Part shown: piece after piece, positions 1-64,000 of the stretch
How positions within the stretch are numbered: position 1 is the first letter of the stretch
How the letters are laid out: each line of letters opens with the position of its first letter
NCBI GenBank assembly: GCA_002783265.1
Contig: PFFG01000009.1
Location: 186,001-250,000, forward strand
Length of the DNA stretch: 64,000 nucleotides
Direction: 5' to 3'
Source of the DNA: Candidatus Gracilibacteria bacterium CG17_big_fil_post_rev_8_21_14_2_50_48_13
GTDB taxonomy: Bacteria > Patescibacteriota > Gracilibacteria > 1-14-2-50-48-13
Position numbers and translations under genes: made by a program
The notes under the pieces: model-generated
The model's database searches: none
What the model saw: the letters and a program-made list of their open reading frames with translations, nothing else
What the model was told of the DNA's origin: nothing

Positions 1-213
1 AGCGTCGTTGAATTTCTTTGCTTCAGCAATGACGAGGTCGCGAACCGCCGACACATCAGGACGCGATGCAAAATCGTAACTATTTTCTGTTCCTCCCGTA
101 AATTGCAGGCTCAGATTGAGACCAAGCGCAAAGACACTGGCGAGAGAAGCAAGGGTGAGCACGAGGGAAATCGTGTACCAAATACGTCTGTTGGGAATAA
201 TTGGAAAGCGCAT
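1..213 (-). CDS. secF: Protein translocase subunit SecF, N-terminal part (cut by window edge)
   Basis: The reverse strand is open from an ATG at 213 to the window edge, giving the first 71 residues. They contain a basic N-terminus (MRFPIIPNRRIWY), one hydrophobic segment at about residues 14-36, and then LNLSLQFTGGTE, which matches the conserved D/QFTGG motif at the start of the first periplasmic domain of SecD/SecF. SecF works with SecD at the SecYEG channel and uses the proton-motive force to help proteins leave the membrane. The gene lies 22 bases after gyrB on the same strand and is probably cotranscribed with it. SecF is preferred to SecD because of the short N-terminus, but the rest of the gene is needed to be certain. 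Confidence 0.8.
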   Translation of the reverse strand, partial: MRFPIIPNRRIWYTISLVLTLASLASVFALGLNLSLQFTGGTENSYDFASRPDVSAVRDLVIAEAKKFNDA

Positions 214-235
214 ACTCCGTATCGTAAGAAAAAAA

Positions 236-2152
<1,917 letters not shown>

Positions 2153-2214
2153 TCAAGTATACGGCCTTCCTCGAAGCATGCAAGCGCAAAAGAGGCTATG
2201 CAAGCGACCACGGG

Positions 2215-3525
2215 CTAAAGTCCCAGGCTGAAAATTGCCGCAAGGACCAACAAAATCATATTCGCCATCCAGCGGAGAATTCCTCGATCGGCGAAGGTCA
2301 CATTGAGACGCAGTGCAGTAAGGAGGATGAGTGCGAGAAGTGTCGTTTTAATGAAGATGGGCTGCCAGGCGAAAGGACGCAGAAAATCTGCAAGAGAAAT
2401 GCCAGCGATAGTTGGCGTTACGGACATGGTATCCACAATTTGCCCTGCAATAATAACAGAAAGGCTAAACCCCACAAACCACTCAAGAATCATGGGAAAT
2501 TCCCGCTGCATGAGATGGCCAAGGGGTTCACTCTCATGGGCGTGGGTGGAGTGAATATCTTCCGCTTCCATGGAGTGCATGCCACCACTTCTCTGTCCTG
2601 ATCCTTGCACGGCACCTGCCTCAGCTCCAGCCAGGGTCATACTCGAGGTCGTACTGAGGGCGCGGATTCCCTGCAGAATTTCCTGCACCAGTCGTCGTCT
2701 TGAGGCATACCGAGAGAGGGATGCTTCCTGCTTGGAAACAACCTGTACCATTTCTTCCGAGTCGTCGCCTCCTTCCTGATGGATGCGCAGGTTATCCATA
2801 TGAAACGCTGTGCGGACCATGGATTTTTCCACTTTTTTTAGCGTCGCTACCACGGCATCAATTTGATTGCGCAGGTCCTTTTTGAGAGGGGACGGGTCGA
2901 GACCGTCTTCCACATAGGACAACTCCCGCAAAATATAACTGAGTGCATCATATTTTTCCTTCAGTGTAATGTCCTGTTGTTTTTCCAGCGTAAAAATAGT
3001 GCTGTGCATTTCCCGAATATCCTCTGCAAACTGCCGTTCCTTGAGCAGCTCCTTGGTCTGTCCTACAATTTGATCGAGAAGTTGGACAAATTGTCGGTCA
3101 AGAACTGTAGCAACGCCATCTCGTGGTTTTGGCTCCGGTTCTGCAATTTTTGGTGGTTTTGGTGCAATGGTGGACAGAAGAGCCATGGTCTGCACGGCAA
3201 ATAGGCGTTTGTCCTCATCGTGTTTTGGTGGCCGCTCTGCAATAAAGGTAAGCTGGCCATCAAAGTATTGTACCAACTGCTCAAGTGCGGAAATAATGGT
3301 TTCGCCTTCCACCGTTCCCCGCGCCGTTTCCCCTGCTTTTTTCCCTTCAAAGGGGTACATGAAACGGGCTCCCGTGGGTTCTTTGTCCTTTGGAACTTCG
3401 ACCATCCTATGGATTGATTGAATACCCGCCTTCAAAAGATGGCTTTCTGCTGCTTCTTTTGACTCAGCGCCGAGGTATCCTATGCGTAGGAAGCCTGATT
3501 TATCCGTGAGAAAGTATTGAAACAT
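2215..3525 (-). CDS. Uncharacterised membrane protein with PilC-like N-terminus
   Basis: A 436-residue protein I cannot assign to a family. The first ~45 residues (YFLTDKSGFLRIGYLGAES..AAESHLLKAGI) resemble the small N-terminal domain of PilC/GspF and related secretion proteins (aromatic-D-x-G...A-S...A...L...G). The middle, roughly 150-290, is strongly charged and probably helical or coiled coil. The C-terminus has three hydrophobic stretches, near 347-372, 388-408 and 415-436, so it should sit in the inner membrane with a large soluble N-terminal part. It ends 89 bases before gyrB and starts 7 bases after mnmA, so mnmA, this gene, gyrB and secF may form one transcript. A link to the pilus cluster is possible from the N-terminal resemblance, but this is inference. 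Confidence 0.7.
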   Translation of the reverse strand: MFQYFLTDKSGFLRIGYLGAESKEAAESHLLKAGIQSIHRMVEVPKDKEPTGARFMYPFEGKKAGETARGTVEGETIISALEQLVQYFDGQLTFIAERPPKHDEDKRLFAVQTMALLSTIAPKPPKIAEPEPKPRDGVATVLDRQFVQLLDQIVGQTKELLKERQFAEDIREMHSTIFTLEKQQDITLKEKYDALSYILRELSYVEDGLDPSPLKKDLRNQIDAVVATLKKVEKSMVRTAFHMDNLRIHQEGGDDSEEMVQVVSKQEASLSRYASRRRLVQEILQGIRALSTTSSMTLAGAEAGAVQGSGQRSGGMHSMEAEDIHSTHAHESEPLGHLMQREFPMILEWFVGFSLSVIIAGQIVDTMSVTPTIAGISLADFLRPFAWQPIFIKTTLLALILLTALRLNVTFADRGILRWMANMILLVLAAIFSLGL

Positions 3526-3532
3526 AGAAAGC

Positions 3533-4648
3533 TTACGGGGTGATGTGCGTTGAGCGAATGCGTGCGCCGCCTATAACGGTGTTCTCATCATAGAGAACGG
3601 CAATTTGACCAGGTGTAATGGCAAAGACGGGTGAGAGGAAACGCAGGGTTGCATGCCCATCTTCCTGCGGATCAAGGAGTGCAGGCGCTTTTTCCATGCG
3701 ATACCGGATGCGAACCTGGACCTTTTTGGGGGTCGTTTCTTTGCTCGTCAGTGTGACCTTGTCCAGCGTTGCTTCAGTAGTATATAAGTATTGTTTTGGC
3801 CCAATAACAACAGTATTTTCCTCGATCTTGCGTTCAATGACAAAATAGGGCTCAGGAAGACCTCCCAGGTCGATGCCGCGCCGTTGCCCTACAGTGTAAT
3901 GTGCGAGCCCTTTATGGGTGCCAAGTACTCTTCCCTTTTGATCAATCATGGGGCCTGATGTGCGCATGGCAGGTGATGCGTGTCGCTCGAGAAAGGCATC
4001 TGGCGTACGTTCGGGAAAGAAACAGAGCCCCTGACTCTCCTTGTAGGACTTTTTAAACATGCTGAGTCCCACCTCTTCTGCGAGTTGCTTCACCTGGGTT
4101 TTCTGCATTTCCCCTAGTGGAAGGAGTATGCGGGCACGCTGCTGGTTGCTCAGGGCATACAAAAAGTAGGACTGGTCCTTTGACGGATCCTTTGCTTCTG
4201 CGATGTGCTTGATCCCTTCCCTTTCAACAAGCCTGGCATAGTGACCTGTGGCAACATAGGAAGCTCCTATGGAGTCAGCAAAATCCATCAGAGCTCCAAA
4301 CTTTATGGTTTTATTGCAATGGGTACAGGGATTGGGTGTCAGTCCCTCATTGTAGTCTTTGAGATAGGGGTCCACGATGTTTTCGTAGAAGGTCTCCTGG
4401 ACATCATGAGCATAAAAGGGGACACCTAGAAAGGCACAGACTCGTCTGGAAATGAGCATGCTTTCATCGGAACAGCATTTGTTGAACATTGCTTTTGTGA
4501 ATCGATTTGTCCCTATGTCGCAGACTTCCGGTTGCTCTGCCCAATAGCGCATTTGAACACCAACGCAGGAATAGCCCGCTTTTTGCAGGAGAAACAGGGC
4601 TACGGCTGAATCAATTCCGCCGGATAAACCGACGACCACGCGCTCCAT
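3533..4648 (-). CDS. mnmA: tRNA-specific 2-thiouridylase MnmA
   Basis: MnmA thiolates U34 of tRNA-Lys, -Glu and -Gln, using ATP and a persulfide sulfur. The 371 residues show the PP-loop ATP pyrophosphatase motif GLSGGIDSAVA at 8-18, the family signature CCSDE near 58-62, the catalytic cysteine in NPCTHCN (C108), ATGHYARL at about 133-140, KDQSYFLY near 157-164, and the second active cysteine in ESQGLCFF (C209). The C-terminal half is the usual beta-barrel (YTVGQRRGIDLGG). Length and motif order are normal. It is the first gene of the leftward group and faces the 668-base intergenic region, so its promoter should lie there. Confidence 0.95.
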   Translation of the reverse strand: MERVVVGLSGGIDSAVALFLLQKAGYSCVGVQMRYWAEQPEVCDIGTNRFTKAMFNKCCSDESMLISRRVCAFLGVPFYAHDVQETFYENIVDPYLKDYNEGLTPNPCTHCNKTIKFGALMDFADSIGASYVATGHYARLVEREGIKHIAEAKDPSKDQSYFLYALSNQQRARILLPLGEMQKTQVKQLAEEVGLSMFKKSYKESQGLCFFPERTPDAFLERHASPAMRTSGPMIDQKGRVLGTHKGLAHYTVGQRRGIDLGGLPEPYFVIERKIEENTVVIGPKQYLYTTEATLDKVTLTSKETTPKKVQVRIRYRMEKAPALLDPQEDGHATLRFLSPVFAITPGQIAVLYDENTVIGGARIRSTHITP

Positions 4649-4755
4649 GGTTTGTTACTGTTAGTCGATAACTCGTTACTTAATGCCAACTTTATATCTG
4701 TTCATGCGGCTTTTCGCAAGCTAAAGAATCAGGTTTTTTCTGTTGCAGAAAAGGA

Positions 4756-4789
4756 ACATGTAGACAATCGCCAGGATGTGTCTACATGT
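4756..4789. repeat. Perfect inverted repeat (ACATGTAGACA / TGTCTACATGT)
   Basis: Two 11-base arms, 4756-4766 and 4779-4789, are exact reverse complements separated by 12 bases. The same 11-mer ACATGTAGACA recurs at 10431-10441 upstream of the surface-layer gene. The arrangement could be a hairpin in RNA or a two-site operator in DNA. Confidence 0.8.
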
Positions 4790-4962
4790 GTTTGAGGCGA
4801 ACAGGTAGGGGTATTCCCTTGAAATCCGAAGTGTCCAGTGTGAAAAAAATTTCCATTTGTTCACCTTTTTTGAACAGACAGGTGTATTGCGTAATGTACA
4901 AAAGTAATTTAAAACACTAAAATTTGCATGCAAAAATACTAAAAGTGAAGAGGCGTAGATGG

Positions 4963-5004
4963 CTATAGACATTCAAAATTTCAGTCGAAAAACTCTGTCT
5001 ATAG
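4963..5004. repeat. Inverted repeat (CTATAGACA / TGTCTATAG)
   Basis: Two exact 9-base arms, 4963-4971 and 4996-5004, separated by 24 bases. It shares the TAGACA core with the other inverted repeat in this gap. Confidence 0.7.
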
Positions 5005-5316
5005 TTTTCAAAAATATGATTCTATAAAATGAAAAAGAATGTAGACACCTTGAAACTCAGGCGCAAATTGGCGGTGTTTTGGAGACGTGTATTAAGAATA
5101 CAAACTATGTTCAGCAACCAAAATTGTTTAGTTATAAATAATATTGCAATACGTTATAAAAAACGAAGCATTGGTTATGCACGAAACCATTCCTTAGACA
5201 CATGTCGTCATGGACATTTTTCCTCAGAAATTGTCCCTACTCAAGACTGTCCATAGAGAAAATTTTTGAAATATTGTCTACAGACATGCAGCAAAAACAC
5301 GTAACGACCAAATTGT

Positions 5317-6174
5317 CTATTGAACAAGAACGCGTGAGAAGAGATCGGGAAGTTGATCTTGTGATAGTTCAATGAACTTTCGAATAACGACAGAACCGTA
5401 ACTTCCGGTCGCAATGACTGACCTGGAGGGGCTTGCGATAGTATTGGTGCTGTTCACGCCCTGTACCTCTAACGCTATATGATTGTCGTTACTTGACCCG
5501 TTCATGAGAAGAAGGATACTGTCGTGATCTTGAATGAATTGGCCAAAGGGATATGTAGCAGTTGTGCTGGATACTGTGTATGTACGAGGGTTTTCGTCGA
5601 TGATATTCGCAAGCTTTGTGGGCACATTGCACGCAATTTCACTACTGATACTCTCGAATTCTTTGTTTGTTCGCCCAGGAGGAATCTCTTTGGTAACCCC
5701 CACAAGATTGACCTCTGCACATTTGCCGGTTTTGTTTGCCGTACCCTTTGCCGTAAGGCTGATGGAGAGACCTGGCATAGTACGGAGATTTTGTAGTTCG
5801 CCACGACTATCTTCGAAGTAGAGTGCTAGTTTTTTCGACCCCGCATCAAGCGGAATGTCTATAGTCTTCGTTGCTGGTGTTAGCCGGTACTGTATCTCTG
5901 CATCAATGGTGTTTTTGGGGGACTTCCCCGGTGTCGAATCCGATAGGGAAGTGGTCGCTTCAAAACCTTCCCGCCGGTGTTTGAGTTGGTACAGGGAGAG
6001 TTCCAGTGCGCTTTCCGCGTTGTAGGTTGCCTGCAGATAATCGCCCCCAAGCGATGTGATACGAAGTTGGGAGGAAAGCATGTAGGCGGCACCCACAAGG
6101 CCTATGAGGAGAAAACTCATAAAAAGCACCGTGAGGGCAATCACCGATCCTTGATGAAGATTCTTTGGTTGCAT
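5317..6174 (-). CDS. PilX/GspK-like minor pilin
   Basis: A 285-residue protein at the end of the pilus operon. The N-terminus MQPKNLHQGSVIALTVLFM is a short basic leader, a glycine, then one hydrophobic helix (about 10-35), followed by a segment like the PilX/GspK shoulder (YNAESALELSLYQLKHRREG). As in the PilX/GspK group, the usual Glu at +5 after the cleavage site is missing. The rest is a soluble, probably beta-rich domain of no clear family. It starts 3 bases after the preceding pilin gene. The likely role is a tip or initiation subunit of the pilus or pseudopilus. The assignment rests on the N-terminus and operon position. Confidence 0.75.
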   Translation of the reverse strand: MQPKNLHQGSVIALTVLFMSFLLIGLVGAAYMLSSQLRITSLGGDYLQATYNAESALELSLYQLKHRREGFEATTSLSDSTPGKSPKNTIDAEIQYRLTPATKTIDIPLDAGSKKLALYFEDSRGELQNLRTMPGLSISLTAKGTANKTGKCAEVNLVGVTKEIPPGRTNKEFESISSEIACNVPTKLANIIDENPRTYTVSSTTATYPFGQFIQDHDSILLLMNGSSNDNHIALEVQGVNSTNTIASPSRSVIATGSYGSVVIRKFIELSQDQLPDLFSRVLVQ

Positions 6175-6177
6175 GGT

Positions 6178-6783
6178 TTACGGCGCTAGGGGAGTGGTGG
6201 ATGTACGACAACCTTGTGCGTAGCTCTGCGGATTTTCGTTGGAAGAAAAGACCGTGTCTATAGGCAGGAGCATGTTTTGGAGGCGTGCGTCGCCGGGTTT
6301 TCCGCGTACTTCGAGGTGTAAGGCTACGGCTGGGAGAATGCTGCATCGCAGGGGGTTTGTTTTGCCTGGTGATACATGCATGCGTACGTCTGAGAGAATG
6401 AACAGAGGTGATGTATAGCGGGAAAGGGAAGTTTGTCCTTCCTCTTTCACTTCGCGCATGAGTTCCATCTCCGTTCGGTCACCTAAATTCTGTTGTTTTG
6501 TTCTGTAGACAATCGTGCTGTCGTCCTGTGGGCGCTTCAACACAAGGGCATTTCCCTCACTTTCTTCGACGGAAATTGCATACCGTTCCAGATCAGTGGC
6601 GATTGTCTGCGTTATAGTGGATACCCATGCGGTCATTTCTCGCTCTGCATTTATACGCGCTATGGTTCCCTGCATGAGAAAAAATATCTGTGTCATAGCG
6701 GCAAATATGACGACAAAGATTCCCATACTGATGGTCAGTTCAACGAGTGTAAATCCAGCTGCGTGCTTGTATATTGGCTTCAT
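6178..6783 (-). CDS. PilW/GspJ-like prepilin
   Basis: A 201-residue prepilin with a textbook class III signal: MKPIYKHAAG then FTLVELTISMGIFVVIFAAM, with cleavage expected after Gly10 and Glu at +5. The hydrophobic helix runs to about residue 35. The remainder is a soluble domain with the AEREMTAWVSTITQTIATDLERYA segment seen in PilW/GspJ-type minor pilins. The gene follows the next pilin gene by one base and lies 3 bases before the PilX-like gene, so the order V-W-X matches minor pilin operons elsewhere. Confidence 0.82.
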   Translation of the reverse strand: MKPIYKHAAGFTLVELTISMGIFVVIFAAMTQIFFLMQGTIARINAEREMTAWVSTITQTIATDLERYAISVEESEGNALVLKRPQDDSTIVYRTKQQNLGDRTEMELMREVKEEGQTSLSRYTSPLFILSDVRMHVSPGKTNPLRCSILPAVALHLEVRGKPGDARLQNMLLPIDTVFSSNENPQSYAQGCRTSTTPLAP

Positions 6784-6784
6784 A

Positions 6785-7390
6785 TTATTGGTACCAGTCA
6801 GTAAAGACCTTGCTTAGGCGAAATTCCTGCACCCGCCCATTTTGTTGCCAGCGGACAATGGCCGTGGCCACAACAATATCATCCTCTGCACGCGGCTCGT
6901 CCTTCGTGTCTTGAAAAGTATCCCAGAAGGACTTCAGCACCGCATGATCCTTGGCTTTTTCAAGCCGTAGAAAGGAAAAGAAGGGAGACCCATTCGTTCG
7001 CTCTGGCATAGCGTTTTCATCCGGGCAGGGAATAGGCGATACGGTCCATGGGGCAACGCCTGCAGTTGTAGGCTCAAGGGTGATGCAGAGTTCACGCTGC
7101 GTGGCGAGCGCTGCCAGCTTTGCCATAGAAGCAAGTTCCCGCCGAGGGTGATCCTGTTCCTTTGTGGTCCAGCTCACAAAATTTATGACATTGGTGGCGC
7201 GGAGATTCTCCAGCATTTCCAGATCGCCCCGCGCAAGGTTTTGCGCCTGCGTCTGACTGCGAAGTCCTTCTCCCGCATGTAATACGGTGAGGGTAAAAGA
7301 GATAAGGGCGGTGCTGACCACTAAAAACAGCCCAATGCCGAGAAGGGTATCGAGGAGTGTAAAACCTGGCTCGTGACGTGTATTTGCCAT
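6785..7390 (-). CDS. PilV/GspI-like prepilin with Asp at +5
   Basis: A 201-residue prepilin: MANTRHEPG then FTLLDTLLGIGLFLVVSTALI. Prepilin peptidase would cut after Gly9. Position +5 of the mature protein is Asp, not the nearly invariant Glu that pairs with the N-terminal amine of the neighbouring subunit during assembly. The soluble part includes QNLARGDLEMLENLRATN, like the PilV/GspI class. It starts one base after the preceding pilin gene ends, in a tight operon. Confidence 0.8.
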   Translation of the reverse strand: MANTRHEPGFTLLDTLLGIGLFLVVSTALISFTLTVLHAGEGLRSQTQAQNLARGDLEMLENLRATNVINFVSWTTKEQDHPRRELASMAKLAALATQRELCITLEPTTAGVAPWTVSPIPCPDENAMPERTNGSPFFSFLRLEKAKDHAVLKSFWDTFQDTKDEPRAEDDIVVATAIVRWQQNGRVQEFRLSKVFTDWYQ

Positions 7391-7391
7391 G

Positions 7392-7994
7392 TTATTCTGC
7401 AGGTGAAATAGTAGCCAAAGAAGGCTGAATCAAGAGTGTGCGACCAAGGGGGGCACCAGAGGTATGATGTAATTGCAGGTAGATTTCTTCTGGAATTGGC
7501 CGCATTGCACCGCTATCTGTCAGGATTTCCACGTGATTACTCACGGGTTCAAACAATAGGAGGAGGGCAGGGAGGGAAGTACTTCCTTCTTTTGTCAGTC
7601 GTAAGTTCTCAATTCGGGCATTTGCGTCTGCTGCCGTTTGATTGATAGAGCCTAGGAGAAGATTGTTTCCTAAGGTCGCATCCGCAAGCACCGCAGATTT
7701 TGTTGTCTTGGATGCGTCGCTAAAATTGAGGGTTTTCAGAGAGAGTGTGCGTACTTCCTGCGTGGAGGGGTCAATCAAAAACCCCCAGGTTGTGCTCTGT
7801 TCTGTTTCCCCGGCTATGGCGCCGGTTTTCGCTCGCATCACTGTTTCAAAAAACGATTGGCGGAGGATATCAGCGGTGCGCGAGAGGGAAGCCTGATGCT
7901 CATTCCCCGTAAAGGCCGGGCTGATGGCCGCAGCAAGCAGTGCCATAAGACCAATAACAATGACCAGCTCCACCAGGGTAAATCCGTTTCTCAT
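7392..7994 (-). CDS. Type IV prepilin-like protein (GspG/GspH type)
   Basis: A 200-residue protein with a very short leader (MRNG) and a perfect prepilin motif, FTLVELVIVIGLMALLAAAI, with Glu at +5. The C-terminal domain is about 160 residues with no disulfide pair. It overlaps the end of pilC by 4 bases, so the two are probably translationally coupled. It may be a major-type pseudopilin (GspG) or a GspH-like minor one; the sequence alone does not decide this. Confidence 0.82.
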   Translation of the reverse strand: MRNGFTLVELVIVIGLMALLAAAISPAFTGNEHQASLSRTADILRQSFFETVMRAKTGAIAGETEQSTTWGFLIDPSTQEVRTLSLKTLNFSDASKTTKSAVLADATLGNNLLLGSINQTAADANARIENLRLTKEGSTSLPALLLLFEPVSNHVEILTDSGAMRPIPEEIYLQLHHTSGAPLGRTLLIQPSLATISPAE

Positions 7995-9091
7995 GAGAAG
8001 CTGGTGAGAAGGTCAAAAATCGATCCAAGGACGCTAAAGGCAAAAAAGCCAATCATGACCGCCACAAACACAAGGGTGAGGGGCTCCAATATCGTTGTGA
8101 AGTTTTTCAGTTCAATTTCCAGCTCAAAGGAGTACTGTTTGGCGATTTTTCCCAGCATTTCCTGCATGCTGGCGGTTTGTTCCCCAATGGCGAGGAGTTC
8201 GCGAAAGTCTTCCGGCACAAGGGATATATCCTTCGAGAGACTTTGTGAAATGCTTTGTCCCTCGAGAATTTTGCCCTTCATACCCTCAAGCATTTCCCGG
8301 TAGGGAAGGAGTCGTTGGGAACGGGCAAGAATATCGAGCGACTGCATCATGGGGATACCTGCTTCCAGTAGTGTGGAGAAGGTAATGGCTATACCCGTGA
8401 GGGTTGATCGCCGTATAATGCTGCCGTAAATAGGGGTTTTGAGCAGTATTCGTTCAATTTTTATGCGTTTCGTGCGATCTTTCAGCTGAAGATAGCCAAG
8501 ATAGCTGAGGCCCGCAAGTATGGCGAGAACTGCATACCAGTACTTCTGAACAAATTCCACGATGCCCAGCATGAAGCCCAGAGCAAAGGGAAGGCTTGCC
8601 CCCTGATTTTCAAAAATCTGCGCAATGGTTGGTAAAACGTAGACCACGACAATGCCAAAAACAATGGCCAGAAGCACAAGAATGATAATGGGATACATCA
8701 GCGTGCTGATGACTTTACTTTGCAGTTCCAGCTTTTTTTCCAGGGTCTCGAGGATGCGATTACAGGCGATATCAAGACTTCCGGAGCGTTCTCCTGCTTC
8801 TACAAGACCTACCTCTTCTTCTGTGAAAACACTCGGATACAGGCGTAGGCCGCGCGAGAGGGGACTGCCGGCACTTATGTCCACGAGCATTCGATCAACG
8901 ATGGTGCTGAGCGTCTGGTTGTGAATTTTTGTACGTGCCAGCTTCAAGGCTGCCAGCAGAGTAATGCCAGACTGGAGAAGGGAAGCGATGACGCGAAAAA
9001 AGACCACCTTTTGCCGGAGGGGAAGTCGCATGGGAAGCCGGAGGAATGTCCGTATGTCCTGACTGAAAATATCGGGTGTGGGAGTGTTCAT
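7991..9091 (-). CDS. pilC: Type IV pilus platform protein PilC (GspF family)
   Basis: The inner-membrane platform protein on which the pilus ATPase acts. The 366 residues contain two copies of the T2SSF helical domain. The first begins around FFRVIASLLQSGITLLAALKLAR at ~28-50, with EEVGLVEAGERSGSLD. The second begins at TLTGIAITFSTLLEAGIPMMQSLDIL, with PEDFRELLAIGEQTASMQEML. Membrane segments follow each domain (about 135-158, 182-202 and near the C-terminus). It is slightly shorter than the usual ~400 residues because the N-terminal extension is short. It lies between the pilO-like gene (2 bases) and a prepilin gene (4-base overlap). The ATPase genes pilB and pilT are not in this window. Confidence 0.92.
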   Translation of the reverse strand: MNTPTPDIFSQDIRTFLRLPMRLPLRQKVVFFRVIASLLQSGITLLAALKLARTKIHNQTLSTIVDRMLVDISAGSPLSRGLRLYPSVFTEEEVGLVEAGERSGSLDIACNRILETLEKKLELQSKVISTLMYPIIILVLLAIVFGIVVVYVLPTIAQIFENQGASLPFALGFMLGIVEFVQKYWYAVLAILAGLSYLGYLQLKDRTKRIKIERILLKTPIYGSIIRRSTLTGIAITFSTLLEAGIPMMQSLDILARSQRLLPYREMLEGMKGKILEGQSISQSLSKDISLVPEDFRELLAIGEQTASMQEMLGKIAKQYSFELEIELKNFTTILEPLTLVFVAVMIGFFAFSVLGSIFDLLTSFS

Positions 9092-9093
9092 CG

Positions 9094-9645
9094 TTATTCG
9101 CGGCTAAAGACCACCAGACGAAGCTGCATATTCACGCCGGTATCAAGAGAGGTAAGGTTTAGTCCCTCCTCTTTATAGAGACGATTTGCACCTTCGAATT
9201 TTTTGAGGAGTGTTGCAATCCCCGACGCATCCTTCGCCGTGAGTTCCATGGTGACGCCTACGGCCTTCGGTCCACTACCTTCTGAAAATGTGCCATCATC
9301 AAAGGAAATGGAGCGAAGTGTTATATCGGTGCCCGTCAAAATGGTTTCAATTTCGCGCAGCACGTTAGATTGCGACAAAGCACCCTTTTCCGGAATGCTC
9401 GCGATGACCTTTAGGCGCTCTGCGGCAGATTTTTCAGAAAAGGCCTGCATATCCGCTTCTGCTTTTGTAAGGCTCGTCTTCAGTGCGGTGAGTTGCTGCT
9501 GATTCTGCAAAAGGCGCAGGCTGGCATTGGTTTGCATGTCGAGCACCATCGGCGTGGCAATCCAAGCAAGGATTATGCCGACCACAAGGAGCAGTGGCCC
9601 GAGATTCTTATTTTTGGCTTGTTGGGGTTTCATTGGAGTTTCCAT
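9094..9645 (-). CDS. pilO: PilO-like pilus assembly protein
   Basis: A 183-residue bitopic membrane protein: short basic N-terminus, one transmembrane helix at about 16-34 (LLLVVGIILAWIATPMVL), a coiled coil of ~60 residues rich in Q, L and K, then a small alpha/beta domain (TDITLRSISFDDG...AVGVTMELTAKDASGIATLLKKFE) like the PilO/GspM ferredoxin-like fold. It overlaps the pilN-like gene by 38 bases, or by 26 if the ATG at 9633 is used. With PilN it should form the inner-membrane alignment complex. The assignment rests on architecture and gene order. Confidence 0.8.
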   Translation of the reverse strand: METPMKPQQAKNKNLGPLLLVVGIILAWIATPMVLDMQTNASLRLLQNQQQLTALKTSLTKAEADMQAFSEKSAAERLKVIASIPEKGALSQSNVLREIETILTGTDITLRSISFDDGTFSEGSGPKAVGVTMELTAKDASGIATLLKKFEGANRLYKEEGLNLTSLDTGVNMQLRLVVFSRE

Positions 9646-10231
9646 TACCGTTTGGTCGTAATGTCATGGAGATAGGATAGCTGAAGGTGTTTCCACCATT
9701 CGCCTGTTCATTGACGGAGGCGCTTGCCATGTGAATATCAGTGAAATAGGGGCTGGAGGCGAGGGTGTCTATGACCTTTCCGAGTTCACGGAGGGGAGGA
9801 ACGCTCTCCAGTGTGAGGGAAAGTGTGTAGATGTCTTCATACCCGTCGTTGGTGCGCAGTACCTGAATAGACTGGGTTCGTGTTCCCTCGGGGATACGTG
9901 TGCCCAGATCTTCCAGGTAGGCAGAGAAGGTTGGGATAATCTGACTGTCGAGAAAGGCCTTGTTTTCCACGTACTGGGCAAAGGAATCGACATTCTTATA
10001 TATATGGTCTATTTTTCCCTTTGTTTCTTCGATGTCTGTAGACACGCGAGCGGCCTGAACAGAATCGACAAACGTAGACACCCCTATAGTCACCATGGCG
10101 GCTAGGTAGATGCCTATGGCAAGAAAGAGAAGGCCTTTTTTGGTGCCAAGCCGCTGTAGGAAAGGCTTTGTCAGTAATGTACGTGGGGTTTCCGCGAGCA
10201 TAATTGTGGGGATAATGCGTGAAATCTTCAT
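9608..10231 (-). CDS. pilN: PilN-like pilus assembly protein
   Basis: First gene of the leftward pilus operon, 207 residues. A ~30-residue cytoplasmic tail (with LAETPRTLLTKPFLQRLG) precedes one transmembrane helix at about 34-52, a coiled coil (VSTDIEETKGKIDHIYKNVD) and a C-terminal alpha/beta domain (SIQVLRTNDGYEDIYTLSLTLE). This is the PilN/GspL C-terminal layout. Normally the PilN tail binds cytoplasmic PilM, but no pilM precedes it here, so PilM must be elsewhere or absent. The gene faces the surface-layer gene across a 360-base divergent region. Confidence 0.78.
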   Translation of the reverse strand: MKISRIIPTIMLAETPRTLLTKPFLQRLGTKKGLLFLAIGIYLAAMVTIGVSTFVDSVQAARVSTDIEETKGKIDHIYKNVDSFAQYVENKAFLDSQIIPTFSAYLEDLGTRIPEGTRTQSIQVLRTNDGYEDIYTLSLTLESVPPLRELGKVIDTLASSPYFTDIHMASASVNEQANGGNTFSYPISMTLRPNGNGNSNETPTSQK

Positions 10232-10342
10232 ATTCTACGCTACGAAACCTTTCTGCGTCAATCATAAGTGATGAAACAAATGCATTTTCTCTTCGTTTAT
10301 AGAGGCGTGAGGGTATAATCCCCTCAACATGACATGAGATTG

Positions 10343-10371
10343 TTGACAGGTAGACAGTCGTCTCCTAGAAT
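10343..10371 (+). promoter_or_regulatory. Strong sigma-70 promoter of the surface-layer gene
   Basis: TTGACA at 10343-10348, a 17-base spacer, and TAGAAT at 10366-10371. Transcription should begin near 10378 and leave a leader of about 220 bases before the surface-layer start. The spacer contains TAGACA and the small palindrome AGAC-agtc-GTCT, which could be a regulator site. A second possible promoter with a perfect TATAAT (10314-10319) but a poor -35 lies just upstream. Confidence 0.75.
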
Positions 10372-10441
10372 ACTTGCTGTCATGGCTCAATTGCTTTCAG
10401 ACACGTTTCATATAGATCGCTCGATCATTGACATGTAGACA
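10343..10441. repeat. Direct repeat TTGACA-N-GTAGACA, two copies
   Basis: The 14-base sequences at 10343-10356 and 10428-10441 differ at one position (TTGACA then G or T, then GTAGACA) and are 85 bases apart. The first copy supplies the -35 box of the promoter. The second has no -10 box at the right distance, so it is more likely an operator-like copy than a second promoter. Confidence 0.7.
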
Positions 10442-10448
10442 CAAGGGT

Positions 10449-10547
10449 CGGATGCGTTTCGCATCTGATCGACATTAAAAACTCTTATGAGTAATTGTAT
10501 TTGTACGATTACCCGTCGTGTCCATGTCGCCTTGGCGACAGCACGAC
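10449..10547 (+). promoter_or_regulatory. Structured 5' leader of the surface-layer mRNA (two hairpins)
   Basis: Hairpin one is at 10449-10467: a 7-bp stem, CGGATGC with GCATCTG including one G-T pair, around GTTTC. Hairpin two is at 10515-10547: GTCGTG pairs with CACGAC, and inside an internal loop GTCGC pairs with GCGAC around CTTG. Both lie between the promoter and the likely start. Long structured leaders that stabilise mRNA are known for surface-layer genes in other bacteria. That role here is inferred. Confidence 0.6.
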
Positions 10548-10594
10548 AAAACGGTGTGAAGATTGTTTTGTTTTTATTTTTTAGTAGCTTTTTT

Positions 10595-13500
10595 ATGCGG
10601 ACTTCTCTCAGAATGACTCGCAAAGTAGTTGCTGGAGTATCAACACTGGCTCTTTTGGCTGGTTACGCTACTGCACTTCCTACTGCTGCGGCTCAATTCT
10701 CCGACGTTCCTATGGACGCTTGGTACTATGACTACGTCATGAACCTTGTGGATATGGGTATCGTTGATGGAAATCCAGACGGTACTTTCCGTCCGGACAA
10801 CTCCCTTAATCGTGCGGAAATGGCGAAAATCGCTGTGAACGTTGCGATGTTGACTGGCGTTATCGCTGATGACGACATGTCAGGGGCTCCTACGTTTAAC
10901 GACGTATCTGCAGACCAGTGGTTTGCTAGCTATGTTGCTCTCGCTGCGAAGAACAAAATCTTCGAAGGTTATCGAGATGCTCAAGGAAACTTGACTGGGA
11001 ACTTCGGTCCTGGAAACATGGTGAATCGTGCTGAAGCTTCTAAGGTTCTCTTGCTGGCTGCAGGTGTTCCTGAGATGCTTACTCCTGGTGCTCCATTTAT
11101 GGATGTCGCTAGTACTGACTGGTTCTATGCTTATGTTACATCTGCATACAACTGGTCTATCCTCGATGGTTATAAGACATCAGACGGAAAGCTTACGGGC
11201 TACTTCGGACCTGGTGATGCTGTAACTCGTGGACAGATCGCTAAGATTGCTGTGCTCGCACAGGATCCTGTTGATCGCTACACTGGTGAGCCTCTCAACG
11301 GTGGAAACATGAACTCTAACGAGTCAAACGCGAACACGAACGGTTCTACAGATTCTAACATGAATACGAACAGCTCTGTTCCTACGTCTAATGTTTCTTT
11401 CGAAGCGGCTATCGCTCGTGATGCAAACAACAACGTCTTCCCTGCAGCTTCTACGCTTGCTACTGGAACCGCTTTCAACACGGTTACTGCTATCAACGTT
11501 ACTGCTGGTAAGGACGAGGATGTGAAGGTAAACGAGATCTCAGTAATGAGCCGTGGATTCGTTTCTGACTCTACTATTAACGGTGTTCTCATCGTTGATG
11601 GAAGCGGAATGCGTCACGGAAACATCGTGAACTTCTCTTCTTCTAAGGCAACGGTTTCTTTCGGTGGTGATCCAATCATCGTTAAGGCTGGTTCTACGCA
11701 GCAGATTAAGGTTCAATTGAACTTTGGTACGCCTGCTGGATTCACGTCTGGAACTGTTGGTGTAGAAGTAACGGGTATCAAGGCTACTGGTGGATCCACT
11801 GGTGGAATGGTAAACGTTTCTTTCCTTGAGAATAAGCCACTCATGGGAAACATCCACTCTCTCGTTACTGGTTCTAACATCGGTAATGTGACGTTTGATG
11901 ATGTAACTATTACTGCAGCAGTTCAGGAGGTTGACCTCGGAATCAAGAACAAGGAAGTATCTAAGTTCAAGATTACGCAGGCTAACTCTCAGGAAGATAT
12001 CACTCTTACAGAGCTTATCGCTTTCAACAACGGTAACTCTTCTGATACAGATATCGAGAACATCAAACTGGTTGACCAGAATGGTACAGTTCTCTCTGAA
12101 GTAAAGAACACGAAGAATCGCTACGCAATGTTCGACCTTTCTGCTAAGCCTTACGTTATTCCTAAGGGAACTAGCCGTAACCTCAGCATCTTGGTAGACG
12201 TTATCAACGGTTCTACGCGTACTATCCAGTTCGTTGTCTCTAACGACTACGATATGAAGATCAAGGGGTCTACGTCTCAGGCGTTCCTCTTGCCTACTGC
12301 TGGTACATCTGACACTGCATTCCCAATCGGAGATACTGCTAACCGCAATACACTTCAGATCAAGGAAGGTGTCTTGACTGTTTCTAAGGCAACTTCTTCT
12401 CCATCTGGAGAGGTTTCTCGCGGAGCTACGGAAGTAGTTATCGGTGAGTTCAAGGTTGAGGCTGCTGGTGAAGACATTGAAATTCAGGGTGGTTCTATCA
12501 ACGTTCAGACAACTTCTCTCAACGGAAACAATGAGTTGAAGGGTACGTTCAAGTTGGTGAATGGCTCTGGTACGACTATCCACAGTATTAATGCTGTTGA
12601 AGCTACCTACGATGCAATGTTCGACGCTACAACTGGTAACGGTGTTGACGTGATTTCACGTTTCAACAACTACTACACAGTGAAGGCAGGTACGACGGGA
12701 GTTATTAAGTTTGTTGTCGACATTGCCGATGGTGCAACTGCTGGTAACACGCTTCTTGCTTCTTTGAAGGACCTCAACATTAAGAAGATTTCTTCTAACC
12801 GTACTGGTACGGCTGCTACGACGACTGTTACAGGTAACACTATGACAATCACGGCTGCTAACCTTACAGTTTCTAAGAACCAGGCTGTTGGTGATACCAA
12901 CATCGTTAAGGGTGCAACCGCTCAAAAGATCGGATCTGTAAACTTGACGACAACAAACGCTGAAGGTGTGAGCATTAGCTCTATCGTTGTTAACCTCAAC
13001 GACAACAACGGCGTTACAAACCTCCGTTTGATGAAGGGTGGAACTATGGAACAGTTGGGATCTACTCAATCTACTCCAGGTCTCACTTCTAACTCTTTTG
13101 GAGTAAGCGGCCTTCTCTCTATCGACAAGTCTTCTAGCAAGACAGTTGATATCTATGCAGACATTGCTTCTTCAAGTACTGCTACGTCTATCCAGGCAAC
13201 TATTCCAGCTGCTGGAATCAGTGCAACTGGTCTTCAGAGTGCGAACACTGTTTCTGCACCTTCTGTTGCTTCTTCTCTCCAGGCAAACCCTGTAGTTGGA
13301 AGTGGAACAGTAACAGTAGCTCAGTCTACTGCAACTGCTTCTTCTCGTGTGCTTTCTGCTGGTGAAACTGCTGACCTCTTCTCTTTCGAGATTAAGGCAA
13401 CAAACAGCGAAGACATGCGTCTTGAGCGTGCTAAGATTGCGTTCCCTGTATCTTCTGCGAGCATCTCTACTGTAGAGCTCTACGATGGTGCAACGAAGAT

Positions 13501-14788
13501 TGGTGGTCCTCTTACTATCACTGATGGTATGGTTGACTTCTCTGGTCTTAATGTAGTTATTGCTAAGAATGCTACGAAGACATTCACTGTGAAGGGAATG
13601 CTTTCTAGCTCTTCTTCGTTCAACTCAAACGATGACATGGTTGGAGCTCTTAACTACTTCGAAGTAGTTGGTGTTTCTTCTGGTCTTCGTGTTTCTCAGC
13701 TCGCTTCTAATGGCCTCGCCTTCGAAGCTGGTGCTGTAACGCTTGGTTCTCAGACTGTTGCTGCTGCGGCTACGACGCAGTTCAAGGCTGGTCAATTGTT
13801 CTACAACGACACGGATAACCTCCTTGCTCGTCAGAACACGGCTGGTATTACTTCTGGTAATGCTAAGAACGGAGCAAACGTAACTGTTGAAGATGGTAAG
13901 GTTCTCCTTGCTCTTCCTACACAGTTCTCTGGTACAGCTCTTGCTGGACAGTTGATTGTTAATGACGCTGGTGCTCTCAGCTTCTCTGCTGGTGGTGCTC
14001 TTGCGGGAACAGAGTCAGCTCTTCCTATGGTTGCTACGTACACGACTGGATACAACAGCGCTAACTTCATGGTTGGTGATGTTGTTGCCTACGATGGTCC
14101 TACAATCGGTGTGGTAACTGCGGTTACTGCTACGACGTTGGATGTTACATCTGTAGCTGGTGGTGCTACTGCATCTTACGCAGGTGCTCGTATGACGAAG
14201 CTCTTCTCTGGAACTGGTGAAGGTAAGACACACATTCTTCAGAATGTACGTCCTGTCATCGCTGCTCAGACGGTAAACTTTACTCCTACTGCTACGGCAG
14301 AAGTTGCGAAGTTCAACGTTACGGCTTCTGGAAATGAGACCCTTAACCTCAACAGCTTGGTGTTCTCTATCGCTGGTTCTTACAACGGAACTCTCGGTAA
14401 CTTCAAGCTCTACCAGGTACAAGGAAACAACGAGACGGAAGTTCTTGGAACTGCTACTCTCGCTACTGACGCTGGTGTAGCTGGTTATATTGACGGTGCT
14501 GATCCTAAGGCTCAGAACCTCACTGTAACTCCTACGTCTGCATTCAGCATTCAGCCTGGTCAAACGGCAACGTTTGTTCTGAAGGCAGATGCAAGTGCTG
14601 CGAAGACTGCAGGAACACAGGGATCTGTGTCTCTCTCTCTTCAGCTCGCTGGACAGTCTGGAGTTCGCGATACGCGCAACTCTGTGACTTACTCTTACAC
14701 GAACAGTGCTACTACTCCTGTGACGTTCACTAGTTTGACGTCTATCAATGAGTACCCTGTTACTGTAGGTAACAACACAATTAACTAA
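10595..14788 (+). CDS. Major SLH-domain surface-layer protein candidate
   Basis: The open frame begins at 10487, but the ATGs at 10595 or 10613 put a signal peptide at the N-terminus (TRKVVAGVSTLALLAGY...PTAAAQ). From 10595 it has 1397 residues. Three SLH repeats follow, at about 35-88, 101-157 and 168-222, each with the F-x-D-V and N/TRxE-like cores; these bind cell-wall polymer. An Asn/Ser/Thr linker (~235-264) leads to ~1100 residues of Thr/Ser/Val-rich beta domains. At least five of these repeat a pattern of a short LYDG-like strand, a hydrophobic strand, then a G-T/S-K-T-F-x-V strand. The mature protein has no cysteine that I can find. Codons are strongly biased to GCT, GGT, TCT, AAC and AAG, unlike its neighbours. 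With its strong promoter, leader and terminator, this suggests very high expression and the main coat subunit. Confidence 0.88.
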   Translation: MRTSLRMTRKVVAGVSTLALLAGYATALPTAAAQFSDVPMDAWYYDYVMNLVDMGIVDGNPDGTFRPDNSLNRAEMAKIAVNVAMLTGVIADDDMSGAPTFNDVSADQWFASYVALAAKNKIFEGYRDAQGNLTGNFGPGNMVNRAEASKVLLLAAGVPEMLTPGAPFMDVASTDWFYAYVTSAYNWSILDGYKTSDGKLTGYFGPGDAVTRGQIAKIAVLAQDPVDRYTGEPLNGGNMNSNESNANTNGSTDSNMNTNSSVPTSNVSFEAAIARDANNNVFPAASTLATGTAFNTVTAINVTAGKDEDVKVNEISVMSRGFVSDSTINGVLIVDGSGMRHGNIVNFSSSKATVSFGGDPIIVKAGSTQQIKVQLNFGTPAGFTSGTVGVEVTGIKATGGSTGGMVNVSFLENKPLMGNIHSLVTGSNIGNVTFDDVTITAAVQEVDLGIKNKEVSKFKITQANSQEDITLTELIAFNNGNSSDTDIENIKLVDQNGTVLSEVKNTKNRYAMFDLSAKPYVIPKGTSRNLSILVDVINGSTRTIQFVVSNDYDMKIKGSTSQAFLLPTAGTSDTAFPIGDTANRNTLQIKEGVLTVSKATSSPSGEVSRGATEVVIGEFKVEAAGEDIEIQGGSINVQTTSLNGNNELKGTFKLVNGSGTTIHSINAVEATYDAMFDATTGNGVDVISRFNNYYTVKAGTTGVIKFVVDIADGATAGNTLLASLKDLNIKKISSNRTGTAATTTVTGNTMTITAANLTVSKNQAVGDTNIVKGATAQKIGSVNLTTTNAEGVSISSIVVNLNDNNGVTNLRLMKGGTMEQLGSTQSTPGLTSNSFGVSGLLSIDKSSSKTVDIYADIASSSTATSIQATIPAAGISATGLQSANTVSAPSVASSLQANPVVGSGTVTVAQSTATASSRVLSAGETADLFSFEIKATNSEDMRLERAKIAFPVSSASISTVELYDGATKIGGPLTITDGMVDFSGLNVVIAKNATKTFTVKGMLSSSSSFNSNDDMVGALNYFEVVGVSSGLRVSQLASNGLAFEAGAVTLGSQTVAAAATTQFKAGQLFYNDTDNLLARQNTAGITSGNAKNGANVTVEDGKVLLALPTQFSGTALAGQLIVNDAGALSFSAGGALAGTESALPMVATYTTGYNSANFMVGDVVAYDGPTIGVVTAVTATTLDVTSVAGGATASYAGARMTKLFSGTGEGKTHILQNVRPVIAAQTVNFTPTATAEVAKFNVTASGNETLNLNSLVFSIAGSYNGTLGNFKLYQVQGNNETEVLGTATLATDAGVAGYIDGADPKAQNLTVTPTSAFSIQPGQTATFVLKADASAAKTAGTQGSVSLSLQLAGQSGVRDTRNSVTYSYTNSATTPVTFTSLTSINEYPVTVGNNTIN

Positions 14789-14822
14789 TCGACCTCTGGT
14801 CCTCTAGTTAAGAGTAACAAGA

Positions 14823-14855
14823 ACCCTCTCCTCTTCGGAGGAGGGGGTTTTTTGT
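14823..14855 (+). terminator. Rho-independent terminator of the surface-layer gene
   Basis: CCCTCTCCTC, a TTCG tetraloop and GAGGAGGGGG form a strong GC-rich stem followed by six T. It lies about 35 bases after the stop codon. Confidence 0.92.
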
Positions 14856-14873
14856 TGTGAAGAATTTGATAAA

Positions 14874-14901
14874 TTGACAATATTAAAAACTGTGGTAATA
14901 A
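14874..14901 (+). promoter_or_regulatory. Promoter of the tyrosine-repeat protein gene
   Basis: TTGACA at 14874-14879, a 16-base spacer and TAATAA at 14896-14901. The expected start of transcription is near 14908. This makes the first ATG (14906) unlikely and supports the ATG at 14927. Confidence 0.6.
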
Positions 14902-14926
14902 ATACATGTATCATTTCCCCACCTCC

Positions 14927-16561
14927 ATGCTACGACGTCTTCTTGCCCTCAGTCTGCTTCTTTCCATGTCTATTGTTCCAGCTCAGGCGATTTCCACATC
15001 TTTTTGGGCAAGTGCTTCCTACTTTGGTGGCACGTCGTGGAGCTCTGGGTATTGGAATACGGGTTCGACCTGGGGAGGATATGGAGGATCGTACCTCTAT
15101 GCACCAGTTGCGGCCAATTATACTGCGCCTACGTCGTACGGTAGCCCCGTAGCGGGATATACGCAGCCAGCAACGCAAACTCCGAAAACAACTGCTTCCT
15201 ATATAGCGGCGAAAACATCCGTTTCGCGACCGGTGGCGACATATACAGACAATGTCACTCATGCATCAGTGCCTTCGGTTTCCTACACCTCTTCATCAAT
15301 GAGGCAAATCGCTCCTTCCGCTACCTACATGCAGAGTGCGTCGAAGCCCGCATCCATAGTGGCATCCTATGAGGCTCCAAAGGCTTCCGCACTGCCTTCT
15401 GCAAACTATACGGCACCTCAGGCCAATTCCCTTCCTACGGCCACCTACAGCGCGCCCGTGCAGGGGCAGGCCATAAGTGTTAACTACACACCGCCAAGTG
15501 CGTCTCGGGGCGAAATACGGGCAAATTATACGTCCCCGGCTTCTCCAGCTGCAATCAAGGTTACCTACATGCCTCCCGTCGCCTCGTCTTCGACCATTCA
15601 AGCGAACTATACCGGAGGTACGGGTAGTGCTTCCTCGGGGATTCGCGCCAACTATCTTGCACCGCAGGCATCGAACGGTGCGGCCTTTGGAAGTCTCTTT
15701 GGAGACGGCTCAGGTGATGCCTATGGCTCTACTGCCTCTGAGAGCTTTGTGAATCGACTCATGGGGCAAAGTTCACCCAGTTATACATATCGCGCGCAAA
15801 CTTTGGATACCTCCCTTGGAAACTACGGGACTTACACACCTGCTTCCTCAACATACACCTCTGGCTATGATCGCACCTTCTCCACGGGCGCGTATGGTAA
15901 TCTGAACGCAACGCCGCGTTCGGTGGTGACTTCTGGTGGTGCTGTGGCAAATTCGACGACGACTCTCGAGCTGGGGGCGCCTTTGGTTGAGGAAAAACCG
16001 TCCTATACCTCAGATCGGGCACTGCTTGTTGCCCGCGGCATCTTACCTGCCTCTTGGAATAGTCGCGTTGGCACAACGCTGCTCTCTCGCCGCGATATTG
16101 CCGTTCTGACATCACGTTTGCGCGCCTGGCGCGACACAGGGAAACCTGTGGCTACGAACTGGACACCAGCGGAGGGCGTCTTCCTTCCTATTCTCACGGA
16201 TCTTGCGAATGCAGACCCTGATTACCGATTTTTCCTTGATGTGACGAATAAGCGCATTCTCTATATGCCTGAGCTTCGTGAAATGAACGGGCGACTGGTT
16301 TCCGCAAAGGCTGAAGCCAATAACCCTGCGCTGCGCGGACAGAGTCTCCAGGCCATTATGACGGCGCTGTATTTGCGCCCGGTGAAGGATTTCTCAGGAT
16401 CCGCCATGCGTGACCTGCCACGTAATGCCTGGTATACGGCCTGGGCAGAAACGGCTGCTTCCTATGGCCTTGATTTTGGCACAACCTTTGCGAGCGATGC
16501 GCGGATTACCCAGGAAGAAGCAGTGCATATGGCCGCTTCCCTGCTCTCGCAAATACGCTAG
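14927..16561 (+). CDS. Secreted protein with 13-14-residue tyrosine-periodic repeats and SLH-like C-terminus
   Basis: No family recognised. From the ATG at 14927 (544 residues) a clear signal peptide appears: MLRRLLALSLLLSMSIVPAQA. A Trp/Tyr/Gly/Ser-rich stretch follows. Then, between roughly residues 75 and 245, a tyrosine recurs every 13 or 14 residues about a dozen times, mostly as A/N-Y-T/x-A/P-P separated by small residues (S, A, T, P). The C-terminal third is ordinary folded sequence and ends in DLPRNAWYTAWAETAASYG...ITQEEAVHMAASLL, which fits one SLH repeat. This suggests an exported, wall-attached, fibrous or extensin-like protein. It lies directly after the surface-layer gene but has its own promoter. 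Its stop codon overlaps that of the convergent DsbA-like gene. Confidence 0.78.
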   Translation: MLRRLLALSLLLSMSIVPAQAISTSFWASASYFGGTSWSSGYWNTGSTWGGYGGSYLYAPVAANYTAPTSYGSPVAGYTQPATQTPKTTASYIAAKTSVSRPVATYTDNVTHASVPSVSYTSSSMRQIAPSATYMQSASKPASIVASYEAPKASALPSANYTAPQANSLPTATYSAPVQGQAISVNYTPPSASRGEIRANYTSPASPAAIKVTYMPPVASSSTIQANYTGGTGSASSGIRANYLAPQASNGAAFGSLFGDGSGDAYGSTASESFVNRLMGQSSPSYTYRAQTLDTSLGNYGTYTPASSTYTSGYDRTFSTGAYGNLNATPRSVVTSGGAVANSTTTLELGAPLVEEKPSYTSDRALLVARGILPASWNSRVGTTLLSRRDIAVLTSRLRAWRDTGKPVATNWTPAEGVFLPILTDLANADPDYRFFLDVTNKRILYMPELREMNGRLVSAKAEANNPALRGQSLQAIMTALYLRPVKDFSGSAMRDLPRNAWYTAWAETAASYGLDFGTTFASDARITQEEAVHMAASLLSQIR

Positions 16562-17148
16562 TTTTGGGGAGTTTTGGCGAGCTCCTCGTTGACGGCTTCA
16601 AGTACCTGAAAGAGTTCACTGGCACCGTTAAATCGACGTTTTCCGAGGAGAATTGTGGGGGTGCGTACGACATTGTCGGCGCGCCCTTTGTTTTTTAAGG
16701 TACTGACAACGTTGGCATATTTTTCCGTATCGACGCATTCGGCAAAACTTTTAGGGAATCCGAGGCTATTCCCAATTTCTTTGAGTTGAAAAATTCGTTG
16801 GGCATCGATGTTTGCGTAGAGCGCACCGATAAACGCACGGTATTCTTTGGTGCCGATTTCACGGGCACACCACGCTGCATTATGGCTGATGTTACTGCCT
16901 GCAATGACAGGAAAATCGCGTAGTCGCAAGCTGAGTCGCCCCTCAGACAGCGCTGCGGATTCAAGTGCCGGCAAAATGTTGTCATGAAACTGTTTGCATT
17001 CAGGGCACTGGTAGTCGAGGTAGACAATCATTTCTACTGGAGCCTTGGGACTGCCAAAAAGTATGCCCTGCTCCTGTTCATCGGCAGGTATGCCGCAACT
17101 GACCAGAAGAACCGATGCTAAAACGCCAAGAATGAGGGTTTTATACAT
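16558..17148 (-). CDS. DsbA/DsbG-like thioredoxin-fold lipoprotein
   Basis: The start at 17148 (MYKTLILGVLASVLLVSCGI) gives a lipoprotein signal with lipobox LVSC, cysteine 18. The mature part is a DsbA-like domain: GSPKAPVEMIVYLDYQCPECKQFHDN with the redox motif CPEC at 48-51, a helical insertion, and the cis-proline loop VRTPTILL near the C-terminus. It probably makes or reshuffles disulfides outside the membrane. The ATG overlaps the end of lgt by 8 bases, so translation is likely coupled to the enzyme that lipidates it. An in-frame ATG at 17172 would add 8 polar residues and weaken the signal peptide. Confidence 0.88.
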   Translation of the reverse strand: MYKTLILGVLASVLLVSCGIPADEQEQGILFGSPKAPVEMIVYLDYQCPECKQFHDNILPALESAALSEGRLSLRLRDFPVIAGSNISHNAAWCAREIGTKEYRAFIGALYANIDAQRIFQLKEIGNSLGFPKSFAECVDTEKYANVVSTLKNKGRADNVVRTPTILLGKRRFNGASELFQVLEAVNEELAKTPQN

Positions 17149-17950
17149 GTTTGGAACGGTTACGATATGCAAACATTACAAAAACTGCTCCAACTATGAT
17201 CATAAGAAGGCTCAGGATCTGCCCCATAGTGAGACCTCCTGCTAAAAAGCCGAGCTGTGGATCGGGGGCGCGAAAGTGTTCGATACCGAGCCGGAAGAGG
17301 CCATAGAGGGAAAGAAAAATACCGAAAATGACTCCTGGAATGTTGCGCAGTGAGGTTCTCCAGAAGAGAATTTGGAGAATGACAAAGAGGAGCAGGCCCT
17401 CCGTCAGACCTTGAAGAATCTGTGACGGATAGCGGCAAAGGCTCTCCGGTGGATACAGAATACAAACGGGGAATGTGCCAGGTTCAAAGGTGCGCCCGAT
17501 GAGTTCCCCATTGATAAAATTTGCCAGGCGCCCAAAGAAGAGTGCGAGAGGAATGGGCAAAATGAGGCGATCCGCTGCAGGCAAGATGGCGATCTTTTTC
17601 GCGCGGAAAAAAAGGGTCAGAGCAAGGATTATACCAATGAGGGCACCGTGAAAAGACAGGCCGCCTTCCCAGATAAAAAAGAAGGAGAGGGGCTTTTCAA
17701 GAAAGACGGGGAGATTGTAGACAAGCATGTAGACACTGCGAGCGCCAATCAGAAGGCCGATCAGTGCGTAGAACAGAATATCGGCGATGTGTTTTGCATC
17801 GAAGCCAAGCAGCTGTTTTTTTGTCAGGACCTGTGTGTAGAACCACCAGGAAAAGAGGAAACCGAAGAGATAAGCGAGCCCGTACCAGCGAAGGGTGAAG
17901 GGGCCAGCGGCGAAAAGGACAGGGTCGAGATTGTAGCTATAGGTCCACAT
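17141..17950 (-). CDS. lgt: Prolipoprotein diacylglyceryl transferase
   Basis: Lgt transfers diacylglycerol from phosphatidylglycerol to the lipobox cysteine, the first step of lipoprotein maturation. The 269-residue membrane protein has the N-terminal FTLRWYGLAYLFGF, the GGLSFHGALIG motif at about 96-106, the signature FFGRLANFINGELIGR around 138-153 with its essential arginine, YPSQILQ, and about seven transmembrane helices. Several predicted lipoproteins in the window (16558, 18354, 30136, 35744) need this enzyme. No lspA gene is present here. Confidence 0.95.
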   Translation of the reverse strand: MWTYSYNLDPVLFAAGPFTLRWYGLAYLFGFLFSWWFYTQVLTKKQLLGFDAKHIADILFYALIGLLIGARSVYMLVYNLPVFLEKPLSFFFIWEGGLSFHGALIGIILALTLFFRAKKIAILPAADRLILPIPLALFFGRLANFINGELIGRTFEPGTFPVCILYPPESLCRYPSQILQGLTEGLLLFVILQILFWRTSLRNIPGVIFGIFLSLYGLFRLGIEHFRAPDPQLGFLAGGLTMGQILSLLMIIVGAVFVMFAYRNRSKHV

Positions 17951-18030
17951 AGACGGGGGTAAGAATGTACTCTGACTCTAGCATGGAGCTGCAGGGGGCC
18001 CAAGGAATTTTCGATGGATGTGAAGTTCGA

Positions 18031-18059
18031 TTGCATACTGTGCGACTTTTTTTTACACT
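18031..18059 (+). promoter_or_regulatory. Promoter of tRNA-Arg
   Basis: TTGCAT at 18031-18036, a 17-base spacer and TACACT at 18054-18059. This places transcription initiation almost exactly at the tRNA 5' end (18068). Confidence 0.75.
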
Positions 18060-18067
18060 ACGCCCGC

Positions 18068-18143
18068 GGCCCCATAGTTAAACTGGATATAACGGCGGTT
18101 TCCTAAACTGCTATTCTGAGTTCGATTCTCGGTGGGGCCACCA
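18068..18143 (+). tRNA. tRNA-Arg (anticodon CCT)
   Basis: A complete 76-base cloverleaf: 7-bp acceptor GGCCCCA/TGGGGCC, D stem GTTA/TAAC, anticodon stem GCGGT/ACTGC with loop TTCCTAA (anticodon CCT, reads AGG), T stem CTGAG/CTCGG with loop TTCGATT, and an encoded CCA end. It is transcribed from its own promoter. Confidence 0.95.
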
Positions 18144-18295
18144 GTCGTCGCAAACCTGCACCACTTCGTATCCTGCTTCGCAGGCTACTTCGGGCTTCGG
18201 TTGCTCCTCCTTCTTCCGAAAAAATTGGAAATTTTTTCGGGTGGGGACCGGAACCCACCGCCCAACCCAATGCAGAACCCTCCCCGTCGCTTTTC
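18144..18295. other. tRNA-Arg 3' flank with palindromes, no gene
   Basis: Several small inverted repeats: CCTGC-TTC-GCAGG near 18171, an 11-bp AT-rich hairpin at 18216-18240 (CCGAAAAAATT with AATTTTTTCGG) that may terminate transcription, and GGTGGG...CCCACC just after it. The GGTGGGG here echoes the 3' end of the tRNA, but only over 7 bases. Nothing looks coding. Confidence 0.5.
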
Positions 18296-18324
18296 TTGTC
18301 ATCCTGGCTGCCTTCGCGTATAAG
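18296..18324 (+). promoter_or_regulatory. Promoter of lipoprotein gene at 18354
   Basis: TTGTCA at 18296-18301, a 17-base spacer and TATAAG at 18319-18324, about 30 bases before the start codon. Confidence 0.6.
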
Positions 18325-18353
18325 GTTTTTGAAACATCTTTACCGTGCAACTT

Positions 18354-19313
18354 ATGAAAGGACGCCTCTCTTGCTATACATGTTTACTGGTCCTCACAAC
18401 ACTTTCCATTGTGAGTTGTTCGGCGCAGCCGGAGACGAGTCAAGATATGAGCGGAACAGGTGTATCTATGATGGCGGAGCCAACGATGATGAAAGAAGAG
18501 GATATCGCCATTGAAGTGAAGGGGTCCAAGGATGATTCCGCCATGGTGGATGTTTCTGTCGTCAATAATACAACGGGCACGCGGACGGAGTTTCCTCCTC
18601 TCACGGAAATTCAGTTGGGGCGTAGTGGCATTTTCAAATATGCCAATGGTGCGCTGTTTGCCGTGCATACCTCAGGGGACAATGCGGGGGACCTCTCGAA
18701 GGGAGGCTGGAAAGACTATTTGTGGCGTCATGAAACCCAGGGGTCTGGGACAAAACTTCTAGAAGGGCGGGGAATTCAGTTTGTCGTCAGCACGGATGCG
18801 CGATTTATTCTGGCAACGTCCGACGACGAAGTCCTCATTATGCGTGATGGGAAAGTCGTGATTGCCAAAACAAAGGCGTCCTTTGCGCTGACTGGGGGCA
18901 ATACCCAGTTCAATCTCTACCCCATTGCGGTGGGGCCAAAAACGAGCTGGCTGAGTTTCAGTACGGCGGAAAACCCTGTACTCCAGTCACTTTTGCGGGT
19001 TGATCATACGTCAGGGGCTATCGAGCGCGTCGATATTGCCAATCTGAATATTCGCGGTGCCTTTGATGTGGAACCGGAACGGGGACGGCTTCTCTATGCA
19101 GATCGCCCCTACACGCAGGATGCAGAGCGCAACGCGGAACTGGATAAGGAGCCCTCCGCGCTCTGGGTGTTTGATACGAAAACGAAGAAAACCGAACAGG
19201 TTGCCAAGCTCGCACCAGGTGAGCAGGTGGCTATTTTATTCTGGGAAGATGAACGGAATATTTTTTACCGCCTTATGTCCGAAGAAAAGGGGCGTACGGT
19301 TACTGTGCAGTAA
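18354..19313 (+). CDS. Lipoprotein with likely beta-propeller-type domain
   Basis: A 319-residue protein starting at 18354 (MKGRLSCYTCLLVLTTLSIVSC) with lipobox IVSC. A Met/Ser/Asp-rich linker of ~40 residues follows. The globular part has repeated short beta-strand units such as GIFKYANGALFAVHTSGD, GIQFVVSTDARFILATSDDEVLIMRDGK, RGRLLYADRPYT and PSALWVFDTKTKKTEQVAKLAPGEQVAILFW. They resemble blades of a WD40/TolB-like propeller, but the family is not identifiable by eye. It is probably an exported, lipid-anchored binding protein. It ends convergently over the last codons of the downstream glycosyltransferase gene (14-base overlap). Confidence 0.75.
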   Translation: MKGRLSCYTCLLVLTTLSIVSCSAQPETSQDMSGTGVSMMAEPTMMKEEDIAIEVKGSKDDSAMVDVSVVNNTTGTRTEFPPLTEIQLGRSGIFKYANGALFAVHTSGDNAGDLSKGGWKDYLWRHETQGSGTKLLEGRGIQFVVSTDARFILATSDDEVLIMRDGKVVIAKTKASFALTGGNTQFNLYPIAVGPKTSWLSFSTAENPVLQSLLRVDHTSGAIERVDIANLNIRGAFDVEPERGRLLYADRPYTQDAERNAELDKEPSALWVFDTKTKKTEQVAKLAPGEQVAILFWEDERNIFYRLMSEEKGRTVTVQ

Positions 19314-20457
19314 AGACCTGCAGGTAAAGGTCCACCATGGTGTCTAAAGAGAAGTGTTCCTTCGCAGTCTTTGCCCCTGCAAGGGCGAGAGCTTCTCTTT
19401 CTTTCGTATTGGTCAGCAGTTTCGTTATGGCGCGTGTGAGTTCTTGGGAGTTACCCGCGGGAACTATGATGGAATCTCGGTCTTTTGATAATAAGGAACG
19501 GATTCCGCACGCATTCGTTACTATGGTGGCGGTGCCAACAGCCATGCTTTCAGCGGCCACCAAGCCAAAGGGGTCGGGAAGAGCAGAGGGAAGCAGGAAA
19601 ACATCGAGCGCCTTCATAAACCGTGGGGTGTCGGAGCGCGGTATGGTGCCGTAGGGTACATACAGGTGTACCCGCCCCTCAAGCTGGAAATCGCGGATTT
19701 GTGCTTCGAGCGTTGCACGCAGCGGGCCTTCGCCGATAAGATGCAAATGGACAGGCTTGTCTAGAACTGTCGTGTCTAGTGCAGAAAACGCCTGTAATAG
19801 TACATCGACGCCTTTGTCCACAGACAGTCTGGCGATGCAGCCAAGATGATAGGCATTATTTCCGAGGGGCAGGGGTGTTACGTCGGGGTGGAAAACAGAA
19901 AGATCAATACCGTTGGTGATAAGGTGTGTACGCTTCTCGGGGACACCGAGTTTCGCGAAGGCCTCTTTGTACTGGGGGCTGACGCCAATGATCTCAACAT
20001 AGTTTGCGAGGATGCGGTAGAGAAAACGAAGAGGGTTACCAAACATCCACTTTCCCCACCTTTGGTGTTCGACCCAAACGACACGGAGCCCAAACATGCG
20101 GGCCCAGGCCGTGAGCAGCAGTTTTTCTGAGAGCGAATGCATGTAGACGGTGGAGAGTCTATACCGTCTTTTGAGGCGCCAGAGACCGAGCCCCCAGGTT
20201 ATTTTGAGATACGGGGAGGCAAACAAAAATCCGAGCAGTGATCGCGCACGTACAGGAACCGGGCCAGAGACAGCCTTGTGCACAGGAAAATCACGCTTTC
20301 CAAGCTCCGCAAGGAGAACAGGGCAACTGCCATAAAATGCGACGTGATGACCGCGTTCACGCAGTTTTTCCGCCAAAGTAATAGTATGCCACTCTTCCCC
20401 CGACAAAACACTTTCGTAGGGGAAGCGCGTGATGATGACGGAGAGTTGTTTAGTCAT
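19300..20457 (-). CDS. Family 4 glycosyltransferase (GT-B fold)
   Basis: The start at 20457 (MTKQLSVIITRFPYES) gives 385 residues; the longer frame to 20520 only runs into yraN. The N-terminal Rossmann half has GEEWHTITLAEKLRERGHHV. The C-terminal half has HLGCIARLSVDKGVDVLLQAF, HLHLIGEGPLRATLEAQI, ALDVFLLPSALPDPFGLVAAESMAVGTATIVTNACGIRSLL (donor-binding EX7E-like region) and a closing helix. This is the PF00534 class that transfers sugars from nucleotide donors to glycans or lipids. It overlaps yraN by 8 bases. The substrate is unknown; a role in surface polysaccharide is plausible given the envelope genes around it. Confidence 0.9.
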   Translation of the reverse strand: MTKQLSVIITRFPYESVLSGEEWHTITLAEKLRERGHHVAFYGSCPVLLAELGKRDFPVHKAVSGPVPVRARSLLGFLFASPYLKITWGLGLWRLKRRYRLSTVYMHSLSEKLLLTAWARMFGLRVVWVEHQRWGKWMFGNPLRFLYRILANYVEIIGVSPQYKEAFAKLGVPEKRTHLITNGIDLSVFHPDVTPLPLGNNAYHLGCIARLSVDKGVDVLLQAFSALDTTVLDKPVHLHLIGEGPLRATLEAQIRDFQLEGRVHLYVPYGTIPRSDTPRFMKALDVFLLPSALPDPFGLVAAESMAVGTATIVTNACGIRSLLSKDRDSIIVPAGNSQELTRAITKLLTNTKEREALALAGAKTAKEHFSLDTMVDLYLQVFTAQ

Positions 20458-20800
20458 AGCAGTCGGCGAGATAGGTGATGTGCACGTGGCTTGGAGCAAG
20501 GCGTACAAGAGCAGCATCAATGTGGATATCGGAACCCCGGCAAGGAAAGGGAAGCCGGAGACTTGCTAGGCGTAATCGCCTATGCTGTCTTTTGGAAATA
20601 ATTTCTTCGAGTTCGGCACGAGAAGAACTGGAGGTTCTCCGGGTTTTGACTTCAATGATACGCAGGGAGCCTTCTGGCGTGCGTGCCACCAAGTCGACTT
20701 CTACATACCGATCACGCCAGTTGCGGAGCAAAATTTGCCATCCCCGTTTCTCGAGGATGCGGGCGACATACTGTTCTCCAAGCCTTCCGGTGGTACTCAT
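20450..20800 (-). CDS. yraN: YraN family endonuclease-like protein (UPF0102)
   Basis: A 116-residue protein from the ATG at 20800; the open frame extends further but only this start matches the family. It has the YraN signature: GRLGEQYVARILEKRGWQILLRNWR, then VEVDLVARTPEGSLRIIEVKTRR, where D, E and V-K form the PD-(D/E)XK-type metal site, and SKRQHRRLRLAS. The family resembles Holliday-junction-resolvase nucleases; the cellular role is not settled. It precedes and overlaps the glycosyltransferase gene. Confidence 0.92.
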   Translation of the reverse strand: MSTTGRLGEQYVARILEKRGWQILLRNWRDRYVEVDLVARTPEGSLRIIEVKTRRTSSSSRAELEEIISKRQHRRLRLASLRLPFPCRGSDIHIDAALVRLAPSHVHITYLADCYD

Positions 20801-20844
20801 AGACAAAAAGATAACGCTGCCCACCGTAGCACACAAAAAACGCT

Positions 20845-20873
20845 TTGCACAGTCAATGTACCCCATATACAAT
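20845..20873 (+). promoter_or_regulatory. Promoter of the S41 protease gene
   Basis: TTGCAC at 20845-20850, a 17-base spacer and TACAAT at 20868-20873. Predicted transcription start near 20881, 22 bases before the ATG at 20903. Confidence 0.7.
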
Positions 20874-20902
20874 AGCTTCTGTCCTTCATTTACTACAACA
20901 CC

Positions 20903-22216
20903 ATGTCTGAGCGCCCAATACCCTATATTCTTCCTGCCCTGCTGGTGGGAATTTTCACCTTTGGTGCGGGCTTTGGTGTTGCTTCGCTCCAATACAGCGA
21001 GGCGCTTTCCCGTGCGCATGCCTCCCTTGCAGAAGAAGGGGCAACGGTCACGACGCCGTCAACTTTCAAGAGCTTTGCTGGTACGGGTGCCACCATTGAA
21101 GAACGTCAAAAGGGGGCAGAGGCAAACCTTGCACTCATGTGGGATGTCTATAGTCGGTTGTTAAAATACCATCCGAATGCAGCGGATGTTGCTGATAAAG
21201 AGTATATTTACGGTGCCATTAAGGGCATGACCAGCGCTGTTGGTGATCCCTACACCTATTTTTTGACACCTGAGGAGTCAAATGAGTTTATCCATGTGGA
21301 TTTAAACGGCGAATTGCAGGGGATTGGTGCGGAACTGACGGAGGGTGAAGGGGGCATACTACAGGTTGTGAATGTGCTGCCGGGAACGCCAGCGGAAAAG
21401 GCGGGTCTTTTGGGCGGCGATGTGATTTATAAAATTGATCAGGAGATCGTCAATCCAGGTACCAGTGTCTACGAAGCGGTGAAAAAAATTCGTGGTCCGA
21501 AGGATACCAAGGTTGCCCTTACTATTTTGCGTAAAGACGCAGAAGAGCCCCTGGAATTCAATATCACACGAGCAGATATTAAAGTTCCCTCGGTGGAGTA
21601 TGAGGAAAAACCTGGAGGCATTGCCTATCTCCGGCTCAACAAATTTTCGGAATCGACGCTGACGGAACTCAGCAGTGCGGTGTATAAAATCATTCTCACT
21701 TCCCCGAAGGGGCTCATTCTCGATCTGCGCAATAATGGCGGAGGGTATCTGGATGCGGCGGTGGAAGTAACCTCTGCCTTCCAGAAAGAAGGGGTGGTGG
21801 TTTCTGTTGATGATAAGAAGCGTGGCAATGGCCCCAAAACCTATACGGTGGATGGGCGTGCACAACTGGGAGACGTGCCCATGGTGGTCTTGGTCAACGA
21901 ACAAAGCGCCTCAGCTGCAGAAATTGTGGTGGGTGCCCTGCAAGATAATGGACGAGCGCGTCTCATTGGGGCGACAACCTACGGCAAGGGGTCTGTGCAG
22001 GAACTGGAAAATCTGCCGGATGGTTCATCTCTGCGAATTACCATAGCAAAATGGTTTACCCCGAAGGGAACAAATGTGGGGAAGACGGAGGAAAAACTTC
22101 CCGGTATCGTGCCCGATGAAATCGTGCCCGTGACAGCAGCAGAACTACGCGCAGGAAAAGATAAACAAATGGAACGTGCGCTTATCTATCTTTCCGAGCA
22201 GCTGAAAAAGAAGTAA
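20903..22216 (+). CDS. C-terminal processing peptidase, S41 family
   Basis: A 437-residue membrane-anchored serine protease. A hydrophobic helix near residues 8-30 acts as the anchor. An N-terminal helical region contains YIYGAIKGMTSAVGDPYTYFLTPEE. A PDZ domain at about 130-215 (GIGAELTEGEGGILQVVNVLPGTPAEKAGLLGGDVI) precedes the catalytic core with LILDLRNNGGGYLDAA, the nucleophile in NEQSASAAE and the lysine in TTYGKGSVQ, the Ser-Lys dyad of CtpA/Prc enzymes. It probably trims or degrades envelope proteins. Its 3' end overlaps the convergent rsmA gene by 35 bases. Confidence 0.94.
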   Translation: MSERPIPYILPALLVGIFTFGAGFGVASLQYSEALSRAHASLAEEGATVTTPSTFKSFAGTGATIEERQKGAEANLALMWDVYSRLLKYHPNAADVADKEYIYGAIKGMTSAVGDPYTYFLTPEESNEFIHVDLNGELQGIGAELTEGEGGILQVVNVLPGTPAEKAGLLGGDVIYKIDQEIVNPGTSVYEAVKKIRGPKDTKVALTILRKDAEEPLEFNITRADIKVPSVEYEEKPGGIAYLRLNKFSESTLTELSSAVYKIILTSPKGLILDLRNNGGGYLDAAVEVTSAFQKEGVVVSVDDKKRGNGPKTYTVDGRAQLGDVPMVVLVNEQSASAAEIVVGALQDNGRARLIGATTYGKGSVQELENLPDGSSLRITIAKWFTPKGTNVGKTEEKLPGIVPDEIVPVTAAELRAGKDKQMERALIYLSEQLKKK

Positions 22217-22976
22217 ATAGATGCTGCCAATCCTCAAAGGAGAGTTCACCAGGACGCTTGTCCCCATAGAGGGAAGCGTCCTTTTTGTCTACGCCAAGAT
22301 GCAGGAGTTGTTTTGCAAGTTTCTTGCGAGGTAGGCCGAAGCCCTGCTGAATAAAGCGAAGGAGTGGGCGAAAATCCTCATGTGGTGTCTGGACATCCAG
22401 GTGGAGAATGGCGGAATCGACTTTTGGTGGCGGCATAAAGAGTTCTTTCGGCACACTCGCGATGTACTGTGGTTCTCCGAAGGCGCGAAGCATCATGCCA
22501 AGGGAAGATCCCTTTGGTGCATCGTCTGTGGCACGCTCGGCGTATTCCTTTTGCACAAGTAACGTGAGGGAGCGGGGAAGTACCGTTTGATCGAATAGAA
22601 ATCGCTTAATCAGCGGCGTCGTGATGTAGTAGGGAATGTTGGCAACGATGCGGTAGGGAGAAAAGTCCTCAGGAATCTGGGCCGTGAGTGCATCGCCTTC
22701 CACAATAGTTACCTGGGGGAAATCTTTCGTTGCATCACGCAAATGGGGAAGAACATCCCGGTCTTTTTCGATGCACAGTACGCGTCCTTTTGGCCCCACC
22801 GCCTCTGCGAGGACCTGTGTTAGCGTTCCGTAGCCGGGTCCGATTTCCAGTACGTGGCTCCCTTGTTCAATTTCTGCCGCTTCCGCCATCATGGACAGAG
22901 CGTCGATATCCGCCAGAAAATGTTGTCCGAAACTTTTTTTTGCTTTCAGGGGTGGTTTTGGTACACTTTGTGCCAT
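22182..22976 (-). CDS. rsmA: 16S rRNA dimethyladenosine transferase RsmA
   Basis: KsgA/RsmA dimethylates two adjacent adenines in helix 45 of 16S rRNA. From the ATG at 22976 it has 264 residues. Motifs: KKSFGQHFLAD, the SAM-binding LEIGPGYGTLTQVLAE, acidic loop IEKDRDV, EGDALT, and the catalytic NIPYYITTPLI, followed by the small helical C-terminal domain (PPPKVDSAILHL). Length and order are normal. An alternative start at 23003 adds 9 residues. It diverges from the flippase-like gene, whose promoter lies inside the first codons of this one. Confidence 0.95.
   Translation of the reverse strand: MAQSVPKPPLKAKKSFGQHFLADIDALSMMAEAAEIEQGSHVLEIGPGYGTLTQVLAEAVGPKGRVLCIEKDRDVLPHLRDATKDFPQVTIVEGDALTAQIPEDFSPYRIVANIPYYITTPLIKRFLFDQTVLPRSLTLLVQKEYAERATDDAPKGSSLGMMLRAFGEPQYIASVPKELFMPPPKVDSAILHLDVQTPHEDFRPLLRFIQQGFGLPRKKLAKQLLHLGVDKKDASLYGDKRPGELSFEDWQHLFTSFSAARKDR
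22940..22967 (+). promoter_or_regulatory. Promoter of the flippase-like gene
   Basis: TTGCTT at 22940-22945, a 16-base spacer and TACACT at 22962-22967. It lies within the 5' end of rsmA on the opposite strand and about 40 bases before the ATG at 23007. Confidence 0.5.
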
Positions 22977-23006
22977 GTGTGAGCTTATGAATTGCACTTT
23001 CACTAT

Positions 23007-23996
23007 ATGAAAAAGACACCGGTAATCCTAGTCATTTTGGTTCTCTTCGGCTGGGCCGTATGGGAAGTCTTTCAAAAAAGCCTCACATCCCTCGATTGGA
23101 GCGTTCTGACGCGGTTTTCTCTCTGGGCGTTTCTGCTCTTTACGCTGGTCTCCCTTGTGAACTTTGCCATCTTTTCTCTGCGTTGGCAGCGTATCGTCCA
23201 TGCGGGTCGCGATAAGGTGGTTTCTCTCTGGAAAATCAGCATGTTTCGCTTTGTTGGGTATTCTGTAAGTTATCTCACCCCCTTTGCACAATTGGGCGGC
23301 GAACCAGTGCGTATTTATTTTCTCGAGAAAAACGGGATCCCACGTAAAGAGGCGGTTTCCAGTGTGTTTATTGATAAGCTGTTTGAAGCGGGAATTCAGC
23401 TGATTTTTGTGGCGATTACTATTGCCGTGGTGCTCTTAAGCGGCGCTGATCTGCCAAGCGAAAACCTCACCATTGGCATGCTGCTGGTTCTCAGTATTAT
23501 CGCGGTGGTGTATCTCTGGATGACCATATGGGGCAAGGGGTTTTTTACGCAGGTTTTTCGTTGGCTGCATTTGGGAAATATCAAAAAACTTGCGCCCTTC
23601 GAAGCAAAAATCGAACGAACGGAAGAACGCATTCGGAGTTTTTTTCGCAATCATCCGCGCGATCTGCTCTGGGTGTGTCTTCTGTCTCTTTTGACCTATG
23701 GTTTCTTTCTCCTCGAATACGAGGTGATGCTGACGTCGCTCGGTGTTGTGCCTACTTTTCGCCAACTGCTCGTTGTCAGTATGCTTCCCATGATTGCCTA
23801 TCTGACCCCCATTCCAGGTGCGGTGGGGGCCTTTGAGCTTCTTTCTATAGCTTCCATGCAGATTGTCGGGCTGGAAGGCTCCCTTGCGCTTCCTATTATT
23901 GCCATGATCCGTCTGCGTGATCTGATTTTTCTGGGTATTGGCTTCGCCTATGCTTCAACACACGGCGTGCGTTTGGCGGCGCAAAAACCACAGTAG
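23007..23996 (+). CDS. Flippase-like integral membrane protein (UPF0104 / LPG synthase TM region)
   Basis: A 329-residue protein with about seven or eight hydrophobic helices. It matches the DUF/UPF0104 type seen in the membrane part of lysyl-phosphatidylglycerol synthase: FAIFSLRWQRIVH, then YSVSYLTPFAQLGGEPVRIYFL (the LGGEPVR motif), then DKLFEAGIQLIF, and near the end MIAYLTPIPGAVGAFELLS. There is no aminoacyl-transferase domain, so it is a stand-alone transporter-like module, possibly moving a lipid or lipid-linked glycan. The start at 23007 (MKKTPVILVILVLFG) is preferred to 22992. Confidence 0.87.
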   Translation: MKKTPVILVILVLFGWAVWEVFQKSLTSLDWSVLTRFSLWAFLLFTLVSLVNFAIFSLRWQRIVHAGRDKVVSLWKISMFRFVGYSVSYLTPFAQLGGEPVRIYFLEKNGIPRKEAVSSVFIDKLFEAGIQLIFVAITIAVVLLSGADLPSENLTIGMLLVLSIIAVVYLWMTIWGKGFFTQVFRWLHLGNIKKLAPFEAKIERTEERIRSFFRNHPRDLLWVCLLSLLTYGFFLLEYEVMLTSLGVVPTFRQLLVVSMLPMIAYLTPIPGAVGAFELLSIASMQIVGLEGSLALPIIAMIRLRDLIFLGIGFAYASTHGVRLAAQKPQ

Positions 23997-24000
23997 TGGC

Positions 24001-24408
24001 TTATAAACCAAATTCCTCTGCGGTTTTCGGGTGAACGGTCACGTTCGTTTTTTGATACACGCCTTTATGAAAGTAGTCTGCGAGTGTTAATGCAATCAGG
24101 GGAACAAGCACTTCTCGATCTTCCGGGGCGATGAGCAACGGTGGAGCAAGCTCTTCTGCCGTAGGTAAAAACTCATCTGCTGAGCGCTCTGGCCGATGTT
24201 TTTTCGTCATGGCAGGTTCCCATTCGGAGGTAGGGAGATAGACATCGACACAGGCTGCATTTTGCAACCCCTCTTGGTAGGTTTCCGTGAGCTTTACGGC
24301 GATTAAGCTGGCAAGAGTCGGGATAACACTGTGCTCTGTATTCGGTGCCTTTTGGGGCAAGATGGATTGCAGTTTGAGTTCAAGTTCTTGAACGTTTGGG
24401 GACGTCAT
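24001..24408 (-). CDS. Small protein of unknown function with internal duplication
   Basis: The ATG at 24408 gives 135 residues (MTSPNVQELELKLQSIL). No family recognised and no signal peptide or membrane helix. Two related segments are visible: HSVIPTLASLIAVKLTETYQ...VDVYLP at about 24-55 and REVLVPLIALTLADYFHKGV...VTVHP near 96-126. Each is a hydrophobic helix, a Y/F-x-x-G turn and a short V-x-V strand ending in Pro. A linker of charged residues joins them. It sits convergently 4 bases from the flippase-like gene and diverges from nusA. Confidence 0.65.
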   Translation of the reverse strand: MTSPNVQELELKLQSILPQKAPNTEHSVIPTLASLIAVKLTETYQEGLQNAACVDVYLPTSEWEPAMTKKHRPERSADEFLPTAEELAPPLLIAPEDREVLVPLIALTLADYFHKGVYQKTNVTVHPKTAEEFGL

Positions 24409-24523
24409 GGGGGTATTCTTTGGGGGGTAAACACTACTAGGTATAGCCCCGCTTTTTTCATGGTGCAAGGTCAGTGTAGAATTTCTGTTGTTCGTTTCTA
24501 CGAACAGGAACATGGCCTTTTCA

Positions 24524-24551
24524 TTGCATTTTTCCCGGGGACATGTACACT
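24524..24551 (+). promoter_or_regulatory. Promoter of nusA-uvrD
   Basis: TTGCAT at 24524-24529, a 16-base spacer and TACACT at 24546-24551. Transcription would start near 24559, 50 bases before the nusA ATG. Confidence 0.6.
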
Positions 24552-24608
24552 TGGTGTGTTACCGTTGTATACGATTTGAGTATACCGGATTTTCTTATAG
24601 CTATTCTC

Positions 24609-25919
24609 ATGAATAAACAATTCATCTCTGCCATCAATCAATTGTGTGTAGAAAAAAATATTCCACGCGATCGGGTTCTCGATGCCGTTGGCGGTGCCAT
24701 TAAAACGGCCTACCGAAAGGATTACGGCACAAAAGACCAAGAGCTGGATATAACCCTCGATGAAGAGACGGGGTTGTTTACCATCTACGTACTTTGGAAC
24801 GTCGTGGAGGAGAAGGAAAATGAGGAGACGGAGCTTACGGTTGCGGAGGCGAAGAAGTTTAAAAAAGATGCGAAGGTTGGTGATGTTATTCGTCAGGAAG
24901 TAACCCCCATGGGCTTTGGTCGTATTGCTGCGCAGGCTGCGAAACAAGTTATTTTGCAGCGTGTTCAGGAAGCAGAACGTGATGTGCTTTATGAAACCTT
25001 CAAGGAACGTGAAGATGAGCTTCTGAATGTGGTGGTTGGGCGTGTGGATAAGGGCCAAGTATATTTGGAAATGGATCGTAACACGGTGCTCTTTCCACGG
25101 GAATACCGTGTGCAGTCTGAGCGCTATCATGCAGGTCAGCGCATGCGTATTTATCTTGAAAAGGTTGAAAAGACGATTAAAGGGCCCCAGCTCGTTATTA
25201 CGCGTCGTTCTCCAAAATTTGTTGAAAAGCTCTTTGAGTTTGAAATTCCGGAAATTAAGACGAAGGTCATTGAAATTAAGGGTATGGCACGCGAGCCAGG
25301 TGTCCGTACCAAAGTGGCAGTCAGCAGCAGTGACCCAAAGGTGGATCCCATTGGAGCATGTGTAGGACAGCGAGGCTCCCGTATTACGACCATTATGGAC
25401 GAGCTGATGGGGGAGATGATTGATGTGGTCCAATACGATGAAAATCCTGAAAAGTACATTGCGCATGCCCTCGCGCCGGCAAAAATTCGTGTCATGGAGC
25501 TCGATCACAAATCGAAGACCGCAGAGGTGTATGTCGATACAGATCAGCGTCCGCTTGCCATTGGGCGAAATGGTCAGAATGTGCGTCTTGCCTCTGACCT
25601 CACGGGATATGAAATTAACCTGCACGATATCTCAGAGTTTGAAGGGGAAATTCAAGAAGATGGAACGGCAATTTCTGCGGAAACCGTGAAGGAACAAACG
25701 GCAACGGCGGAAGCGATTGCTGCGGCAGAACTGATTGAAACCAATGCGGTTGTGGATGATCTGGATATTTCCGCAGCCCTCAAGACGAAGCTCAAAAATG
25801 CGGGTGTGGAATCCGTCAATGTGCTTCGTAAAATGTCTGTAGAAGACCTCACCATGATTGGTGGTATTGGTAAGGCAAGTGCAGAAAAGATCAAATCGGC
25901 AGCTGCGCAAGTTGCGTAA
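24609..25919 (+). CDS. nusA: Transcription termination/antitermination factor NusA
   Basis: From the ATG at 24609 (MNKQFISAINQLCVEKNIPRDRVLDAV) the protein has 436 residues. It shows the N-terminal RNA-polymerase-binding domain, the S1 domain (VGDVIRQEVTP and GRVDKGQVYLEMDRNTVLFPREY), two KH domains (VDPIGACVGQRGSRITTIMDELMGEMIDVVQYDENPEKYI and PLAIGRNGQNVRLASDLTGYEINL), an acidic linker, and a single C-terminal helix-hairpin-helix unit (NVLRKMSVEDLTMIGGIGKASAEKI). The familiar neighbours rimP, infB and rbfA are absent. A uvrD-type helicase gene follows after 11 bases instead. Confidence 0.95.
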   Translation: MNKQFISAINQLCVEKNIPRDRVLDAVGGAIKTAYRKDYGTKDQELDITLDEETGLFTIYVLWNVVEEKENEETELTVAEAKKFKKDAKVGDVIRQEVTPMGFGRIAAQAAKQVILQRVQEAERDVLYETFKEREDELLNVVVGRVDKGQVYLEMDRNTVLFPREYRVQSERYHAGQRMRIYLEKVEKTIKGPQLVITRRSPKFVEKLFEFEIPEIKTKVIEIKGMAREPGVRTKVAVSSSDPKVDPIGACVGQRGSRITTIMDELMGEMIDVVQYDENPEKYIAHALAPAKIRVMELDHKSKTAEVYVDTDQRPLAIGRNGQNVRLASDLTGYEINLHDISEFEGEIQEDGTAISAETVKEQTATAEAIAAAELIETNAVVDDLDISAALKTKLKNAGVESVNVLRKMSVEDLTMIGGIGKASAEKIKSAAAQVA

Positions 25920-25930
25920 CCCGAATTTCC

Positions 25931-28096
25931 ATGCATCCACTGGTCAGCGATCTTAACGATAAACAGCGAGAGGCCGTTCTTACCACGGACGGCCCTCTGC
26001 TTATTATTGCTGGCGCGGGTTCAGGAAAAACGAAGGCCCTGACGCATCGTATTGCCTATCTCATTGAAGAAAAGGGCGTGCTGCCCGAGCAGATTCTTGC
26101 CGTGACTTTTACGAATAAGGCGGCAAATGAAATGAAGGAACGGGTCGCGAAGCTTCTTTCAGGGTATCGATCGTCACTCCCCATGATGGGAACTTTTCAC
26201 TCCATCTGTGTGCGGCTTCTGCGCAAACACATTCACCTCCTCGGGTATGAGAATACCTTTACCATTTACGACGGGGCAGATCAGCTTTCCGTGATGAAGC
26301 GGCTCTTTAAAGAACGGGGAATCAACGAAAAACAGTGTAATCCCCGCGCGGTCCTGGGGGCGATCAGTACGGCAAAAAATGAACTTATGAAGCCTGAAGC
26401 TTTTGCGCGGCAGGCGACGGGTACCTTTATGGAGATGGTTGCATCTATTTACCCGGTGTATCAGCGCATACTTGCTCAGTCCGGTGCAGTGGATTTTGAT
26501 GATATCATCATGAAAACCGTTGAGCTCTTTGAAGCACATCCGGACGTCTTAGCGCGGTATCAAAAGACCTTTCGCTATATTCATGTCGATGAGTATCAGG
26601 ACACGAATCACGCGCAATATACCTTGGTTACACTGCTTGCAAAGGAACATCAGAATATTTGTGTGATTGGCGATGATTGGCAGAGTATTTACTCGTGGCG
26701 TGGGGCGAATATTCGCAATATTCTCAGTTTTGAGGAGGAGTACAAGGCCGCAAAGGTCATTAAACTCGAGCAGAACTACCGTTCGACGCAAACCATCGTC
26801 CAGGCTGCAAACGCGGTGGTGCGCAACAACAGCGAACGTACCGACAAAGAACTCTGGTCAGAAAAAGAGGGGGAACATAAGGTGACGGTCTTGGAGGCTG
26901 CGAATGAACGGGAAGAGGCGGAAAAAGTCCTGCAAAGCATTATGAACAACTTGCAGGAACCAGGAACACGGTTGGCGGATTTTGTGCTCCTCTATCGCAC
27001 AAATGCGCAGTCCCGTATTCTTGAGGAGGCGTGTATGCGACACGGTATGCCCTACAAAATTGTCGGTGGCGTCAAGTTTTATGAGCGTAAGGAAATTAAG
27101 GATATGCTCGCGTACTTGCGACTGACGCTGAATCCTCGGGACTCCGTGAGTTTTCTTCGTATTGTGAATGTGCCTGCGCGCAAGATTGGTGCAAAAACTC
27201 TGGAAGAACTGGGTAAACTTGCTACGCAAACAGGCGAGGCACTTTTGCCCGCTATTCAATACATTGACGAGTCTTTAACGATTGGTTCAGGGGCAAAACG
27301 TTCCTTAATAAATTTTGCTTCACTTATGGTACAGCTTCGCGAAGCAAATGCGAGCTTTCCAGCCAGTGGTGTTATGAAGCATGTTCTGCGTCTTGCGGGG
27401 TACGAAGATATGCTCAAAGACGGTACGGAGGAAGGGGAAGAGCGCCTCAAAAATGTACAGGAGCTCATATCCGTTGCGACAAAATATGACGCACTGGAGC
27501 CCGGCATTTCTCTTGCCACCTTTTTGGAAGAGGTAGCCCTGGTCAGTGATCTCGACGATCTCGCGGACGATGATGATGCCATTACGCTCATGACGCTTCA
27601 CGCATCGAAGGGGTTGGAATTTCCTTTTGTCTACCTGGTGGGGTTAGAAGAAGGATTATTTCCTTCTTCACGGTCGACACTGGATCCCAAAAATTTGGAG
27701 GAAGAACGGCGTCTCATGTACGTTGGAATGACGCGTGCCAAAGACAGGCTCTACCTCGCCTTCTGTAACTATAGGACACTCTACGGCAGTTCTCACGGGG
27801 CCATACCGTCGCGTTTTCTTGATGAGATCCCTGAGGAATTTCTGGAATACGATGGAGCGGCTCGTAAGGCGGCAATTAAATCTATGCTGGATGATGCCTT
27901 TGCGGAGGTCTCCTATGCATCTCTTGATGAGGAAACAACCCTCTACGATGCAGGTGATGTCATTGAACACGCCTCCTGGGGGCCAGGAAAGGTGCTGAGC
28001 CGCGAAGGAGATATTTTAACGGTGAAGTTTCAAAACCCTCGTTGGGGCACGAAAAAACTTGCGGCGAACGTCGCGCCTATACGGAGAATTGGCTAA
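25931..28096 (+). CDS. pcrA: UvrD/PcrA-type 3'-5' DNA helicase
   Basis: A 721-residue superfamily 1A helicase with all the motifs: Q-motif LNDKQREAV, Walker A AGAGSGKTKAL, TFTNKAANEMKERV, Walker B VDEYQDTN, motif III GDDWQSIYSWRGA, motif IV LEQNYRST, motif V TLHASKGLEFPFVYLVGLEEGLFPS and motif VI EERRLMYVGMTRAKDRLYL. The C-terminus (ASWGPGKVLSREGDILTVKF...GTKKLAANVAPIRRI) matches the Tudor-like domain that lets PcrA bind RNA polymerase. Position directly after nusA fits a role in transcription-linked repair or clearing of collisions. That functional link is inference from context. Confidence 0.94.
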   Translation: MHPLVSDLNDKQREAVLTTDGPLLIIAGAGSGKTKALTHRIAYLIEEKGVLPEQILAVTFTNKAANEMKERVAKLLSGYRSSLPMMGTFHSICVRLLRKHIHLLGYENTFTIYDGADQLSVMKRLFKERGINEKQCNPRAVLGAISTAKNELMKPEAFARQATGTFMEMVASIYPVYQRILAQSGAVDFDDIIMKTVELFEAHPDVLARYQKTFRYIHVDEYQDTNHAQYTLVTLLAKEHQNICVIGDDWQSIYSWRGANIRNILSFEEEYKAAKVIKLEQNYRSTQTIVQAANAVVRNNSERTDKELWSEKEGEHKVTVLEAANEREEAEKVLQSIMNNLQEPGTRLADFVLLYRTNAQSRILEEACMRHGMPYKIVGGVKFYERKEIKDMLAYLRLTLNPRDSVSFLRIVNVPARKIGAKTLEELGKLATQTGEALLPAIQYIDESLTIGSGAKRSLINFASLMVQLREANASFPASGVMKHVLRLAGYEDMLKDGTEEGEERLKNVQELISVATKYDALEPGISLATFLEEVALVSDLDDLADDDDAITLMTLHASKGLEFPFVYLVGLEEGLFPSSRSTLDPKNLEEERRLMYVGMTRAKDRLYLAFCNYRTLYGSSHGAIPSRFLDEIPEEFLEYDGAARKAAIKSMLDDAFAEVSYASLDEETTLYDAGDVIEHASWGPGKVLSREGDILTVKFQNPRWGTKKLAANVAPIRRIG

Positions 28097-28107
28097 GCTT
28101 TCTGAAG

Positions 28108-30084
28108 CTACCAGGGGCGCAAGTTTCCAAAAGGTGGTATCTCAGACTGTTCTTTTGTTGAGGCCTCTTTTTCCATATTTGCCACAGATGCTTGGATCTG
28201 TTTTTTCAGAAAGGGGATGATCGCTTCCAGTTGGGGCCGGTATCCTGTCTTGTGATCAAATTCCTTCCAGTCCACCCGGTGGACGTAGTAGCCGTGCTCC
28301 TTTAGGTAGGCGTCACGTTCCATGTCTTTTTCCAGGGAATTCTCGTTATGATACGCGCCATCAGACTCAATATTCATGTATCCTTTTCCATGGCCAAGGG
28401 GGATCACATGGTCCATTTCAATGCCATCAAAAAAGACATTGTGAAAGATAGGGGTGGCGATGTCATGATCGGCGAGGAGATTCTCGAGCGTTTCTGTGAC
28501 ATCCCGTTCCATTTGTGATTGCTCGCCCGTTTGGTTCAGCAGATGCTCAGTGTACTTTAGGTGCAGTGCATGGGGAATGTCACAACCTTCTAAATGCAGA
28601 AAGCGGTATAACATTTGCGCCGTATGGCTGTCTAATGCCAGTGTGTCCCAAGGAACTCTGCGGAGAAAAAAATTGATATCACTTCGTGGCACTCCATGGG
28701 TAGCACCATAAACAGCACGAAGTAAGGTTTTGCTATCGATGTCGTAGGCCCGCGAGGCTATTTGGCGGAAAATGTCTATTCGCTCCTGCTCAAAACCAGA
28801 GGTTTTTCGCAGTGCAATGAGAATACGTGCAAGGTACGGGGGGCGAATGTCTCGTTGATCCCGGAGAATTTTCGTGAGCAGAGGCTTCAGGTCACTTCGG
28901 GAAGTATCCAGTACGGCCAGACCATAGAGAAGATCCACCATGCTCATGGTTTGGGCTTTTTTGGGGCTTTGTACAATGCGACCAAGTAAAAATCGAATCA
29001 ACTTCTGATCCAGCTCCGTGCCTACTGCAGCGTGAATCATGGTTTGATCACTAAAATACTGAACATAGCTTGCGAGAAGCGGAAAAATATTTTCTTCCTT
29101 CAGGGTCGTCTTAATGAAAATACGTCCTTCCTGGGAATCGCGGCATTCTTTGAGGATTTCTGACCATACGAGGCTTTGAGTCAGTAAAGGCAGTGTCGGC
29201 AAAGTTTGCTTCCATGGGGTAGAGGCCTTAAAGGGGTAGCGTGTGGCATTGGCAAGATAGGCCGACGTCACCTGTTGCAGGTCTCGATCGGTCTCAGCAT
29301 AACGTTGAAGCAAGAGAAAAACCTGAAATAGAGTTGGCGCTGTAATGCGTCCGTTGCGCTCTAAAAATTCTCGTCCTAAGGCGAGAAAACCATGTTTTTT
29401 TGCCCTTCTGTTCGGTTTACTCATCAGGACGCACCAGACTTTTGCTGCTGCTTCCAGTGAAATGTGTGCAAGTTCAGGGATCAAGAGTTGGCTTTTTTGT
29501 CCAGCACGATATCCACCTTCGTAGATTTTTATAAATTGGTGTGCGTAGGTCTCCTCGGATATGCGGGCACGATTTTCGTGGAGAACATCTGTCCAAAGCG
29601 GTATAAGTCGGTCGGAACCTTCATGGTCGAACAGTTGCTGTACATAGTTGTTTAAACGGTCTGTCTCAGATAGCGTCTCTGAGGGTGATGCAAGTACACG
29701 CTGAAAGGTTGTGCGAATATGTTCCTCAGGCATGAGATGCAGGTGGGCACGAAAAAAGCGATGCAGACAGGAAAAGTTGGGAACTTCAATACTGTGCTCG
29801 TTGATAACTTGCATCACGAAATCAATCTGCTCCTGCCCTTCTCTATATCCATATCCTGACAGAATGTTTCGCATGGTTGCGACGGTTACCTTTTTGAGCG
29901 TCGCAAACTCTCGAATATGTGCAATACAGGCGGCCGAGGGTGTTTGTGCAGACATAGCCTTCTCTTGCGCGTTGCGAACGGCATGGACAAGAGGCACCAC
30001 GATTCCCTGGACGGGATTTGCTTTTGTCAGTGGATACAAAACAATATTGTTCTCCGAAATTTTTTTGGGGAGTTCTTGTGCCAT
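28108..30084 (-). CDS. Large helical protein with C-terminal Vsr/RAP-like nuclease-fold domain
   Basis: No family recognised for the whole 658 residues. The first ~560 are almost entirely predicted helix, made of short units (for example FQRVLASPSETLSETDRLNNYVQQLF and LLTQSLVWSEILKECRDSQEGRIF) that look like an alpha-solenoid. At about 575-640 the sequence changes: MNIESDGAYHNENSLEKDMERDAYLKEHGYYVHRVDWKEF fits the E-x-D-G-x-x-H ... D-x-x-R-D-x-x-L-x-x-x-G-Y-x-V-x-R pattern of DUF559/Vsr-type PD-(D/E)XK domains and the related RAP domain. A helical array plus RAP resembles FASTK and octotricopeptide-repeat RNA-binding proteins, so RNA binding or cleavage is possible. No signal peptide. It ends convergently 11 bases from uvrD. 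Confidence 0.7.
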   Translation of the reverse strand: MAQELPKKISENNIVLYPLTKANPVQGIVVPLVHAVRNAQEKAMSAQTPSAACIAHIREFATLKKVTVATMRNILSGYGYREGQEQIDFVMQVINEHSIEVPNFSCLHRFFRAHLHLMPEEHIRTTFQRVLASPSETLSETDRLNNYVQQLFDHEGSDRLIPLWTDVLHENRARISEETYAHQFIKIYEGGYRAGQKSQLLIPELAHISLEAAAKVWCVLMSKPNRRAKKHGFLALGREFLERNGRITAPTLFQVFLLLQRYAETDRDLQQVTSAYLANATRYPFKASTPWKQTLPTLPLLTQSLVWSEILKECRDSQEGRIFIKTTLKEENIFPLLASYVQYFSDQTMIHAAVGTELDQKLIRFLLGRIVQSPKKAQTMSMVDLLYGLAVLDTSRSDLKPLLTKILRDQRDIRPPYLARILIALRKTSGFEQERIDIFRQIASRAYDIDSKTLLRAVYGATHGVPRSDINFFLRRVPWDTLALDSHTAQMLYRFLHLEGCDIPHALHLKYTEHLLNQTGEQSQMERDVTETLENLLADHDIATPIFHNVFFDGIEMDHVIPLGHGKGYMNIESDGAYHNENSLEKDMERDAYLKEHGYYVHRVDWKEFDHKTGYRPQLEAIIPFLKKQIQASVANMEKEASTKEQSEIPPFGNLRPW

Positions 30085-30106
30085 ACAGGGGAAGTTTATT
30101 GCTGTA

Positions 30107-30134
30107 TGAATATCACAAAATTAAGTTTAGTCAA
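30107..30134 (-). promoter_or_regulatory. Promoter of the 28108-30084 gene
   Basis: On the minus strand: TTGACT (30129-30134 in plus coordinates), a 16-base spacer and TATTCA (30107-30112). It lies about 22 bases before the start codon and just beyond the stop of the SNase-like gene. Confidence 0.5.
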
Positions 30135-30135
30135 C

Positions 30136-30984
30136 TTATTCCATGACGGTCAGGTTTGCATCCTCCGTGACCAGTACCTGAGCACGACCGCCAAGAACCT
30201 GGACGGTTCCTGTCGCGTCTATGGTTTTGCCTTCCAGACCTTTTGCGCGTGTAGTAAGTGCTTTTGTTTCCGCTGTTGCGGGAAAGGAGATCACGACGGG
30301 CACATTTGCTTCGCTTGTGTAATCCTTCTCCGAATTGAGATAGAGTGCGGAAGTACTTTCACCGATGCTTCCCACCCGAAGGCGCAGAGTAATGGTTTCT
30401 CCAGCATGTTGGGCTGCAGATTCCGGGAATACAAGGGGGTAACTACTGCTATCTTCTGCAATGCTTGGTTTTGCCGGAGCGGCTGCGAGCCGGTCAGGAT
30501 TGCTCCAAATCCCCGCTTTGTTTGCCCGTGCTTCCTCCTCGAGATTCTGGAGGTATTCTTTATAGATAAAATCGCCTTTTGTCACTGCAGTTCCCAGACC
30601 ACGACGAAGGACTTCCCCATTTATAAGGCCGTTTTCCGAGGTAAACAGGTACACGAGATTCTGGTCACGATACGATGGATCTTCTTTGATACAAAAGCCT
30701 TTTTGTTTCAGGAAGGCGAAAAAATCCTCCTTTTCTTTTTCGTTGGCGATGGGTTCGGCATTGACCCCCAAGAGCGTGTAGGTCTTCCCCTCTGAGGCGA
30801 AGGAATTGGTGGTGAGAAATTTGTCGACGCGAATACTACTGCAGGGCGCGATGGCAATAGATGGACTTGTCGTGACCACAACAGAGTTTTTGGGAATCAA
30901 CGAACTTTGACCGTTCTCGCCGATACTACAGCTCGTCAGAATTACTGTGACAAGGAAAAGCGAAAAGAGGGGAAAAAATTTCAT
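30136..30984 (-). CDS. Lipoprotein with staphylococcal nuclease-like domain
   Basis: From the ATG at 30984 (MKFFPLFSLFLVTVILTSC) it is a 282-residue lipoprotein with lipobox LTSC. The region at about 50-160 has the SNase order: strand RVDKFLTTNSFASEGKTYTLLGVNAEP, then LVYLFTSENGLINGEVLRRGLGTAV, and a helix with EEEARANKAGIWSN, the last part typical of the thermonuclease family (A...GLW). The catalytic Arg/Asp/Glu set is not complete by eye, so it may be a non-catalytic relative. The C-terminal ~110 residues form a beta-rich domain (VISFPATAETKAL...GKTIDATGTVQVLGGRAQVLV), OB-like. Confidence 0.75.
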   Translation of the reverse strand: MKFFPLFSLFLVTVILTSCSIGENGQSSLIPKNSVVVTTSPSIAIAPCSSIRVDKFLTTNSFASEGKTYTLLGVNAEPIANEKEKEDFFAFLKQKGFCIKEDPSYRDQNLVYLFTSENGLINGEVLRRGLGTAVTKGDFIYKEYLQNLEEEARANKAGIWSNPDRLAAAPAKPSIAEDSSSYPLVFPESAAQHAGETITLRLRVGSIGESTSALYLNSEKDYTSEANVPVVISFPATAETKALTTRAKGLEGKTIDATGTVQVLGGRAQVLVTEDANLTVME

Positions 30985-31075
30985 AGAGGAAAGGGCAATA
31001 TGCCTGCCCATATTTACATGGAATTCTTTTTCGGTAAAGTGTCACAGGCACTTCATTTTTTGATCGCGCACGGAT

Positions 31076-33580
31076 ATGACTGGTTACGGATCAAAACGAG
31101 GCAAGCAGGTTTCACGACTGACCGCTGTTATGGTGGGTATGTGTCTCTTTGCGGGTGCAATTATTGTGCGGCTCGGCTATTTGCAAATTTATAAAAATCA
31201 GGAGTTTCGCGCCTTTGCGGCAAGTCAGCAGGTAAGTACGTCCATTGACCCCGCAACGAGAGGGCGAATTTTTCTTCGTGCAAACAAGGGGGGCGATGCG
31301 GCTATTGCGGCAGAAAACGTTACCTTGTTTCAAATGTATTTTGACCCCAATCCCTATAATGACCGCGATCTTGACGCCTTAATTGATACGGGATACGTCG
31401 CGTCGAAACTGGCGCCCGTGCTGTATTCTCATTTTTGTGGAGCGGGTGCGGTTTCTGCGCAAATTAGTCAGGAAGACTGTGAAAAAAATATTACAGGCTA
31501 TACAGGAAAACCACTTGAAAAACTGGCATCCCCTGCGAAGGAAAAGGGAAGTGTATCCGCAACGGGTGCCCTCGTCCCTGAGGAAAAGAATCTTTCTGAA
31601 AGCGCGCTCATAGAGGCAGCAAAAACCAATCGCAGCGCGAAAATCATTCCAAAAACCGATGAGGAAATTCTTCTGGATATAGAAGCAGCCACGCAGGCGA
31701 AAATTTCCCAAAAGGAAGTCGTGTTTGTTCCCCTGCTCTATGAAAAAGACCCCACGGTGCTTGCGATGTATAAGGAAAAGTATGCCCTTCCGGGAATTTA
31801 CGTGGGCGACGGACTGGTCTATGGAAATCCTCTGGAAGCCCTGCACGACGCGGAGGGTGGACTGCCAAAAGACTACGAGCCGCTGGCCAAGGAACTGGGA
31901 ATCAGTTTTACGGATTTGAGTCAAAAAATGACCCGACGACTGTCACGCTATGCTCTCCTGACGCGCAGGCTCACACCCGAGCTCCGCAAAGTGATTGATG
32001 ACCTGAGTCTGACGGAAACGAAGTGTCCGCAGCTGTATAAGCAGCCGGAAAAAATTGAAGGGCTTGTGGATCCAAACACGGAGATTTGTCAGAAGCTTCG
32101 GAAAGCGCCAAGTGGCAAGGTGGTGAAGAACTTTTATGGTCTTGCTCTGCGAGAGGAAAACTGGCGCAATTACCCGGAAGAGGATATTGCGGCGCAGCTC
32201 ATTGGGTTTCTCAACTTCGACAAAGATGGAAACTACGGTATTGAAGAGGAGTTTGATAATATTCTCCGCGGTGCCGATGGGGAAATGAAGATCGAGAGCG
32301 ACCCTCGTGGGCGGCTCATCGCCAGTAATTTAAAAACGGATCAGATTAAAGAACGACAGGATGGTGTGGATATCTACCTGACCGTCGATCGTGTTGTGCA
32401 AGAAAAAGTCCAGGAACTTCTTGCGGCAAAAGTGCAGTCTACACGGGCGAATTCCGGCGTTGCAATTGTCATGGATCCTTTTTCCGGTGAAGTGGTTGCC
32501 ATGGCCCAGTACCCCACCTTTGATCCGAATGCTTATGCGGATGCCTATGAAATGGTCCCCACCTCTTCCGATCCAGGACGCGGTATACCCATGTTCATCA
32601 AAAATGAAAAAGGGGAATATGTGTCTGTACCGGAGAAAGAGCGAGGCAAAATTGGACGTGGTGTCGAGAAATTTATGTACAAAAATAAGGTAGGTCCTGC
32701 CGCCTTCATGAATATGTCGGTGCAGTCGACCTATGAGCCGGGGTCCATTTTCAAACCACTGATTATGGCTGCTGGTCTGGATAGTGGAGAAATTACGCCC
32801 AATACAACCTATCACGATTCGGGAGAACTGAAGGTAGATGAGTTTACCATCCGCAACGTCAGTAAAGAATGTCTGGGGACCAAAAATATGGTCAATGTCC
32901 TCAACTACTCCTGTAACATTGGTATGAGTTTTATCGCTCAGAGGCTTGGAAAGGCGCTTTTGCACAAATATATTCTCGATTTTGGTTTTAGTGAACGAAC
33001 GGATATAGAGCTTCCCAATGAGTCAAAGGGAACCGTGTACCCCTATGAAGAATGGTCCACAGCACGTCAGTATAATGCCGCCTTCGGGCAAGGACTGACG
33101 GTGACCCCAATCCAGATGGCGCAAGCCTTTAGTGCCCTCGCCAATGGTGGAGTCCTCGTCTCTCCGCGCATCATTCAAAAAATTGTCTACAAACAAACGG
33201 GAAGAGAAGTGGTTCCAGGAAAGCAAGAAGAGAAGCGGGTGATTTCCAAAGACACGGCAAACACGATTATGGCGATGCTGACTTCCGTTGCTGAAGTGGG
33301 AGGCTCAAAAAATGCGCGCATTGACGGGTATTTTATTGCCGGTAAAACGGGAACTGCCCAAATAGCCTCATCTTCAGGAGGATATGAAGAAGGTATTGCG
33401 GGAAACACCATTGGATCCTTTGCGGGAGTCCTTCCTGCAGACAAGCCAAAATTTGTCATCATTACCAAAATCGATCGTCCGCGCTCCTCCCAATGGGCGG
33501 ATTCTACGGCAGCACCGTTGTTTAAGGAAATTGGAGAATTTCTGGTGGAGTACTATAATATACCTCCAGACCGTAAATAA
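31076..33580 (+). CDS. Class B penicillin-binding protein (FtsI/PBP2-like transpeptidase)
   Basis: An 834-residue peptidoglycan transpeptidase. One membrane anchor at about 14-36 is followed by an unusually long N-terminal pedestal (to ~430) and the transpeptidase domain. Active-site motifs are complete: S-I-F-K near residue 556 (EPGSIFKPL), S-C-N near 612 and K-T-G near 755 (AGKTGTAQ). The pedestal has a charged, low-similarity insertion at ~115-345 with four cysteines in two groups (FCG...EDCE, TKCP...EICQ), which could form disulfides outside the cell. Whether it serves division (FtsI) or elongation (PBP2) is not clear; no rodA or ftsW is adjacent. prfB follows after 5 bases. Confidence 0.92.
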   Translation: MTGYGSKRGKQVSRLTAVMVGMCLFAGAIIVRLGYLQIYKNQEFRAFAASQQVSTSIDPATRGRIFLRANKGGDAAIAAENVTLFQMYFDPNPYNDRDLDALIDTGYVASKLAPVLYSHFCGAGAVSAQISQEDCEKNITGYTGKPLEKLASPAKEKGSVSATGALVPEEKNLSESALIEAAKTNRSAKIIPKTDEEILLDIEAATQAKISQKEVVFVPLLYEKDPTVLAMYKEKYALPGIYVGDGLVYGNPLEALHDAEGGLPKDYEPLAKELGISFTDLSQKMTRRLSRYALLTRRLTPELRKVIDDLSLTETKCPQLYKQPEKIEGLVDPNTEICQKLRKAPSGKVVKNFYGLALREENWRNYPEEDIAAQLIGFLNFDKDGNYGIEEEFDNILRGADGEMKIESDPRGRLIASNLKTDQIKERQDGVDIYLTVDRVVQEKVQELLAAKVQSTRANSGVAIVMDPFSGEVVAMAQYPTFDPNAYADAYEMVPTSSDPGRGIPMFIKNEKGEYVSVPEKERGKIGRGVEKFMYKNKVGPAAFMNMSVQSTYEPGSIFKPLIMAAGLDSGEITPNTTYHDSGELKVDEFTIRNVSKECLGTKNMVNVLNYSCNIGMSFIAQRLGKALLHKYILDFGFSERTDIELPNESKGTVYPYEEWSTARQYNAAFGQGLTVTPIQMAQAFSALANGGVLVSPRIIQKIVYKQTGREVVPGKQEEKRVISKDTANTIMAMLTSVAEVGGSKNARIDGYFIAGKTGTAQIASSSGGYEEGIAGNTIGSFAGVLPADKPKFVIITKIDRPRSSQWADSTAAPLFKEIGEFLVEYYNIPPDRK

Positions 33581-33585
33581 ACTGC

Positions 33586-34689
33586 ATGGAACGACATATT
33601 GTTGTGGCAAAACTGGAAGAACTGGCAAAAAATATTCAAGATGCTTGTGCCAAAATTAAGGTAGATGATTTGCAAAGTGAAATTGCCGCTATAGAAATGG
33701 CCATGGGGCAAAATGGCTTCTGGGATACACCGACAGAAGCGAACGCCATGGTCTCAGAACTCAAGCGCATAAAGCAACTGCACGACACCTGGGCAGCCCT
33801 GCGGGAAAACATAACGACCTACCAGGCCATGTTTGCTGACCTGGAAGAGAAGGAGTTTTCGGAACTCTATACGGAACTTTTGGCACTAGAAAAACAGTAC
33901 GATGCCGCGTCTTTCGTGCTCTATTTTAGTGGAAAACATGATAAGGAAGCGGTCTTTATGACGATTGTTTCCGGTGCAGGTGGAGACGATGCGGAAGATT
34001 TTGCCGGTATGCTGCTTCGCATGTACACCATGTATTTTGATCGCATAGGTTTTTTGTATGACGTGCATGAATACTCTGATGGGGCGGGAGATGGTATTAA
34101 AAAGGCCTCTCTTGAAGTGCATGGTGCGTATGCCTACGGTATGCTGAAGGGTGAGCGTGGCGTTCATCGACTTGTCCGACTATCCCCTTTCAAGTCGTCT
34201 GATTCGCGTCAGACCTCCTTTGCTCACGTCGAAGTAATGCCTTTAATCAAAAACATAACAAAAGACGATATTTTGATTAAGGAAGAGGATTTGCGTGTGG
34301 ATACGTACCGTGCATCAGGAAAAGGCGGGCAAAAGGTCAATAAAACGGATAGTGCGGTGCGACTGACCCATATTCCTACGGGTCTTGTGGCATCCTGTCA
34401 GGTGGAGCGATCACAGCACCAGAACCGTGAACGCGCCCTGCAGGTTCTTATGTCTAAACTCTATCAACTGCATCAGGACGAAGAAGAAAAGGAACGCAGG
34501 TCCATTCAGGGGGACGTGGCGCAGGTAGAATGGGGGCGTCAGATTCGTTCCTATGTACTTCATCCCTATAAGATGGTAAAAGATCATCGCACAGAGGTGG
34601 AGTTGAGTCAGGTAGAACAGGTGCTTGACGGCTACCTCGATCCCTTTATCGACGCAGAAATTAAACAGCTATCCAGAAGTATCGCATGA
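33586..34689 (+). CDS. prfB: Peptide chain release factor 2
   Basis: RF2 terminates translation at UAA and UGA. The 367 residues carry the SPF anticodon-mimic tripeptide (VRLSPFKSSDSRQTSFA), not the PxT of RF1, and the catalytic GGQ loop (ASGKGGQKVNKTDSAVRLTHIPTG). The reading frame is continuous: the programmed +1 frameshift with an internal UGA found in many bacterial prfB genes is absent. The gene itself stops at TGA, which overlaps the ATG of def by 4 bases (ATGA). This shows that UGA is a stop codon in this organism. Confidence 0.96.
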   Translation: MERHIVVAKLEELAKNIQDACAKIKVDDLQSEIAAIEMAMGQNGFWDTPTEANAMVSELKRIKQLHDTWAALRENITTYQAMFADLEEKEFSELYTELLALEKQYDAASFVLYFSGKHDKEAVFMTIVSGAGGDDAEDFAGMLLRMYTMYFDRIGFLYDVHEYSDGAGDGIKKASLEVHGAYAYGMLKGERGVHRLVRLSPFKSSDSRQTSFAHVEVMPLIKNITKDDILIKEEDLRVDTYRASGKGGQKVNKTDSAVRLTHIPTGLVASCQVERSQHQNRERALQVLMSKLYQLHQDEEEKERRSIQGDVAQVEWGRQIRSYVLHPYKMVKDHRTEVELSQVEQVLDGYLDPFIDAEIKQLSRSIA

Positions 34690-35189
34690 TTCAAGAAATA
34701 CTGACCGGCACAGAGAATACAGAACTTCGCCAGCGTTCAGAGGAAGTACGGACTGTCGACAAAAGTATCCGCATGTTAATCGCTGATATGGAGGAGACAC
34801 TCCTGTCTACAGACATTGGCATTGGTCTTGCCGCACCGCAAATAGGCGTTCATAAACGCGTCATTCTCATCACGCTTTATCGGGATGTACCTGGACGAGA
34901 GGATCCAGAGGAAAAGATTCTTGTGATGATCAATCCGGTTATTGAACAGTTCTCCCTGGAAACCGTTGTGATGGAGGAAGGGTGTTTGTCGCTTCCTGAC
35001 TACTATGCTGAGGTAGAACGTTCTGAGAGCATTGTTGTCCGTTTCCTCGACCGTAAAGGGAGGCCACAGAAGCTGGCCCTTAGCGGTCTGCATGCACGAG
35101 AAGTGCAGCACGAAATTGACCATCTCGATGGTATTTTGTTTGCCGATAAGGTGCTCAAGAAGAAGGAAGAAGGGAAACAGTATGCATAA
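34686..35189 (+). CDS. def: Peptide deformylase
   Basis: Removes the N-formyl group from nascent proteins. The 167 residues have all three motifs: GIGLAAPQIG (motif 1), EEGCLSLPD with the metal-ligand cysteine (motif 2) and VQHEIDHLDG with the two metal-ligand histidines and catalytic Glu (motif 3). The start overlaps the prfB stop, so the two translation genes are probably coupled. A lysine-rich tail (KVLKKKEEGKQYA) ends the protein. Confidence 0.96.
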   Translation: MIQEILTGTENTELRQRSEEVRTVDKSIRMLIADMEETLLSTDIGIGLAAPQIGVHKRVILITLYRDVPGREDPEEKILVMINPVIEQFSLETVVMEEGCLSLPDYYAEVERSESIVVRFLDRKGRPQKLALSGLHAREVQHEIDHLDGILFADKVLKKKEEGKQYA

Positions 35190-35227
35190 AAGGTAGGTGT
35201 CACAGAAAACGTATACGTCGAAGAAAA

Positions 35228-35255
35228 TTGCACTTTGTTTTTTTTTCGGTACACT
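35228..35255 (+). promoter_or_regulatory. Promoter of the RNase P RNA gene
   Basis: TTGCAC at 35228-35233, a 16-base spacer with a long T tract, and TACACT at 35250-35255. The predicted start near 35262 agrees with the 5' strand of helix P1 at 35264. Confidence 0.75.
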
Positions 35256-35261
35256 GCCGAC

Positions 35262-35668
35262 TTGCAGGCTCCACAGACATACGCTGTATGTTCGCATACA
35301 GAGGAAAGTCCGAGCACCACGAAGAGACACGGCGTTGCTAACGGCAACCGTGAGCGGCGTGAGCCGTTTCATAGGGAAAGTGCCACAGAGACAATACTAT
35401 CCACTTCGGTGGAGAAAGGTGAAAAGAGCGGCGGTGTGCCTTCGGGCGCTACGCAGCTTCCGTCCCGGTAACGGGAACGGGTGGTAAACCCGCCGAGGTG
35501 CAAGGATACGGGCCCCGCTCCGCGCCAAGCTGTTTCTTCCTTTTGGCGGAATCCGGGGGTATCTGCTGGATCCCTTTCAAGCCTATGCTTTGGAAGGGCA
35601 AGAAAGATGTATGTCACGTGGGGGCATTGGCGCCCTCCCGACAGAACTCGGCTTATGGGGGGCCTGCG
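35262..35668 (+). ncRNA. rnpB: RNase P RNA, class A
   Basis: The catalytic RNA that matures tRNA 5' ends, about 405 bases. Conserved parts are visible in order: helix P1 5' strand GCAGGCTCC (35264-35272) pairing with GGGGGCCTGC near 35657-35666, the core GAGGAAAGTCCGAGCACC, the AGGGAAAGTGCCACAGA region, GGTGAAAAG, the GGGTGGTAAACCCGC stem and the 3' core ACAGAACTCGGCTTA. It explains the gap between def and the lipoprotein gene. Open reading frames through it are spurious. Exact ends are set by P1 pairing and are good to a few bases. Confidence 0.95.
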
Positions 35669-35743
35669 CCTTTACGCTTTGCATTGCTTTTTTGCGTACC
35701 CGACGTACCATAAAGGTGAACTCTATACATTTACCGTGTGCGC

Positions 35744-36925
35744 ATGAATAAAGGACTTCTGTGCGTTCCTCTCCTTGTTGTTCTCACCTCTTGTGGTGGT
35801 AATCAGCCTCTGCTGGACCAGGAAGGTATCGTTTCTCTCGGCAATGGTGAAATTCCTATTATTACGGGTTCAGGTACGTCCCTCGACGGCTCACTTGAAT
35901 CTGCTTTAGCGGGTCGTAAGGAGCTCGACAACAAGCTTGCGCGTGCACAGCAGGTGCTTGCTGAAGTTGACGCCATGGATTTTGGCTCGCAGCAGGCAGA
36001 AATTACGGCGAAACTCGATGAAATTAAGGCGATCACCCAGGATCTCTCGGAGGTGGATGATTTCTTTATCCAGGCTGATGAAATCAGTCAGCAGGTTATC
36101 GCGCGCGAAAACCGCATGCAAAGTTTTGTGACGGTGCCCGCCTTACCTATTTTGGTGGATTTGGCAGGAAAGTTTCCAGAAACGAAGGTTCAGGGAATTG
36201 CACGGCGAGGGAATGATATTTTCGCCATCGCTGATAAGGGTCTTTATGGCCCCCTTCAATCAGGAAAGCTCGAGAACATTAAGGAAATTCGCTTCCCAGA
36301 AGGTATTACGGGCGCGCGCGGATCCTACTCGCTGAAATTCGGTGCTTTGTATGTTTCGACAACGCCCGCATCGGTTTGGAAGCTGAGTGGAGAGGCGCTT
36401 GAAGCACAGACGGTGGAAAATAATGGAGCGTGGTACCCAGCGGGGCAATTTTTGTCTTATGGCAGCAATATTTACACCTTCGATCCCATTAGTAAGTCGT
36501 TCTGGAAGTATGCCCGCAAGGGTGATGGTACGTGGGGCAAGCCGGAAATTGCTCTTGATGATGAGGGGGTGAAGGATAAGGCGCTCCAATCCATTGCCAT
36601 CGACGGTAATGTGTATGCACTGCTTTATGGTGGGCAACTCCTCAAATATACGGCAGGAAAGCCAGTTCAAATTACCCTCGATCGCCCTCTCGTAGGTCTT
36701 TCCGCTGAGGCAACAATGTACACGGATATCAACAGTAATTATTTGTACATTCTCGACCCTACGAGTAAAAAAGTCCTCCGCTATGTCAAAAAGGGTAACA
36801 GCCTTGAAATCGCCAATGAGTACACGCTGGATCGTCAGTATAAGACCATGTTTGTTATGCCGGGCGACACAACCATGTATCTCGCTGATGGGTCGCAAAT
36901 ATTTGCTCTCAACCTTCGCCAATAA
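35744..36925 (+). CDS. Lipoprotein with coiled coil and beta-propeller-like domain
   Basis: The ATG at 35744 gives 393 residues: MNKGLLCVPLLVVLTSCGG with lipobox LTSC. After a short linker, a helical stretch at about 55-125 (ALAGRKELDNKLARAQQVLAEVDAM, ISQQVIARENRMQ) looks like a coiled coil. The rest is a run of beta units such as VQGIARRGNDIFAIADKGLYG, YSLKFGALYVSTTPASVWKL, QFLSYGSNIYTFDPISKSFWKY, QSIAIDGNVYALLYGGQLLKY and DINSNYLYILDPTSKKVLRYV, five to six blades of a likely propeller. No named family is certain. It would act as a lipid-anchored binding protein on the outer face of the membrane. Confidence 0.78.
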   Translation: MNKGLLCVPLLVVLTSCGGNQPLLDQEGIVSLGNGEIPIITGSGTSLDGSLESALAGRKELDNKLARAQQVLAEVDAMDFGSQQAEITAKLDEIKAITQDLSEVDDFFIQADEISQQVIARENRMQSFVTVPALPILVDLAGKFPETKVQGIARRGNDIFAIADKGLYGPLQSGKLENIKEIRFPEGITGARGSYSLKFGALYVSTTPASVWKLSGEALEAQTVENNGAWYPAGQFLSYGSNIYTFDPISKSFWKYARKGDGTWGKPEIALDDEGVKDKALQSIAIDGNVYALLYGGQLLKYTAGKPVQITLDRPLVGLSAEATMYTDINSNYLYILDPTSKKVLRYVKKGNSLEIANEYTLDRQYKTMFVMPGDTTMYLADGSQIFALNLRQ

Positions 36926-36968
36926 GAAGCGTATACTTAAATTGAACCTACCTCGTAACAGATACTCT

Positions 36969-37286
36969 ATGAACACAACGTTCTACTACAAAAACGTCAA
37001 TGAGGTGATTAAGCCAGACGTAGAGGCCTATGTTTTGGGAAAAATTGAGGATCTTTCAAAGTTTATCGATGCGCCGGAGGGGTCTGTTCTCGTGACTTTC
37101 ACCATGGAGCATTTTGAGAAACACGATGCCTATCAGGTGAATGTCAAAATCGTGGTGCGCAGTGGTAAAGAATACCTACTCGAAGCTGAGGAAACAAAGC
37201 ACACGTACATGGAGTCCATTGACTCCGTGCGCGACAAACTGCAAATGCAGCTGGTGAAGATGAAAGACAAGAAAATGAATGCATAA
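36969..37286 (+). CDS. hpf: Short ribosome hibernation factor HPF/RaiA family
   Basis: A 105-residue protein from the ATG at 36969: YYKNVNEVIKPDVEAYVLGKIEDLSKFI, then VLVTFTMEHFEKHDAYQVNVKIVVRSGKEYLLEAEETKHTYMESIDSVRDKLQMQLVKMKDK. This is the beta-alpha-beta-beta-beta-alpha fold of HPF/RaiA with the DxxxSID...L..QL signature. It lacks the C-terminal dimerisation domain of long HPF. It would bind idle ribosomes at the A and P sites. The family seems real, but similarity is limited to these positions. Confidence 0.88.
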   Translation: MNTTFYYKNVNEVIKPDVEAYVLGKIEDLSKFIDAPEGSVLVTFTMEHFEKHDAYQVNVKIVVRSGKEYLLEAEETKHTYMESIDSVRDKLQMQLVKMKDKKMNA

Positions 37287-37295
37287 TTGATTTTC

Positions 37296-38876
37296 GTGAA
37301 ACGTTTTTTCCGCTCATCAGGAACAGGAATGGGGTCCCTCATTATTGGGGCGACCTCATTTTTGAGTTATATCATTGGTTTGGTGCGCGATAAGATTCTT
37401 GCGTATATGTTTGGAACGAGTTCCCTCGCGGATATCTATAATGCAGCCTTTATCATTCCGGATTTTATCTTAAACGCGGTTATCTTAGGGGCATTGTCGG
37501 GGGTATTTATTCCCGTGTTTATCGAGCACATTGAGGGCGGGCAGAGCAAGGCGGATGAGCTCGGAAGCATTTTTATGACGGTGATGTCTTCTCTTGTCGT
37601 GCTTGTGAGTATTTGTGCTGCGATTTTTGCTGATAGTCTTGTTCCTTTGACTATTTCGCTTCCGCCGGAACTTATGGGGCAGGCGGTGGCCATGACACGG
37701 CTTTTGCTTCTGTATCCTATTTTGGTTGGCCTCTCGAATACTTTTGGTGCGGTTTTGCAGTCCTATGGCCACTTTATGTCCTATGGGCTTTCCAGTGTGC
37801 TCTATAATTGCGGAATTATTGTGGGTACGTTGCTCCTCGTGCCGCATTTTGGTGTGCTGGGAGCTGGGGTGGGGGTTGTGGCGGGCTATCTTGCGCACAT
37901 GGGGGTGCGTCTCTGGGAACTGCGGACAGTCCCTTTTCGCTATCGTCCTTCGTGGAATTTTGCTCACCCTGGATTCCGCCAGATTCTCGTGCTCATGGTG
38001 CCCAGAGCCATTACCCTGTTGACTCTGACCCTTGTGGTGAGTCAGTTTAGTCGTATTTCTACAGATCTTGGGGCGGGGGTTTTCAGTGCACAAAACTATG
38101 CACGGAATTTTCAGAGTTTTTCCATCACACTGTTTGGTGCGTCCATAGCAACGGCGGCCTTAACGGAGTTTTCGCGTTTTGCAGCCAAGAAAGATATGAA
38201 GGGATTTCTTGCCTGTTTTATGGGTGTCGTGTCGCAAACATTGTTCTTCTCTCTTCCTGCGGCGGTGGGCCTCTTTGTGGTCGCCCTGCCCATGCTGGAT
38301 GTCTTTCTTTCAGGGGGGGCCTTTGATACCCGCAGTTTGGAGCTGACGTCTAATATGCTTATGCTGTTTTCCCTCTCCATACCCCTGGAGGGCTTGATTC
38401 ACGTCTATTCACGGGGACTCTATTCCTTTAAACGGGTCTATGGTCCCATGGTGGCAAGTCTTGCTTATGCAATCGTGGCTATCAGCGCTATGTATTTTGG
38501 TGTGGAAATGTTTGGCGCTCAAATCATTCCTTTATCTTGGATTCTTGGTGTGGGTGTGCAAATATCTGTGCTGATGCTCTGGTTTCATCGTCGTGCTCAG
38601 GCGCCTTTTGCGTGGGGGAAACTCTGGAAAAATACAGGGAAAATTGCTCTTGCCTCGATCTGTATGGGTTTTGTCGCCTGGGCGTGTACCCTCGTTCCCT
38701 TCGATAGCATCGCTAAGCTCCTCCTTGCGGTACCTGCGGGGTCTGCTGTGTATGCTCTTTTTGCATACGTCCTGCGCATTGAGGAGTTTGGGCGCCTATC
38801 CTTCTTTTTTGCCCGCCTTGCAGCACGGGTAAAACCTCGTATACTGCCCAGTGATTCTTCACCGAGTAACCACTAG
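37296..38876 (+). CDS. murJ: Lipid II flippase MurJ (MviN family)
   Basis: A polytopic protein of about 526 residues with roughly 14 hydrophobic helices. It flips lipid-linked peptidoglycan precursor across the membrane. Family features: N-terminal KRFFRSSGTGMGSLIIGATSFLSYIIGLVRDKILAYMFGTSSLADIYNAAFIIPDFI, with the essential arginine in GLVRD, and MVPRAITLLTLTLVVSQF in the middle. The GTG at 37296 (V/M-KRFF) is chosen; a TTG at 37287, directly after the hpf stop, is the alternative. Neither has a clear ribosome-binding site. The gene lies 2 bases before the glycosylphosphotransferase gene. Confidence 0.93.
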   Translation: MKRFFRSSGTGMGSLIIGATSFLSYIIGLVRDKILAYMFGTSSLADIYNAAFIIPDFILNAVILGALSGVFIPVFIEHIEGGQSKADELGSIFMTVMSSLVVLVSICAAIFADSLVPLTISLPPELMGQAVAMTRLLLLYPILVGLSNTFGAVLQSYGHFMSYGLSSVLYNCGIIVGTLLLVPHFGVLGAGVGVVAGYLAHMGVRLWELRTVPFRYRPSWNFAHPGFRQILVLMVPRAITLLTLTLVVSQFSRISTDLGAGVFSAQNYARNFQSFSITLFGASIATAALTEFSRFAAKKDMKGFLACFMGVVSQTLFFSLPAAVGLFVVALPMLDVFLSGGAFDTRSLELTSNMLMLFSLSIPLEGLIHVYSRGLYSFKRVYGPMVASLAYAIVAISAMYFGVEMFGAQIIPLSWILGVGVQISVLMLWFHRRAQAPFAWGKLWKNTGKIALASICMGFVAWACTLVPFDSIAKLLLAVPAGSAVYALFAYVLRIEEFGRLSFFFARLAARVKPRILPSDSSPSNH

Positions 38877-38878
38877 TT

Positions 38879-40303
38879 ATGCATCGAGCACATCTGTTTT
38901 TGCGGCTTATGAAAATCCCTGTAGATTTTTCTGCAGCGTTTTTTGGTATGCTGGTCGCCTACTGGATGCGCCAAACTTCGGATTTCATACCTGGTGTACA
39001 AATTGATGTCATCTTTATACCGCCCTTTGGAACCTATGTTACCGTTGCCCTCCTTGCTTCGGCGGTCTACGTTGTATTGTCCCTTTTCTCTGGGATGTAC
39101 CAGTTAAAACGTACCATCGCCCTGCGCACGGAAGCTCTCCGGGTGTTGTTTACAGTGTTTATCTGGCTCATGACGGTGATCGCCTACTTTTTTGTGGTGC
39201 GTGAATACTTTTTTTCGCGTCTTGTCCTGCTCTTTGCTGCAGTCTGGATGACTATTTTTGCCCTCTTCGGCAGAATGCTTATTCGTTTTGCAGAGCGTGC
39301 ACTCCTCGATCGTGGCGTAGGGCGAGTTCGTGTGCTCATTCTGGGAGAAAATGATCTCACCAAGACGCTTCAGGAACGTTTTACACAAGGGCGAACCTAC
39401 CGGCTTGCAGGGGTGGTGCCCACGAATTTTACGTCGCTGGAACATATGACCATCGATGATGAAAAACGGACCTTTGAACAGATTCTTTCTTTTCGTCGCA
39501 TCGAAGAAGTGGTGGTAACGAAGCAACCAACGGATCCAAAACTCATGAGTGCCATTCTAACGATCTGTCGTCAGCGCCATGTCCGTTTTCGCTTTGTTCC
39601 AGATGTCATGGAACTACAGCTCTCCCATATCGACGTGGAATGGGAACAGGACCTGCCCTTTATTGAGCTTCGCCCAACGGCGCTTGATGGGTGGGGACGC
39701 GTTTTAAAACGCATCATGGATATTCTTGGTGCCGTGTTTGGCATTGTCGTCTTGTCGCCCATTTGGGGGATTGCGGCCCTTGCGTTATGGATAGAGCGAC
39801 GTGACCCGCGAGAAATTTTGTTTTCCCAAAACCGGTATGGCTACCAGGGCCGCCTCTTCCGCTTTTATAAGTTTCAGAGTATGCGCAAGGGCGCAGAGGC
39901 AGAGCATGCAAAACTGATTGAACAAAATCAGGGTGAGCGAAAGGGGCTGCTCAAAATTAAAAATGACCCACGCGTCACGAAGCTGGGGCGTATTCTGAGA
40001 AAAACCAGTATTGATGAGTTACCACAGCTTTGGAACGTACTGCGTGGCGACATGAGCCTTGTTGGGCCAAGACCCCATATGCCTGCGGAGATTGATCAAC
40101 TGACGAGAGATTATCACCGTGTGCTTTGTGTAAAACCTGGTCTTACGAGTCTTGCCCAGATTAACGGGCGATCGAATCTCGATTTTGAAGATGAAATGCG
40201 CCTAGATTTAACCTACATCGACCAATGGTCGCTCTGGCTGGATCTCGTCATCATATTGCGCACGGCATGGATGGTCGTGACGAAGACAAGTAACGTTTCG
40301 TAA
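38879..40303 (+). CDS. Polyprenyl glycosylphosphotransferase (WbaP/WcaJ type)
   Basis: A 474-residue enzyme that loads the first sugar-1-phosphate on undecaprenyl phosphate to begin surface glycan synthesis. The N-terminal half has four to five membrane helices, then a soluble Rossmann-like domain (VRVLILGENDLTKTLQERF). The C-terminal catalytic part has KRIMDILGAVFGIVVLSPI, SQNRYGYQGRLFRFYKFQSMRKGAE, LGRILRKTSIDELPQLWNVLRGDMSLVGPRPHMPAE and CVKPGLTSLAQINGRS, all standard for this family. It follows murJ, so both handle polyprenyl-linked cargo. The two GT2 enzymes downstream may extend the glycan it starts. Confidence 0.93.
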   Translation: MHRAHLFLRLMKIPVDFSAAFFGMLVAYWMRQTSDFIPGVQIDVIFIPPFGTYVTVALLASAVYVVLSLFSGMYQLKRTIALRTEALRVLFTVFIWLMTVIAYFFVVREYFFSRLVLLFAAVWMTIFALFGRMLIRFAERALLDRGVGRVRVLILGENDLTKTLQERFTQGRTYRLAGVVPTNFTSLEHMTIDDEKRTFEQILSFRRIEEVVVTKQPTDPKLMSAILTICRQRHVRFRFVPDVMELQLSHIDVEWEQDLPFIELRPTALDGWGRVLKRIMDILGAVFGIVVLSPIWGIAALALWIERRDPREILFSQNRYGYQGRLFRFYKFQSMRKGAEAEHAKLIEQNQGERKGLLKIKNDPRVTKLGRILRKTSIDELPQLWNVLRGDMSLVGPRPHMPAEIDQLTRDYHRVLCVKPGLTSLAQINGRSNLDFEDEMRLDLTYIDQWSLWLDLVIILRTAWMVVTKTSNVS

Positions 40304-40314
40304 ACCTTTTGTGC

Positions 40315-40343
40315 TTCACAGGCAAACACGTCCCGCGTATACT
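40315..40343 (+). promoter_or_regulatory. Promoter of clpP
   Basis: TTCACA at 40315-40320, a 17-base spacer and TATACT at 40338-40343. Predicted leader about 23 bases. No Shine-Dalgarno sequence precedes the ATG. Confidence 0.65.
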
Positions 40344-40372
40344 GGGCACGTTTTTCCTTACACAACAATTTT

Positions 40373-41011
40373 ATGACGATACAGAATTATCTGGTGCCAA
40401 CGGTCATCGAAAAAACGCCCATGGGCGAGCGTGCCTACGATATTTACTCTCGTTTGCTGCGTGATCGTATTGTGTTTGTGAACGGAGCGATCTCCGACGA
40501 ATCTGCAAACCTTGTGGTGGCGCAGCTCCTTTTCCTGCAAAGCGAAGACGCTAAAAAAGATATCGTGATGTACATCAATTCTCCCGGCGGTTCCGTTTCT
40601 GCGGGCCTGGCAATTTACGACACCATGCAATATCTCAGTTGTGATGTCTCTACGGTGTGTACGGGTATGGCGGCAAGTATGGGGTCTCTCCTGCTCACGG
40701 CCGGTGCGCGAGGAAAGCGTTTTATTCTCCCTCATGCTGAGGTCATGATTCACCAGCCGCTCACACAGGGGATCAGCGGACAGGCGACGGATATTGGTAT
40801 TTATGCAAATCATATTCTCCAAACAAAGGATATTCTCACCAATATGTACGTGATTCATACGGGGGAAAAGCGTGCCAAAATTGAAGCGGATTTAGAGCGT
40901 GATACGTTTCTTTCAGCACTTCAGGCACGAGAATACGGTCCTCACGGACTTGTGGATAAAATTATTGAACCCAATACGGATCGTCTTAGCTACCTCAAAA
41001 AATCTGCCTAA
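40373..41011 (+). CDS. clpP: ATP-dependent Clp protease proteolytic subunit
   Basis: A 212-residue ClpP. It contains [22 protein letters not shown], the handle [21 protein letters not shown], the nucleophile serine in [13 protein letters not shown] (near residue 101), the catalytic histidine in AEVMIHQPL (near 126) and the aspartate in [21 protein letters not shown]. The triad is complete and the length is normal. ClpX/ClpC partners are not in this window. Its stop overlaps the start of the PSP1 gene (TAATG). Confidence 0.96.
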
Positions 41012-41865
41012 TGGTCCTGCGCATCAACCATTTACGGCGAAATAGTTTTCACGACATTCCTGTGTCCCCGGAAATGGCTTCCTCGGTGAAGTCCGGGGAT
41101 TTTGTGCTTCTCCTGTTTTCGGAAGACCGACGGGTGGATGTGGGGCAAGTGGTTTTCAAGCATGATTACGATGAAGGAGACCGCGGTGGCCCAGAGCTTC
41201 TTCGAGCGGCTACCATGGAAGATATCCGTGCCATAGAGCAGCTTCGTCAGGAGGAACGGGCGGCTTTTGAGTATTTTGTACGGCGCGCCAAAGAGCTTGA
41301 ACTTCCCATGAAGCCTGTTGCGGTCTTTTTGTCCTTCGACGGCCACTTTGGCGACTTTGTCTTTACGGCGGAGGAACGGGTAGACTTTCGCGAACTGGTG
41401 CGGGATCTCACGAGTACCTTCAAACGTCGTATATTCCTTGAGCAAGTGAGCAGCAGGGAGCGTGCGAATCTCGCGGGGGGATGTGGTTCCTGCGGCCGAA
41501 CGCTGTGCTGTTCCACGTTTCTGAAAGAACGTCCTCCTGTGGTGATGCAGGCTGTTCGCACGCAAAATATGTTGTTTCGCGATCGTGAAAAACTCACAGG
41601 GTTATGTGGTAAGTTGAAATGTTGTTTAAACTATGAACTGGAGGTCTACGAGGAACTGGCAAAAGATTTTCCAGCACTGCATAGCGACGTGACGATCATA
41701 GCAACCGGTGAACGGCATACGGTGATTAGCCGGAGTATTCTCGATCAACAAGTGCGTGTGGTCAAAGATCACAGTAGCCCAGCCGTGACCGTCAAACTCA
41801 GTGAAATTTCCTTTGAAATACGGTCCAAGGGAGAAGTCCTCCCAGAAACTCTCACCTCTTCATAG
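41011..41865 (+). CDS. PSP1 C-terminal domain protein (RicT/YaaT-like)
   Basis: A 284-residue protein with the PSP1 region at about 55-140 (ATMEDIRAIEQLRQEERAAFEYFVRRAKELELPMKPVAVFLSFDG) and the cysteine-rich centre typical of YaaT/RicT: LAGGCGSCGRTLCCSTFLKERPP and LTGLCGKLKCCLNYELEVYEEL. In Bacillus, RicT is part of an Fe-S-containing complex that modulates RNase Y and other processes. The cysteine pattern here is complete. Translation is coupled to clpP through a 1-base overlap, linking protein and RNA turnover functions. Confidence 0.92.
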   Translation: MVLRINHLRRNSFHDIPVSPEMASSVKSGDFVLLLFSEDRRVDVGQVVFKHDYDEGDRGGPELLRAATMEDIRAIEQLRQEERAAFEYFVRRAKELELPMKPVAVFLSFDGHFGDFVFTAEERVDFRELVRDLTSTFKRRIFLEQVSSRERANLAGGCGSCGRTLCCSTFLKERPPVVMQAVRTQNMLFRDREKLTGLCGKLKCCLNYELEVYEELAKDFPALHSDVTIIATGERHTVISRSILDQQVRVVKDHSSPAVTVKLSEISFEIRSKGEVLPETLTSS

Positions 41866-41874
41866 CGCATTTCT

Positions 41875-42228
41875 ATGGATAACTCCTGCCTCTTTTGTCG
41901 ATTTGCCTCCAAGGAACTACCGGTGGATATTCTCTATGAAGATGACCATGTCATTGTTTTTCCTGATATTGCCCCTATAGCGCCCGTGCACCTGCTTGTG
42001 GTTCCCAAGATACACATTGCGTCTGTGGCGCAGGCAGCGGACCACCAGGGGGCGATTTTAGGGCATCTCTTTCTTGGGGCGCGAAAGGCTGCCGCAGAAA
42101 AAGGTCTTCTCGGTTATAAAACCGTGGTCAACGTCGAGGCGCAAGGTGGCCAGGAAATCATGCATGTCCATATGCATGTACTGGGTGGAACAGCGCTGAC
42201 AATGCCTCTTCCTTCAACCAATGCATGA
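41875..42228 (+). CDS. HIT family nucleotide hydrolase (HINT-like)
   Basis: A 117-residue histidine-triad protein. It begins CLFCRFASKELPVDILYEDDHVIVFPDIAPIAPVHLLVVPKIHI and ends with the triad HVHMHVLGG. HINT proteins hydrolyse adenosine phosphoramidates and acyl-adenylates. The two N-terminal cysteines (CLFC) match the zinc-binding pair in many bacterial HIT proteins. Its stop overlaps the next gene's start by 4 bases (ATGA). Confidence 0.94.
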   Translation: MDNSCLFCRFASKELPVDILYEDDHVIVFPDIAPIAPVHLLVVPKIHIASVAQAADHQGAILGHLFLGARKAAAEKGLLGYKTVVNVEAQGGQEIMHVHMHVLGGTALTMPLPSTNA

Positions 42229-43241
42229 AAAAACCCAAAGTGACCATCTGTACGGTCCATTTCAGTGCAGCGGGCGGCTATGATTTAAAACCGCACATAG
42301 AGCCGTTTTTCGCGAGTCTGAAGGCGCAAACCTATGAGCATGTTGAAATTTTTTGTTTAGACAACGCTTCAACGGATGAAGCGGCCAAGGCCATGCTCAG
42401 CAAGATTCCAGGCGTTACAACCATGTTTTTGCCCGCAAACCGGGGAACCTGTGCCTACAATGCAATCTTCCCCCTTGCAACGGGAGAGTATTTTTGGATC
42501 GCCACCATGGATACGCGCTACGAGCCGGACTTTCTGGAAAAACTGGTTGCGGAAGCGGAGCGTCACCCGGACGGGGGAAGTTTTGGTGGGGCGCTCCTGT
42601 CACTGCGTGCCGGAAAGGAGCGGGCAGTGGTAGATTCTCTCGGTACATCCATCAATCGCTGGCAAAGTGTGTGGGATCGGGATCAAGGCAAAGAGTATGT
42701 TGCCTCAAATTATGCACCTGTTGAAGACGTGTTTGGACTTTCTGGCGCTACGGTGCTCTTTCGCAGGAAAGCACTGCAAGATATTGCTCTCGCGAACGGC
42801 GATATCTGGGATGAAACCTATTTTATGTATTACGAGGATGTAGATGTTTCTTTCCGCCTGCAGTGGCAGGGATGGAAGGCATATGTGGTGCATTCTGCCC
42901 GGGGATTCCATGTGCGCACGCTGGTAGAAAAACACGTGCGGGGTGGAAAAATCGTACGCGTTTTACTTGGTCGTTTCGGGAAATCAGATTTTTATAAGTT
43001 CTACGCAAACCGCAATAAAATTCTGCTGTTACTGCGCAACTGGAATCCGGATTTTTCTTTTGGCGTGCACCTGCGCACCTGTCTGGAACTTATCGGTCGC
43101 CTTGCTTTTGTGCTGCTCTTTGAACCTGCTTCCCGCCGCGGTGTTCTCGAGGCGTGGCGCTTACGACGTACGATAGAGCAGCCCACCTATCGACCCCATC
43201 GCAAAATTGCCGCAGAACGGGTTGAACACTTTATGCGCTAA
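42225..43241 (+). CDS. Family 2 glycosyltransferase
   Basis: A 338-residue GT-A enzyme. The N-terminal nucleotide-binding part is VTICTVHFSAAGGYDL...VEIFCLDNASTDEA, followed by GTCAYNAIFPLATGEYFWIATMDTRYEPDFLEKL, where the T-M-D-T-R segment stands at the DxD position. The acceptor region has SGATVLFRRKALQDI and YYEDVDVSFRLQWQGWKAYVVHSARGFH. A C-terminal amphipathic or membrane-associated segment follows near 270-300. It resembles rhamnosyltransferase-like GT2 enzymes. The sugar is unknown. Confidence 0.9.
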   Translation: MKKPKVTICTVHFSAAGGYDLKPHIEPFFASLKAQTYEHVEIFCLDNASTDEAAKAMLSKIPGVTTMFLPANRGTCAYNAIFPLATGEYFWIATMDTRYEPDFLEKLVAEAERHPDGGSFGGALLSLRAGKERAVVDSLGTSINRWQSVWDRDQGKEYVASNYAPVEDVFGLSGATVLFRRKALQDIALANGDIWDETYFMYYEDVDVSFRLQWQGWKAYVVHSARGFHVRTLVEKHVRGGKIVRVLLGRFGKSDFYKFYANRNKILLLLRNWNPDFSFGVHLRTCLELIGRLAFVLLFEPASRRGVLEAWRLRRTIEQPTYRPHRKIAAERVEHFMR

Positions 43242-43243
43242 GC

Positions 43244-43271
43244 TTGTCTGCCCGCGTCCTTCGTGCATAAT
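43244..43271 (+). promoter_or_regulatory. Possible promoter of the second GT2 gene
   Basis: TTGTCT at 43244-43249, a 16-base spacer and CATAAT at 43266-43271, about 22 bases before the ATG at 43293. Confidence 0.45.
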
Positions 43272-43292
43272 AGAAGGGCTTAACTCTCCTCT

Positions 43293-44120
43293 ATGAAAGT
43301 TTCCGTCATCTGTATTGCGCTCCATAGCAAAACCTACAACAATGCGCCCAAGTATCACGCATCCTTGGCACATTTTTTTCGTATGGCTCCCAAGGTGGAC
43401 TACGAAGTCATTATTGTGGACAATGGCTCTATAAATAACGAGGCAAAGCATTTTGAAGAGGTCTTTGGTGACCGTGTGCGCGTTGTGGCCTTACCTAAAA
43501 ATATGGGGTTCCAAAAGGCGGTGAATATTGGCGCCTCCTATGCGTCAGGTGAGTACATTTTGCTCCATAATCCAGATATTGCCGTGTCTGAAGGCATGGT
43601 GGACACACTGGTTGCCTACATGGATACCCATAAAGATGTCGCAATGGTGGGGCCAAAACTCCTCAATGAAGACGGTTCACTGCAGGATTCCTACCGCTCC
43701 TTTTATCGTCCGACGGATTTTTTGATCAAACGTCTCAAATTTTTGCACAAACATCCCTACTTCAAAGAGCGGATGCGACATTTTCTCATGTGGGATATTG
43801 ATCAGACCCGCATTCAGGAAGTGGATTGGATGCAGACCTCTTGCCCCCTTATTCGCCGGTCCATGCTCGATGCGGTGGGTGGTATGAATGAGACGTTCTT
43901 TCTTTTTATGGGCGATACCGACCTCGCGCGGACCTTCAAGGAGAAGGGGTGGAAAATTATGTACTATCCCCATGTATACGCCTACCATGGTTCTCTGCGC
44001 CTTTCGGGAAACGGCTTTGTGAAAGCACTGTTCAAATGGACTGCCTGGCTGCACTTGTGGGAAATGATGAAGTACCTTTGGAGGTGGCGCCAAGACTGGC
44101 TTCCGGGGAGAAAAAAATAG
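43293..44120 (+). CDS. Family 2 glycosyltransferase (rhamnosyltransferase-like)
   Basis: A 275-residue GT-A enzyme, 51 bases after the previous GT2 and related to it in layout. Motifs: YEVIIVDNGSINNEAKHFEE, ALPKNMGFQKAVNIGASYASGEYILLHNPDIAVSEGMVDTLVAYM with the N-P-D metal-binding site, VDWMQTSCPLIRRSMLDAVGGMNETFFLFMGDTDLARTFKEKGWKIMYYPHVYAYH. This NPD-type pattern is typical of enzymes that add rhamnose or similar sugars to cell-surface glycans. The donor cannot be named from the sequence. Confidence 0.9.
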   Translation: MKVSVICIALHSKTYNNAPKYHASLAHFFRMAPKVDYEVIIVDNGSINNEAKHFEEVFGDRVRVVALPKNMGFQKAVNIGASYASGEYILLHNPDIAVSEGMVDTLVAYMDTHKDVAMVGPKLLNEDGSLQDSYRSFYRPTDFLIKRLKFLHKHPYFKERMRHFLMWDIDQTRIQEVDWMQTSCPLIRRSMLDAVGGMNETFFLFMGDTDLARTFKEKGWKIMYYPHVYAYHGSLRLSGNGFVKALFKWTAWLHLWEMMKYLWRWRQDWLPGRKK

Positions 44121-44128
44121 AAAATACC

Positions 44129-44157
44129 TTGCGGAGCACAACTCTGCGTAGTATATT
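44129..44157 (+). promoter_or_regulatory. Promoter upstream of small membrane protein and tRNA-Ala
   Basis: TTGCGG at 44129-44134, a 17-base spacer and TATATT at 44152-44157. It is the only clear promoter before tRNA-Ala, so the small protein gene and the tRNA may share one transcript. Confidence 0.5.
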
Positions 44158-44186
44158 CCCTCTGCTTTTGAAATCTAGGATAGATT

Positions 44187-44441
44187 ATGCGTTATTTTTT
44201 CGGCATCCTTGCCATCGCAGTTGCGGTTCTCTTGCTTCGGTACAACGAACAAGCGTATCGAATCTTCGGTCGGTGGAACTGGGCAGAAAAAATGTTTACG
44301 TCTGGCGGAACGCGCTCTGGCATCAAGCTTGTTGCCATTGTCGCCATCATTCTCTCGATCGTCTTCATGACTGATACGGTGAATCAATTCCGTGATCTTC
44401 TCCTGGCTCCCTTCAAAGCAGCAGCGCCTATAGTGCGTTAA
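44187..44441 (+). CDS. Small two-helix membrane protein, unknown function
   Basis: An 84-residue protein with hydrophobic helices at about 3-18 (YFFGILAIAVAVLLLRY) and 47-63 (KLVAIVAIILSIVFM), joined by a short aromatic and basic loop. No family recognised. It stands alone before tRNA-Ala (3-base gap) and has one of the few starts preceded by anything like a Shine-Dalgarno sequence (AGGA seven bases before the ATG). Length and position make it a probable real gene, but coding evidence is modest. Confidence 0.6.
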   Translation: MRYFFGILAIAVAVLLLRYNEQAYRIFGRWNWAEKMFTSGGTRSGIKLVAIVAIILSIVFMTDTVNQFRDLLLAPFKAAAPIVR

Positions 44442-44444
44442 ATT

Positions 44445-44521
44445 GGGTCCATAGCTCAGTTGGCTAGAGCGCCTCGTTTGCACCGAGGAGGTCAAGGGTT
44501 CGACTCCCTTTGGATCCACCA
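44445..44521 (+). tRNA. tRNA-Ala (anticodon TGC)
   Basis: A complete 77-base cloverleaf: acceptor GGGTCCA/TGGATCC, D stem GCTC/GAGC, anticodon stem CCTCG/CGAGG with loop TTTGCAC (anticodon TGC), T stem AAGGG/CCCTT with loop TTCGACT, and an encoded CCA end. Confidence 0.97.
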
Positions 44522-44543
44522 TTCATTCTTGAAAAGTACCGTT

Positions 44544-44567
44544 CATCTCGAGCAGATGGGTTTTTTT
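44544..44567 (+). terminator. Terminator after tRNA-Ala
   Basis: CATCT (44544-44548), loop CGAGC, AGATG (44554-44558), then GG and a seven-T run. The stem is short, but the position is right for ending the tRNA transcript. Confidence 0.65.
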
Positions 44568-44578
44568 GATAGAACCGT

Positions 44579-44606
44579 ATCCAAAGGGAGGTGACCCCCT
44601 TTGGAT
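44579..44606. repeat. Hairpin made of two copies of the tRNA-Ala 3' segment
   Basis: ATCCAAAGGGAG (44579-44590) is an exact inverted copy of 12 bases of the tRNA-Ala T arm and acceptor strand (44504-44515). CCCCCTTTGGAT (44595-44606) is a direct copy with one mismatch. Together they fold into a 10-bp hairpin. It ends 13 bases before the stop codon of the minus-strand gene and may act as that gene's terminator. Confidence 0.8.
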
Positions 44607-44619
44607 TGTTTGTCAGCCC

Positions 44620-47088
44620 CTACTTTTTGAGGAACCCGCGGATATACCCAAGCATCATGTCGTTATTGTAATGCTTTTGCTTAAAGGTATCCACCGCATC
44701 GCGCGTAGCGATATTCTGCTGGGGAGTCGCGCCGGAGTATGAGAGCATCAGGAGCGCTTCAAAGGCATGCGTAATCTGTGCAATCATGAGTGCACTGATG
44801 GAAAAGTCTGGTAATGGTCCCATATCGCTTCGCACCCGTCGTTCATTCACCATACGGAGAACAGGGTTCCAGCTGCTTTCTACAAATTGCTGAATTTCCT
44901 CATGCGTGTGCAGATACGCTCTTCGCTGTACTTCTGTTGGGATACTGGTATCTCCCACCATACTGGCAAAGTAAAGCGTTGCAATATCGATGTGCGCACT
45001 TAAATTATTTTTGAAAATTTCGCGCTCGAGCGCGGTCATATCCAGTGGGAAAATATCGTCCTTCTCAAATTCTGGAGCGATCCATTTTGTCCAGACATCC
45101 CAGTTGTGTTCTGACGAGGCTGCCTGTGGGAGAACCTGCACGTAGGCTCTGAGTTCAGGTGCTGCACGATTGGCAAAACCGGCATGCAGATTATTTTTTG
45201 TGTAGACGGGTGCTTCGGATTCACCAGACCGTGGATGCAGGGGGCGACTCTCCAGGCCGAGATCACAAAGCGTTTCTAGGGGCGCAATGTCGTCGCGCAG
45301 TTCGGCAAAAATATTGCGCAGTGTGTCTCTGGCTTCAGCATTATTCATTTCTGAACTGCCGCGAAGCACAGAAAAATGCAGGGCAAGATATTCCACAATG
45401 TCCGGTAGCGTGGCCAGCTGTTCTTTACGTTGCTCTTCCAGCATCTGCTCAGATTCAGCCATGCGATAATTGGGCCGAAGACGCTGATGGTGGTTGCGCA
45501 GAGATGCACGCAGCTTTCGCCGCAGAATTTCAAGGCGCTCCGTATTTTCTACGGTTCCTACGCCACTTCGAATAAATGCTGTTGGATCAAAGTGCGCCAA
45601 CTGGTGCCGCAGTGCAGAAAAGGATCGCTTTACGGCAACCTTTTCCTGACCGTCTGTCTGTGCATTAGTTGAGAGATCAATACCCATGAAGGCATCTGCT
45701 ACTATATCAATGTGCCCATCAAAAATCAGCGTTTGCACATTTTTTTTGACTTCTTCAACGCTTGAAGCGAGTGGGTTTATTTTATCCAGCTGTTTTTTGA
45801 CCCCCTGGGTATGCAATGCACTGCGTATTTGCTGATGAAAATGCTGTGCAATGGCCTTGTGGTCTTCCGTGTGCTCAAGAAGCAAGTTCTTGCGTTCCAG
45901 AGATTTGCGAATGCGCCCAATTACTTTTGGCAGTTTCCCGACATGACTTTGTGCTTTGCGCAGGAGGTTTTCTAGAATTTTCGTCTGCAGTGTCGTGCGT
46001 TTCGACATTGCATGCTGGGCAATGTACTCAAGTCGCTCGGCCCAGATACCCAAAAGTTCTGCCGGGTCCGCTTCAGGATTTGCCGCTGTGTAGGAAATCA
46101 GCATCTGGCGTACTTTGGCGATGAGGGACACTTCCAGGGGTGATTCTGCGTTTTGATCGAGGGTAAAGAGTGCATCGTGGATTTGCGCCATGCTTTTGTG
46201 GATATGCATGGTGGGGTTGTTCACCGCAAGGTGCTGCGGGTCAAAAGTGGGATCCTCAAGATTGGCAAAGGTTTTGACGTGCTCCTTTTTGTAGCCGGTG
46301 AAGAGTAGGGGACGATTACCCATAAGGCTATGGGGCAGCGCCTCTTCCGGGTCGCGCAAAATACATAACGCAGGCGTGGGTGATTCCAGATACAGGTGTT
46401 CTAAGCTTCCTGATACTTCGGGCTCGGCCATATGCAGCAGCATTTGCTGTTCATCCTCACTGAGTGCAGAAAAGTTTTCAATGACATAGAGCGTTTTTTG
46501 TCGCATGTCGCGGATCTCTTCTACGCCTTTGCCCAGCACATGGGCCTTTTTCGCCTGTGCCTTCAGATAGTCCATTTCATCTTTATACTCGGTTTGTGTC
46601 ACCATTGCGCTCGACTCGCTGACACGCAGGTATTCTTCGTCAATTGCCGCAAGAAGTTTTTGATTCTCTGTGGTGGCATAGGCGTCCTCCGCAAGGCCCG
46701 CATAGGCTCGTCGAAGAAGGGCAAGGAGCTCTTTGTTGCGCACCGCTCCATCAATGTGTTGTCGATATCGCATGCCCGTTGCAGCAGCAATGAAACTTAA
46801 GTCCTTTTTGATTCTTGCCTTTGCACGATCGTTGCCTGAAAATACAATGGGAAAACCTGCTTCAAGAGCAGTGAGAATGGTTTCCGTCGTCTTCAGGGGA
46901 AGAGCCTCATTATTGCGCTGTCTCTGTATTTCAGCATCCGTTACGGAAGGCCCGCGAACACTGCGATTAGCAACTATAGGGTGAAAAAACGGGTAGACTT
47001 GCTGGTCAAAATGCACATTTCCCCGCATCAGGGGAATATGGTGGATATCCTCGGGCAGGTGCCCAGGAGAGGTAGGTGTTTGCTTCAT
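44620..47088 (-). CDS. Large protein resembling an AAA+ ATPase that lost its catalytic motifs
   Basis: An 822-residue protein (ATG at 47088; 47112 is possible) with no recognised family. Residues ~65-260 follow the order of a MoxR/dynein-type AAA+ domain. ILTALEAGFPIVFSGNDRAKARIKKDLSFIAAATG stands where such proteins have A-L-x-A-G-x-x-V-L-L-x-G-P-P-G-T-G-K-T. KTLYVIENFSALSEDEQQMLLHMAE stands where Walker B (V-L-x-x-D-E-I-N...P-E-x-Q-x-x-L-L) would be. PALCILRDPEEALPHSLMGNRPLLF resembles sensor 1 (A-T-x-N-P-x-x...LP..L..R). The P-loop Gly/Lys/Thr and the Walker B Asp are missing, so ATP hydrolysis is unlikely. The remaining ~560 residues are mostly charged helix. No signal peptide or membrane helix. 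It is transcribed alone on the minus strand. Confidence 0.65.
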   Translation of the reverse strand: MKQTPTSPGHLPEDIHHIPLMRGNVHFDQQVYPFFHPIVANRSVRGPSVTDAEIQRQRNNEALPLKTTETILTALEAGFPIVFSGNDRAKARIKKDLSFIAAATGMRYRQHIDGAVRNKELLALLRRAYAGLAEDAYATTENQKLLAAIDEEYLRVSESSAMVTQTEYKDEMDYLKAQAKKAHVLGKGVEEIRDMRQKTLYVIENFSALSEDEQQMLLHMAEPEVSGSLEHLYLESPTPALCILRDPEEALPHSLMGNRPLLFTGYKKEHVKTFANLEDPTFDPQHLAVNNPTMHIHKSMAQIHDALFTLDQNAESPLEVSLIAKVRQMLISYTAANPEADPAELLGIWAERLEYIAQHAMSKRTTLQTKILENLLRKAQSHVGKLPKVIGRIRKSLERKNLLLEHTEDHKAIAQHFHQQIRSALHTQGVKKQLDKINPLASSVEEVKKNVQTLIFDGHIDIVADAFMGIDLSTNAQTDGQEKVAVKRSFSALRHQLAHFDPTAFIRSGVGTVENTERLEILRRKLRASLRNHHQRLRPNYRMAESEQMLEEQRKEQLATLPDIVEYLALHFSVLRGSSEMNNAEARDTLRNIFAELRDDIAPLETLCDLGLESRPLHPRSGESEAPVYTKNNLHAGFANRAAPELRAYVQVLPQAASSEHNWDVWTKWIAPEFEKDDIFPLDMTALEREIFKNNLSAHIDIATLYFASMVGDTSIPTEVQRRAYLHTHEEIQQFVESSWNPVLRMVNERRVRSDMGPLPDFSISALMIAQITHAFEALLMLSYSGATPQQNIATRDAVDTFKQKHYNNDMMLGYIRGFLKK

Positions 47089-47231
47089 AAATTCATGGTT
47101 ATTTCGCCGCATGTACTAACGGTTTCCAGAAAAAAAGTCAACGTATGCACATTTTCTGAAAGAAAATCTTCCTGGCATGCGTATACAGGGGTGAAGCACT
47201 CGAGCCTTCTCTTTACACATCAACTTCTCTT

Positions 47232-47810
47232 ATGAAAAAAATTCTTTCCCTCGCACTGATTGGTGCAACATGTATTACGGGTGCGGGTGTCGCCTTTGCG
47301 CAAAGTAGCGACGGTGCTGCTGCCGGGAACCAGATTCGCGCAGAACGTCCCTTTGGTGGACGTGCCATGCAAAAGGCGCCCTTCGATGTCAACGTCACCA
47401 AAATCGACCAGGGGGTCGTCATTACGAAAACCTCTTCGGACGCAGCCGTTGTCACGAAACTCCAGGAAAATCTCGATAAGGAGGCAGGACGTATCGGTGA
47501 GCATGCTGATATGAAGGATGTCACGGTCAATAAAGAAAAGCTTGATAACGGTATTCGTATCACGCTCACGAGTACGGACGCGGACACGGTCGCCAAGCTC
47601 CAGAATCCACCAAAGCAGATGGAACGGGGAATGGGTCGTGGACACGGTCATCCCGGCGGTAAAATGATGGATATGGAAGGTGTTGATATCTCTGTGGAAA
47701 ACGTAGACAATGGCGTTGTCGTTCGCCATACCTCTACGGATCCCGAGAAGGTCAAGGCTCTCCAGGAAATGTTTGCAAAGCGCCAGGCGAACCAGCAGGC
47801 AGCTCAATAA
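47232..47810 (+). CDS. Exported protein with three related ~28-residue repeats
   Basis: 192 residues. The signal peptide MKKILSLALIGATCITGAGVAFAQ is clear. Three repeats follow: VNVTKIDQGVVITKTSSDAAVVTKLQ (~52-77), VTVNKEKLDNGIRITLTSTDADTVAKLQ (~96-123) and ISVENVDNGVVVRHTSTDPEKVKALQ (~149-174). Each is strand, D-N/Q-G turn, strand, T-S-T/S-D, helix ending in LQ. A Met/Gly/His-rich linker (MERGMGRGHGHPGGKMMDMEG) between repeats 2 and 3 could bind metal. No family name is certain. It is the first gene before an ECF sigma factor and its likely membrane partner, so an extracytoplasmic sensing role is plausible, by context only. Confidence 0.75.
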   Translation: MKKILSLALIGATCITGAGVAFAQSSDGAAAGNQIRAERPFGGRAMQKAPFDVNVTKIDQGVVITKTSSDAAVVTKLQENLDKEAGRIGEHADMKDVTVNKEKLDNGIRITLTSTDADTVAKLQNPPKQMERGMGRGHGHPGGKMMDMEGVDISVENVDNGVVVRHTSTDPEKVKALQEMFAKRQANQQAAQ

Positions 47811-47832
47811 TTTCTTTGTTCTCTCAAGCGTT

Positions 47833-47857
47833 CTAGGGTGCCCTCTCAGCACCCTAG
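47833..47857 (+). promoter_or_regulatory. Hairpin just upstream of the ECF sigma gene
   Basis: CTAGGGTGC (47833-47841), a 7-base loop and GCACCCTAG (47849-47857) form a perfect 9-bp stem. It ends 13 bases before the sigma-factor ATG. There is no T run, so it is not a standard terminator. It may limit readthrough from the upstream gene, protect an mRNA end or influence translation. Confidence 0.7.
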
Positions 47858-47870
47858 GACCTTTCCCTCT

Positions 47871-48458
47871 ATGCGCTCCCAAACACACATCTATAGCTCG
47901 CAGGAAGGTTTTGAGTCGCTCGTTCATGAGTATACTCCCGCTCTTCTTCGCTTTGTCCAGAGACTCGCAAATCTCGATCTGCCTGCTGCTGAAGATATCG
48001 TACAAGACACCTTTGTGACAGCCTGGAAGTATATTTATAGCTTCGATCCTTCCTATTCTGTGAAAGCCTGGCTCTATCGCATTGCCCGGCAACAAACCGT
48101 CAGTGCCTTTCGTCGCACGAAAAACCGCCCCACGGGCGCCTACCATCTTGAGGGCGATGAAGAGCTTTTGCATAGCATTGCGAGCGACATAGATGTGCCC
48201 TCCGAAGTCGCTTCCAAACTCATGCTAGATGCCATCCATGAAGCGCTGGGAACCCTCCCAGAAGATCTCCGAGCTGTCCTTGTTCTTCGTTTCATGGATG
48301 ACATGTCGTATGATGACATTGCGGATGTCCTTCGCAAGCCGCCAGGCACCATTGCCACCCTTCTCCATCGAGGAAAAAAACAACTCGCTGAAACCCTTCG
48401 GCGACACTATCCTTCTCTTGTCCATGAACACGAACTTTCCCCAAAAAATCCTGCATAA
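47871..48458 (+). CDS. ECF-family RNA polymerase sigma factor
   Basis: The ATG at 47871 (MRSQTHIYSSQEGFESLVHEYTPALLRFVQRL) gives 195 residues. Sigma region 2 contains DLPAAEDIVQDTFVTAWKYIYSFDPSYSVKAWLYRIARQQTVSAFRR, with the -10-recognising helix. Region 4 contains ALGTLPEDLRAVLVLRFMDDMSYDDIADVLRKPPGTIATLLHRGKKQLAETL, the -35-binding helix-turn-helix. There is no region 3, as expected for ECF factors. It overlaps the following membrane-protein gene by 35 bases, the usual arrangement with an anti-sigma factor. Target promoters are unknown; the adjacent giant SLH gene is an obvious candidate. Confidence 0.94.
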   Translation: MRSQTHIYSSQEGFESLVHEYTPALLRFVQRLANLDLPAAEDIVQDTFVTAWKYIYSFDPSYSVKAWLYRIARQQTVSAFRRTKNRPTGAYHLEGDEELLHSIASDIDVPSEVASKLMLDAIHEALGTLPEDLRAVLVLRFMDDMSYDDIADVLRKPPGTIATLLHRGKKQLAETLRRHYPSLVHEHELSPKNPA

Positions 48459-49167
48459 AATCGAAGAGATGCGCCTTTCGCCCCTTCCGCCCTGGCTGTT
48501 TTTGGTGAAAAAATGGGCCGTGTATGTACTCCTGGTGCTCTCTGTGCTCTTGGGTGCACTCTCCCTTGCGTATAGTGTTTGGGGCGCGCAGGAAGCGCAA
48601 ATGCTGACTATTCTCCCGGAAGATCCTTCAGCAATCTTTTTCTCTCTTTTCTCCCTGTGGGGTTTTGTATTCCTTATCTTTGTGGGTTCTGCCCTGTGGA
48701 GCATAGAAAATACCGAGCGAGGCTATCGGGTTCCCCTGCTTCTCTGGATTCTTTCGAATCTTGCGGTGACAGGTGCACTCGCCCTCGTCTTTTTGGCCGT
48801 TGGCATACCCGAGCAGATGGACCCTCTGATTGAAGCCGGCATTCCCCCCATGAGTCGTGCGGGTGTCTCTGATGGACTCTGGGATATGCCAGGCCGAGGC
48901 CGAGTGCACGGAATGATCATGCAGATGGAGCCCTCCATTGTTCTCGAAGACCCCATGGGTATGCAGTGGAACGTTTTGGTGAGTCGAGATACGCGTATGC
49001 AAATCCCTCTTGAGGAGGGGCGCCGTGTAGGAATCCTGGGTGATGTACCGGAACCGGGTGAAATTCATGCTCGGGTGATTGTTCCTGCAAGAAAACCTCT
49101 GCCTCGACAACTCCCTCCAAAAAAGCTGCAGGATCGTCCCAATACCCTCAATATGCAGAGAAAGTAG
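48424..49167 (+). CDS. Membrane protein, probable anti-sigma factor with OB-like extracytoplasmic domain
   Basis: From the ATG at 48424 it has 247 residues. A short cytoplasmic N-terminus (MNTNFPQKILHKIEEMRLSPLPPW) is followed by three membrane helices at about 31-53, 70-92 and 101-123. A C-terminal extracytoplasmic domain follows (PGRGRVHGMIMQMEPSIVLEDPMGMQWNVLVSRDTRMQIPLEEGRRVGILGDV...GEIHARVIVPA), a beta pattern like the small OB-type DUF5666 domain. No zinc-type anti-sigma HxxxCxxC motif is present. The overlap with the sigma gene, the topology and the exported repeat protein upstream support an anti-sigma role. This is inference. Confidence 0.75.
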   Translation: MNTNFPQKILHKIEEMRLSPLPPWLFLVKKWAVYVLLVLSVLLGALSLAYSVWGAQEAQMLTILPEDPSAIFFSLFSLWGFVFLIFVGSALWSIENTERGYRVPLLLWILSNLAVTGALALVFLAVGIPEQMDPLIEAGIPPMSRAGVSDGLWDMPGRGRVHGMIMQMEPSIVLEDPMGMQWNVLVSRDTRMQIPLEEGRRVGILGDVPEPGEIHARVIVPARKPLPRQLPPKKLQDRPNTLNMQRK

Positions 49168-49224
49168 GTGCATTTTGCGTGTGTTTCTGGTAATATGGGG
49201 GAGTACCTATTCCAATACGCACCC

Positions 49225-52200
49225 ATGACACACAAAAAAATCTGGCTAGGCATCGCTTGCGCACTTTTGCTCGCGATGCAGATTTTTGCGGCCAATCCAG
49301 CCTACGCCAAGTCCACTCCTGCCGCGTTCTATCTCGATGATAGTATTCACAACGGTGAGACTCTCGAGATTATGCTCCCTTCAGAGAAGACAGATCTTCT
49401 TGATGCAACACTCCATATTGATGCTCTCGGCGTCGATGTGCCCCTGACCGCCAATAGTGACCGTACGTTCTGGCGCGGCTCCTGGTCTGCTTCTGGTTTG
49501 ACGACGGACATATACACAACAACGCTACGTCTGACCTACAATGACGATCGGGGTCAGGTAACTACAGCGGGACCATCCTTTTCCGATCCTGTTTTTGGAA
49601 ATACAACACCTGGCACGACGGCCTACAGCAATGGACAAATACGCCATGATGGAAAAATCGATGGGCGAACGGAAATTCCAAACCCAATGAATTTTCAAGT
49701 GGACGAAGCAAATGGATATGGCTATGTCATGAGCTATGGTGGATCTTCCGAATCGCTGATCAAGTTTTCACTGACCGACCCCACAGACACGCAGTTTCTC
49801 ACTTTTCCTGTAGAAGGTGGATGGTATCAGGGATCACGTCTTAGCCCTGATGGCGCCTACTACTACGTACTGCCCTATAATAGCGATAAAGTCGCCTACA
49901 AAGTAGATACGGCGACTATGACTATTGTCGGCTCTCTGGCCTTAGCAGGAGACCTTGGATATGTGGAAGAATCTTATCTTGATACGGTGGGAGGTTTTTT
50001 GTATCTCGCATCTGATCATGCAGGTGGTGCATATATTACGAAAATTGACGTTGCAAATTTCACCCTTGTAACGACCTTAACCCTCAATGCCACGGAAGAG
50101 TACCCGACAGCTCTTATGTACAATGCGGGCACCTTGTATGTCGGCCTGGTGAGCAATCCTTCCATTGTTTCTGTGGATACGGCGACCATGACGCGAACAT
50201 CCGCGGTGACGTACCCAAACCCAGAACTCTCGCAGGGTTTCTGGTATGCCGGTAACCAGACACCTATTGCAGGCTTCTACTATTTATCAGTGTATCGAGG
50301 AGCGGGCCCCCATTATATTGCAAAAATTGACGCGACGACCTTGGCCCTCACGAGTCTTATGACCTTGGGGTTAAATGAAAAATACCCGACAGGTTATGCC
50401 TATGACGGGGGAACTACCTTATATTTCTCAGGGTATATAGACGCATCAAATAACAACTATATATCGAGCATTGATTTAACGACGTTCACACGTAATGGTA
50501 CGACGGTAACAACAGACTATGGAGATTATCGCAACCTCCATTACTCTACGACGGAATCGAAGGTGTTGTTTGCTGCGCAAGATCCAACTACAGCAAACTG
50601 GTATCTCAATCTTCGGCGTTTTAATCCGTCCACGCTTGCGGAAACGTCCAATATGCCTGCGCAGAATATCGATACGTACAGTTTTGACTACGCCATAGAT
50701 GAAGCAGCGGGCTTTGGATATACGTTGCAAAACACGTCCCCCATTTCCATCGGTAAGTTCGACCTAGCAACAAGAACTCGTGTTGCAACACTGCAACTGT
50801 CTGCTGCACTCACATTGAATGCCTTTGAGTCAAAAATGTATCTTGATGCTTCCTCCGGTCGTCTCTATGTGGGCGTTTATGATCCAAATGCAGCGAATAA
50901 TGACTACATTTATACCATTGCACTGTCCAATTTTACGGAAGTTGGCGCGACCAATATTGGTCCAGCCCGCGATGTGAAATTTATGACCATTGACCCGAAT
51001 AATAACTATTTGTATGCCTTGGCAAAGGAAGGCACTGCATGGAAGGTGGTTCGTATGGATAGAGCGTCCCTTACCTTTGTGATGTCTTCGAATCTTGCTG
51101 CAAACTATGTTGATGCGGCCTATTTGTCCTATGATCCAACTTCGGGTTATCTGTATGGACTTCTCTATGATAACGGCTTTGCTGTTTGGAGTCTTGTGCA
51201 GATGACAACAACGGGAAGTGTCATAAATTCCGTCAACCTTGCACCTGGAGATACCGTCGGTACGGCGTATCTTGATACGACGCAGAGGGTCATGTCGGTA
51301 GCGACACGACAATCTCCGGCAAAGCTTCTGACCTTCAATATTGATTCGATGACGTCTGTGTCCTCGCTCACCCTCAATGCGGGTCAAAACGATATCAAGT
51401 CCATGACCGTCGATACGGCGTCACAAATTGCGTATCTGTTGACGAAAACGGCACCCGCCCAGATTGTGAAGGTGAATATGCAGACTATGGCGAATCTCGG
51501 TGCCATCGTGCATGATGAAGCGGACCATAATCCCGTAGCAATTTCCTACGATGCTACCCGTGGAAATGTGTATACCTTGTTTGAATTAAGTGGAGTCCGC
51601 CTTCGCATTACCAAAGCATCTCATAAAGGCAGTGTATGGGCGACAAAAGTAACGCTTGCATCTCCAGCGACAAACATTGCCCAAATGCGTTTTTACTCAC
51701 ACGAAGCGGCAGGTAATCTTCGTCTTGCTCTCTATGACAGCAGTAAAAACCTCGTTTGGCAAAGTGGCTCCATAGCCAATACAGCAGCAGGTACGTGGGT
51801 GCGGGCATCTATTAGTGGTGGAACTCCTTCATCACTTGCCAGTCTTGCAGCAGGAGATTACTGGCTTGCTTTTCAAACGGACTCCAACAAACCTGTTGCG
51901 AGTTATACAGCGGGTGCTGCAGGTTCAGGCTTGTTCCTTTCGCAGGATTTTGCCACCTTCCCTGGAAGCATTGCAGCAGGAACTCTGACGGCGCAAAACT
52001 ACACGGTCAACGTGGTGTATGACACAGGTTTCCTTGTGACACAAACAGGCGGAACTACCGTCATTACCGAAGGAGGACCCAATGATACCTATTCCATTGT
52101 GCTCACAGGACAGCCAAGCGGTAATGTTGATATTGCCCTTTCCGCAACAGGTGGCGTGCAGCTTAGTCCAAACAACCTGACCTTTACCTCAGGAAACTGG

Positions 52201-55200
52201 AATACGCCGCAAACCGTGACCGTTTCTATTCCCGACAATGCGACACCAGAATCGAACCGCGTTGAAACGATTTCCCATGTTATTACGGCAGCAGCCTTTG
52301 ATTACGGCCAAGATGCCATTGCTCCTATTTCTGTCACGGTGGTCGATCCTACCGCCTTACCAACAGCAGGTTCTGTCGTTGGTGTCACCAGTATTGGTTC
52401 AACGAACTATCCTGATGGCGGCTTTACACGCATTTCAGGTTCCTTCTTGCCATGGGGTGGTGCGTCAAACCGCACTATGACTGTGGATACGGTCAACGGT
52501 AGTTTGGTTATGGGCGGTAACACCTTCGGAGGACTGAACAAAGTCGATCTCGGTTCCTTTACTTGGTCTACTGCGTTACCAACGAGTGAAGACCTGGGCG
52601 AAGTGCAGATGGAGGCGGGAGCTATCGATGAAGTCAACCATATTGGCTACTACGTAGCAGATGGCGCAACACCTACGCGTATTATCAAGTTCCGTACCAC
52701 GGACATGGAACATATCCAGACAGCGGCGCTGCCACTCGGTGATGTTTCGCCTCGCCGCGTTGTACTCGATACAGCCAATGACATGATGTATATCTACTTA
52801 AAGACTAGCCCTTCAAAGGTAGTAAAGGTCCGTATGTCGACGCTCGAAAAAGTGGGTCAGACAGTTCTTGACGCTATGGAAGATGAAAATTATACGCTTG
52901 TTCTTGGAGGCGACGGGTTTGCGTATCTCGCAGGAACAACATCCAACACAGTGTATAAGATCAATACAAGCACGATGGTGGTGGCAGCGCGTCTCACGCT
53001 TCCTGCTCCTAATAATGGTGTGTATGAAGGATTCCAGAAACCGGTCGGTGGGAAAGTGTATTTTCTCGCATACCCAACGGCGGGGCTTCTTCCTCTCAAT
53101 CTTGCAACCTTCACCTTCGATGCCACTATTCCACTGGCGACCGCAGCCACCAGTATTCGTGCTGTTGATGTCGATGTTGCCAATGCGAAGGGATATATCG
53201 GGCAAGCCGTTACCGGTGTGACCAAGATTAATTTGCTGACGGGTGCTTCGGAGGGAAACATTCCTACGACGGTTGGTGCTCTTCGCGGTATGAGTATTGA
53301 TGCAACGAATCAGTTTGGATATTTCACAGAGGAATATGCCAACGACGGAGCAACCACGGTGGATCTCAAGAAATTCAATTTGTCGACCATGGCTTTGGTC
53401 AGTACCTTGTCCTTTCCGTCTATCCAGTCGGTGCAGGCCTACAGTGTTCTGAACAATCCGAATGGTGCAGAGTACTTTGTGGCTGGACAGTATAATCGCC
53501 CGGTTTTGAGTAAATTTAACAAGGACACCATGCAGCGTGTGGCATCCTTCAAGATTACGGACGGAGGGACAAATGAAAAACTTGAGCCCGTGTACGATAC
53601 GACGCGCGACATGATTTACTGGGGTGCGGATAAGTCGGGAGCTACGGCGGATACTCTCCTGAAAATAGACCCTGCCACCATGACCCAGGTGGGTTCCATA
53701 AACTTAAATGCCTATAATGAAGTGACCGGCGGCGTGATTGACGCTACGGGAACCTTTGGCTACTTTTTGACGAAGAAAGATGAGGCGGGTACCGGTGCGA
53801 CCTCAAATACGCGGGTGATCAAGGTCAATCTTGCAACCTTTATGGTGGATTCCACCTTTGATCTCGCGGGTGGCTACAACCAGGCGCGTCGACCTGTGCT
53901 TGCTTCGGATGGCATGATGTACTTTGGGGTGCAAAAAACCACGGCACCTTCAGGGCCTCATCTCATCAAGTTCAACACGGCGACTATGACCCAGGTTGGT
54001 GACATTACGCTCACAGATGAGAGCTTTAACATGGTTCTCGATGAGGCACACAATACGATGTATTTGCTTACCTATGCATTTCCTGCGGCAATTGTGCCTG
54101 TGGACCTTGGAACCTTTACCACGGGGGCAGGGCTTACCTTGCCAGCAGATATGGGTATGCCATCCGGTATCACGCTGGATGCGGCACGAGACCTTCTCTA
54201 TGTGCTGGTGGCAGACGATACAACGACCTGGCCGGACCGAAAGTCCTATACCATAAAAATTCAGCGTTCACCTTTAGCGGTTCTTGGATCCTTGCAAGGG
54301 CGCTACTGGGAAAATGAACCGGAGGCATCTTTCCTCGATATAGCACGAGGAGCGCTCTACAACGTGTACTACTACGCATACATTGGACCCGTTGCGAAAA
54401 TTTTGCCCAGTTTCAAGGGGGCTACTTGGGGAACGAAGGTGACACTGACGGAAACAACGAATGTGGTGGATACTTTCCGATTCTATGCGCATAACGCATC
54501 AGGGAATGCTCGTCTTGCGTTGTATGACGCGTCGATGAATCTTGTTTGGGAAAGTACCAGCATTGCTATGACGGGTAATGACATGTGGTACAACGTGAAT
54601 GTGTCTGATGGAACGCCAACAGCTCTCTCTCTTGCAGCGGGTACCTACTGGCTTGCTTTCCAGACAGATGATATGTCGCTCCAGCCAGGATACACTCTCG
54701 GTTCTGCGAATACGGGATTCTATATTCCTTCAACCTTTGGTGCCTTCCCGTCTTCTCTTGCGTCGACAACACCAACCTACACGACCCGCAACTTTAGTAT
54801 GGCCATGACGGTCAATGTGGGAACAAGTTTAGTGCAGAGTGGTGGTTCCACCTCTATCGTTGAAGGAGCAGCAGGTGATACCTACTCTGTTGTCTTAAAC
54901 TCTCAGCCAGGAGCAGATGTGGTGGTGAACCTCACGGTGCCAGGCGGGCTGACGACAGATGTGACGACACTGACCTTTACACGGGATAACTGGAATGTAC
55001 CGCAGACGGTCACCGTCACGGCAGCCAATAATAACACAACGGATGGAACCCGTAATTTGGTCATTACGCATACTATTGTGACGTCGGATCCTTATTATGC
55101 GGGTCAAACCCTTGGCAGTGTAACGGTTGTGGTGGCTGACCCCGCTTCTGCGGCACCAGCGGCGCCAAGTTCCCCATTCATGGGTAGTGGTGGTGGATTT

Positions 55201-55983
55201 TCAGCAACGGACTACCAGCAGTATATTTCTTCTGTGAATAATGGGCAGTCGAGTACTACGAACTCCGGCGGCAATACGACGCAAAACTCTGGAGGAACGA
55301 GTGGAAACAAGGGGGGAAACGGAGCAATTACTGTGCCAACTCCTCTTCGGTTCTCTGCACCAGACGCACAGCAAGTGTCCCTCTGTGAGTTCCAGCGTCT
55401 TAACAACCTATCCAGCACCTTTGACCCAGCGACGCTGCAAAATATTGCGGATTTTGCCGACAGTAACTTCCGCATTTTGGTCCGCGACTTTGGAGTAATT
55501 CTTGGAGATGAAGCAAAGGATTTTGATCCTCGCGCTTCCGTTACGCGCTCGGAAATTCTTCGGCTCGTGCTGCAAACCAAGTGTGGATCCTTTGTTCTTC
55601 CAAAGATGAAGGCGCAGCCCTTCCCGGATGTTTCTATTTTGCACAAGGATGCAATCTATGTAGCAACGGCGAAAGCGCAGGACATTGTGAGTGGTTACCT
55701 CCACGATGGTACCTACAAACCTGATAACAATATTTCTCGCGCGGAAGCATTGAAGATCGTGCTTGAGGTCCTCTTCTCGCGATCGGGCTTCAAAGTCCAG
55801 GGGGCAGGCGCGTCACGGATTCCTGACGTGTCTATTGCGGACTGGTACTACCGATATGTCGACTTTGCACGAGAAAAGGGCATCGTTGCAGATGGTATGC
55901 CGTTCCGCCCAGGCGATATGGCGACTCGCGAAGATATCGCGACCTTCATTGTTGAGGGCATGCGCTCTCTGAGTATTCGGTAA
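49225..55983 (+). CDS. Giant SLH-anchored surface protein with duplicated propeller/jelly-roll/Calx-beta-like modules
   Basis: 2252 residues from the ATG at 49225 (MTHKKIWLGIACALLLAMQIFAANPAYA, a signal peptide). The chain is two related halves. Each has a long run of short beta units (SLTLNAGQNDIKSMTVDTASQIAYLLTK and many like it, with the recurring D-T-A-T/S-M-T-x-V-G pattern) that look like propeller blades. Each then has a domain like WATKVTLASPATNIAQMRFYSHEAAGNLRLALYDSSKNLVW (about 810-930 and again about 1720-1840), then a Calx-beta-like domain (ITEGGPNDTYSIVLTGQP..., IVEGAAGDTYSVVLNSQP...). After a Ser/Gly/Asn linker the C-terminus has three SLH repeats, from about 2060 onward (for example FPDVSILHKDAIYVATAKAQDIVSGYLHDGTYKP). 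It is probably wall-bound and outward-facing, perhaps an adhesin or glycan binder. Confidence 0.9.
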   Translation: MTHKKIWLGIACALLLAMQIFAANPAYAKSTPAAFYLDDSIHNGETLEIMLPSEKTDLLDATLHIDALGVDVPLTANSDRTFWRGSWSASGLTTDIYTTTLRLTYNDDRGQVTTAGPSFSDPVFGNTTPGTTAYSNGQIRHDGKIDGRTEIPNPMNFQVDEANGYGYVMSYGGSSESLIKFSLTDPTDTQFLTFPVEGGWYQGSRLSPDGAYYYVLPYNSDKVAYKVDTATMTIVGSLALAGDLGYVEESYLDTVGGFLYLASDHAGGAYITKIDVANFTLVTTLTLNATEEYPTALMYNAGTLYVGLVSNPSIVSVDTATMTRTSAVTYPNPELSQGFWYAGNQTPIAGFYYLSVYRGAGPHYIAKIDATTLALTSLMTLGLNEKYPTGYAYDGGTTLYFSGYIDASNNNYISSIDLTTFTRNGTTVTTDYGDYRNLHYSTTESKVLFAAQDPTTANWYLNLRRFNPSTLAETSNMPAQNIDTYSFDYAIDEAAGFGYTLQNTSPISIGKFDLATRTRVATLQLSAALTLNAFESKMYLDASSGRLYVGVYDPNAANNDYIYTIALSNFTEVGATNIGPARDVKFMTIDPNNNYLYALAKEGTAWKVVRMDRASLTFVMSSNLAANYVDAAYLSYDPTSGYLYGLLYDNGFAVWSLVQMTTTGSVINSVNLAPGDTVGTAYLDTTQRVMSVATRQSPAKLLTFNIDSMTSVSSLTLNAGQNDIKSMTVDTASQIAYLLTKTAPAQIVKVNMQTMANLGAIVHDEADHNPVAISYDATRGNVYTLFELSGVRLRITKASHKGSVWATKVTLASPATNIAQMRFYSHEAAGNLRLALYDSSKNLVWQSGSIANTAAGTWVRASISGGTPSSLASLAAGDYWLAFQTDSNKPVASYTAGAAGSGLFLSQDFATFPGSIAAGTLTAQNYTVNVVYDTGFLVTQTGGTTVITEGGPNDTYSIVLTGQPSGNVDIALSATGGVQLSPNNLTFTSGNWNTPQTVTVSIPDNATPESNRVETISHVITAAAFDYGQDAIAPISVTVVDPTALPTAGSVVGVTSIGSTNYPDGGFTRISGSFLPWGGASNRTMTVDTVNGSLVMGGNTFGGLNKVDLGSFTWSTALPTSEDLGEVQMEAGAIDEVNHIGYYVADGATPTRIIKFRTTDMEHIQTAALPLGDVSPRRVVLDTANDMMYIYLKTSPSKVVKVRMSTLEKVGQTVLDAMEDENYTLVLGGDGFAYLAGTTSNTVYKINTSTMVVAARLTLPAPNNGVYEGFQKPVGGKVYFLAYPTAGLLPLNLATFTFDATIPLATAATSIRAVDVDVANAKGYIGQAVTGVTKINLLTGASEGNIPTTVGALRGMSIDATNQFGYFTEEYANDGATTVDLKKFNLSTMALVSTLSFPSIQSVQAYSVLNNPNGAEYFVAGQYNRPVLSKFNKDTMQRVASFKITDGGTNEKLEPVYDTTRDMIYWGADKSGATADTLLKIDPATMTQVGSINLNAYNEVTGGVIDATGTFGYFLTKKDEAGTGATSNTRVIKVNLATFMVDSTFDLAGGYNQARRPVLASDGMMYFGVQKTTAPSGPHLIKFNTATMTQVGDITLTDESFNMVLDEAHNTMYLLTYAFPAAIVPVDLGTFTTGAGLTLPADMGMPSGITLDAARDLLYVLVADDTTTWPDRKSYTIKIQRSPLAVLGSLQGRYWENEPEASFLDIARGALYNVYYYAYIGPVAKILPSFKGATWGTKVTLTETTNVVDTFRFYAHNASGNARLALYDASMNLVWESTSIAMTGNDMWYNVNVSDGTPTALSLAAGTYWLAFQTDDMSLQPGYTLGSANTGFYIPSTFGAFPSSLASTTPTYTTRNFSMAMTVNVGTSLVQSGGSTSIVEGAAGDTYSVVLNSQPGADVVVNLTVPGGLTTDVTTLTFTRDNWNVPQTVTVTAANNNTTDGTRNLVITHTIVTSDPYYAGQTLGSVTVVVADPASAAPAAPSSPFMGSGGGFSATDYQQYISSVNNGQSSTTNSGGNTTQNSGGTSGNKGGNGAITVPTPLRFSAPDAQQVSLCEFQRLNNLSSTFDPATLQNIADFADSNFRILVRDFGVILGDEAKDFDPRASVTRSEILRLVLQTKCGSFVLPKMKAQPFPDVSILHKDAIYVATAKAQDIVSGYLHDGTYKPDNNISRAEALKIVLEVLFSRSGFKVQGAGASRIPDVSIADWYYRYVDFAREKGIVADGMPFRPGDMATREDIATFIVEGMRSLSIR

Positions 55984-55990
55984 GTTGGGG

Positions 55991-56016
55991 AAAAAAGGCC
56001 CTTCGGGGCCTTTTTT
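55991..56016. terminator. Bidirectional terminator between two convergent SLH genes
   Basis: AAAAAAGGCCC, TTCG, GGGCCTTTTTT. The A and T runs on both sides let it serve the giant SLH gene (plus) and the 544-residue SLH gene (minus), whose stop codon lies within its edge. Confidence 0.92.
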
Positions 56017-57649
56017 AGTAGGGAAGATTATTTTGAAAGCCTTCGCTGCCCATCATGTCATTGACAATGATTTTGACTGCTTCTGCGCGTGTCATTGGCG
56101 CAAAAGGCCGAAAGGTCCCATCGCTATAACCACTGGCGAGATTGTTTTCCGTCGCAAAGGAGATATATGGGGCAAACCAAGCAAAACCATCGACATCCGC
56201 AAAGCGACGTGAGAGAGCCATCCGGTCAAAATTTTTCTCGATGAAACTAGGAAATTGACGAATACGAGCCACGGCCAGCAATTTGACTGCTTCAGCACGG
56301 GTGACCGGTTTGTTTGGCTCATACATTCCGTTTCCATAGCCTTGGAGAATCCCCTCTTGAACGGCTGTTGCCATGTAGGGGTTGTACCAAGCAGTCGGAT
56401 CCATGTCGCCACCCGCAATACTGCGACCTGCGGTATTATATCCATAGGCTCTGATGAGAAGAGTGACCATTTCTGCTCGGCTTATGTACTCGTCAGGGCG
56501 ATATCTGCCACCGTAATTTTCCTCTACAATACCAAGATAGCGCCCTGCGTAAAAGTAATCACGTCCCCAATGTCTACAGACGTCAGAACCTGAGATCTCA
56601 GTTTGGCACACATCTTGCACGCTCATCATTTCCAGTGCGGTTCCATCTGGAAGTCCAAGAGAGGTTTTGTTGGGTGACCATGTATTTGTCGTGTTCAATT
56701 GCAGATGTATTTTCTCTGATGAAACGACATCAAAGGTCAAAGATCCACCTGCATTGGTGCATTCTCCCATAACCGAGAGTGAGTTTCCTGGCTCTGGTGC
56801 TGAGATATTTGTGGTAAATTTCTGTTGTGCAGGAAAGTAGGAAAATCTTGCTCTATTTATGTCTTCTACGATTTCGATACGGACTTCTTCAATGTTTCCG
56901 GTTGCTTCGTCAACGAGAAGAAAGAGGGGTTGCTGGGCGATGAGATCGCTTAATACAGCGAGTGTGCCAGTAATGGTATTTTTTCGTGTGCCTTGTTGCC
57001 AAAGCTTTTTTGCTTCAGAAAAAATATTTGGATTGAGTGTTGTACTATACAGACTAAAATTACCCTCCGACTGCAAGAATGACGGATTTTTAAACAGTGC
57101 TTCTTCTCCAATGGAGTTATAGAGGCGCATTTTGAGCGTCTCCGCAAGGGTTGATCGTGCAATAATAGTCTCGGGTAATGCTTGTTCTAAGGCGATCCAA
57201 TTTCCCTCGAGCAGTCCAAGTCCAAAGGCGTAGTCGTTCTTGTAGAGGTCATACATACTTCCTGAACCGGTATAGTTCAAATTATAGAAAATTCCGTCCG
57301 TCTGATCTCTGTCTGCTCGTAGTCCAAGAACTACAGAAAGATCACCGTGATCCGATGAGTTTTTTGCATAATAGGTGAGCGACAGTGGCATGTGCACTTC
57401 AAAAGTGGGTGCTTTCTTTGCATCAAGCGTCTGAATGGTTGGGGTTGCGCTCAGGGCAATAGCATAATCCTGATCAAGGGTTAAATCCATGTTGAGCTGT
57501 ATCTGTGTGGTTGATATCATCCATTGCAAGCTTTCTGAACCACGGAGTTCTGCCCGTATCTGTTGTTTGAGAGGAATTTCATTGATATTGGCCGCGTACG
57601 TTGTGAACAATTGGGCGGAAAAAACCAAGGCAATGAGGATGCGTTTCAT
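56015..57649 (-). CDS. SLH-domain surface protein (544 aa)
   Basis: Signal peptide MKRILIALVFSAQLFTTYAA, then ~330 residues of unknown fold with many short beta strands and some helices (SLTYYAKNSSDHGDLSVVLGLRADRDQTDG). Three SLH repeats close the protein: DYFYAGRYLGIVEENYGGRYRPDEYISRAEMVTLLIRAYG (~365-405), TAWYNPYMATAVQEGILQGYGNGMYEPNKPVTRAEAVKLL and FAWFAPYISFATENNLASGYSDGTFRPFAPMTRAEAVKII. Two cysteine pairs are possible in the region before the SLH part. The N-terminal domain matches no family I know. It converges on the giant SLH gene. Confidence 0.88.
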   Translation of the reverse strand: MKRILIALVFSAQLFTTYAANINEIPLKQQIRAELRGSESLQWMISTTQIQLNMDLTLDQDYAIALSATPTIQTLDAKKAPTFEVHMPLSLTYYAKNSSDHGDLSVVLGLRADRDQTDGIFYNLNYTGSGSMYDLYKNDYAFGLGLLEGNWIALEQALPETIIARSTLAETLKMRLYNSIGEEALFKNPSFLQSEGNFSLYSTTLNPNIFSEAKKLWQQGTRKNTITGTLAVLSDLIAQQPLFLLVDEATGNIEEVRIEIVEDINRARFSYFPAQQKFTTNISAPEPGNSLSVMGECTNAGGSLTFDVVSSEKIHLQLNTTNTWSPNKTSLGLPDGTALEMMSVQDVCQTEISGSDVCRHWGRDYFYAGRYLGIVEENYGGRYRPDEYISRAEMVTLLIRAYGYNTAGRSIAGGDMDPTAWYNPYMATAVQEGILQGYGNGMYEPNKPVTRAEAVKLLAVARIRQFPSFIEKNFDRMALSRRFADVDGFAWFAPYISFATENNLASGYSDGTFRPFAPMTRAEAVKIIVNDMMGSEGFQNNLPY

Positions 57650-57866
57650 GCGAGTTCGTCAGGAATTGTAAGGATATTATTACACGTTCTTAAAAGATGA
57701 CAAGGTATTACTTCTCAAAGTGCAGCACAAATAACGCTAATTCACTGTTTGATCTATGGCAACGTCTGCCATTGTCCTTCTTCGCAAAGCTTCGAAGGAC
57801 ACTCATTCTACGGGTAAATCTTCTTCATGGCTTCCGGCGAAGCCATTCGAAGCTTCAGCGTAGAAT
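57650..57866. repeat. Nested inverted repeats beside the tRNA-Ile element
   Basis: No gene. CATTCTACG (57804-57812) and CGTAGAATG (57860-57868) are exact inverted arms. Inside them ATGGCTTC (57827-57834) and GAAGCCAT (57839-57846) form a second 8-bp hairpin around CGGC, and AAGCTTCGAAGG / TCGAAGCTTC copies flank these. The part nearest 57650-57710 should hold the promoter of the minus-strand SLH gene; TTGTCA and TAATAT with an 18-base spacer are visible on that strand. Confidence 0.65.
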
Positions 57867-58107
57867 GGTGGGTATGGGAGGACTTGGTCACCTCACGCTC
57901 GTCGCCTCGGTTCGCGTTGCTCACAGGCTCCTAGCTGCGGCGACCCCCGCCGCTCAAAAGGCACATTATGGTGCCTTTTGCCCCTCCGCTTCGCTGCGGG
58001 TCGCTCTATTCAAGTCCTCCCATAATTGCCTTCGTTGAAGCGCAATAAAAAGCCGCAGTGCGGTTCGGTTAATTGCTGCATATTCGTGGTGGGTATGGGA
58101 GGACTTG
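57867..58107. repeat. Short element flanked by copies of the tRNA-Ile 3' end
   Basis: The last 21 bases of tRNA-Ile (58087-58107 on the plus strand) are repeated exactly at 57867-57887, 220 bases away. A 16-base inverted copy (TTCAAGTCCTCCCATA) lies between them at 58009-58024. The interval also has a 9-bp hairpin (AAAAGGCAC...GTGCCTTTT, near 57957-57980) and GC-rich palindromes. There is no open frame with coding character. This is a MITE-like or att-like structure on the 3' side of the tRNA. Confidence 0.75.
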
Positions 58108-58163
58108 AACCTCCGACCTCGACATTATCAGTGTCGCGCTCTAACCAGCTGAGCTACACACCC
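58087..58163 (-). tRNA. tRNA-Ile (anticodon GAT)
   Basis: On the minus strand a full 77-base cloverleaf: acceptor GGGTGTG/CATACCC (one G-T pair), D stem GCTC/GAGC, anticodon stem CGACA/TGTCG with loop CTGATAA (anticodon GAT), a T arm with TTCAAGT, and an encoded CCA end. Its promoter lies at 58186-58213. Confidence 0.96.
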
Positions 58164-58185
58164 ATTCGGCCAAAAAGGCCTTCCG

Positions 58186-58213
58186 ACTATAGCAAGAAAT
58201 GCTGGGTTTGCAA
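58186..58213 (-). promoter_or_regulatory. Promoter of tRNA-Ile
   Basis: On the minus strand: TTGCAA (58208-58213), a 16-base spacer and TATAGT (58186-58191), followed by a small GGCC-TTTTT-GGCC hairpin in the leader. Confidence 0.7.
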
Positions 58214-58221
58214 CAATTTTT

Positions 58222-58250
58222 TTGCTTTTCGCAGGCAGGGCTTCTATAGT
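58222..58250 (+). promoter_or_regulatory. Promoter of the small membrane protein gene at 58276
   Basis: TTGCTT (58222-58227), a 17-base spacer and TATAGT (58245-58250). It diverges from the tRNA-Ile promoter. Predicted leader about 19 bases. Confidence 0.65.
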
Positions 58251-58275
58251 TTGCATATACTTTTTTTGCAACTAT

Positions 58276-58749
58276 ATGACGTTTTTCCCTGTATTGTTTG
58301 TTGCAACGATCCTTGCAGTGCTTCATTATGGGCTTTCAAAGCTTCTGGAGAAACCAACGGATCAAACTTCAGGCTGCTTTTCATGGACTAGTCTAAAATC
58401 CCCCCTCCTTGCATATATTGCGGGTTTTATTCTCTTTTTTTTGTCGCCTGGTTTTGCAAGCCTCATGGCCTCTCTTGTTCAGGGGCTATTCCCCGCAACG
58501 GAGTCGGCGAGAACGGAAGTGCTTGCGCCAGGTGTACAAAACATTCTTCAACTCTCTGCTCAGTCAGTAGTGTTTTTCTCGGTCATTGCAACGTCCCTGC
58601 TCTACGTCGCGGCAATCGTTCTGATGATTTCGGGGGCCAGAAAATACTTTTTGAATTTGGCGGCGACTATCTATATTGGGACATTTTCACTATTTGTCTT
58701 GGGCGCTGGGGTACTGTATCTCGCAAACATGTATAGTAGTGCCCTGTAA
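58276..58749 (+). CDS. Small four-helix membrane protein, unknown function
   Basis: The ATG at 58276 gives 157 residues (MTFFPVLFVATILAVLHYGLSKLL). Four hydrophobic helices at about 2-21, 42-64, 93-120 and 127-151, with a short polar region after each. No family recognised, no cysteine-rich or catalytic pattern. Its own promoter upstream and a shared terminator downstream support a real single-gene unit. Confidence 0.72.
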   Translation: MTFFPVLFVATILAVLHYGLSKLLEKPTDQTSGCFSWTSLKSPLLAYIAGFILFFLSPGFASLMASLVQGLFPATESARTEVLAPGVQNILQLSAQSVVFFSVIATSLLYVAAIVLMISGARKYFLNLAATIYIGTFSLFVLGAGVLYLANMYSSAL

Positions 58750-58759
58750 GAAAGAAATG

Positions 58760-58795
58760 AAAAAGCCCCCCAAAGCATATTGGAGGGCTTTTTTC
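58760..58795. terminator. Bidirectional terminator between the small membrane gene and an SLH gene
   Basis: AAAAAGCCCCCC and GGAGGGCTTTTTT form a long stem with one mismatch, with A and T runs on both sides. It lies between two convergent stop codons (58749 and 58798). Confidence 0.9.
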
Positions 58796-58797
58796 AC

Positions 58798-61191
58798 CTA
58801 TTGAAAGTTATCGAAGTAGTCCTTTGCCGCCCAAACACGGTAGATTATTTCTGATGCTTGCTCGCGAGTTATTGCGTCGTACGGGCGAAAGCTAAGCTGA
58901 GTAAAAATGCCAAGAGCTCGGCCAGTGGTTTCGTACGGAGTAAACCACAAATTATTCATTCCTTCTGTGTTGGCTCCTTCAAATCCATTGGTCACTACAG
59001 CGATTTTTACTGCTTCGCTATAGGTGATACTATTTGCAGGACGGAAAGTTCCATCTGTATATCCTTCGATAATGCCATGTTTTTGAGCAAAACATACATA
59101 GGGGATATACCACTCATATGGGGAGATGTCTTTAAAGCAGGGCGATGCCATCTGCGAAGCGGTCTCTCGCCGAATTTCTTCATCGGTGTAACGAGACAGC
59201 AGGAGAATTTTTGTGAATTCAGCACGATTGATCAGATTCTTTGGGCGAAAACTTCCATCGGGATACCCATTCATCATGCGCAGCTCTTTGAGAGTGAGCA
59301 GTGCATTGTAGAACTCCGTCGATACCTGAAATTTATCACTAAAGTCGAGAAGAGAAAGTGCCGTACTGCTATCTGCATAATTCAATGTGGGGAGTAATTC
59401 ACTGCTGCGTGCTGCCATTACTGGAGATAGAATCCCCTTTGTTCCATTGGGAAGTGTATATGCAATGGTGATGTAACGATATGGCATGAACTTCTCACTG
59501 AGTTCTATCGCATATTGGCCATTTTCTTGGGAGGTAATATTGACTAAGCATGTTCCTCGGGGCGCTTCATTTGGCAGATAGGAAATCAGTTCTACGGCGG
59601 CTCCCGTCGTGAGCGTTTCTGAAAGATAGCAGGTGATATCTCCCCGCTGTTTTTCCGTTAATCCATCAAAGGAATTCGTGCTGTAGTTTTTTACGGGGGC
59701 ACTGAATAACAACTTTTGTTCTGCTAATCCCTTTCCAGGCTTTATCAGCAACTGGGACTCATCTTTGGTCCAAGCAATTTCTGGAAGGGTAAAATTTGCA
59801 GGGGATGTTGGGACGACTGTCGGCACGGGTGTCACCGTCTCTGGTGTTGGAACGGAAGTGAGGGCAATATCTTTATAAACAGAACCCTTAACAAATGGTC
59901 CAACGAAGACGTTTGCAAAACCATTTTTCGGTATAGGAAACAGGCCAAACAAGTAATTATCTAGGTTGTAGTCGCTGTACGTAATTTTGATGGTGTAGAC
60001 ATCTGTCGTATTTGGAACCTTTGTAATTTCCTTCGTACAATTTGACGATGTAATTTTCCCGCCAATGGTCAATTCAGAACTTTCTATTCGACAGATTTTC
60101 ACTGGTGTCGTAAGACCTCGATCCAGACCAATATTTATATCTCTCGGCAATATTGTTGTAGTTCCCGGTGCATCAATATACATCTCATAGGTTTGTATTT
60201 CCGGTGAGTGCTGAAGGCGAAGGGTATTGTTGCCAAGATAGCTAAAGTGGGTTGCTACATATGCATCCGTCGCAAAACCCTGTGCGGCAGGAATGATGAA
60301 GGGGCTTGAATAGGTCCCCACTTGTCCTGAAGATGATATTGGTGCCACTGCTATATTCTTTCCTGGCGTTAAGGTACGGAAACTAAACTCTATTGAACCC
60401 ATTTTAGGGTCTGTTCCGAAACTGTATCCATGCAGAATAAAATCACACGGCAAAACTGGATCGGTACTCGTTTTGAAGTTCACATCACACACATTGAATT
60501 CATCTGGTTGACTGACAAGTCTCTTTAAAAAACTATCCCGTGAATGCGCCTTCGCAGTTTTGGTGGTTGCAATACGAAGACCAGAGGTTGATTCGTCGAC
60601 GTTTTGAAGGACAAACTTTTTCCCTTCGGTAAGGGATAATCTAGGTAGCGCTAGGGTAGCGGTGTCTACTCCCAATCGGAGAAACATGGAGGCTTCAGAG
60701 ACGCGGCCAGCAGTGTCGCTCAATCTCGAAGAAACGTAGTAGTTCCGTAGTCCGAGTTTGCGTAAAAGAATATGAAAGGTAGGGAGTCGGTTTGTCGTGT
60801 CATAGGTAGACCAAACAGTGAAATCACATAAGTCTGAATTTACAGACGAAGTGGTTTTCCCACCTGTTATATCTGCTGCACTGGGAATCTGTGCGATAGG
60901 TATCGTACAATTCATCACTGTTGGGTTTGTCCATGGCGAAATGACCTGTGTAGTATTTGTTTGAGAAAACAGCACATGCAGGTTGGTAGAGTAATACCCT
61001 GAGGTGTCACCCATATCGCGGTAATAGATGTTTTCTGGAGTAATTGAAAGCTCATACGAATCCGTGTCTCCTGAAATACGCATTTGAGGAGGATCGTAGG
61101 TTTCCGCGGCTAAGGTCGTGCCCATAGCAGTAAGGGCAAGAGTCAAGAGCGTGAGTGCTCCCAAGCGAACGACACGTATAAAGTGTTCCAT
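58798..61191 (-). CDS. SLH-domain surface protein (797 aa)
   Basis: From the ATG at 61191 (MEHFIRVVRLGALTLLTLALTAMGTTLAA, a signal peptide). About 590 residues of beta-rich sequence follow in several Ig-like units, for example MRISGDTDSYELSITPENIYYRD and LRLQHSPEIQTYEMYIDAPGTTTILPRDI. Pairs of cysteines (MNCTIPIA...NSDLCDFTV, VCDVNF...LPCDFIL, KICRI...SSNCTK) could form disulfides. A Pro/Thr/Val linker (VPTPETVTPVPTVVPTSP) divides the chain. Three SLH repeats end it: ELRMMNGYPDGSFRPKNLINRAEF, YEWYIPYVCFAQKHGIIEGYTDGTFRP and GRALGIFTQLSFRPYDAITREQ. The cysteine content contrasts with the cysteine-free major SLH protein. Confidence 0.88.
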   Translation of the reverse strand: MEHFIRVVRLGALTLLTLALTAMGTTLAAETYDPPQMRISGDTDSYELSITPENIYYRDMGDTSGYYSTNLHVLFSQTNTTQVISPWTNPTVMNCTIPIAQIPSAADITGGKTTSSVNSDLCDFTVWSTYDTTNRLPTFHILLRKLGLRNYYVSSRLSDTAGRVSEASMFLRLGVDTATLALPRLSLTEGKKFVLQNVDESTSGLRIATTKTAKAHSRDSFLKRLVSQPDEFNVCDVNFKTSTDPVLPCDFILHGYSFGTDPKMGSIEFSFRTLTPGKNIAVAPISSSGQVGTYSSPFIIPAAQGFATDAYVATHFSYLGNNTLRLQHSPEIQTYEMYIDAPGTTTILPRDINIGLDRGLTTPVKICRIESSELTIGGKITSSNCTKEITKVPNTTDVYTIKITYSDYNLDNYLFGLFPIPKNGFANVFVGPFVKGSVYKDIALTSVPTPETVTPVPTVVPTSPANFTLPEIAWTKDESQLLIKPGKGLAEQKLLFSAPVKNYSTNSFDGLTEKQRGDITCYLSETLTTGAAVELISYLPNEAPRGTCLVNITSQENGQYAIELSEKFMPYRYITIAYTLPNGTKGILSPVMAARSSELLPTLNYADSSTALSLLDFSDKFQVSTEFYNALLTLKELRMMNGYPDGSFRPKNLINRAEFTKILLLSRYTDEEIRRETASQMASPCFKDISPYEWYIPYVCFAQKHGIIEGYTDGTFRPANSITYSEAVKIAVVTNGFEGANTEGMNNLWFTPYETTGRALGIFTQLSFRPYDAITREQASEIIYRVWAAKDYFDNFQ

Positions 61192-61356
61192 GGAATGGAT
61201 GTTACAAAGTTTGAAAAAACTATAGATGTATTTACAAAATAACAAAGGAATCCCGCTTTTCCCAATAGAAGAAAACTGTCATCGCATCTGTTTCCTTTAG
61301 CCTTGCCCAAGTAGCGCCCACTGTGGTACATACATCGGGTATTGTTACTACAGACT

Positions 61357-61920
61357 ATGAACCAAACTTTCATCATTTTTGATACAGAGACAACGGGTCT
61401 CGATGTACGATCGGGAGATAAGATTATTGAAATTGCAGCTCTGAAAGTCCATGACGGCAAAGAAGTGGAGGGGGGTCGCTTTGAAATGTTTGTCAATCCG
61501 GAGCGCGATATCCCTTTTGAGGCGCAGCAGGTGAATAACATCACGTTGGATATGGTGAAAGATGCTCCGAAGATCCAGGAGGTGCTTCCGGAGTTTTTGG
61601 CCTTTGTGGGCGATTTCCCGCTTGTTGCCCACAATGCAGAGTTTGATGTGGGGTTTCTTGAGGAGGAAATGTTTATGCAAAATCCCTTTGCACGCCTTCC
61701 GACGGTTTTGTGTACGAAAAAACTCTCCCGCGCCCTCGCACCCAAGGAGAAATTTCACAACCTGGATACCTTGTCCTATCGCTACAATATTTCTCTGCCA
61801 ACGGATCGTCATCGCGCTATGGCGGATGTGGAACTGCTGGCCCTGGTGTTTGAAAAGATGCTGGAAGCAGGAAATATCACCACCTTTGCAGACCTCTGTG
61901 CAAAAGCGCAAATTCGCTAA
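61357..61920 (+). CDS. dnaQ: DnaQ-like 3'-5' exonuclease (DNA polymerase III epsilon type)
   Basis: From the ATG at 61357 it has 187 residues and is a complete DEDDh exonuclease domain: Exo I FIIFDTETTGLD, Exo II LVAHNAEFDVGFLEEE, Exo III HRAMADVELLALVF. The family proofreads or trims DNA or RNA. Only the catalytic domain is present, without a long PolC- or DinG-type extension, so it may be the stand-alone epsilon subunit or another DnaQ-family nuclease. It diverges from the SLH gene and has a bidirectional terminator after it. Confidence 0.92.
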   Translation: MNQTFIIFDTETTGLDVRSGDKIIEIAALKVHDGKEVEGGRFEMFVNPERDIPFEAQQVNNITLDMVKDAPKIQEVLPEFLAFVGDFPLVAHNAEFDVGFLEEEMFMQNPFARLPTVLCTKKLSRALAPKEKFHNLDTLSYRYNISLPTDRHRAMADVELLALVFEKMLEAGNITTFADLCAKAQIR

Positions 61921-61939
61921 TTCGCCTCTAGAGATTATT

Positions 61940-61964
61940 GAAAAGCCGCATCATGCGGCTTTTC
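61940..61964. terminator. Bidirectional terminator between dnaQ and the macroglobulin gene
   Basis: GAAAAGCCGCA, TCA, TGCGGCTTTTC: a perfect 11-bp stem between two convergent genes. Confidence 0.9.
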
Positions 61965-61989
61965 TTTTGTTTTCTCTCGAAACCGTTCC

Positions 61990-64000
61990 TTATCGAGTAA
62001 TCGTTATACTCGACGGAGTTGTGCGTGCGTAATGGAGCGGCTGGTACATTTCAAAGGCCTTCGCAGCCGGGTAGGCGAAGGTTCCCGGTGCAATTGCCCG
62101 CGCCTCTACGCTCACCACCGTTGGACGAGCGCTATCTAAGTAGACGAAACTGCGATCATCGCGTAGCTCATAGAAATTTACCCAGCCTTCGTCAGTGTTC
62201 ACTTGTCCTCCTTCCGTCCGAATATTGGGGTTGAGCAACTGTAGACCGGCAGGAATGAGATCTTCTATAGCCACGTGTTTTCCGGATACCACACCACCAG
62301 TATTCGTCCGCAGACTCAGGCGAATGACCACCGTGTCTCCTACACGCAAGGTTCCGCGAAGCGGGGATAGGTTTTCGCCATTTTTCACAAATAGCTCGCG
62401 AATCACCTGATAGTCTGTGGTGCTTTGTTGCTGTCCACTATCCAGGAGTGCATAGGAAATAGATGCATCATAGTAGAGGGTACCGCCAGCTGTATTGCTC
62501 AAAGAGACAGGGAAGGCATTGCCGGTCAGCTCACGCACAGGAATACGTATCTCCTGCATAGGAGAAAGTGATCCCTCGGGGAAATTCAGAGAATACTCTT
62601 TCCCAGCAATGGTCGCTTTCACCGTTTGTGCGCCACTGCTTAAAGACTCTTTGGCGATAAGTCGATTGATGCTGCGAAGCGTTAAGGCATTACTATGTGT
62701 GCTGGCCCACATTCCCTCTGATCGGCTGGAGAGCAGCGTCGCAACCAGTCCTGGAATCAGGGAATCTTTAGGGTCCATAGCAACCAGAGCGTCCAGTGCC
62801 GCTGCATGCATAATGGTTGTATCAAAATAGAAGTAGCCATCTTGTTCTCCTGCATTTTTGAGCTGAACTTTTCCTCCTTCAGAGACAAGATTTGCTTTCA
62901 GCTCCTTGAGCATCGTTGCACCGCGATCCTTTGCACTTTGTGTCCCCGCCTTGGCATAAAATTGCAGAAGTGCACTTGCAGCCTGCACAGAAAGACTTGT
63001 GCGCTTTTGGTATAGCGTCTCCGCATAACTCTCGAGCCCTGTACTTCCCGTGTCTTGCAAAATCAGAAGCATGCTTGCCCGCGTATTTGCATTACTGACT
63101 TTTCCACTACTCAGTTGTCCCTCAAGGTACGTGCGCAATTTGCGCATACGGTTCGTATCAACGGTAAAGCCGCTGTCCATGGCCAGCTTCATGCCATCCA
63201 GTACGTAACTCGAAAGGTACGGATCAACGTTTTCGTTGCCGCCCCAAAGTGCAAAACCTCCGCCATCGGATTGATACTGGTAGAGCCGTGTCAGTGAAGC
63301 AACCACATTGTTTTCAATGGTTTTTGCATCAACGCCCGGGAGTGTTATCTTTGTCTTTTGCATAAATCCCGCAAGAAGCACATTGCCCACCATGACACTG
63401 GTGGTTTGTTCTGCACATCCATAGGGGTACTGCACCAGATACGAGAGACTCGGCAGAATACTTCCAAGAAGCCCCGTACTCACCTGCACGCTCAAGGTGC
63501 TAATATCCCGGCGAATTTGTGCATTCTGCGCAAGGGAAGGGGTTACGGAAACGCTCCCAGTCGTGGAGTAACCGCTGACTCCCGTTGCATCAAAACTCGC
63601 AGAGAGCTCCACAGGGAGCTTGCTGATAAGCTTATCCTGCATGGTAGTCCCCTTTGCTTCCGCCAGGAGTTCAATGTTCTCAGTTCCTGCTGGAATCGTT
63701 GTCTGCCAACTGACCGTTGCACTTCCTTTAGCGGGCACGTTTTCCACAGCAATATTTTTTGTGAGAGCAATATTGGGTGAGGAAAGCGTCATGCGAACCG
63801 TATCTGCTTTGTCTGTCAGATTAAAGAGCGTGTAGGTCAGTGTGACCTGATCTCCTTCACGAACGAAGCGTGGCAGAATAGGCTGAATAATCAGATCCTG
63901 CTTCGTGTCGATCGACAAACTGCCACTACCCACGAGAGTATCTTTCGTGACGCCAATGCTGAGAAGCTCCCATCTGGTGAGATTATCGGGCAGAACGAAA
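61990..64000 (-). CDS. Alpha-2-macroglobulin family protein, C-terminal part (cut by window edge)
   Basis: The minus-strand frame is open past a GTG at 63933 to the window edge, so about 669 residues of a larger protein are visible. It starts LPDNLTRWELLSIGVTKDTLVGSGSLS, the usual segment before the thioester region. It continues with FVREGDQVTLTYTLFNLTD and PYGCAEQTTS, which holds the intact C-x-E-Q thioester motif. An alpha/alpha toroid follows (YQYQSDGGGFALWGGNENVDPYLSSYVLDGM), then a C-terminal receptor-binding-like beta domain (RVGDTVVIRLSLRTNTGGVVSGKHVAIEDLIPAGLQLLNP). Bacterial macroglobulins trap proteases outside the membrane, often beside PBP1C; no pbpC is visible here. The GTG is not the true start. 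Confidence 0.92.
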   Translation of the reverse strand, partial: FVLPDNLTRWELLSIGVTKDTLVGSGSLSIDTKQDLIIQPILPRFVREGDQVTLTYTLFNLTDKADTVRMTLSSPNIALTKNIAVENVPAKGSATVSWQTTIPAGTENIELLAEAKGTTMQDKLISKLPVELSASFDATGVSGYSTTGSVSVTPSLAQNAQIRRDISTLSVQVSTGLLGSILPSLSYLVQYPYGCAEQTTSVMVGNVLLAGFMQKTKITLPGVDAKTIENNVVASLTRLYQYQSDGGGFALWGGNENVDPYLSSYVLDGMKLAMDSGFTVDTNRMRKLRTYLEGQLSSGKVSNANTRASMLLILQDTGSTGLESYAETLYQKRTSLSVQAASALLQFYAKAGTQSAKDRGATMLKELKANLVSEGGKVQLKNAGEQDGYFYFDTTIMHAAALDALVAMDPKDSLIPGLVATLLSSRSEGMWASTHSNALTLRSINRLIAKESLSSGAQTVKATIAGKEYSLNFPEGSLSPMQEIRIPVRELTGNAFPVSLSNTAGGTLYYDASISYALLDSGQQQSTTDYQVIRELFVKNGENLSPLRGTLRVGDTVVIRLSLRTNTGGVVSGKHVAIEDLIPAGLQLLNPNIRTEGGQVNTDEGWVNFYELRDDRSFVYLDSARPTVVSVEARAIAPGTFAYPAAKAFEMYQPLHYARTTPSSITITR

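Follow-up and report, generated by a model that had tools for sequence, protein, structure and literature searches.

Described systems with which the locus analysed here can be compared include SigW-RsiW of B. subtilis, CnrYXH of Cupriavidus metallidurans and the Cpx/ZraSR-type systems. RsiW combines a larger zinc-type cytosolic domain with one transmembrane (TM) helix, and CnrY, the type example of class II anti-sigma factors, has one TM helix and is devoid of an outer domain. In Cpx/ZraSR-type systems a small exported and strongly induced protein (Spy, CpxP, ZraP) serves as target or feedback partner, and exporters belong to the regulon. For Patescibacteria, which are numerous, mostly uncultured and in many cases probably attached to other cells, little is known about the regulation of the envelope, and our search of the open-access full-text literature yielded no description of an ECF/anti-sigma pair in this phylum.

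On the evidence collected here, the locus is most likely a SigW-like ECF switch with which Patescibacteria respond to envelope stress and which controls its own expression; its anti-sigma family would be new. We assign this reading a probability of roughly 0.78. The locus resembles SigW-RsiW in that (i) SigW is the nearest solved sigma factor, (ii) the promoter has SigW-like boxes and spacing, (iii) the switch appears to be autoregulated, and (iv) envelope and exporter genes are among the predicted targets. Unlike RsiW, however, the candidate anti-sigma factor possesses three TM helices, an N-terminus of ~30 residues lacking HxxxCxxC, and an outer OB-like domain. A very short cytosolic anti-sigma segment (here a putative one), an ECF sigma factor and a small exported partner (here with a Met/His/Gly-rich tail) are likewise found in CnrYXH, but CnrX is not recognisably related to the exported proteins described below, metal sensing is hypothetical here, and the sigma factor is distant from CnrH. 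The parallel with Spy, CpxP and ZraP lies in the small exported target protein and in the exporters of the regulon, although those systems are two-component systems and the family-level matches obtained here are all below cut-off; one relative of the exported protein matches ZraP weakly (E=0.02).

The window (the whole stretch of 64,000 nucleotides that was analysed) belongs to a genome of 1.28 Mb which is 97% complete, contains 69 SLH motifs and represents a small, probably host-dependent bacterium. Positions 47232-55983 of the + strand hold four ORFs in line, encoding an exported repeat protein, an ECF sigma factor, a membrane protein and a giant SLH protein, and this run is flanked by a divergent gene (44620-47112, minus strand) and a convergent gene (56015-57649, minus strand). 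Its features are:

47156..47186, + strand: ECF (SigW-like) promoter CTGAAAGAAA-N12-TGCGTATAC, 45 bp upstream of 47232, 24.5 bits
47232..47810, + strand: small exported protein, 192 aa, with signal peptide (ORF; related genes precede sigma, or follow the same motif in trans)
47826..47863, + strand: RNA hairpin between repeat gene and sigma, -22.4 kcal/mol, z -5.2, no U-run
47871..48458, + strand (longer ORF 47838-48458 from GTG): ECF sigma factor (Sigma70_r2 E=5e-15, r4_2 E=9e-17)
48424..49167, + strand, from ATG: putative anti-sigma factor, 247 aa (82 pairs, family alignment, model pLDDT 81.6)
48892..49089, + strand: predicted extracytoplasmic OB-like five-stranded barrel, residues 157-222 of the membrane protein (structure model, fold matches)
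49225..55983, + strand: giant exported protein, 2252 aa, two SLH motifs over the Pfam cut-off (ORF, Pfam)

The preliminary description had listed four genes in line, and all four were found on the + strand where it had placed them. Its account of the individual products also proved accurate: an exported protein with three repeats and a His/Met-rich linker (47232-47810), an ECF sigma factor (Sigma70 region 2 and r4_2 matches), an overlapping three-helix membrane protein with a predicted OB-like outer domain (a C-terminal beta barrel in the model) and without the common zinc motif, and a 2252-residue wall protein with its two SLH motifs. The divergent gene encodes an 830-residue protein of no recognised family, with 119 bp between the two start codons. 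Just downstream, two more SLH proteins (56015-57649 and 58798-61245, both on the minus strand) are convergent with the giant gene, so that a local SLH cluster is formed.

The sigma factor is a short two-domain ECF protein comprising Sigma70 regions 2 and 4 only (PF04542 and PF08281, both over cut-off), and it scores 100 bits against TIGR02937 (cut-off 42.9). Its nearest solved structure is that of B. subtilis SigW (5wuq, E=6e-38), and the match to the CnrH structure (4cxf, E=1e-18) reflects a distant relation. The scores set for the curated SigW families are not reached (TIGR02948, 85 bits against a cut-off of 243; PRK09641, 92.9 against 209). The true start is probably ATG 47871 rather than GTG 47838, because the latter sits inside the hairpin.

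The four-gene order, whose conservation the preliminary description named as a check, breaks up in relatives because the giant protein has no more than short domain matches in the remaining 59 genomes of the class; the complete order was seen in the source genome only. The conserved unit is smaller than had been claimed and consists of the ECF sigma factor and the overlapping three-helix membrane protein. After removal of duplicates, 82 distinct pairs of this kind were obtained from Patescibacteria and a few other MAGs, invariably with sigma first and the membrane protein second, at a median spacing of about 5 bp and with frequent overlap. The membrane protein is present in 70 of 287 genomes drawn evenly from the phylum; a search of 60 genomes of the class gave a match in 29, the source genome included, and an ECF sigma gene lies directly upstream in nearly all true cases. 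One match (G053, E=0.007) was discarded as chance. Named genomes were searched with a profile of the sigma alignment, the membrane family being too divergent to serve as alignment query, and this revealed pairs in Moranbacteria, Magasanikbacteria, Uhrbacteria, Falkowbacteria, Komeilibacteria, Dojkabacteria and others. A few pairs also occur in MAGs labelled Chlorobiaceae, Atribacterota, Saprospiraceae, Lutibacter and Micavibrio. At three loci (L111, L121 and L127, including the Saprospiraceae- and Lutibacter-labelled MAGs) the exported partner is DUF2202-like (PF09968 confirmed in L121), which suggests either that the module was transferred beyond Patescibacteria or that the MAGs were mis-binned. 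One Gracilibacteria MAG carries a second, different ECF sigma gene directly after the pair (L101:7405-7962).

The start codon of the membrane protein (ATG 48424) lies within the last 35 nt of the sigma gene, which amounts to an overlap of 35 nt. Hydrophobicity, together with a structure model built from 27 sequences, predicts a cytosolic N-terminus of ~30 residues, three TM helices and the outer OB-like domain, the barrel of which matches IF-1 4ql5 (TMt 0.66), 3i4o (TMt 0.68) and CcmE 1sr3 (TMt 0.45), all with E > 0.001. A zinc-type (class I) identity is ruled out, as HxxxCxxC occurs in 0/27 family members, and the protein of the source genome is devoid of any cysteine. Class I anti-sigma factors possess a four-helix cytosolic anti-sigma domain of about 100 residues (PMC7406223), which is not found here, where only about 22-30 residues precede TM1. 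When compared with the two-helix segment by which class II (CnrY-type) factors embrace sigma2 and sigma4, the N-terminus fits in length, and one helix is predicted by the model (residues 5-15).

Searches of Pfam, NCBIfam and PDB with the membrane protein returned neither a relative nor an anti-sigma domain, and mutual information between sigma and membrane protein across the 82 pairs did not resolve a clear interface. Both results would fit a co-expressed effector or a transporter accessory in place of an anti-sigma factor. We consider this very unlikely, since the order of sigma and membrane gene is fixed, with overlap, no other candidate regulator lies beside sigma, and conservation peaks on the cytosolic faces (1.84 and 2.52 bits per column for the N-terminus and the inner loop vs 1.1-1.4 elsewhere). 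Moreover, the only genome of the class that has a clear copy with sigma not adjacent (G004) holds a truncated one. The membrane protein is thus probably an anti-sigma factor of an undescribed type that holds back sigma, and the sigma/anti-sigma reading as such is well supported at the level of sequence. The earlier suggestion of a different anti-sigma type gains support for this candidate, which is new to Pfam, NCBIfam and PDB, lacks the zinc motif and is paired with sigma. In G004 (L072:8859-9443) the outer domain of the membrane protein is gone, and its gene directly precedes that of a four-repeat exported protein, an arrangement that looks like decay of the switch.

A count of gapped words upstream of 80 sigma genes yielded GAAA-N18-CGTA at 19/80 genes, compared with 0.4 in shuffles. 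The consensus is TTGAAAGAAA-N11/12-tgCGTATaA, with the refined form tTGAAAGAAA-N11/12-tgCGTATaA, and the refined matrix finds sites above its training threshold at 56/80 loci; at the loose threshold, random fragments pass at 7-20/80. Sites of at least 15 bits lie within 200 bp of 41 of the 82 sigma genes, so that about half have no strong site. The position weight matrix (PWM) was trained only on regions upstream of sigma genes, the downstream exported genes forming no part of the training set, and at a threshold of >=18 bits it detects sites in front of 33/46 downstream exported genes vs 8/612 other genes, several of these 8 being MacB ATPase, MacA, DUF2202 and DYxxW genes. This gene-based control was used in place of random fragments, which had been drawn from the module loci themselves and thus inflated the upper percentiles. 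The strict motif has 48 matches (reversed control, 7) in the 28 genomes that carry the membrane gene, compared with 9 (control, 8) in the 32 that lack it; for genomes having at least one strict match, Fisher's test of presence against absence of the membrane gene gives p=1e-4. The SigW promoter is TGAAAC-N16/17-CGTA (PMC2375139), and the promoter observed here, TGAAAG-N16/17-CGTAT, has the same boxes and spacing and differs at one position (G for C).

In the source genome, the site at 47156-47186 retains 20.7 bits when the PWM is learned only on the loci of other genomes; the next best site in the window reaches 14.8 bits under the full PWM. It is also the sole match to TGAAAGAAAN13-14CGTA in the 1.28 Mb genome. 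Of the shared promoter that had been proposed upstream of 47232 and 49225, the former part is confirmed and the latter is not, the best score upstream of 49225 being 5.3 bits (PWM learned on other loci). Autoregulation is suggested by the ECF-type motif, which precedes sigma operons and here lies 45 bp from 47232. Loose motif patterns are not enriched (39 vs 47 in the control, and 31 vs 42), and therefore do not point to a large regulon here; as the strict motif occurs once, the regulon may consist of the single operon from 47232 onward. The motif was not detected at the MacB homologues of the source genome. Other sites of at least 19 bits in this genome (L180, L190) are not directly upstream of a gene and were not counted.

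In relatives, strict sites elsewhere in the genome precede MacA/HlyD-type adaptors (MacA-like fusion proteins; G006, G028, G038, G056), exported repeat genes (G024, G046, G054), a small lipoprotein (also G006), an SLH protein (G010) and a deacetylase/glycosyltransferase (G034). Beside the module itself, a MacB-permease-adaptor operon in G007 (L070) has a 27.8-bit site, and a MacA-MacB operon in a Magasanikbacterium (L099) a 25.1-bit site. MacB permease, ATPase and HlyD/MacA adaptor genes of MacAB-type ABC exporters carry the motif in several genomes, and these exporters would be targets lying outside the switch. The IMPDH gene behind a site in G014 is probably incidental. Judged from the exporters and envelope genes behind the motif, the regulon looks like an envelope-stress response, and the MacAB neighbours suggest an antimicrobial-stress signal. 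We lean towards the wider view that this is a phylum-wide ECF system of Patescibacteria whose own anti-sigma family (three TM helices, a sigma-binding tail of ~30 residues, an extracytoplasmic OB-like sensor) is unlike the described classes and drives interchangeable small exported Gly/His/Met-rich proteins and MacAB exporters. The main interest resides in this regulatory module with its readable promoter and probably new anti-sigma family: it offers a defined switch, a promoter motif for which the phylum can be scanned, a first regulon and a new family of anti-sigma candidates.

The exported protein of the source genome contains three repeats of ~33 residues (at residues 50, 96 and 150), predicted to be beta-beta-alpha units ('DNGVxITxTSxDxxxVxxLQ'), and, separating the second repeat from the third, a Gly/His/Met-rich linker (ERGMGRGHGHPGGKMMDME); a fold search with this protein gave no meaningful match. 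Next to the pair there is usually a small exported protein whose tail is Gly-rich and enriched in Met/His. Partners of the repeat type lie mostly upstream of the pair, an unrelated-looking 'GDYxAWxxL...ITxxNFxxL' type is commoner and lies downstream, and DUF2202, fasciclin, FMN-binding and DUF2680-like proteins are rarer; no Pfam family exists for either the repeat type or the DYxxW type. The tails of 30 exported proteins comprise 21% Gly, 5.1% Met and 3.1% His vs a background of 7.1, 2.4 and 1.9%.

This enrichment, as well as the three-part layout of exported protein, short cytosolic anti-sigma segment and ECF sigma factor, would be consistent with a CnrYXH-like metal switch in which the exported protein is a periplasmic metal sensor acting on the membrane protein. 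Copper genes flank the module at two named loci, with a CsoR-type repressor and a CopA-type ATPase at L099 and a CopA-type ATPase at L143 (one site at these two loci has 18.4 bits), and the repeat protein adjoins a two-component system in two genomes lacking the ECF pair. Yet many pairs lack the exported protein or have an unrelated one in its place, with repeat, DYxxW, DUF2202, fasciclin or FMN-binding folds, a variety more readily compatible with an output than with a shared sensor. Its gene also stands behind a sigma promoter of its own and may lie in trans, and a conserved set of metal ligands is absent from these proteins. A metal sensor of this kind is therefore unlikely, while a metal signal is possible and is suggested by the copper islands beside L099 and L143. 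The exported protein, cast as sensor in the preliminary description, is indeed a regular third member of the module. The sensor label is unproven, because the protein is a conserved sigma target that is sometimes encoded elsewhere in the genome; it is the predicted main target of sigma, and should be seen as a conserved target no less than as a sensor. At L099 (1445-12510) the module lies between the MacA-MacB operon and the copper island. At L079:5426-7706 and L078:3-2227 (G015, G052), genes for an OmpR-type response regulator and a HAMP histidine kinase come after that of the repeat protein, giving this exported family a different signalling partner.

The autoregulated switch may thus be pictured as follows. 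Without stress, the short conserved cytosolic N-terminus and the inner loop of the membrane protein would hold sigma at the membrane. An envelope signal, perceived via the outer OB-like domain or via partner proteins such as the exported protein, would release sigma, and RNA polymerase carrying it would start at the consensus promoter and yield more sigma and membrane protein, the chief product being the small exported Gly/His/Met-rich protein. In relatives, the motif evidence suggests that sigma also activates MacA/MacB-type exporters and other envelope genes. In the source genome, transcription would produce the repeat protein, then, past the hairpin, sigma and the membrane protein, and possibly, by read-through, the giant SLH protein.

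The hairpin might act as an attenuator or as an mRNA stabiliser. In two relatives (L060, L064) a true rho-independent terminator occupies its place, with a second ECF promoter behind it. The sequence is most naturally read to mean that the repeat protein would be made in excess, with sigma and the membrane protein expressed through partial read-through. The giant gene would then be reachable only through read-through past the hairpin, which is plausible since the 57 bp ahead of 49225 showed neither a recognisable terminator nor a sigma-70-like promoter, and since the convergent gene closes the run. These features, and the position of all four genes between a divergent and a convergent neighbour, also agree with the full model of the preliminary description, in which the locus is a single surface-signalling operon that has the repeat protein as its sensor and the production of the giant SLH protein as its purpose. 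SLH genes behind ECF sites in relatives point in the same direction: an 886-aa SLH gene lies 18 bp downstream of the exported gene in G014, and an SLH gene in G010 has its own 24.5-bit site. We nevertheless regard this model as doubtful, since 49225 is not preceded by the ECF motif, a hairpin of -22 kcal/mol separates the repeat gene from sigma, and the giant protein is not conserved by the module and has a paralogue sitting elsewhere. An SLH neighbour by chance is, moreover, not improbable given the number of SLH motifs in the genome. The idea that a giant adhesin is the point of the system is weak. A role as conserved partner is ruled out, as no orthologue adjoins the module in the 59 relatives; we regard the giant protein as a lineage-specific neighbour outside the conserved core and, possibly, as a fourth gene of the operon. 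Its paralogue (2146 aa) is encoded on contig 5 of the source genome. The only other family match of note, to a lactonase-type beta-propeller, is weak and below cut-off (E=0.0014). Self-comparison of the whole protein gave no pairs, and comparison of its halves revealed a duplicated half of ~930 residues, with 29% identity between the two copies.

Follow-up and report, generated by a model that had tools for sequence, protein, structure and literature searches.

MITEs and REP-type palindromic repeats are short, multicopy, non-coding and rich in hairpins, and the same is true of the elements analysed here, but the terminal arms of the latter fit the neighbouring tRNA and differ between copies, and their linkage to tRNA genes and their orientation are strict. 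Conserved terminal inverted repeats of the MITE kind were not found, the outer arms of closely related cores agreeing at 2-5 of 10 positions. In tRNA 3' external transcribed spacer RNAs and in leader or trailer controls, RNA read from a trailer base-pairs with other RNA. The present elements would likewise give a trailer-read RNA able to base-pair, but its predicted partner is its own tRNA, and it would carry a spare tRNA 3' end.

Integrative elements and phages offer another comparison, the T-loop being a known crossover place, as for phage Ms6 (PMC1762012). Like such elements at the T-loop or 3' end of a tRNA gene, those described here have a boundary in the T-loop and a forward duplication of the 3' end that keeps the tRNA intact; unlike them, they have no coding capacity, arms that fit the local tRNA, an extra antisense arm and a conserved RNA core. 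The direct repeat of the tRNA 3' end on both sides, as for an integrase-type element, was present (21 of 21 positions in the window, while in 6 of 13 copies of the genome the second repeat is no better than chance), but a core sequence common to all sites was absent, as each arm matches its local tRNA, not the arms of other copies. The T-loop of tmRNA is interrupted by group I introns (PMC11915505). There, as appears to be the case here, a structured RNA lies at the T-loop of a tRNA-like molecule and one loop has been invaded repeatedly; the present elements differ in that their core is shorter and matches no group I model of Rfam, the terminal G is missing, and the first 3' end is retained upstream.

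Anatomy of the element behind tRNA-Ile

The window, which is the whole stretch of 64,000 nucleotides that was analysed, comes from a genome of 1.28 Mb in 11 contigs. The parts of the element behind its tRNA-Ile(GAU) gene, and those of a reduced copy found in the same window, are as follows.

58087-58163, minus strand: host tRNA-Ile(GAU), CCA encoded (ARAGORN; Rfam RF00005, 73.6 bits)
58087-58107, minus strand: first copy of the tRNA 3' end, from C56 of the T-loop to CCA76 (direct repeat)
58025-58086, minus strand: trailer, with a terminator-like hairpin at about 58053-58063 and a T-run at about 58047-58051 (from the sequence; the order of parts is the same in other copies)
58009-58024, minus strand: antisense (5') arm, reverse complement of tRNA nt 54-69, 16/16 (inverted repeat)
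57887-58008, minus strand: structured core RNA of about 122 nt (covariance model built without the window copy, E 2.2e-11, and covariation)
57955-57980, minus strand: core hairpin P2, loop CAUAAU (alignment, covariation and fold)
57939-57945, minus strand: core helix P3, 5' strand GGUCGCC (covariation)
57886-57892, minus strand: core helix P3, 3' strand GGUGACC, the last base of which is C56 of the second copy (covariation)
57866-57886, minus strand: second (forward) copy of the tRNA 3' end, C56 to CCA, 21/21 (direct repeat)
44445-44521, plus strand: tRNA-Ala(UGC), host of a reduced copy without a core (ARAGORN)
44579-44606, plus strand: reduced copy behind tRNA-Ala, consisting of antisense arm, short loop and forward arm (repeat comparison)

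The first-pass annotation of this DNA had described an exact 21-base direct repeat ending at the CCA of tRNA-Ile, a 16-base inverted copy inside it, and a strongly folded interior without a gene, and all three were confirmed. The two copies of the direct repeat (57866-57886 and 58087-58107) are 221 nt apart from start to start; the start had been placed at 57867, one base away from its true position at 57866. The inverted copy at 58009-58024 exactly matches 58094-58109, and the 231-nt interval folds at -86.2 kcal/mol, with a z-score of -3.2 against dinucleotide shuffles. No credible gene was found within the element in the list of open reading frames, where the overlapping frames are mechanical, and a unit of about 220 nt leaves no room for coding. 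Elsewhere in the window, a plus-strand open frame of 2271 codons extends from 49168 to 55983. A chance origin of the window repeat was excluded because 13 further copies in the genome share the same order of parts.

The family of tRNA-matched elements

A DNA search of the genome with the window element gave matches behind tRNA-Asp, tRNA-Ser(UGA) and tRNA-Glu(CUC), and a short sequence pattern added a copy behind tRNA-Val. These four copies were used to build a covariance model, R1, from which the window copy was left out. A search with this model revealed 14 places in the genome at E<1e-6, including the window copy at E 2.2e-11, and one more at E 6.6. Thirteen of the 14 copies follow directly on the 3' side of a same-strand tRNA, the hosts being Ser(UGA, GGA, CGA), Glu(CUC, UUC), Val(GAC), Arg(UCU, GCG), Asp, Gln(CUG), Ile and Leu(UAG, GAG). 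The remaining copy (L022) is cut on its tRNA side by a contig end, which suggests that the element repeats break assemblies. At this end of contig C6, a Ser-like tRNA 3' end was observed beside the element, interrupted by the contig end. The match at E 6.6 lies behind tRNA-Leu(UAA) and looks like a partial copy, and reduced copies made up of two arms and a short loop were found behind tRNA-Ala (in the window) and tRNA-Tyr. There were 39 tRNA matches in the genome, the DNA downstream of 35 was screened, and about a third of the tRNA genes have an element behind them. The earlier suggestion of a class of tRNA-derived 3' repeats that includes the tRNA-Ala case holds, the tRNA-Ala copy being real but reduced and without a core. 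The tRNA-matched structured RNA elements are a real family, and their main value lies outside the coordinates of the window.

On the tRNA strand, the parts follow one another in the order tRNA with CCA, trailer (some 55-65 nt long, containing a terminator-like hairpin and a T-run), antisense arm, core of about 110-145 nt, and forward copy starting from C56. The T-loop is where both arms end, since the antisense arm is the reverse complement of nt 54-69 and the forward copy begins at C56. The arm test was restricted to nt 61-70, so that the universal T-loop was excluded. The antisense arm agreed with its own tRNA at 8-10 of these 10 positions in all 13 copies, compared with a mean of 6.2 for other tRNAs, and none of 20,000 permutations reached the observed sum. 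The only sequence shared by the arms of all copies consists of universal T-loop bases. When cores were compared, with the Asp core left out, those of Arg(UCU) and Ser(GGA) were 87% identical with outer arms agreeing at 2 of 10 positions, and those of Ser(UGA) and Glu(CUC) were 84% identical with outer arms agreeing at 5 of 10. As cores that are up to 87% identical have unrelated arms, the arms were taken from, or adapted to, the local tRNA; judging from these sequences, such arms cannot have come along with the core. An integrase element of the classical kind, whose attachment core is fixed, would not account for two arms that are both specific to the local tRNA.

The forward copy was good (8-10 of 10) in seven of the 13 copies in the window's genome and at chance level (5-7 of 10) in the other six, namely those of Ser(UGA), Glu(CUC), Ser(GGA), Gln, Arg(GCG) and Leu(GAG). 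Doudnabacteria copies have a shorter antisense arm, in many cases of some 10 nt, together with a better preserved forward copy. The tRNA-Ala of genome G464 (L202) has a variant T-loop, AGTCCGATTC, and the same variant is present in the antisense arm and in two further copies of the 3' end. In 4 of 16 loci, the direct repeat continues for 47-69 nt beyond the CCA at 92-99% identity, which suggests that the tRNA 3' end and the trailer were duplicated together. At the tRNA-Trp of G428 it reaches 65 nt beyond the CCA at 72% identity, and in the remaining 11 loci it stops no more than 8 nt from the CCA.

Structure and distribution of the core RNA

Covariation was scored in two sets of copies, with each structure drawn from the sequences used to score it, which somewhat favours the structures: in 15 copies from the window's genome, aligned by fitting to the model, 96.2% of cells were paired compared with 36-47% when the 3' partners were slid, and 8 of 16 pairs had changed on both sides, and in seven copies (six from Doudnabacteria and that of the window, with four helices) the corresponding values were 90.9% and 35-54%, with changes on both sides in 17 of 30 pairs. 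An Rfam search of the elements gave no family, only tRNA and RNase P being above the gathering score, and the Rfam group I intron covariance model gave no match at the thresholds used. A known RNA family was rejected as the identity of the element on the grounds that no Rfam match reached the gathering score. A primer site of a tRNA-primed retroelement was also rejected, as the antisense arm, from reading the sequences, usually ends before the CCA. A guide RNA for a nuclease or transposase was considered as another possible identity. The first-pass annotation had proposed either a mini-element or the remnant of an island. A non-coding mini-element at the tRNA 3' end is what was found, and since its interior is a conserved, covarying RNA structure, it is not merely a remnant.

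In the predicted read-through RNA, all 13 tRNAs that have an element pair with it through nt 61-65, whereas such pairing with the DNA downstream is predicted for 2 of 22 tRNAs without an element in the same genome (both tRNA-Thr) and for 0 of 24 in the relative G025, where in one tRNA a single base is so paired. Seventeen loci have a second copy that is well kept (17-20 of 20), and in 15 of them tRNA nt 1-7 were predicted to pair with that copy, the exceptions being Arg(UCU) and the Gly of G542. The read-through transcripts are predicted to be bistable, from folds that are thermodynamic only and in which the preference for the refolded form stems partly from the palindromic layout; kinetic folding, tRNA modification and termination could keep the normal tRNA favoured throughout. 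With a forward copy at chance level in six of this genome's 13 copies, refolding around that copy cannot be a general property, and at loci where it has been lost the read-through RNA would yield no tRNA.

When R1 was run across 288 genomes of the same class, including the window's own, none of the 287 others was matched, the window's genome being the sole member of its order in this sample. The first-pass annotation had named a structured RNA conserved in all relatives as grounds against its reading; the structured RNA was found, but its occurrence is patchy. In a phylum sample of 379 genomes, model R2 gave weak matches in six other genomes, of which three, all of family f47 (Doudnabacteria), had tRNA-linked matches, and the other three had matches without tRNA linkage. 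A further model, R3, was built from six f47 copies and the window copy, and gave 23 matches at E<=0.1 in 8 of 22 f47 genomes; on the phylum sample it added one weak unlinked match only. A tRNA precedes 20 of the 23, among which two are overlapping parts of one element, and those without linkage are L192, L195 and L204. At L192 and L204 the element adjoins a degenerate tRNA 3' end, with no recognisable tRNA. Weak model matches at L059, L061, L063, L069-L073, L195 and L212 were dropped as chance matches or relics, having no tRNA on the same strand; at L073 a tRNA-Pro is present on the strand opposite to the match.

An exact-pattern scan with the core type of the window's genome gave no match in genome contigs or in viral contigs. 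The Doudnabacteria-type pattern was found in six records among genome contigs, all of them MAGs corresponding to f47 genomes; their titles name Candidatus Doudnabacteria (MAG-295, MAG-296), Patescibacteria group bacterium UBA926 and 'bacterium' FK3.bin112, and the name Doudnabacteria is applied to f47 on this basis. In viral contigs, neither this pattern nor that of a second core type was found. A phage search gave no match, and two short plasmid matches, covering 16% and 36% of the query, were taken as chance.

Turnover was apparent when the same tRNA was compared between genomes. Behind tRNA-Leu(GAG), an element is present in G428, G600, G464 and G542 and absent in G490. Behind tRNA-Gly(GCC), core 1 is present in G464, G542 and G490, a divergent core in G600, and a different one, core 2, in G428. 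Orthologues in G464 and G542 show compensatory changes, and the Gly(GCC) elements of these two genomes appear to have been inherited, as would suit a resident feature no less than a mobile one. Core 2 was found in five tRNA units of G428; of its 40 predicted pairs, 24 show a change on both sides in one or more of the five sequences. Core 3 lies behind both tRNA-Lys genes of that genome. As these cores take the same position, the docking scheme is common to at least three cores. The G428 loci with two further structured cores at the position of the main core are L083, L084, L086, L089, L094 and L097. Tandem units of the element were found at the tRNA-Glu(CUC) of G428. Duplication of the tRNA 3' end around varied inserts seems common in some of these genomes, and in G025 it was found in 0 of 24. 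REP-like hairpin inserts without a core were also observed between a tRNA and its second 3'-end copy, at L122, L131 and L132 in G490 and at L139, L148 and L150 in G016.

Explanations and meaning

We favour, at about an even chance, the reading that these are non-coding, structured RNA elements of small size, which insert at the T-loop behind tRNA genes, carry arms derived from the host, and make the pre-tRNA switchable. The element would enter at the U55/C56 boundary of the universal T-loop, whose GTTCRA motif is common to nearly all tRNAs, and both arms would be made as copies of the host tRNA's own 3' arm. Lying in the tRNA strand, it would become part of the pre-tRNA if transcription passed the trailer hairpin. 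We infer a pre-tRNA with two states, in which transcription ending at the trailer would give a normal tRNA, and on read-through the antisense arm could capture the first 3' end; with an intact forward copy, the tRNA could refold around the second 3' end, leaving the core as an insert in the T-loop. Such elements would be mobile and able to insert into new tRNA genes, they would be transcribed and at times read through, and they may have a function or benefit for the element or the host. Insertion at the T-loop with target-made arms is favoured because homologous cores are found on unrelated tRNAs, the distribution is patchy, different cores occupy one site, and units occur in tandem. On the other side, the analysis linked the elements to no transposase, recombinase or reverse transcriptase, and saw neither excised forms nor empty alleles in near strains.

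The RNA could instead be owned by the host, acting in cis to control pre-tRNA quality or dosage, having spread by duplication with arms kept complementary by selection and a read-through RNA unable to fold as tRNA. This would explain why the antisense arm was kept in 13 of 13 copies when the forward copy had decayed to chance in 6 of 13, why the element is always in the tRNA strand, and why compensatory changes are seen between the G464 and G542 orthologues. It is nevertheless unlikely, given the very patchy distribution (0 of 287 other genomes of the class and, beyond the class, one Doudnabacteria family), the near-identical cores on unrelated tRNAs, and the three unrelated core types at the same position. 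A non-autonomous integrase-type element, sitting between attL and attR at the tRNA 3' end and mobilised through the action of a tyrosine recombinase on the T-loop, as the first-pass annotation had in part proposed, would account for the direct repeats of the tRNA 3' end with a boundary in the T-loop, the crossover place known from phage Ms6 (PMC1762012), and for the tandem units at the G428 tRNA-Glu(CUC). Against it, the core site differs for each copy and fits its own tRNA, the antisense arm is extra, and a conserved covarying RNA would be superfluous, and we consider it quite improbable.

It is very unlikely that the element is a T-loop intron of a new ribozyme type, in which splicing of read-through RNA would remove everything from the first C56 up to the end of the core and join the tRNA body onto the second 3' end, the first one serving as a fallback. 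The U55/C56 boundaries are exact, the acceptor stem is rebuilt with the second copy in 15 of 17 predicted folds, and group I introns are known to interrupt the T-loop of tmRNA (PMC11915505), but no Rfam intron matched, six of the 13 copies in the window's genome have lost their forward copy, and although U55 precedes the insert, the insert ends in C and not in the terminal G of group I. There is also a slim chance that hairpin snap-back and template switching at tRNA trailers made the palindrome and repeats as a DNA-level by-product, with the core as a passive insert. In several Doudnabacteria (f47) loci, the stretch from T-loop to trailer and the antisense arm do form one inverted repeat of 37-43 nt, at 76-84% identity, around the trailer hairpin; homologous cores at many tRNAs and the covariation would be left unexplained.

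Insertion at the T-loop with target-made arms may be taken further, to a new class of mobile RNA that targets the T-loop, has arms rewritten for each tRNA in antisense and sense, imposes a two-state pre-tRNA that can discard the first 3' end and re-form around the copy in the element, possibly includes removal of the core as a new intron or ribozyme, and comprises several unrelated cores; this fuller version is possible, if doubtful. No description of such elements was found in Rfam or in the open-access literature searched, and the tRNA-linked element looks like an undescribed kind of tRNA-targeting RNA element. Small GIY-YIG nuclease ORFs were observed between a tRNA (Lys, Cys or Pro) and its second 3'-end copy at L138, L141, L163, L164 and L177 (G016 and G428), as though this docking place also served homing endonuclease genes. 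The sole small GIY-YIG ORF in the window's genome has no tRNA in its 3.2-kb locus, so a GIY-YIG protein as the mobilising enzyme is a lead only.

The favoured reading, if true, raises the question of how an element copies its target in both orientations. In that case, a very small genome keeps a folded RNA tailored to the tRNA behind about a third of its tRNA genes. It would represent a new route by which an RNA element reaches a landing site that is both safe and universal, and would add a new layer between the transcription of a tRNA and its folding.
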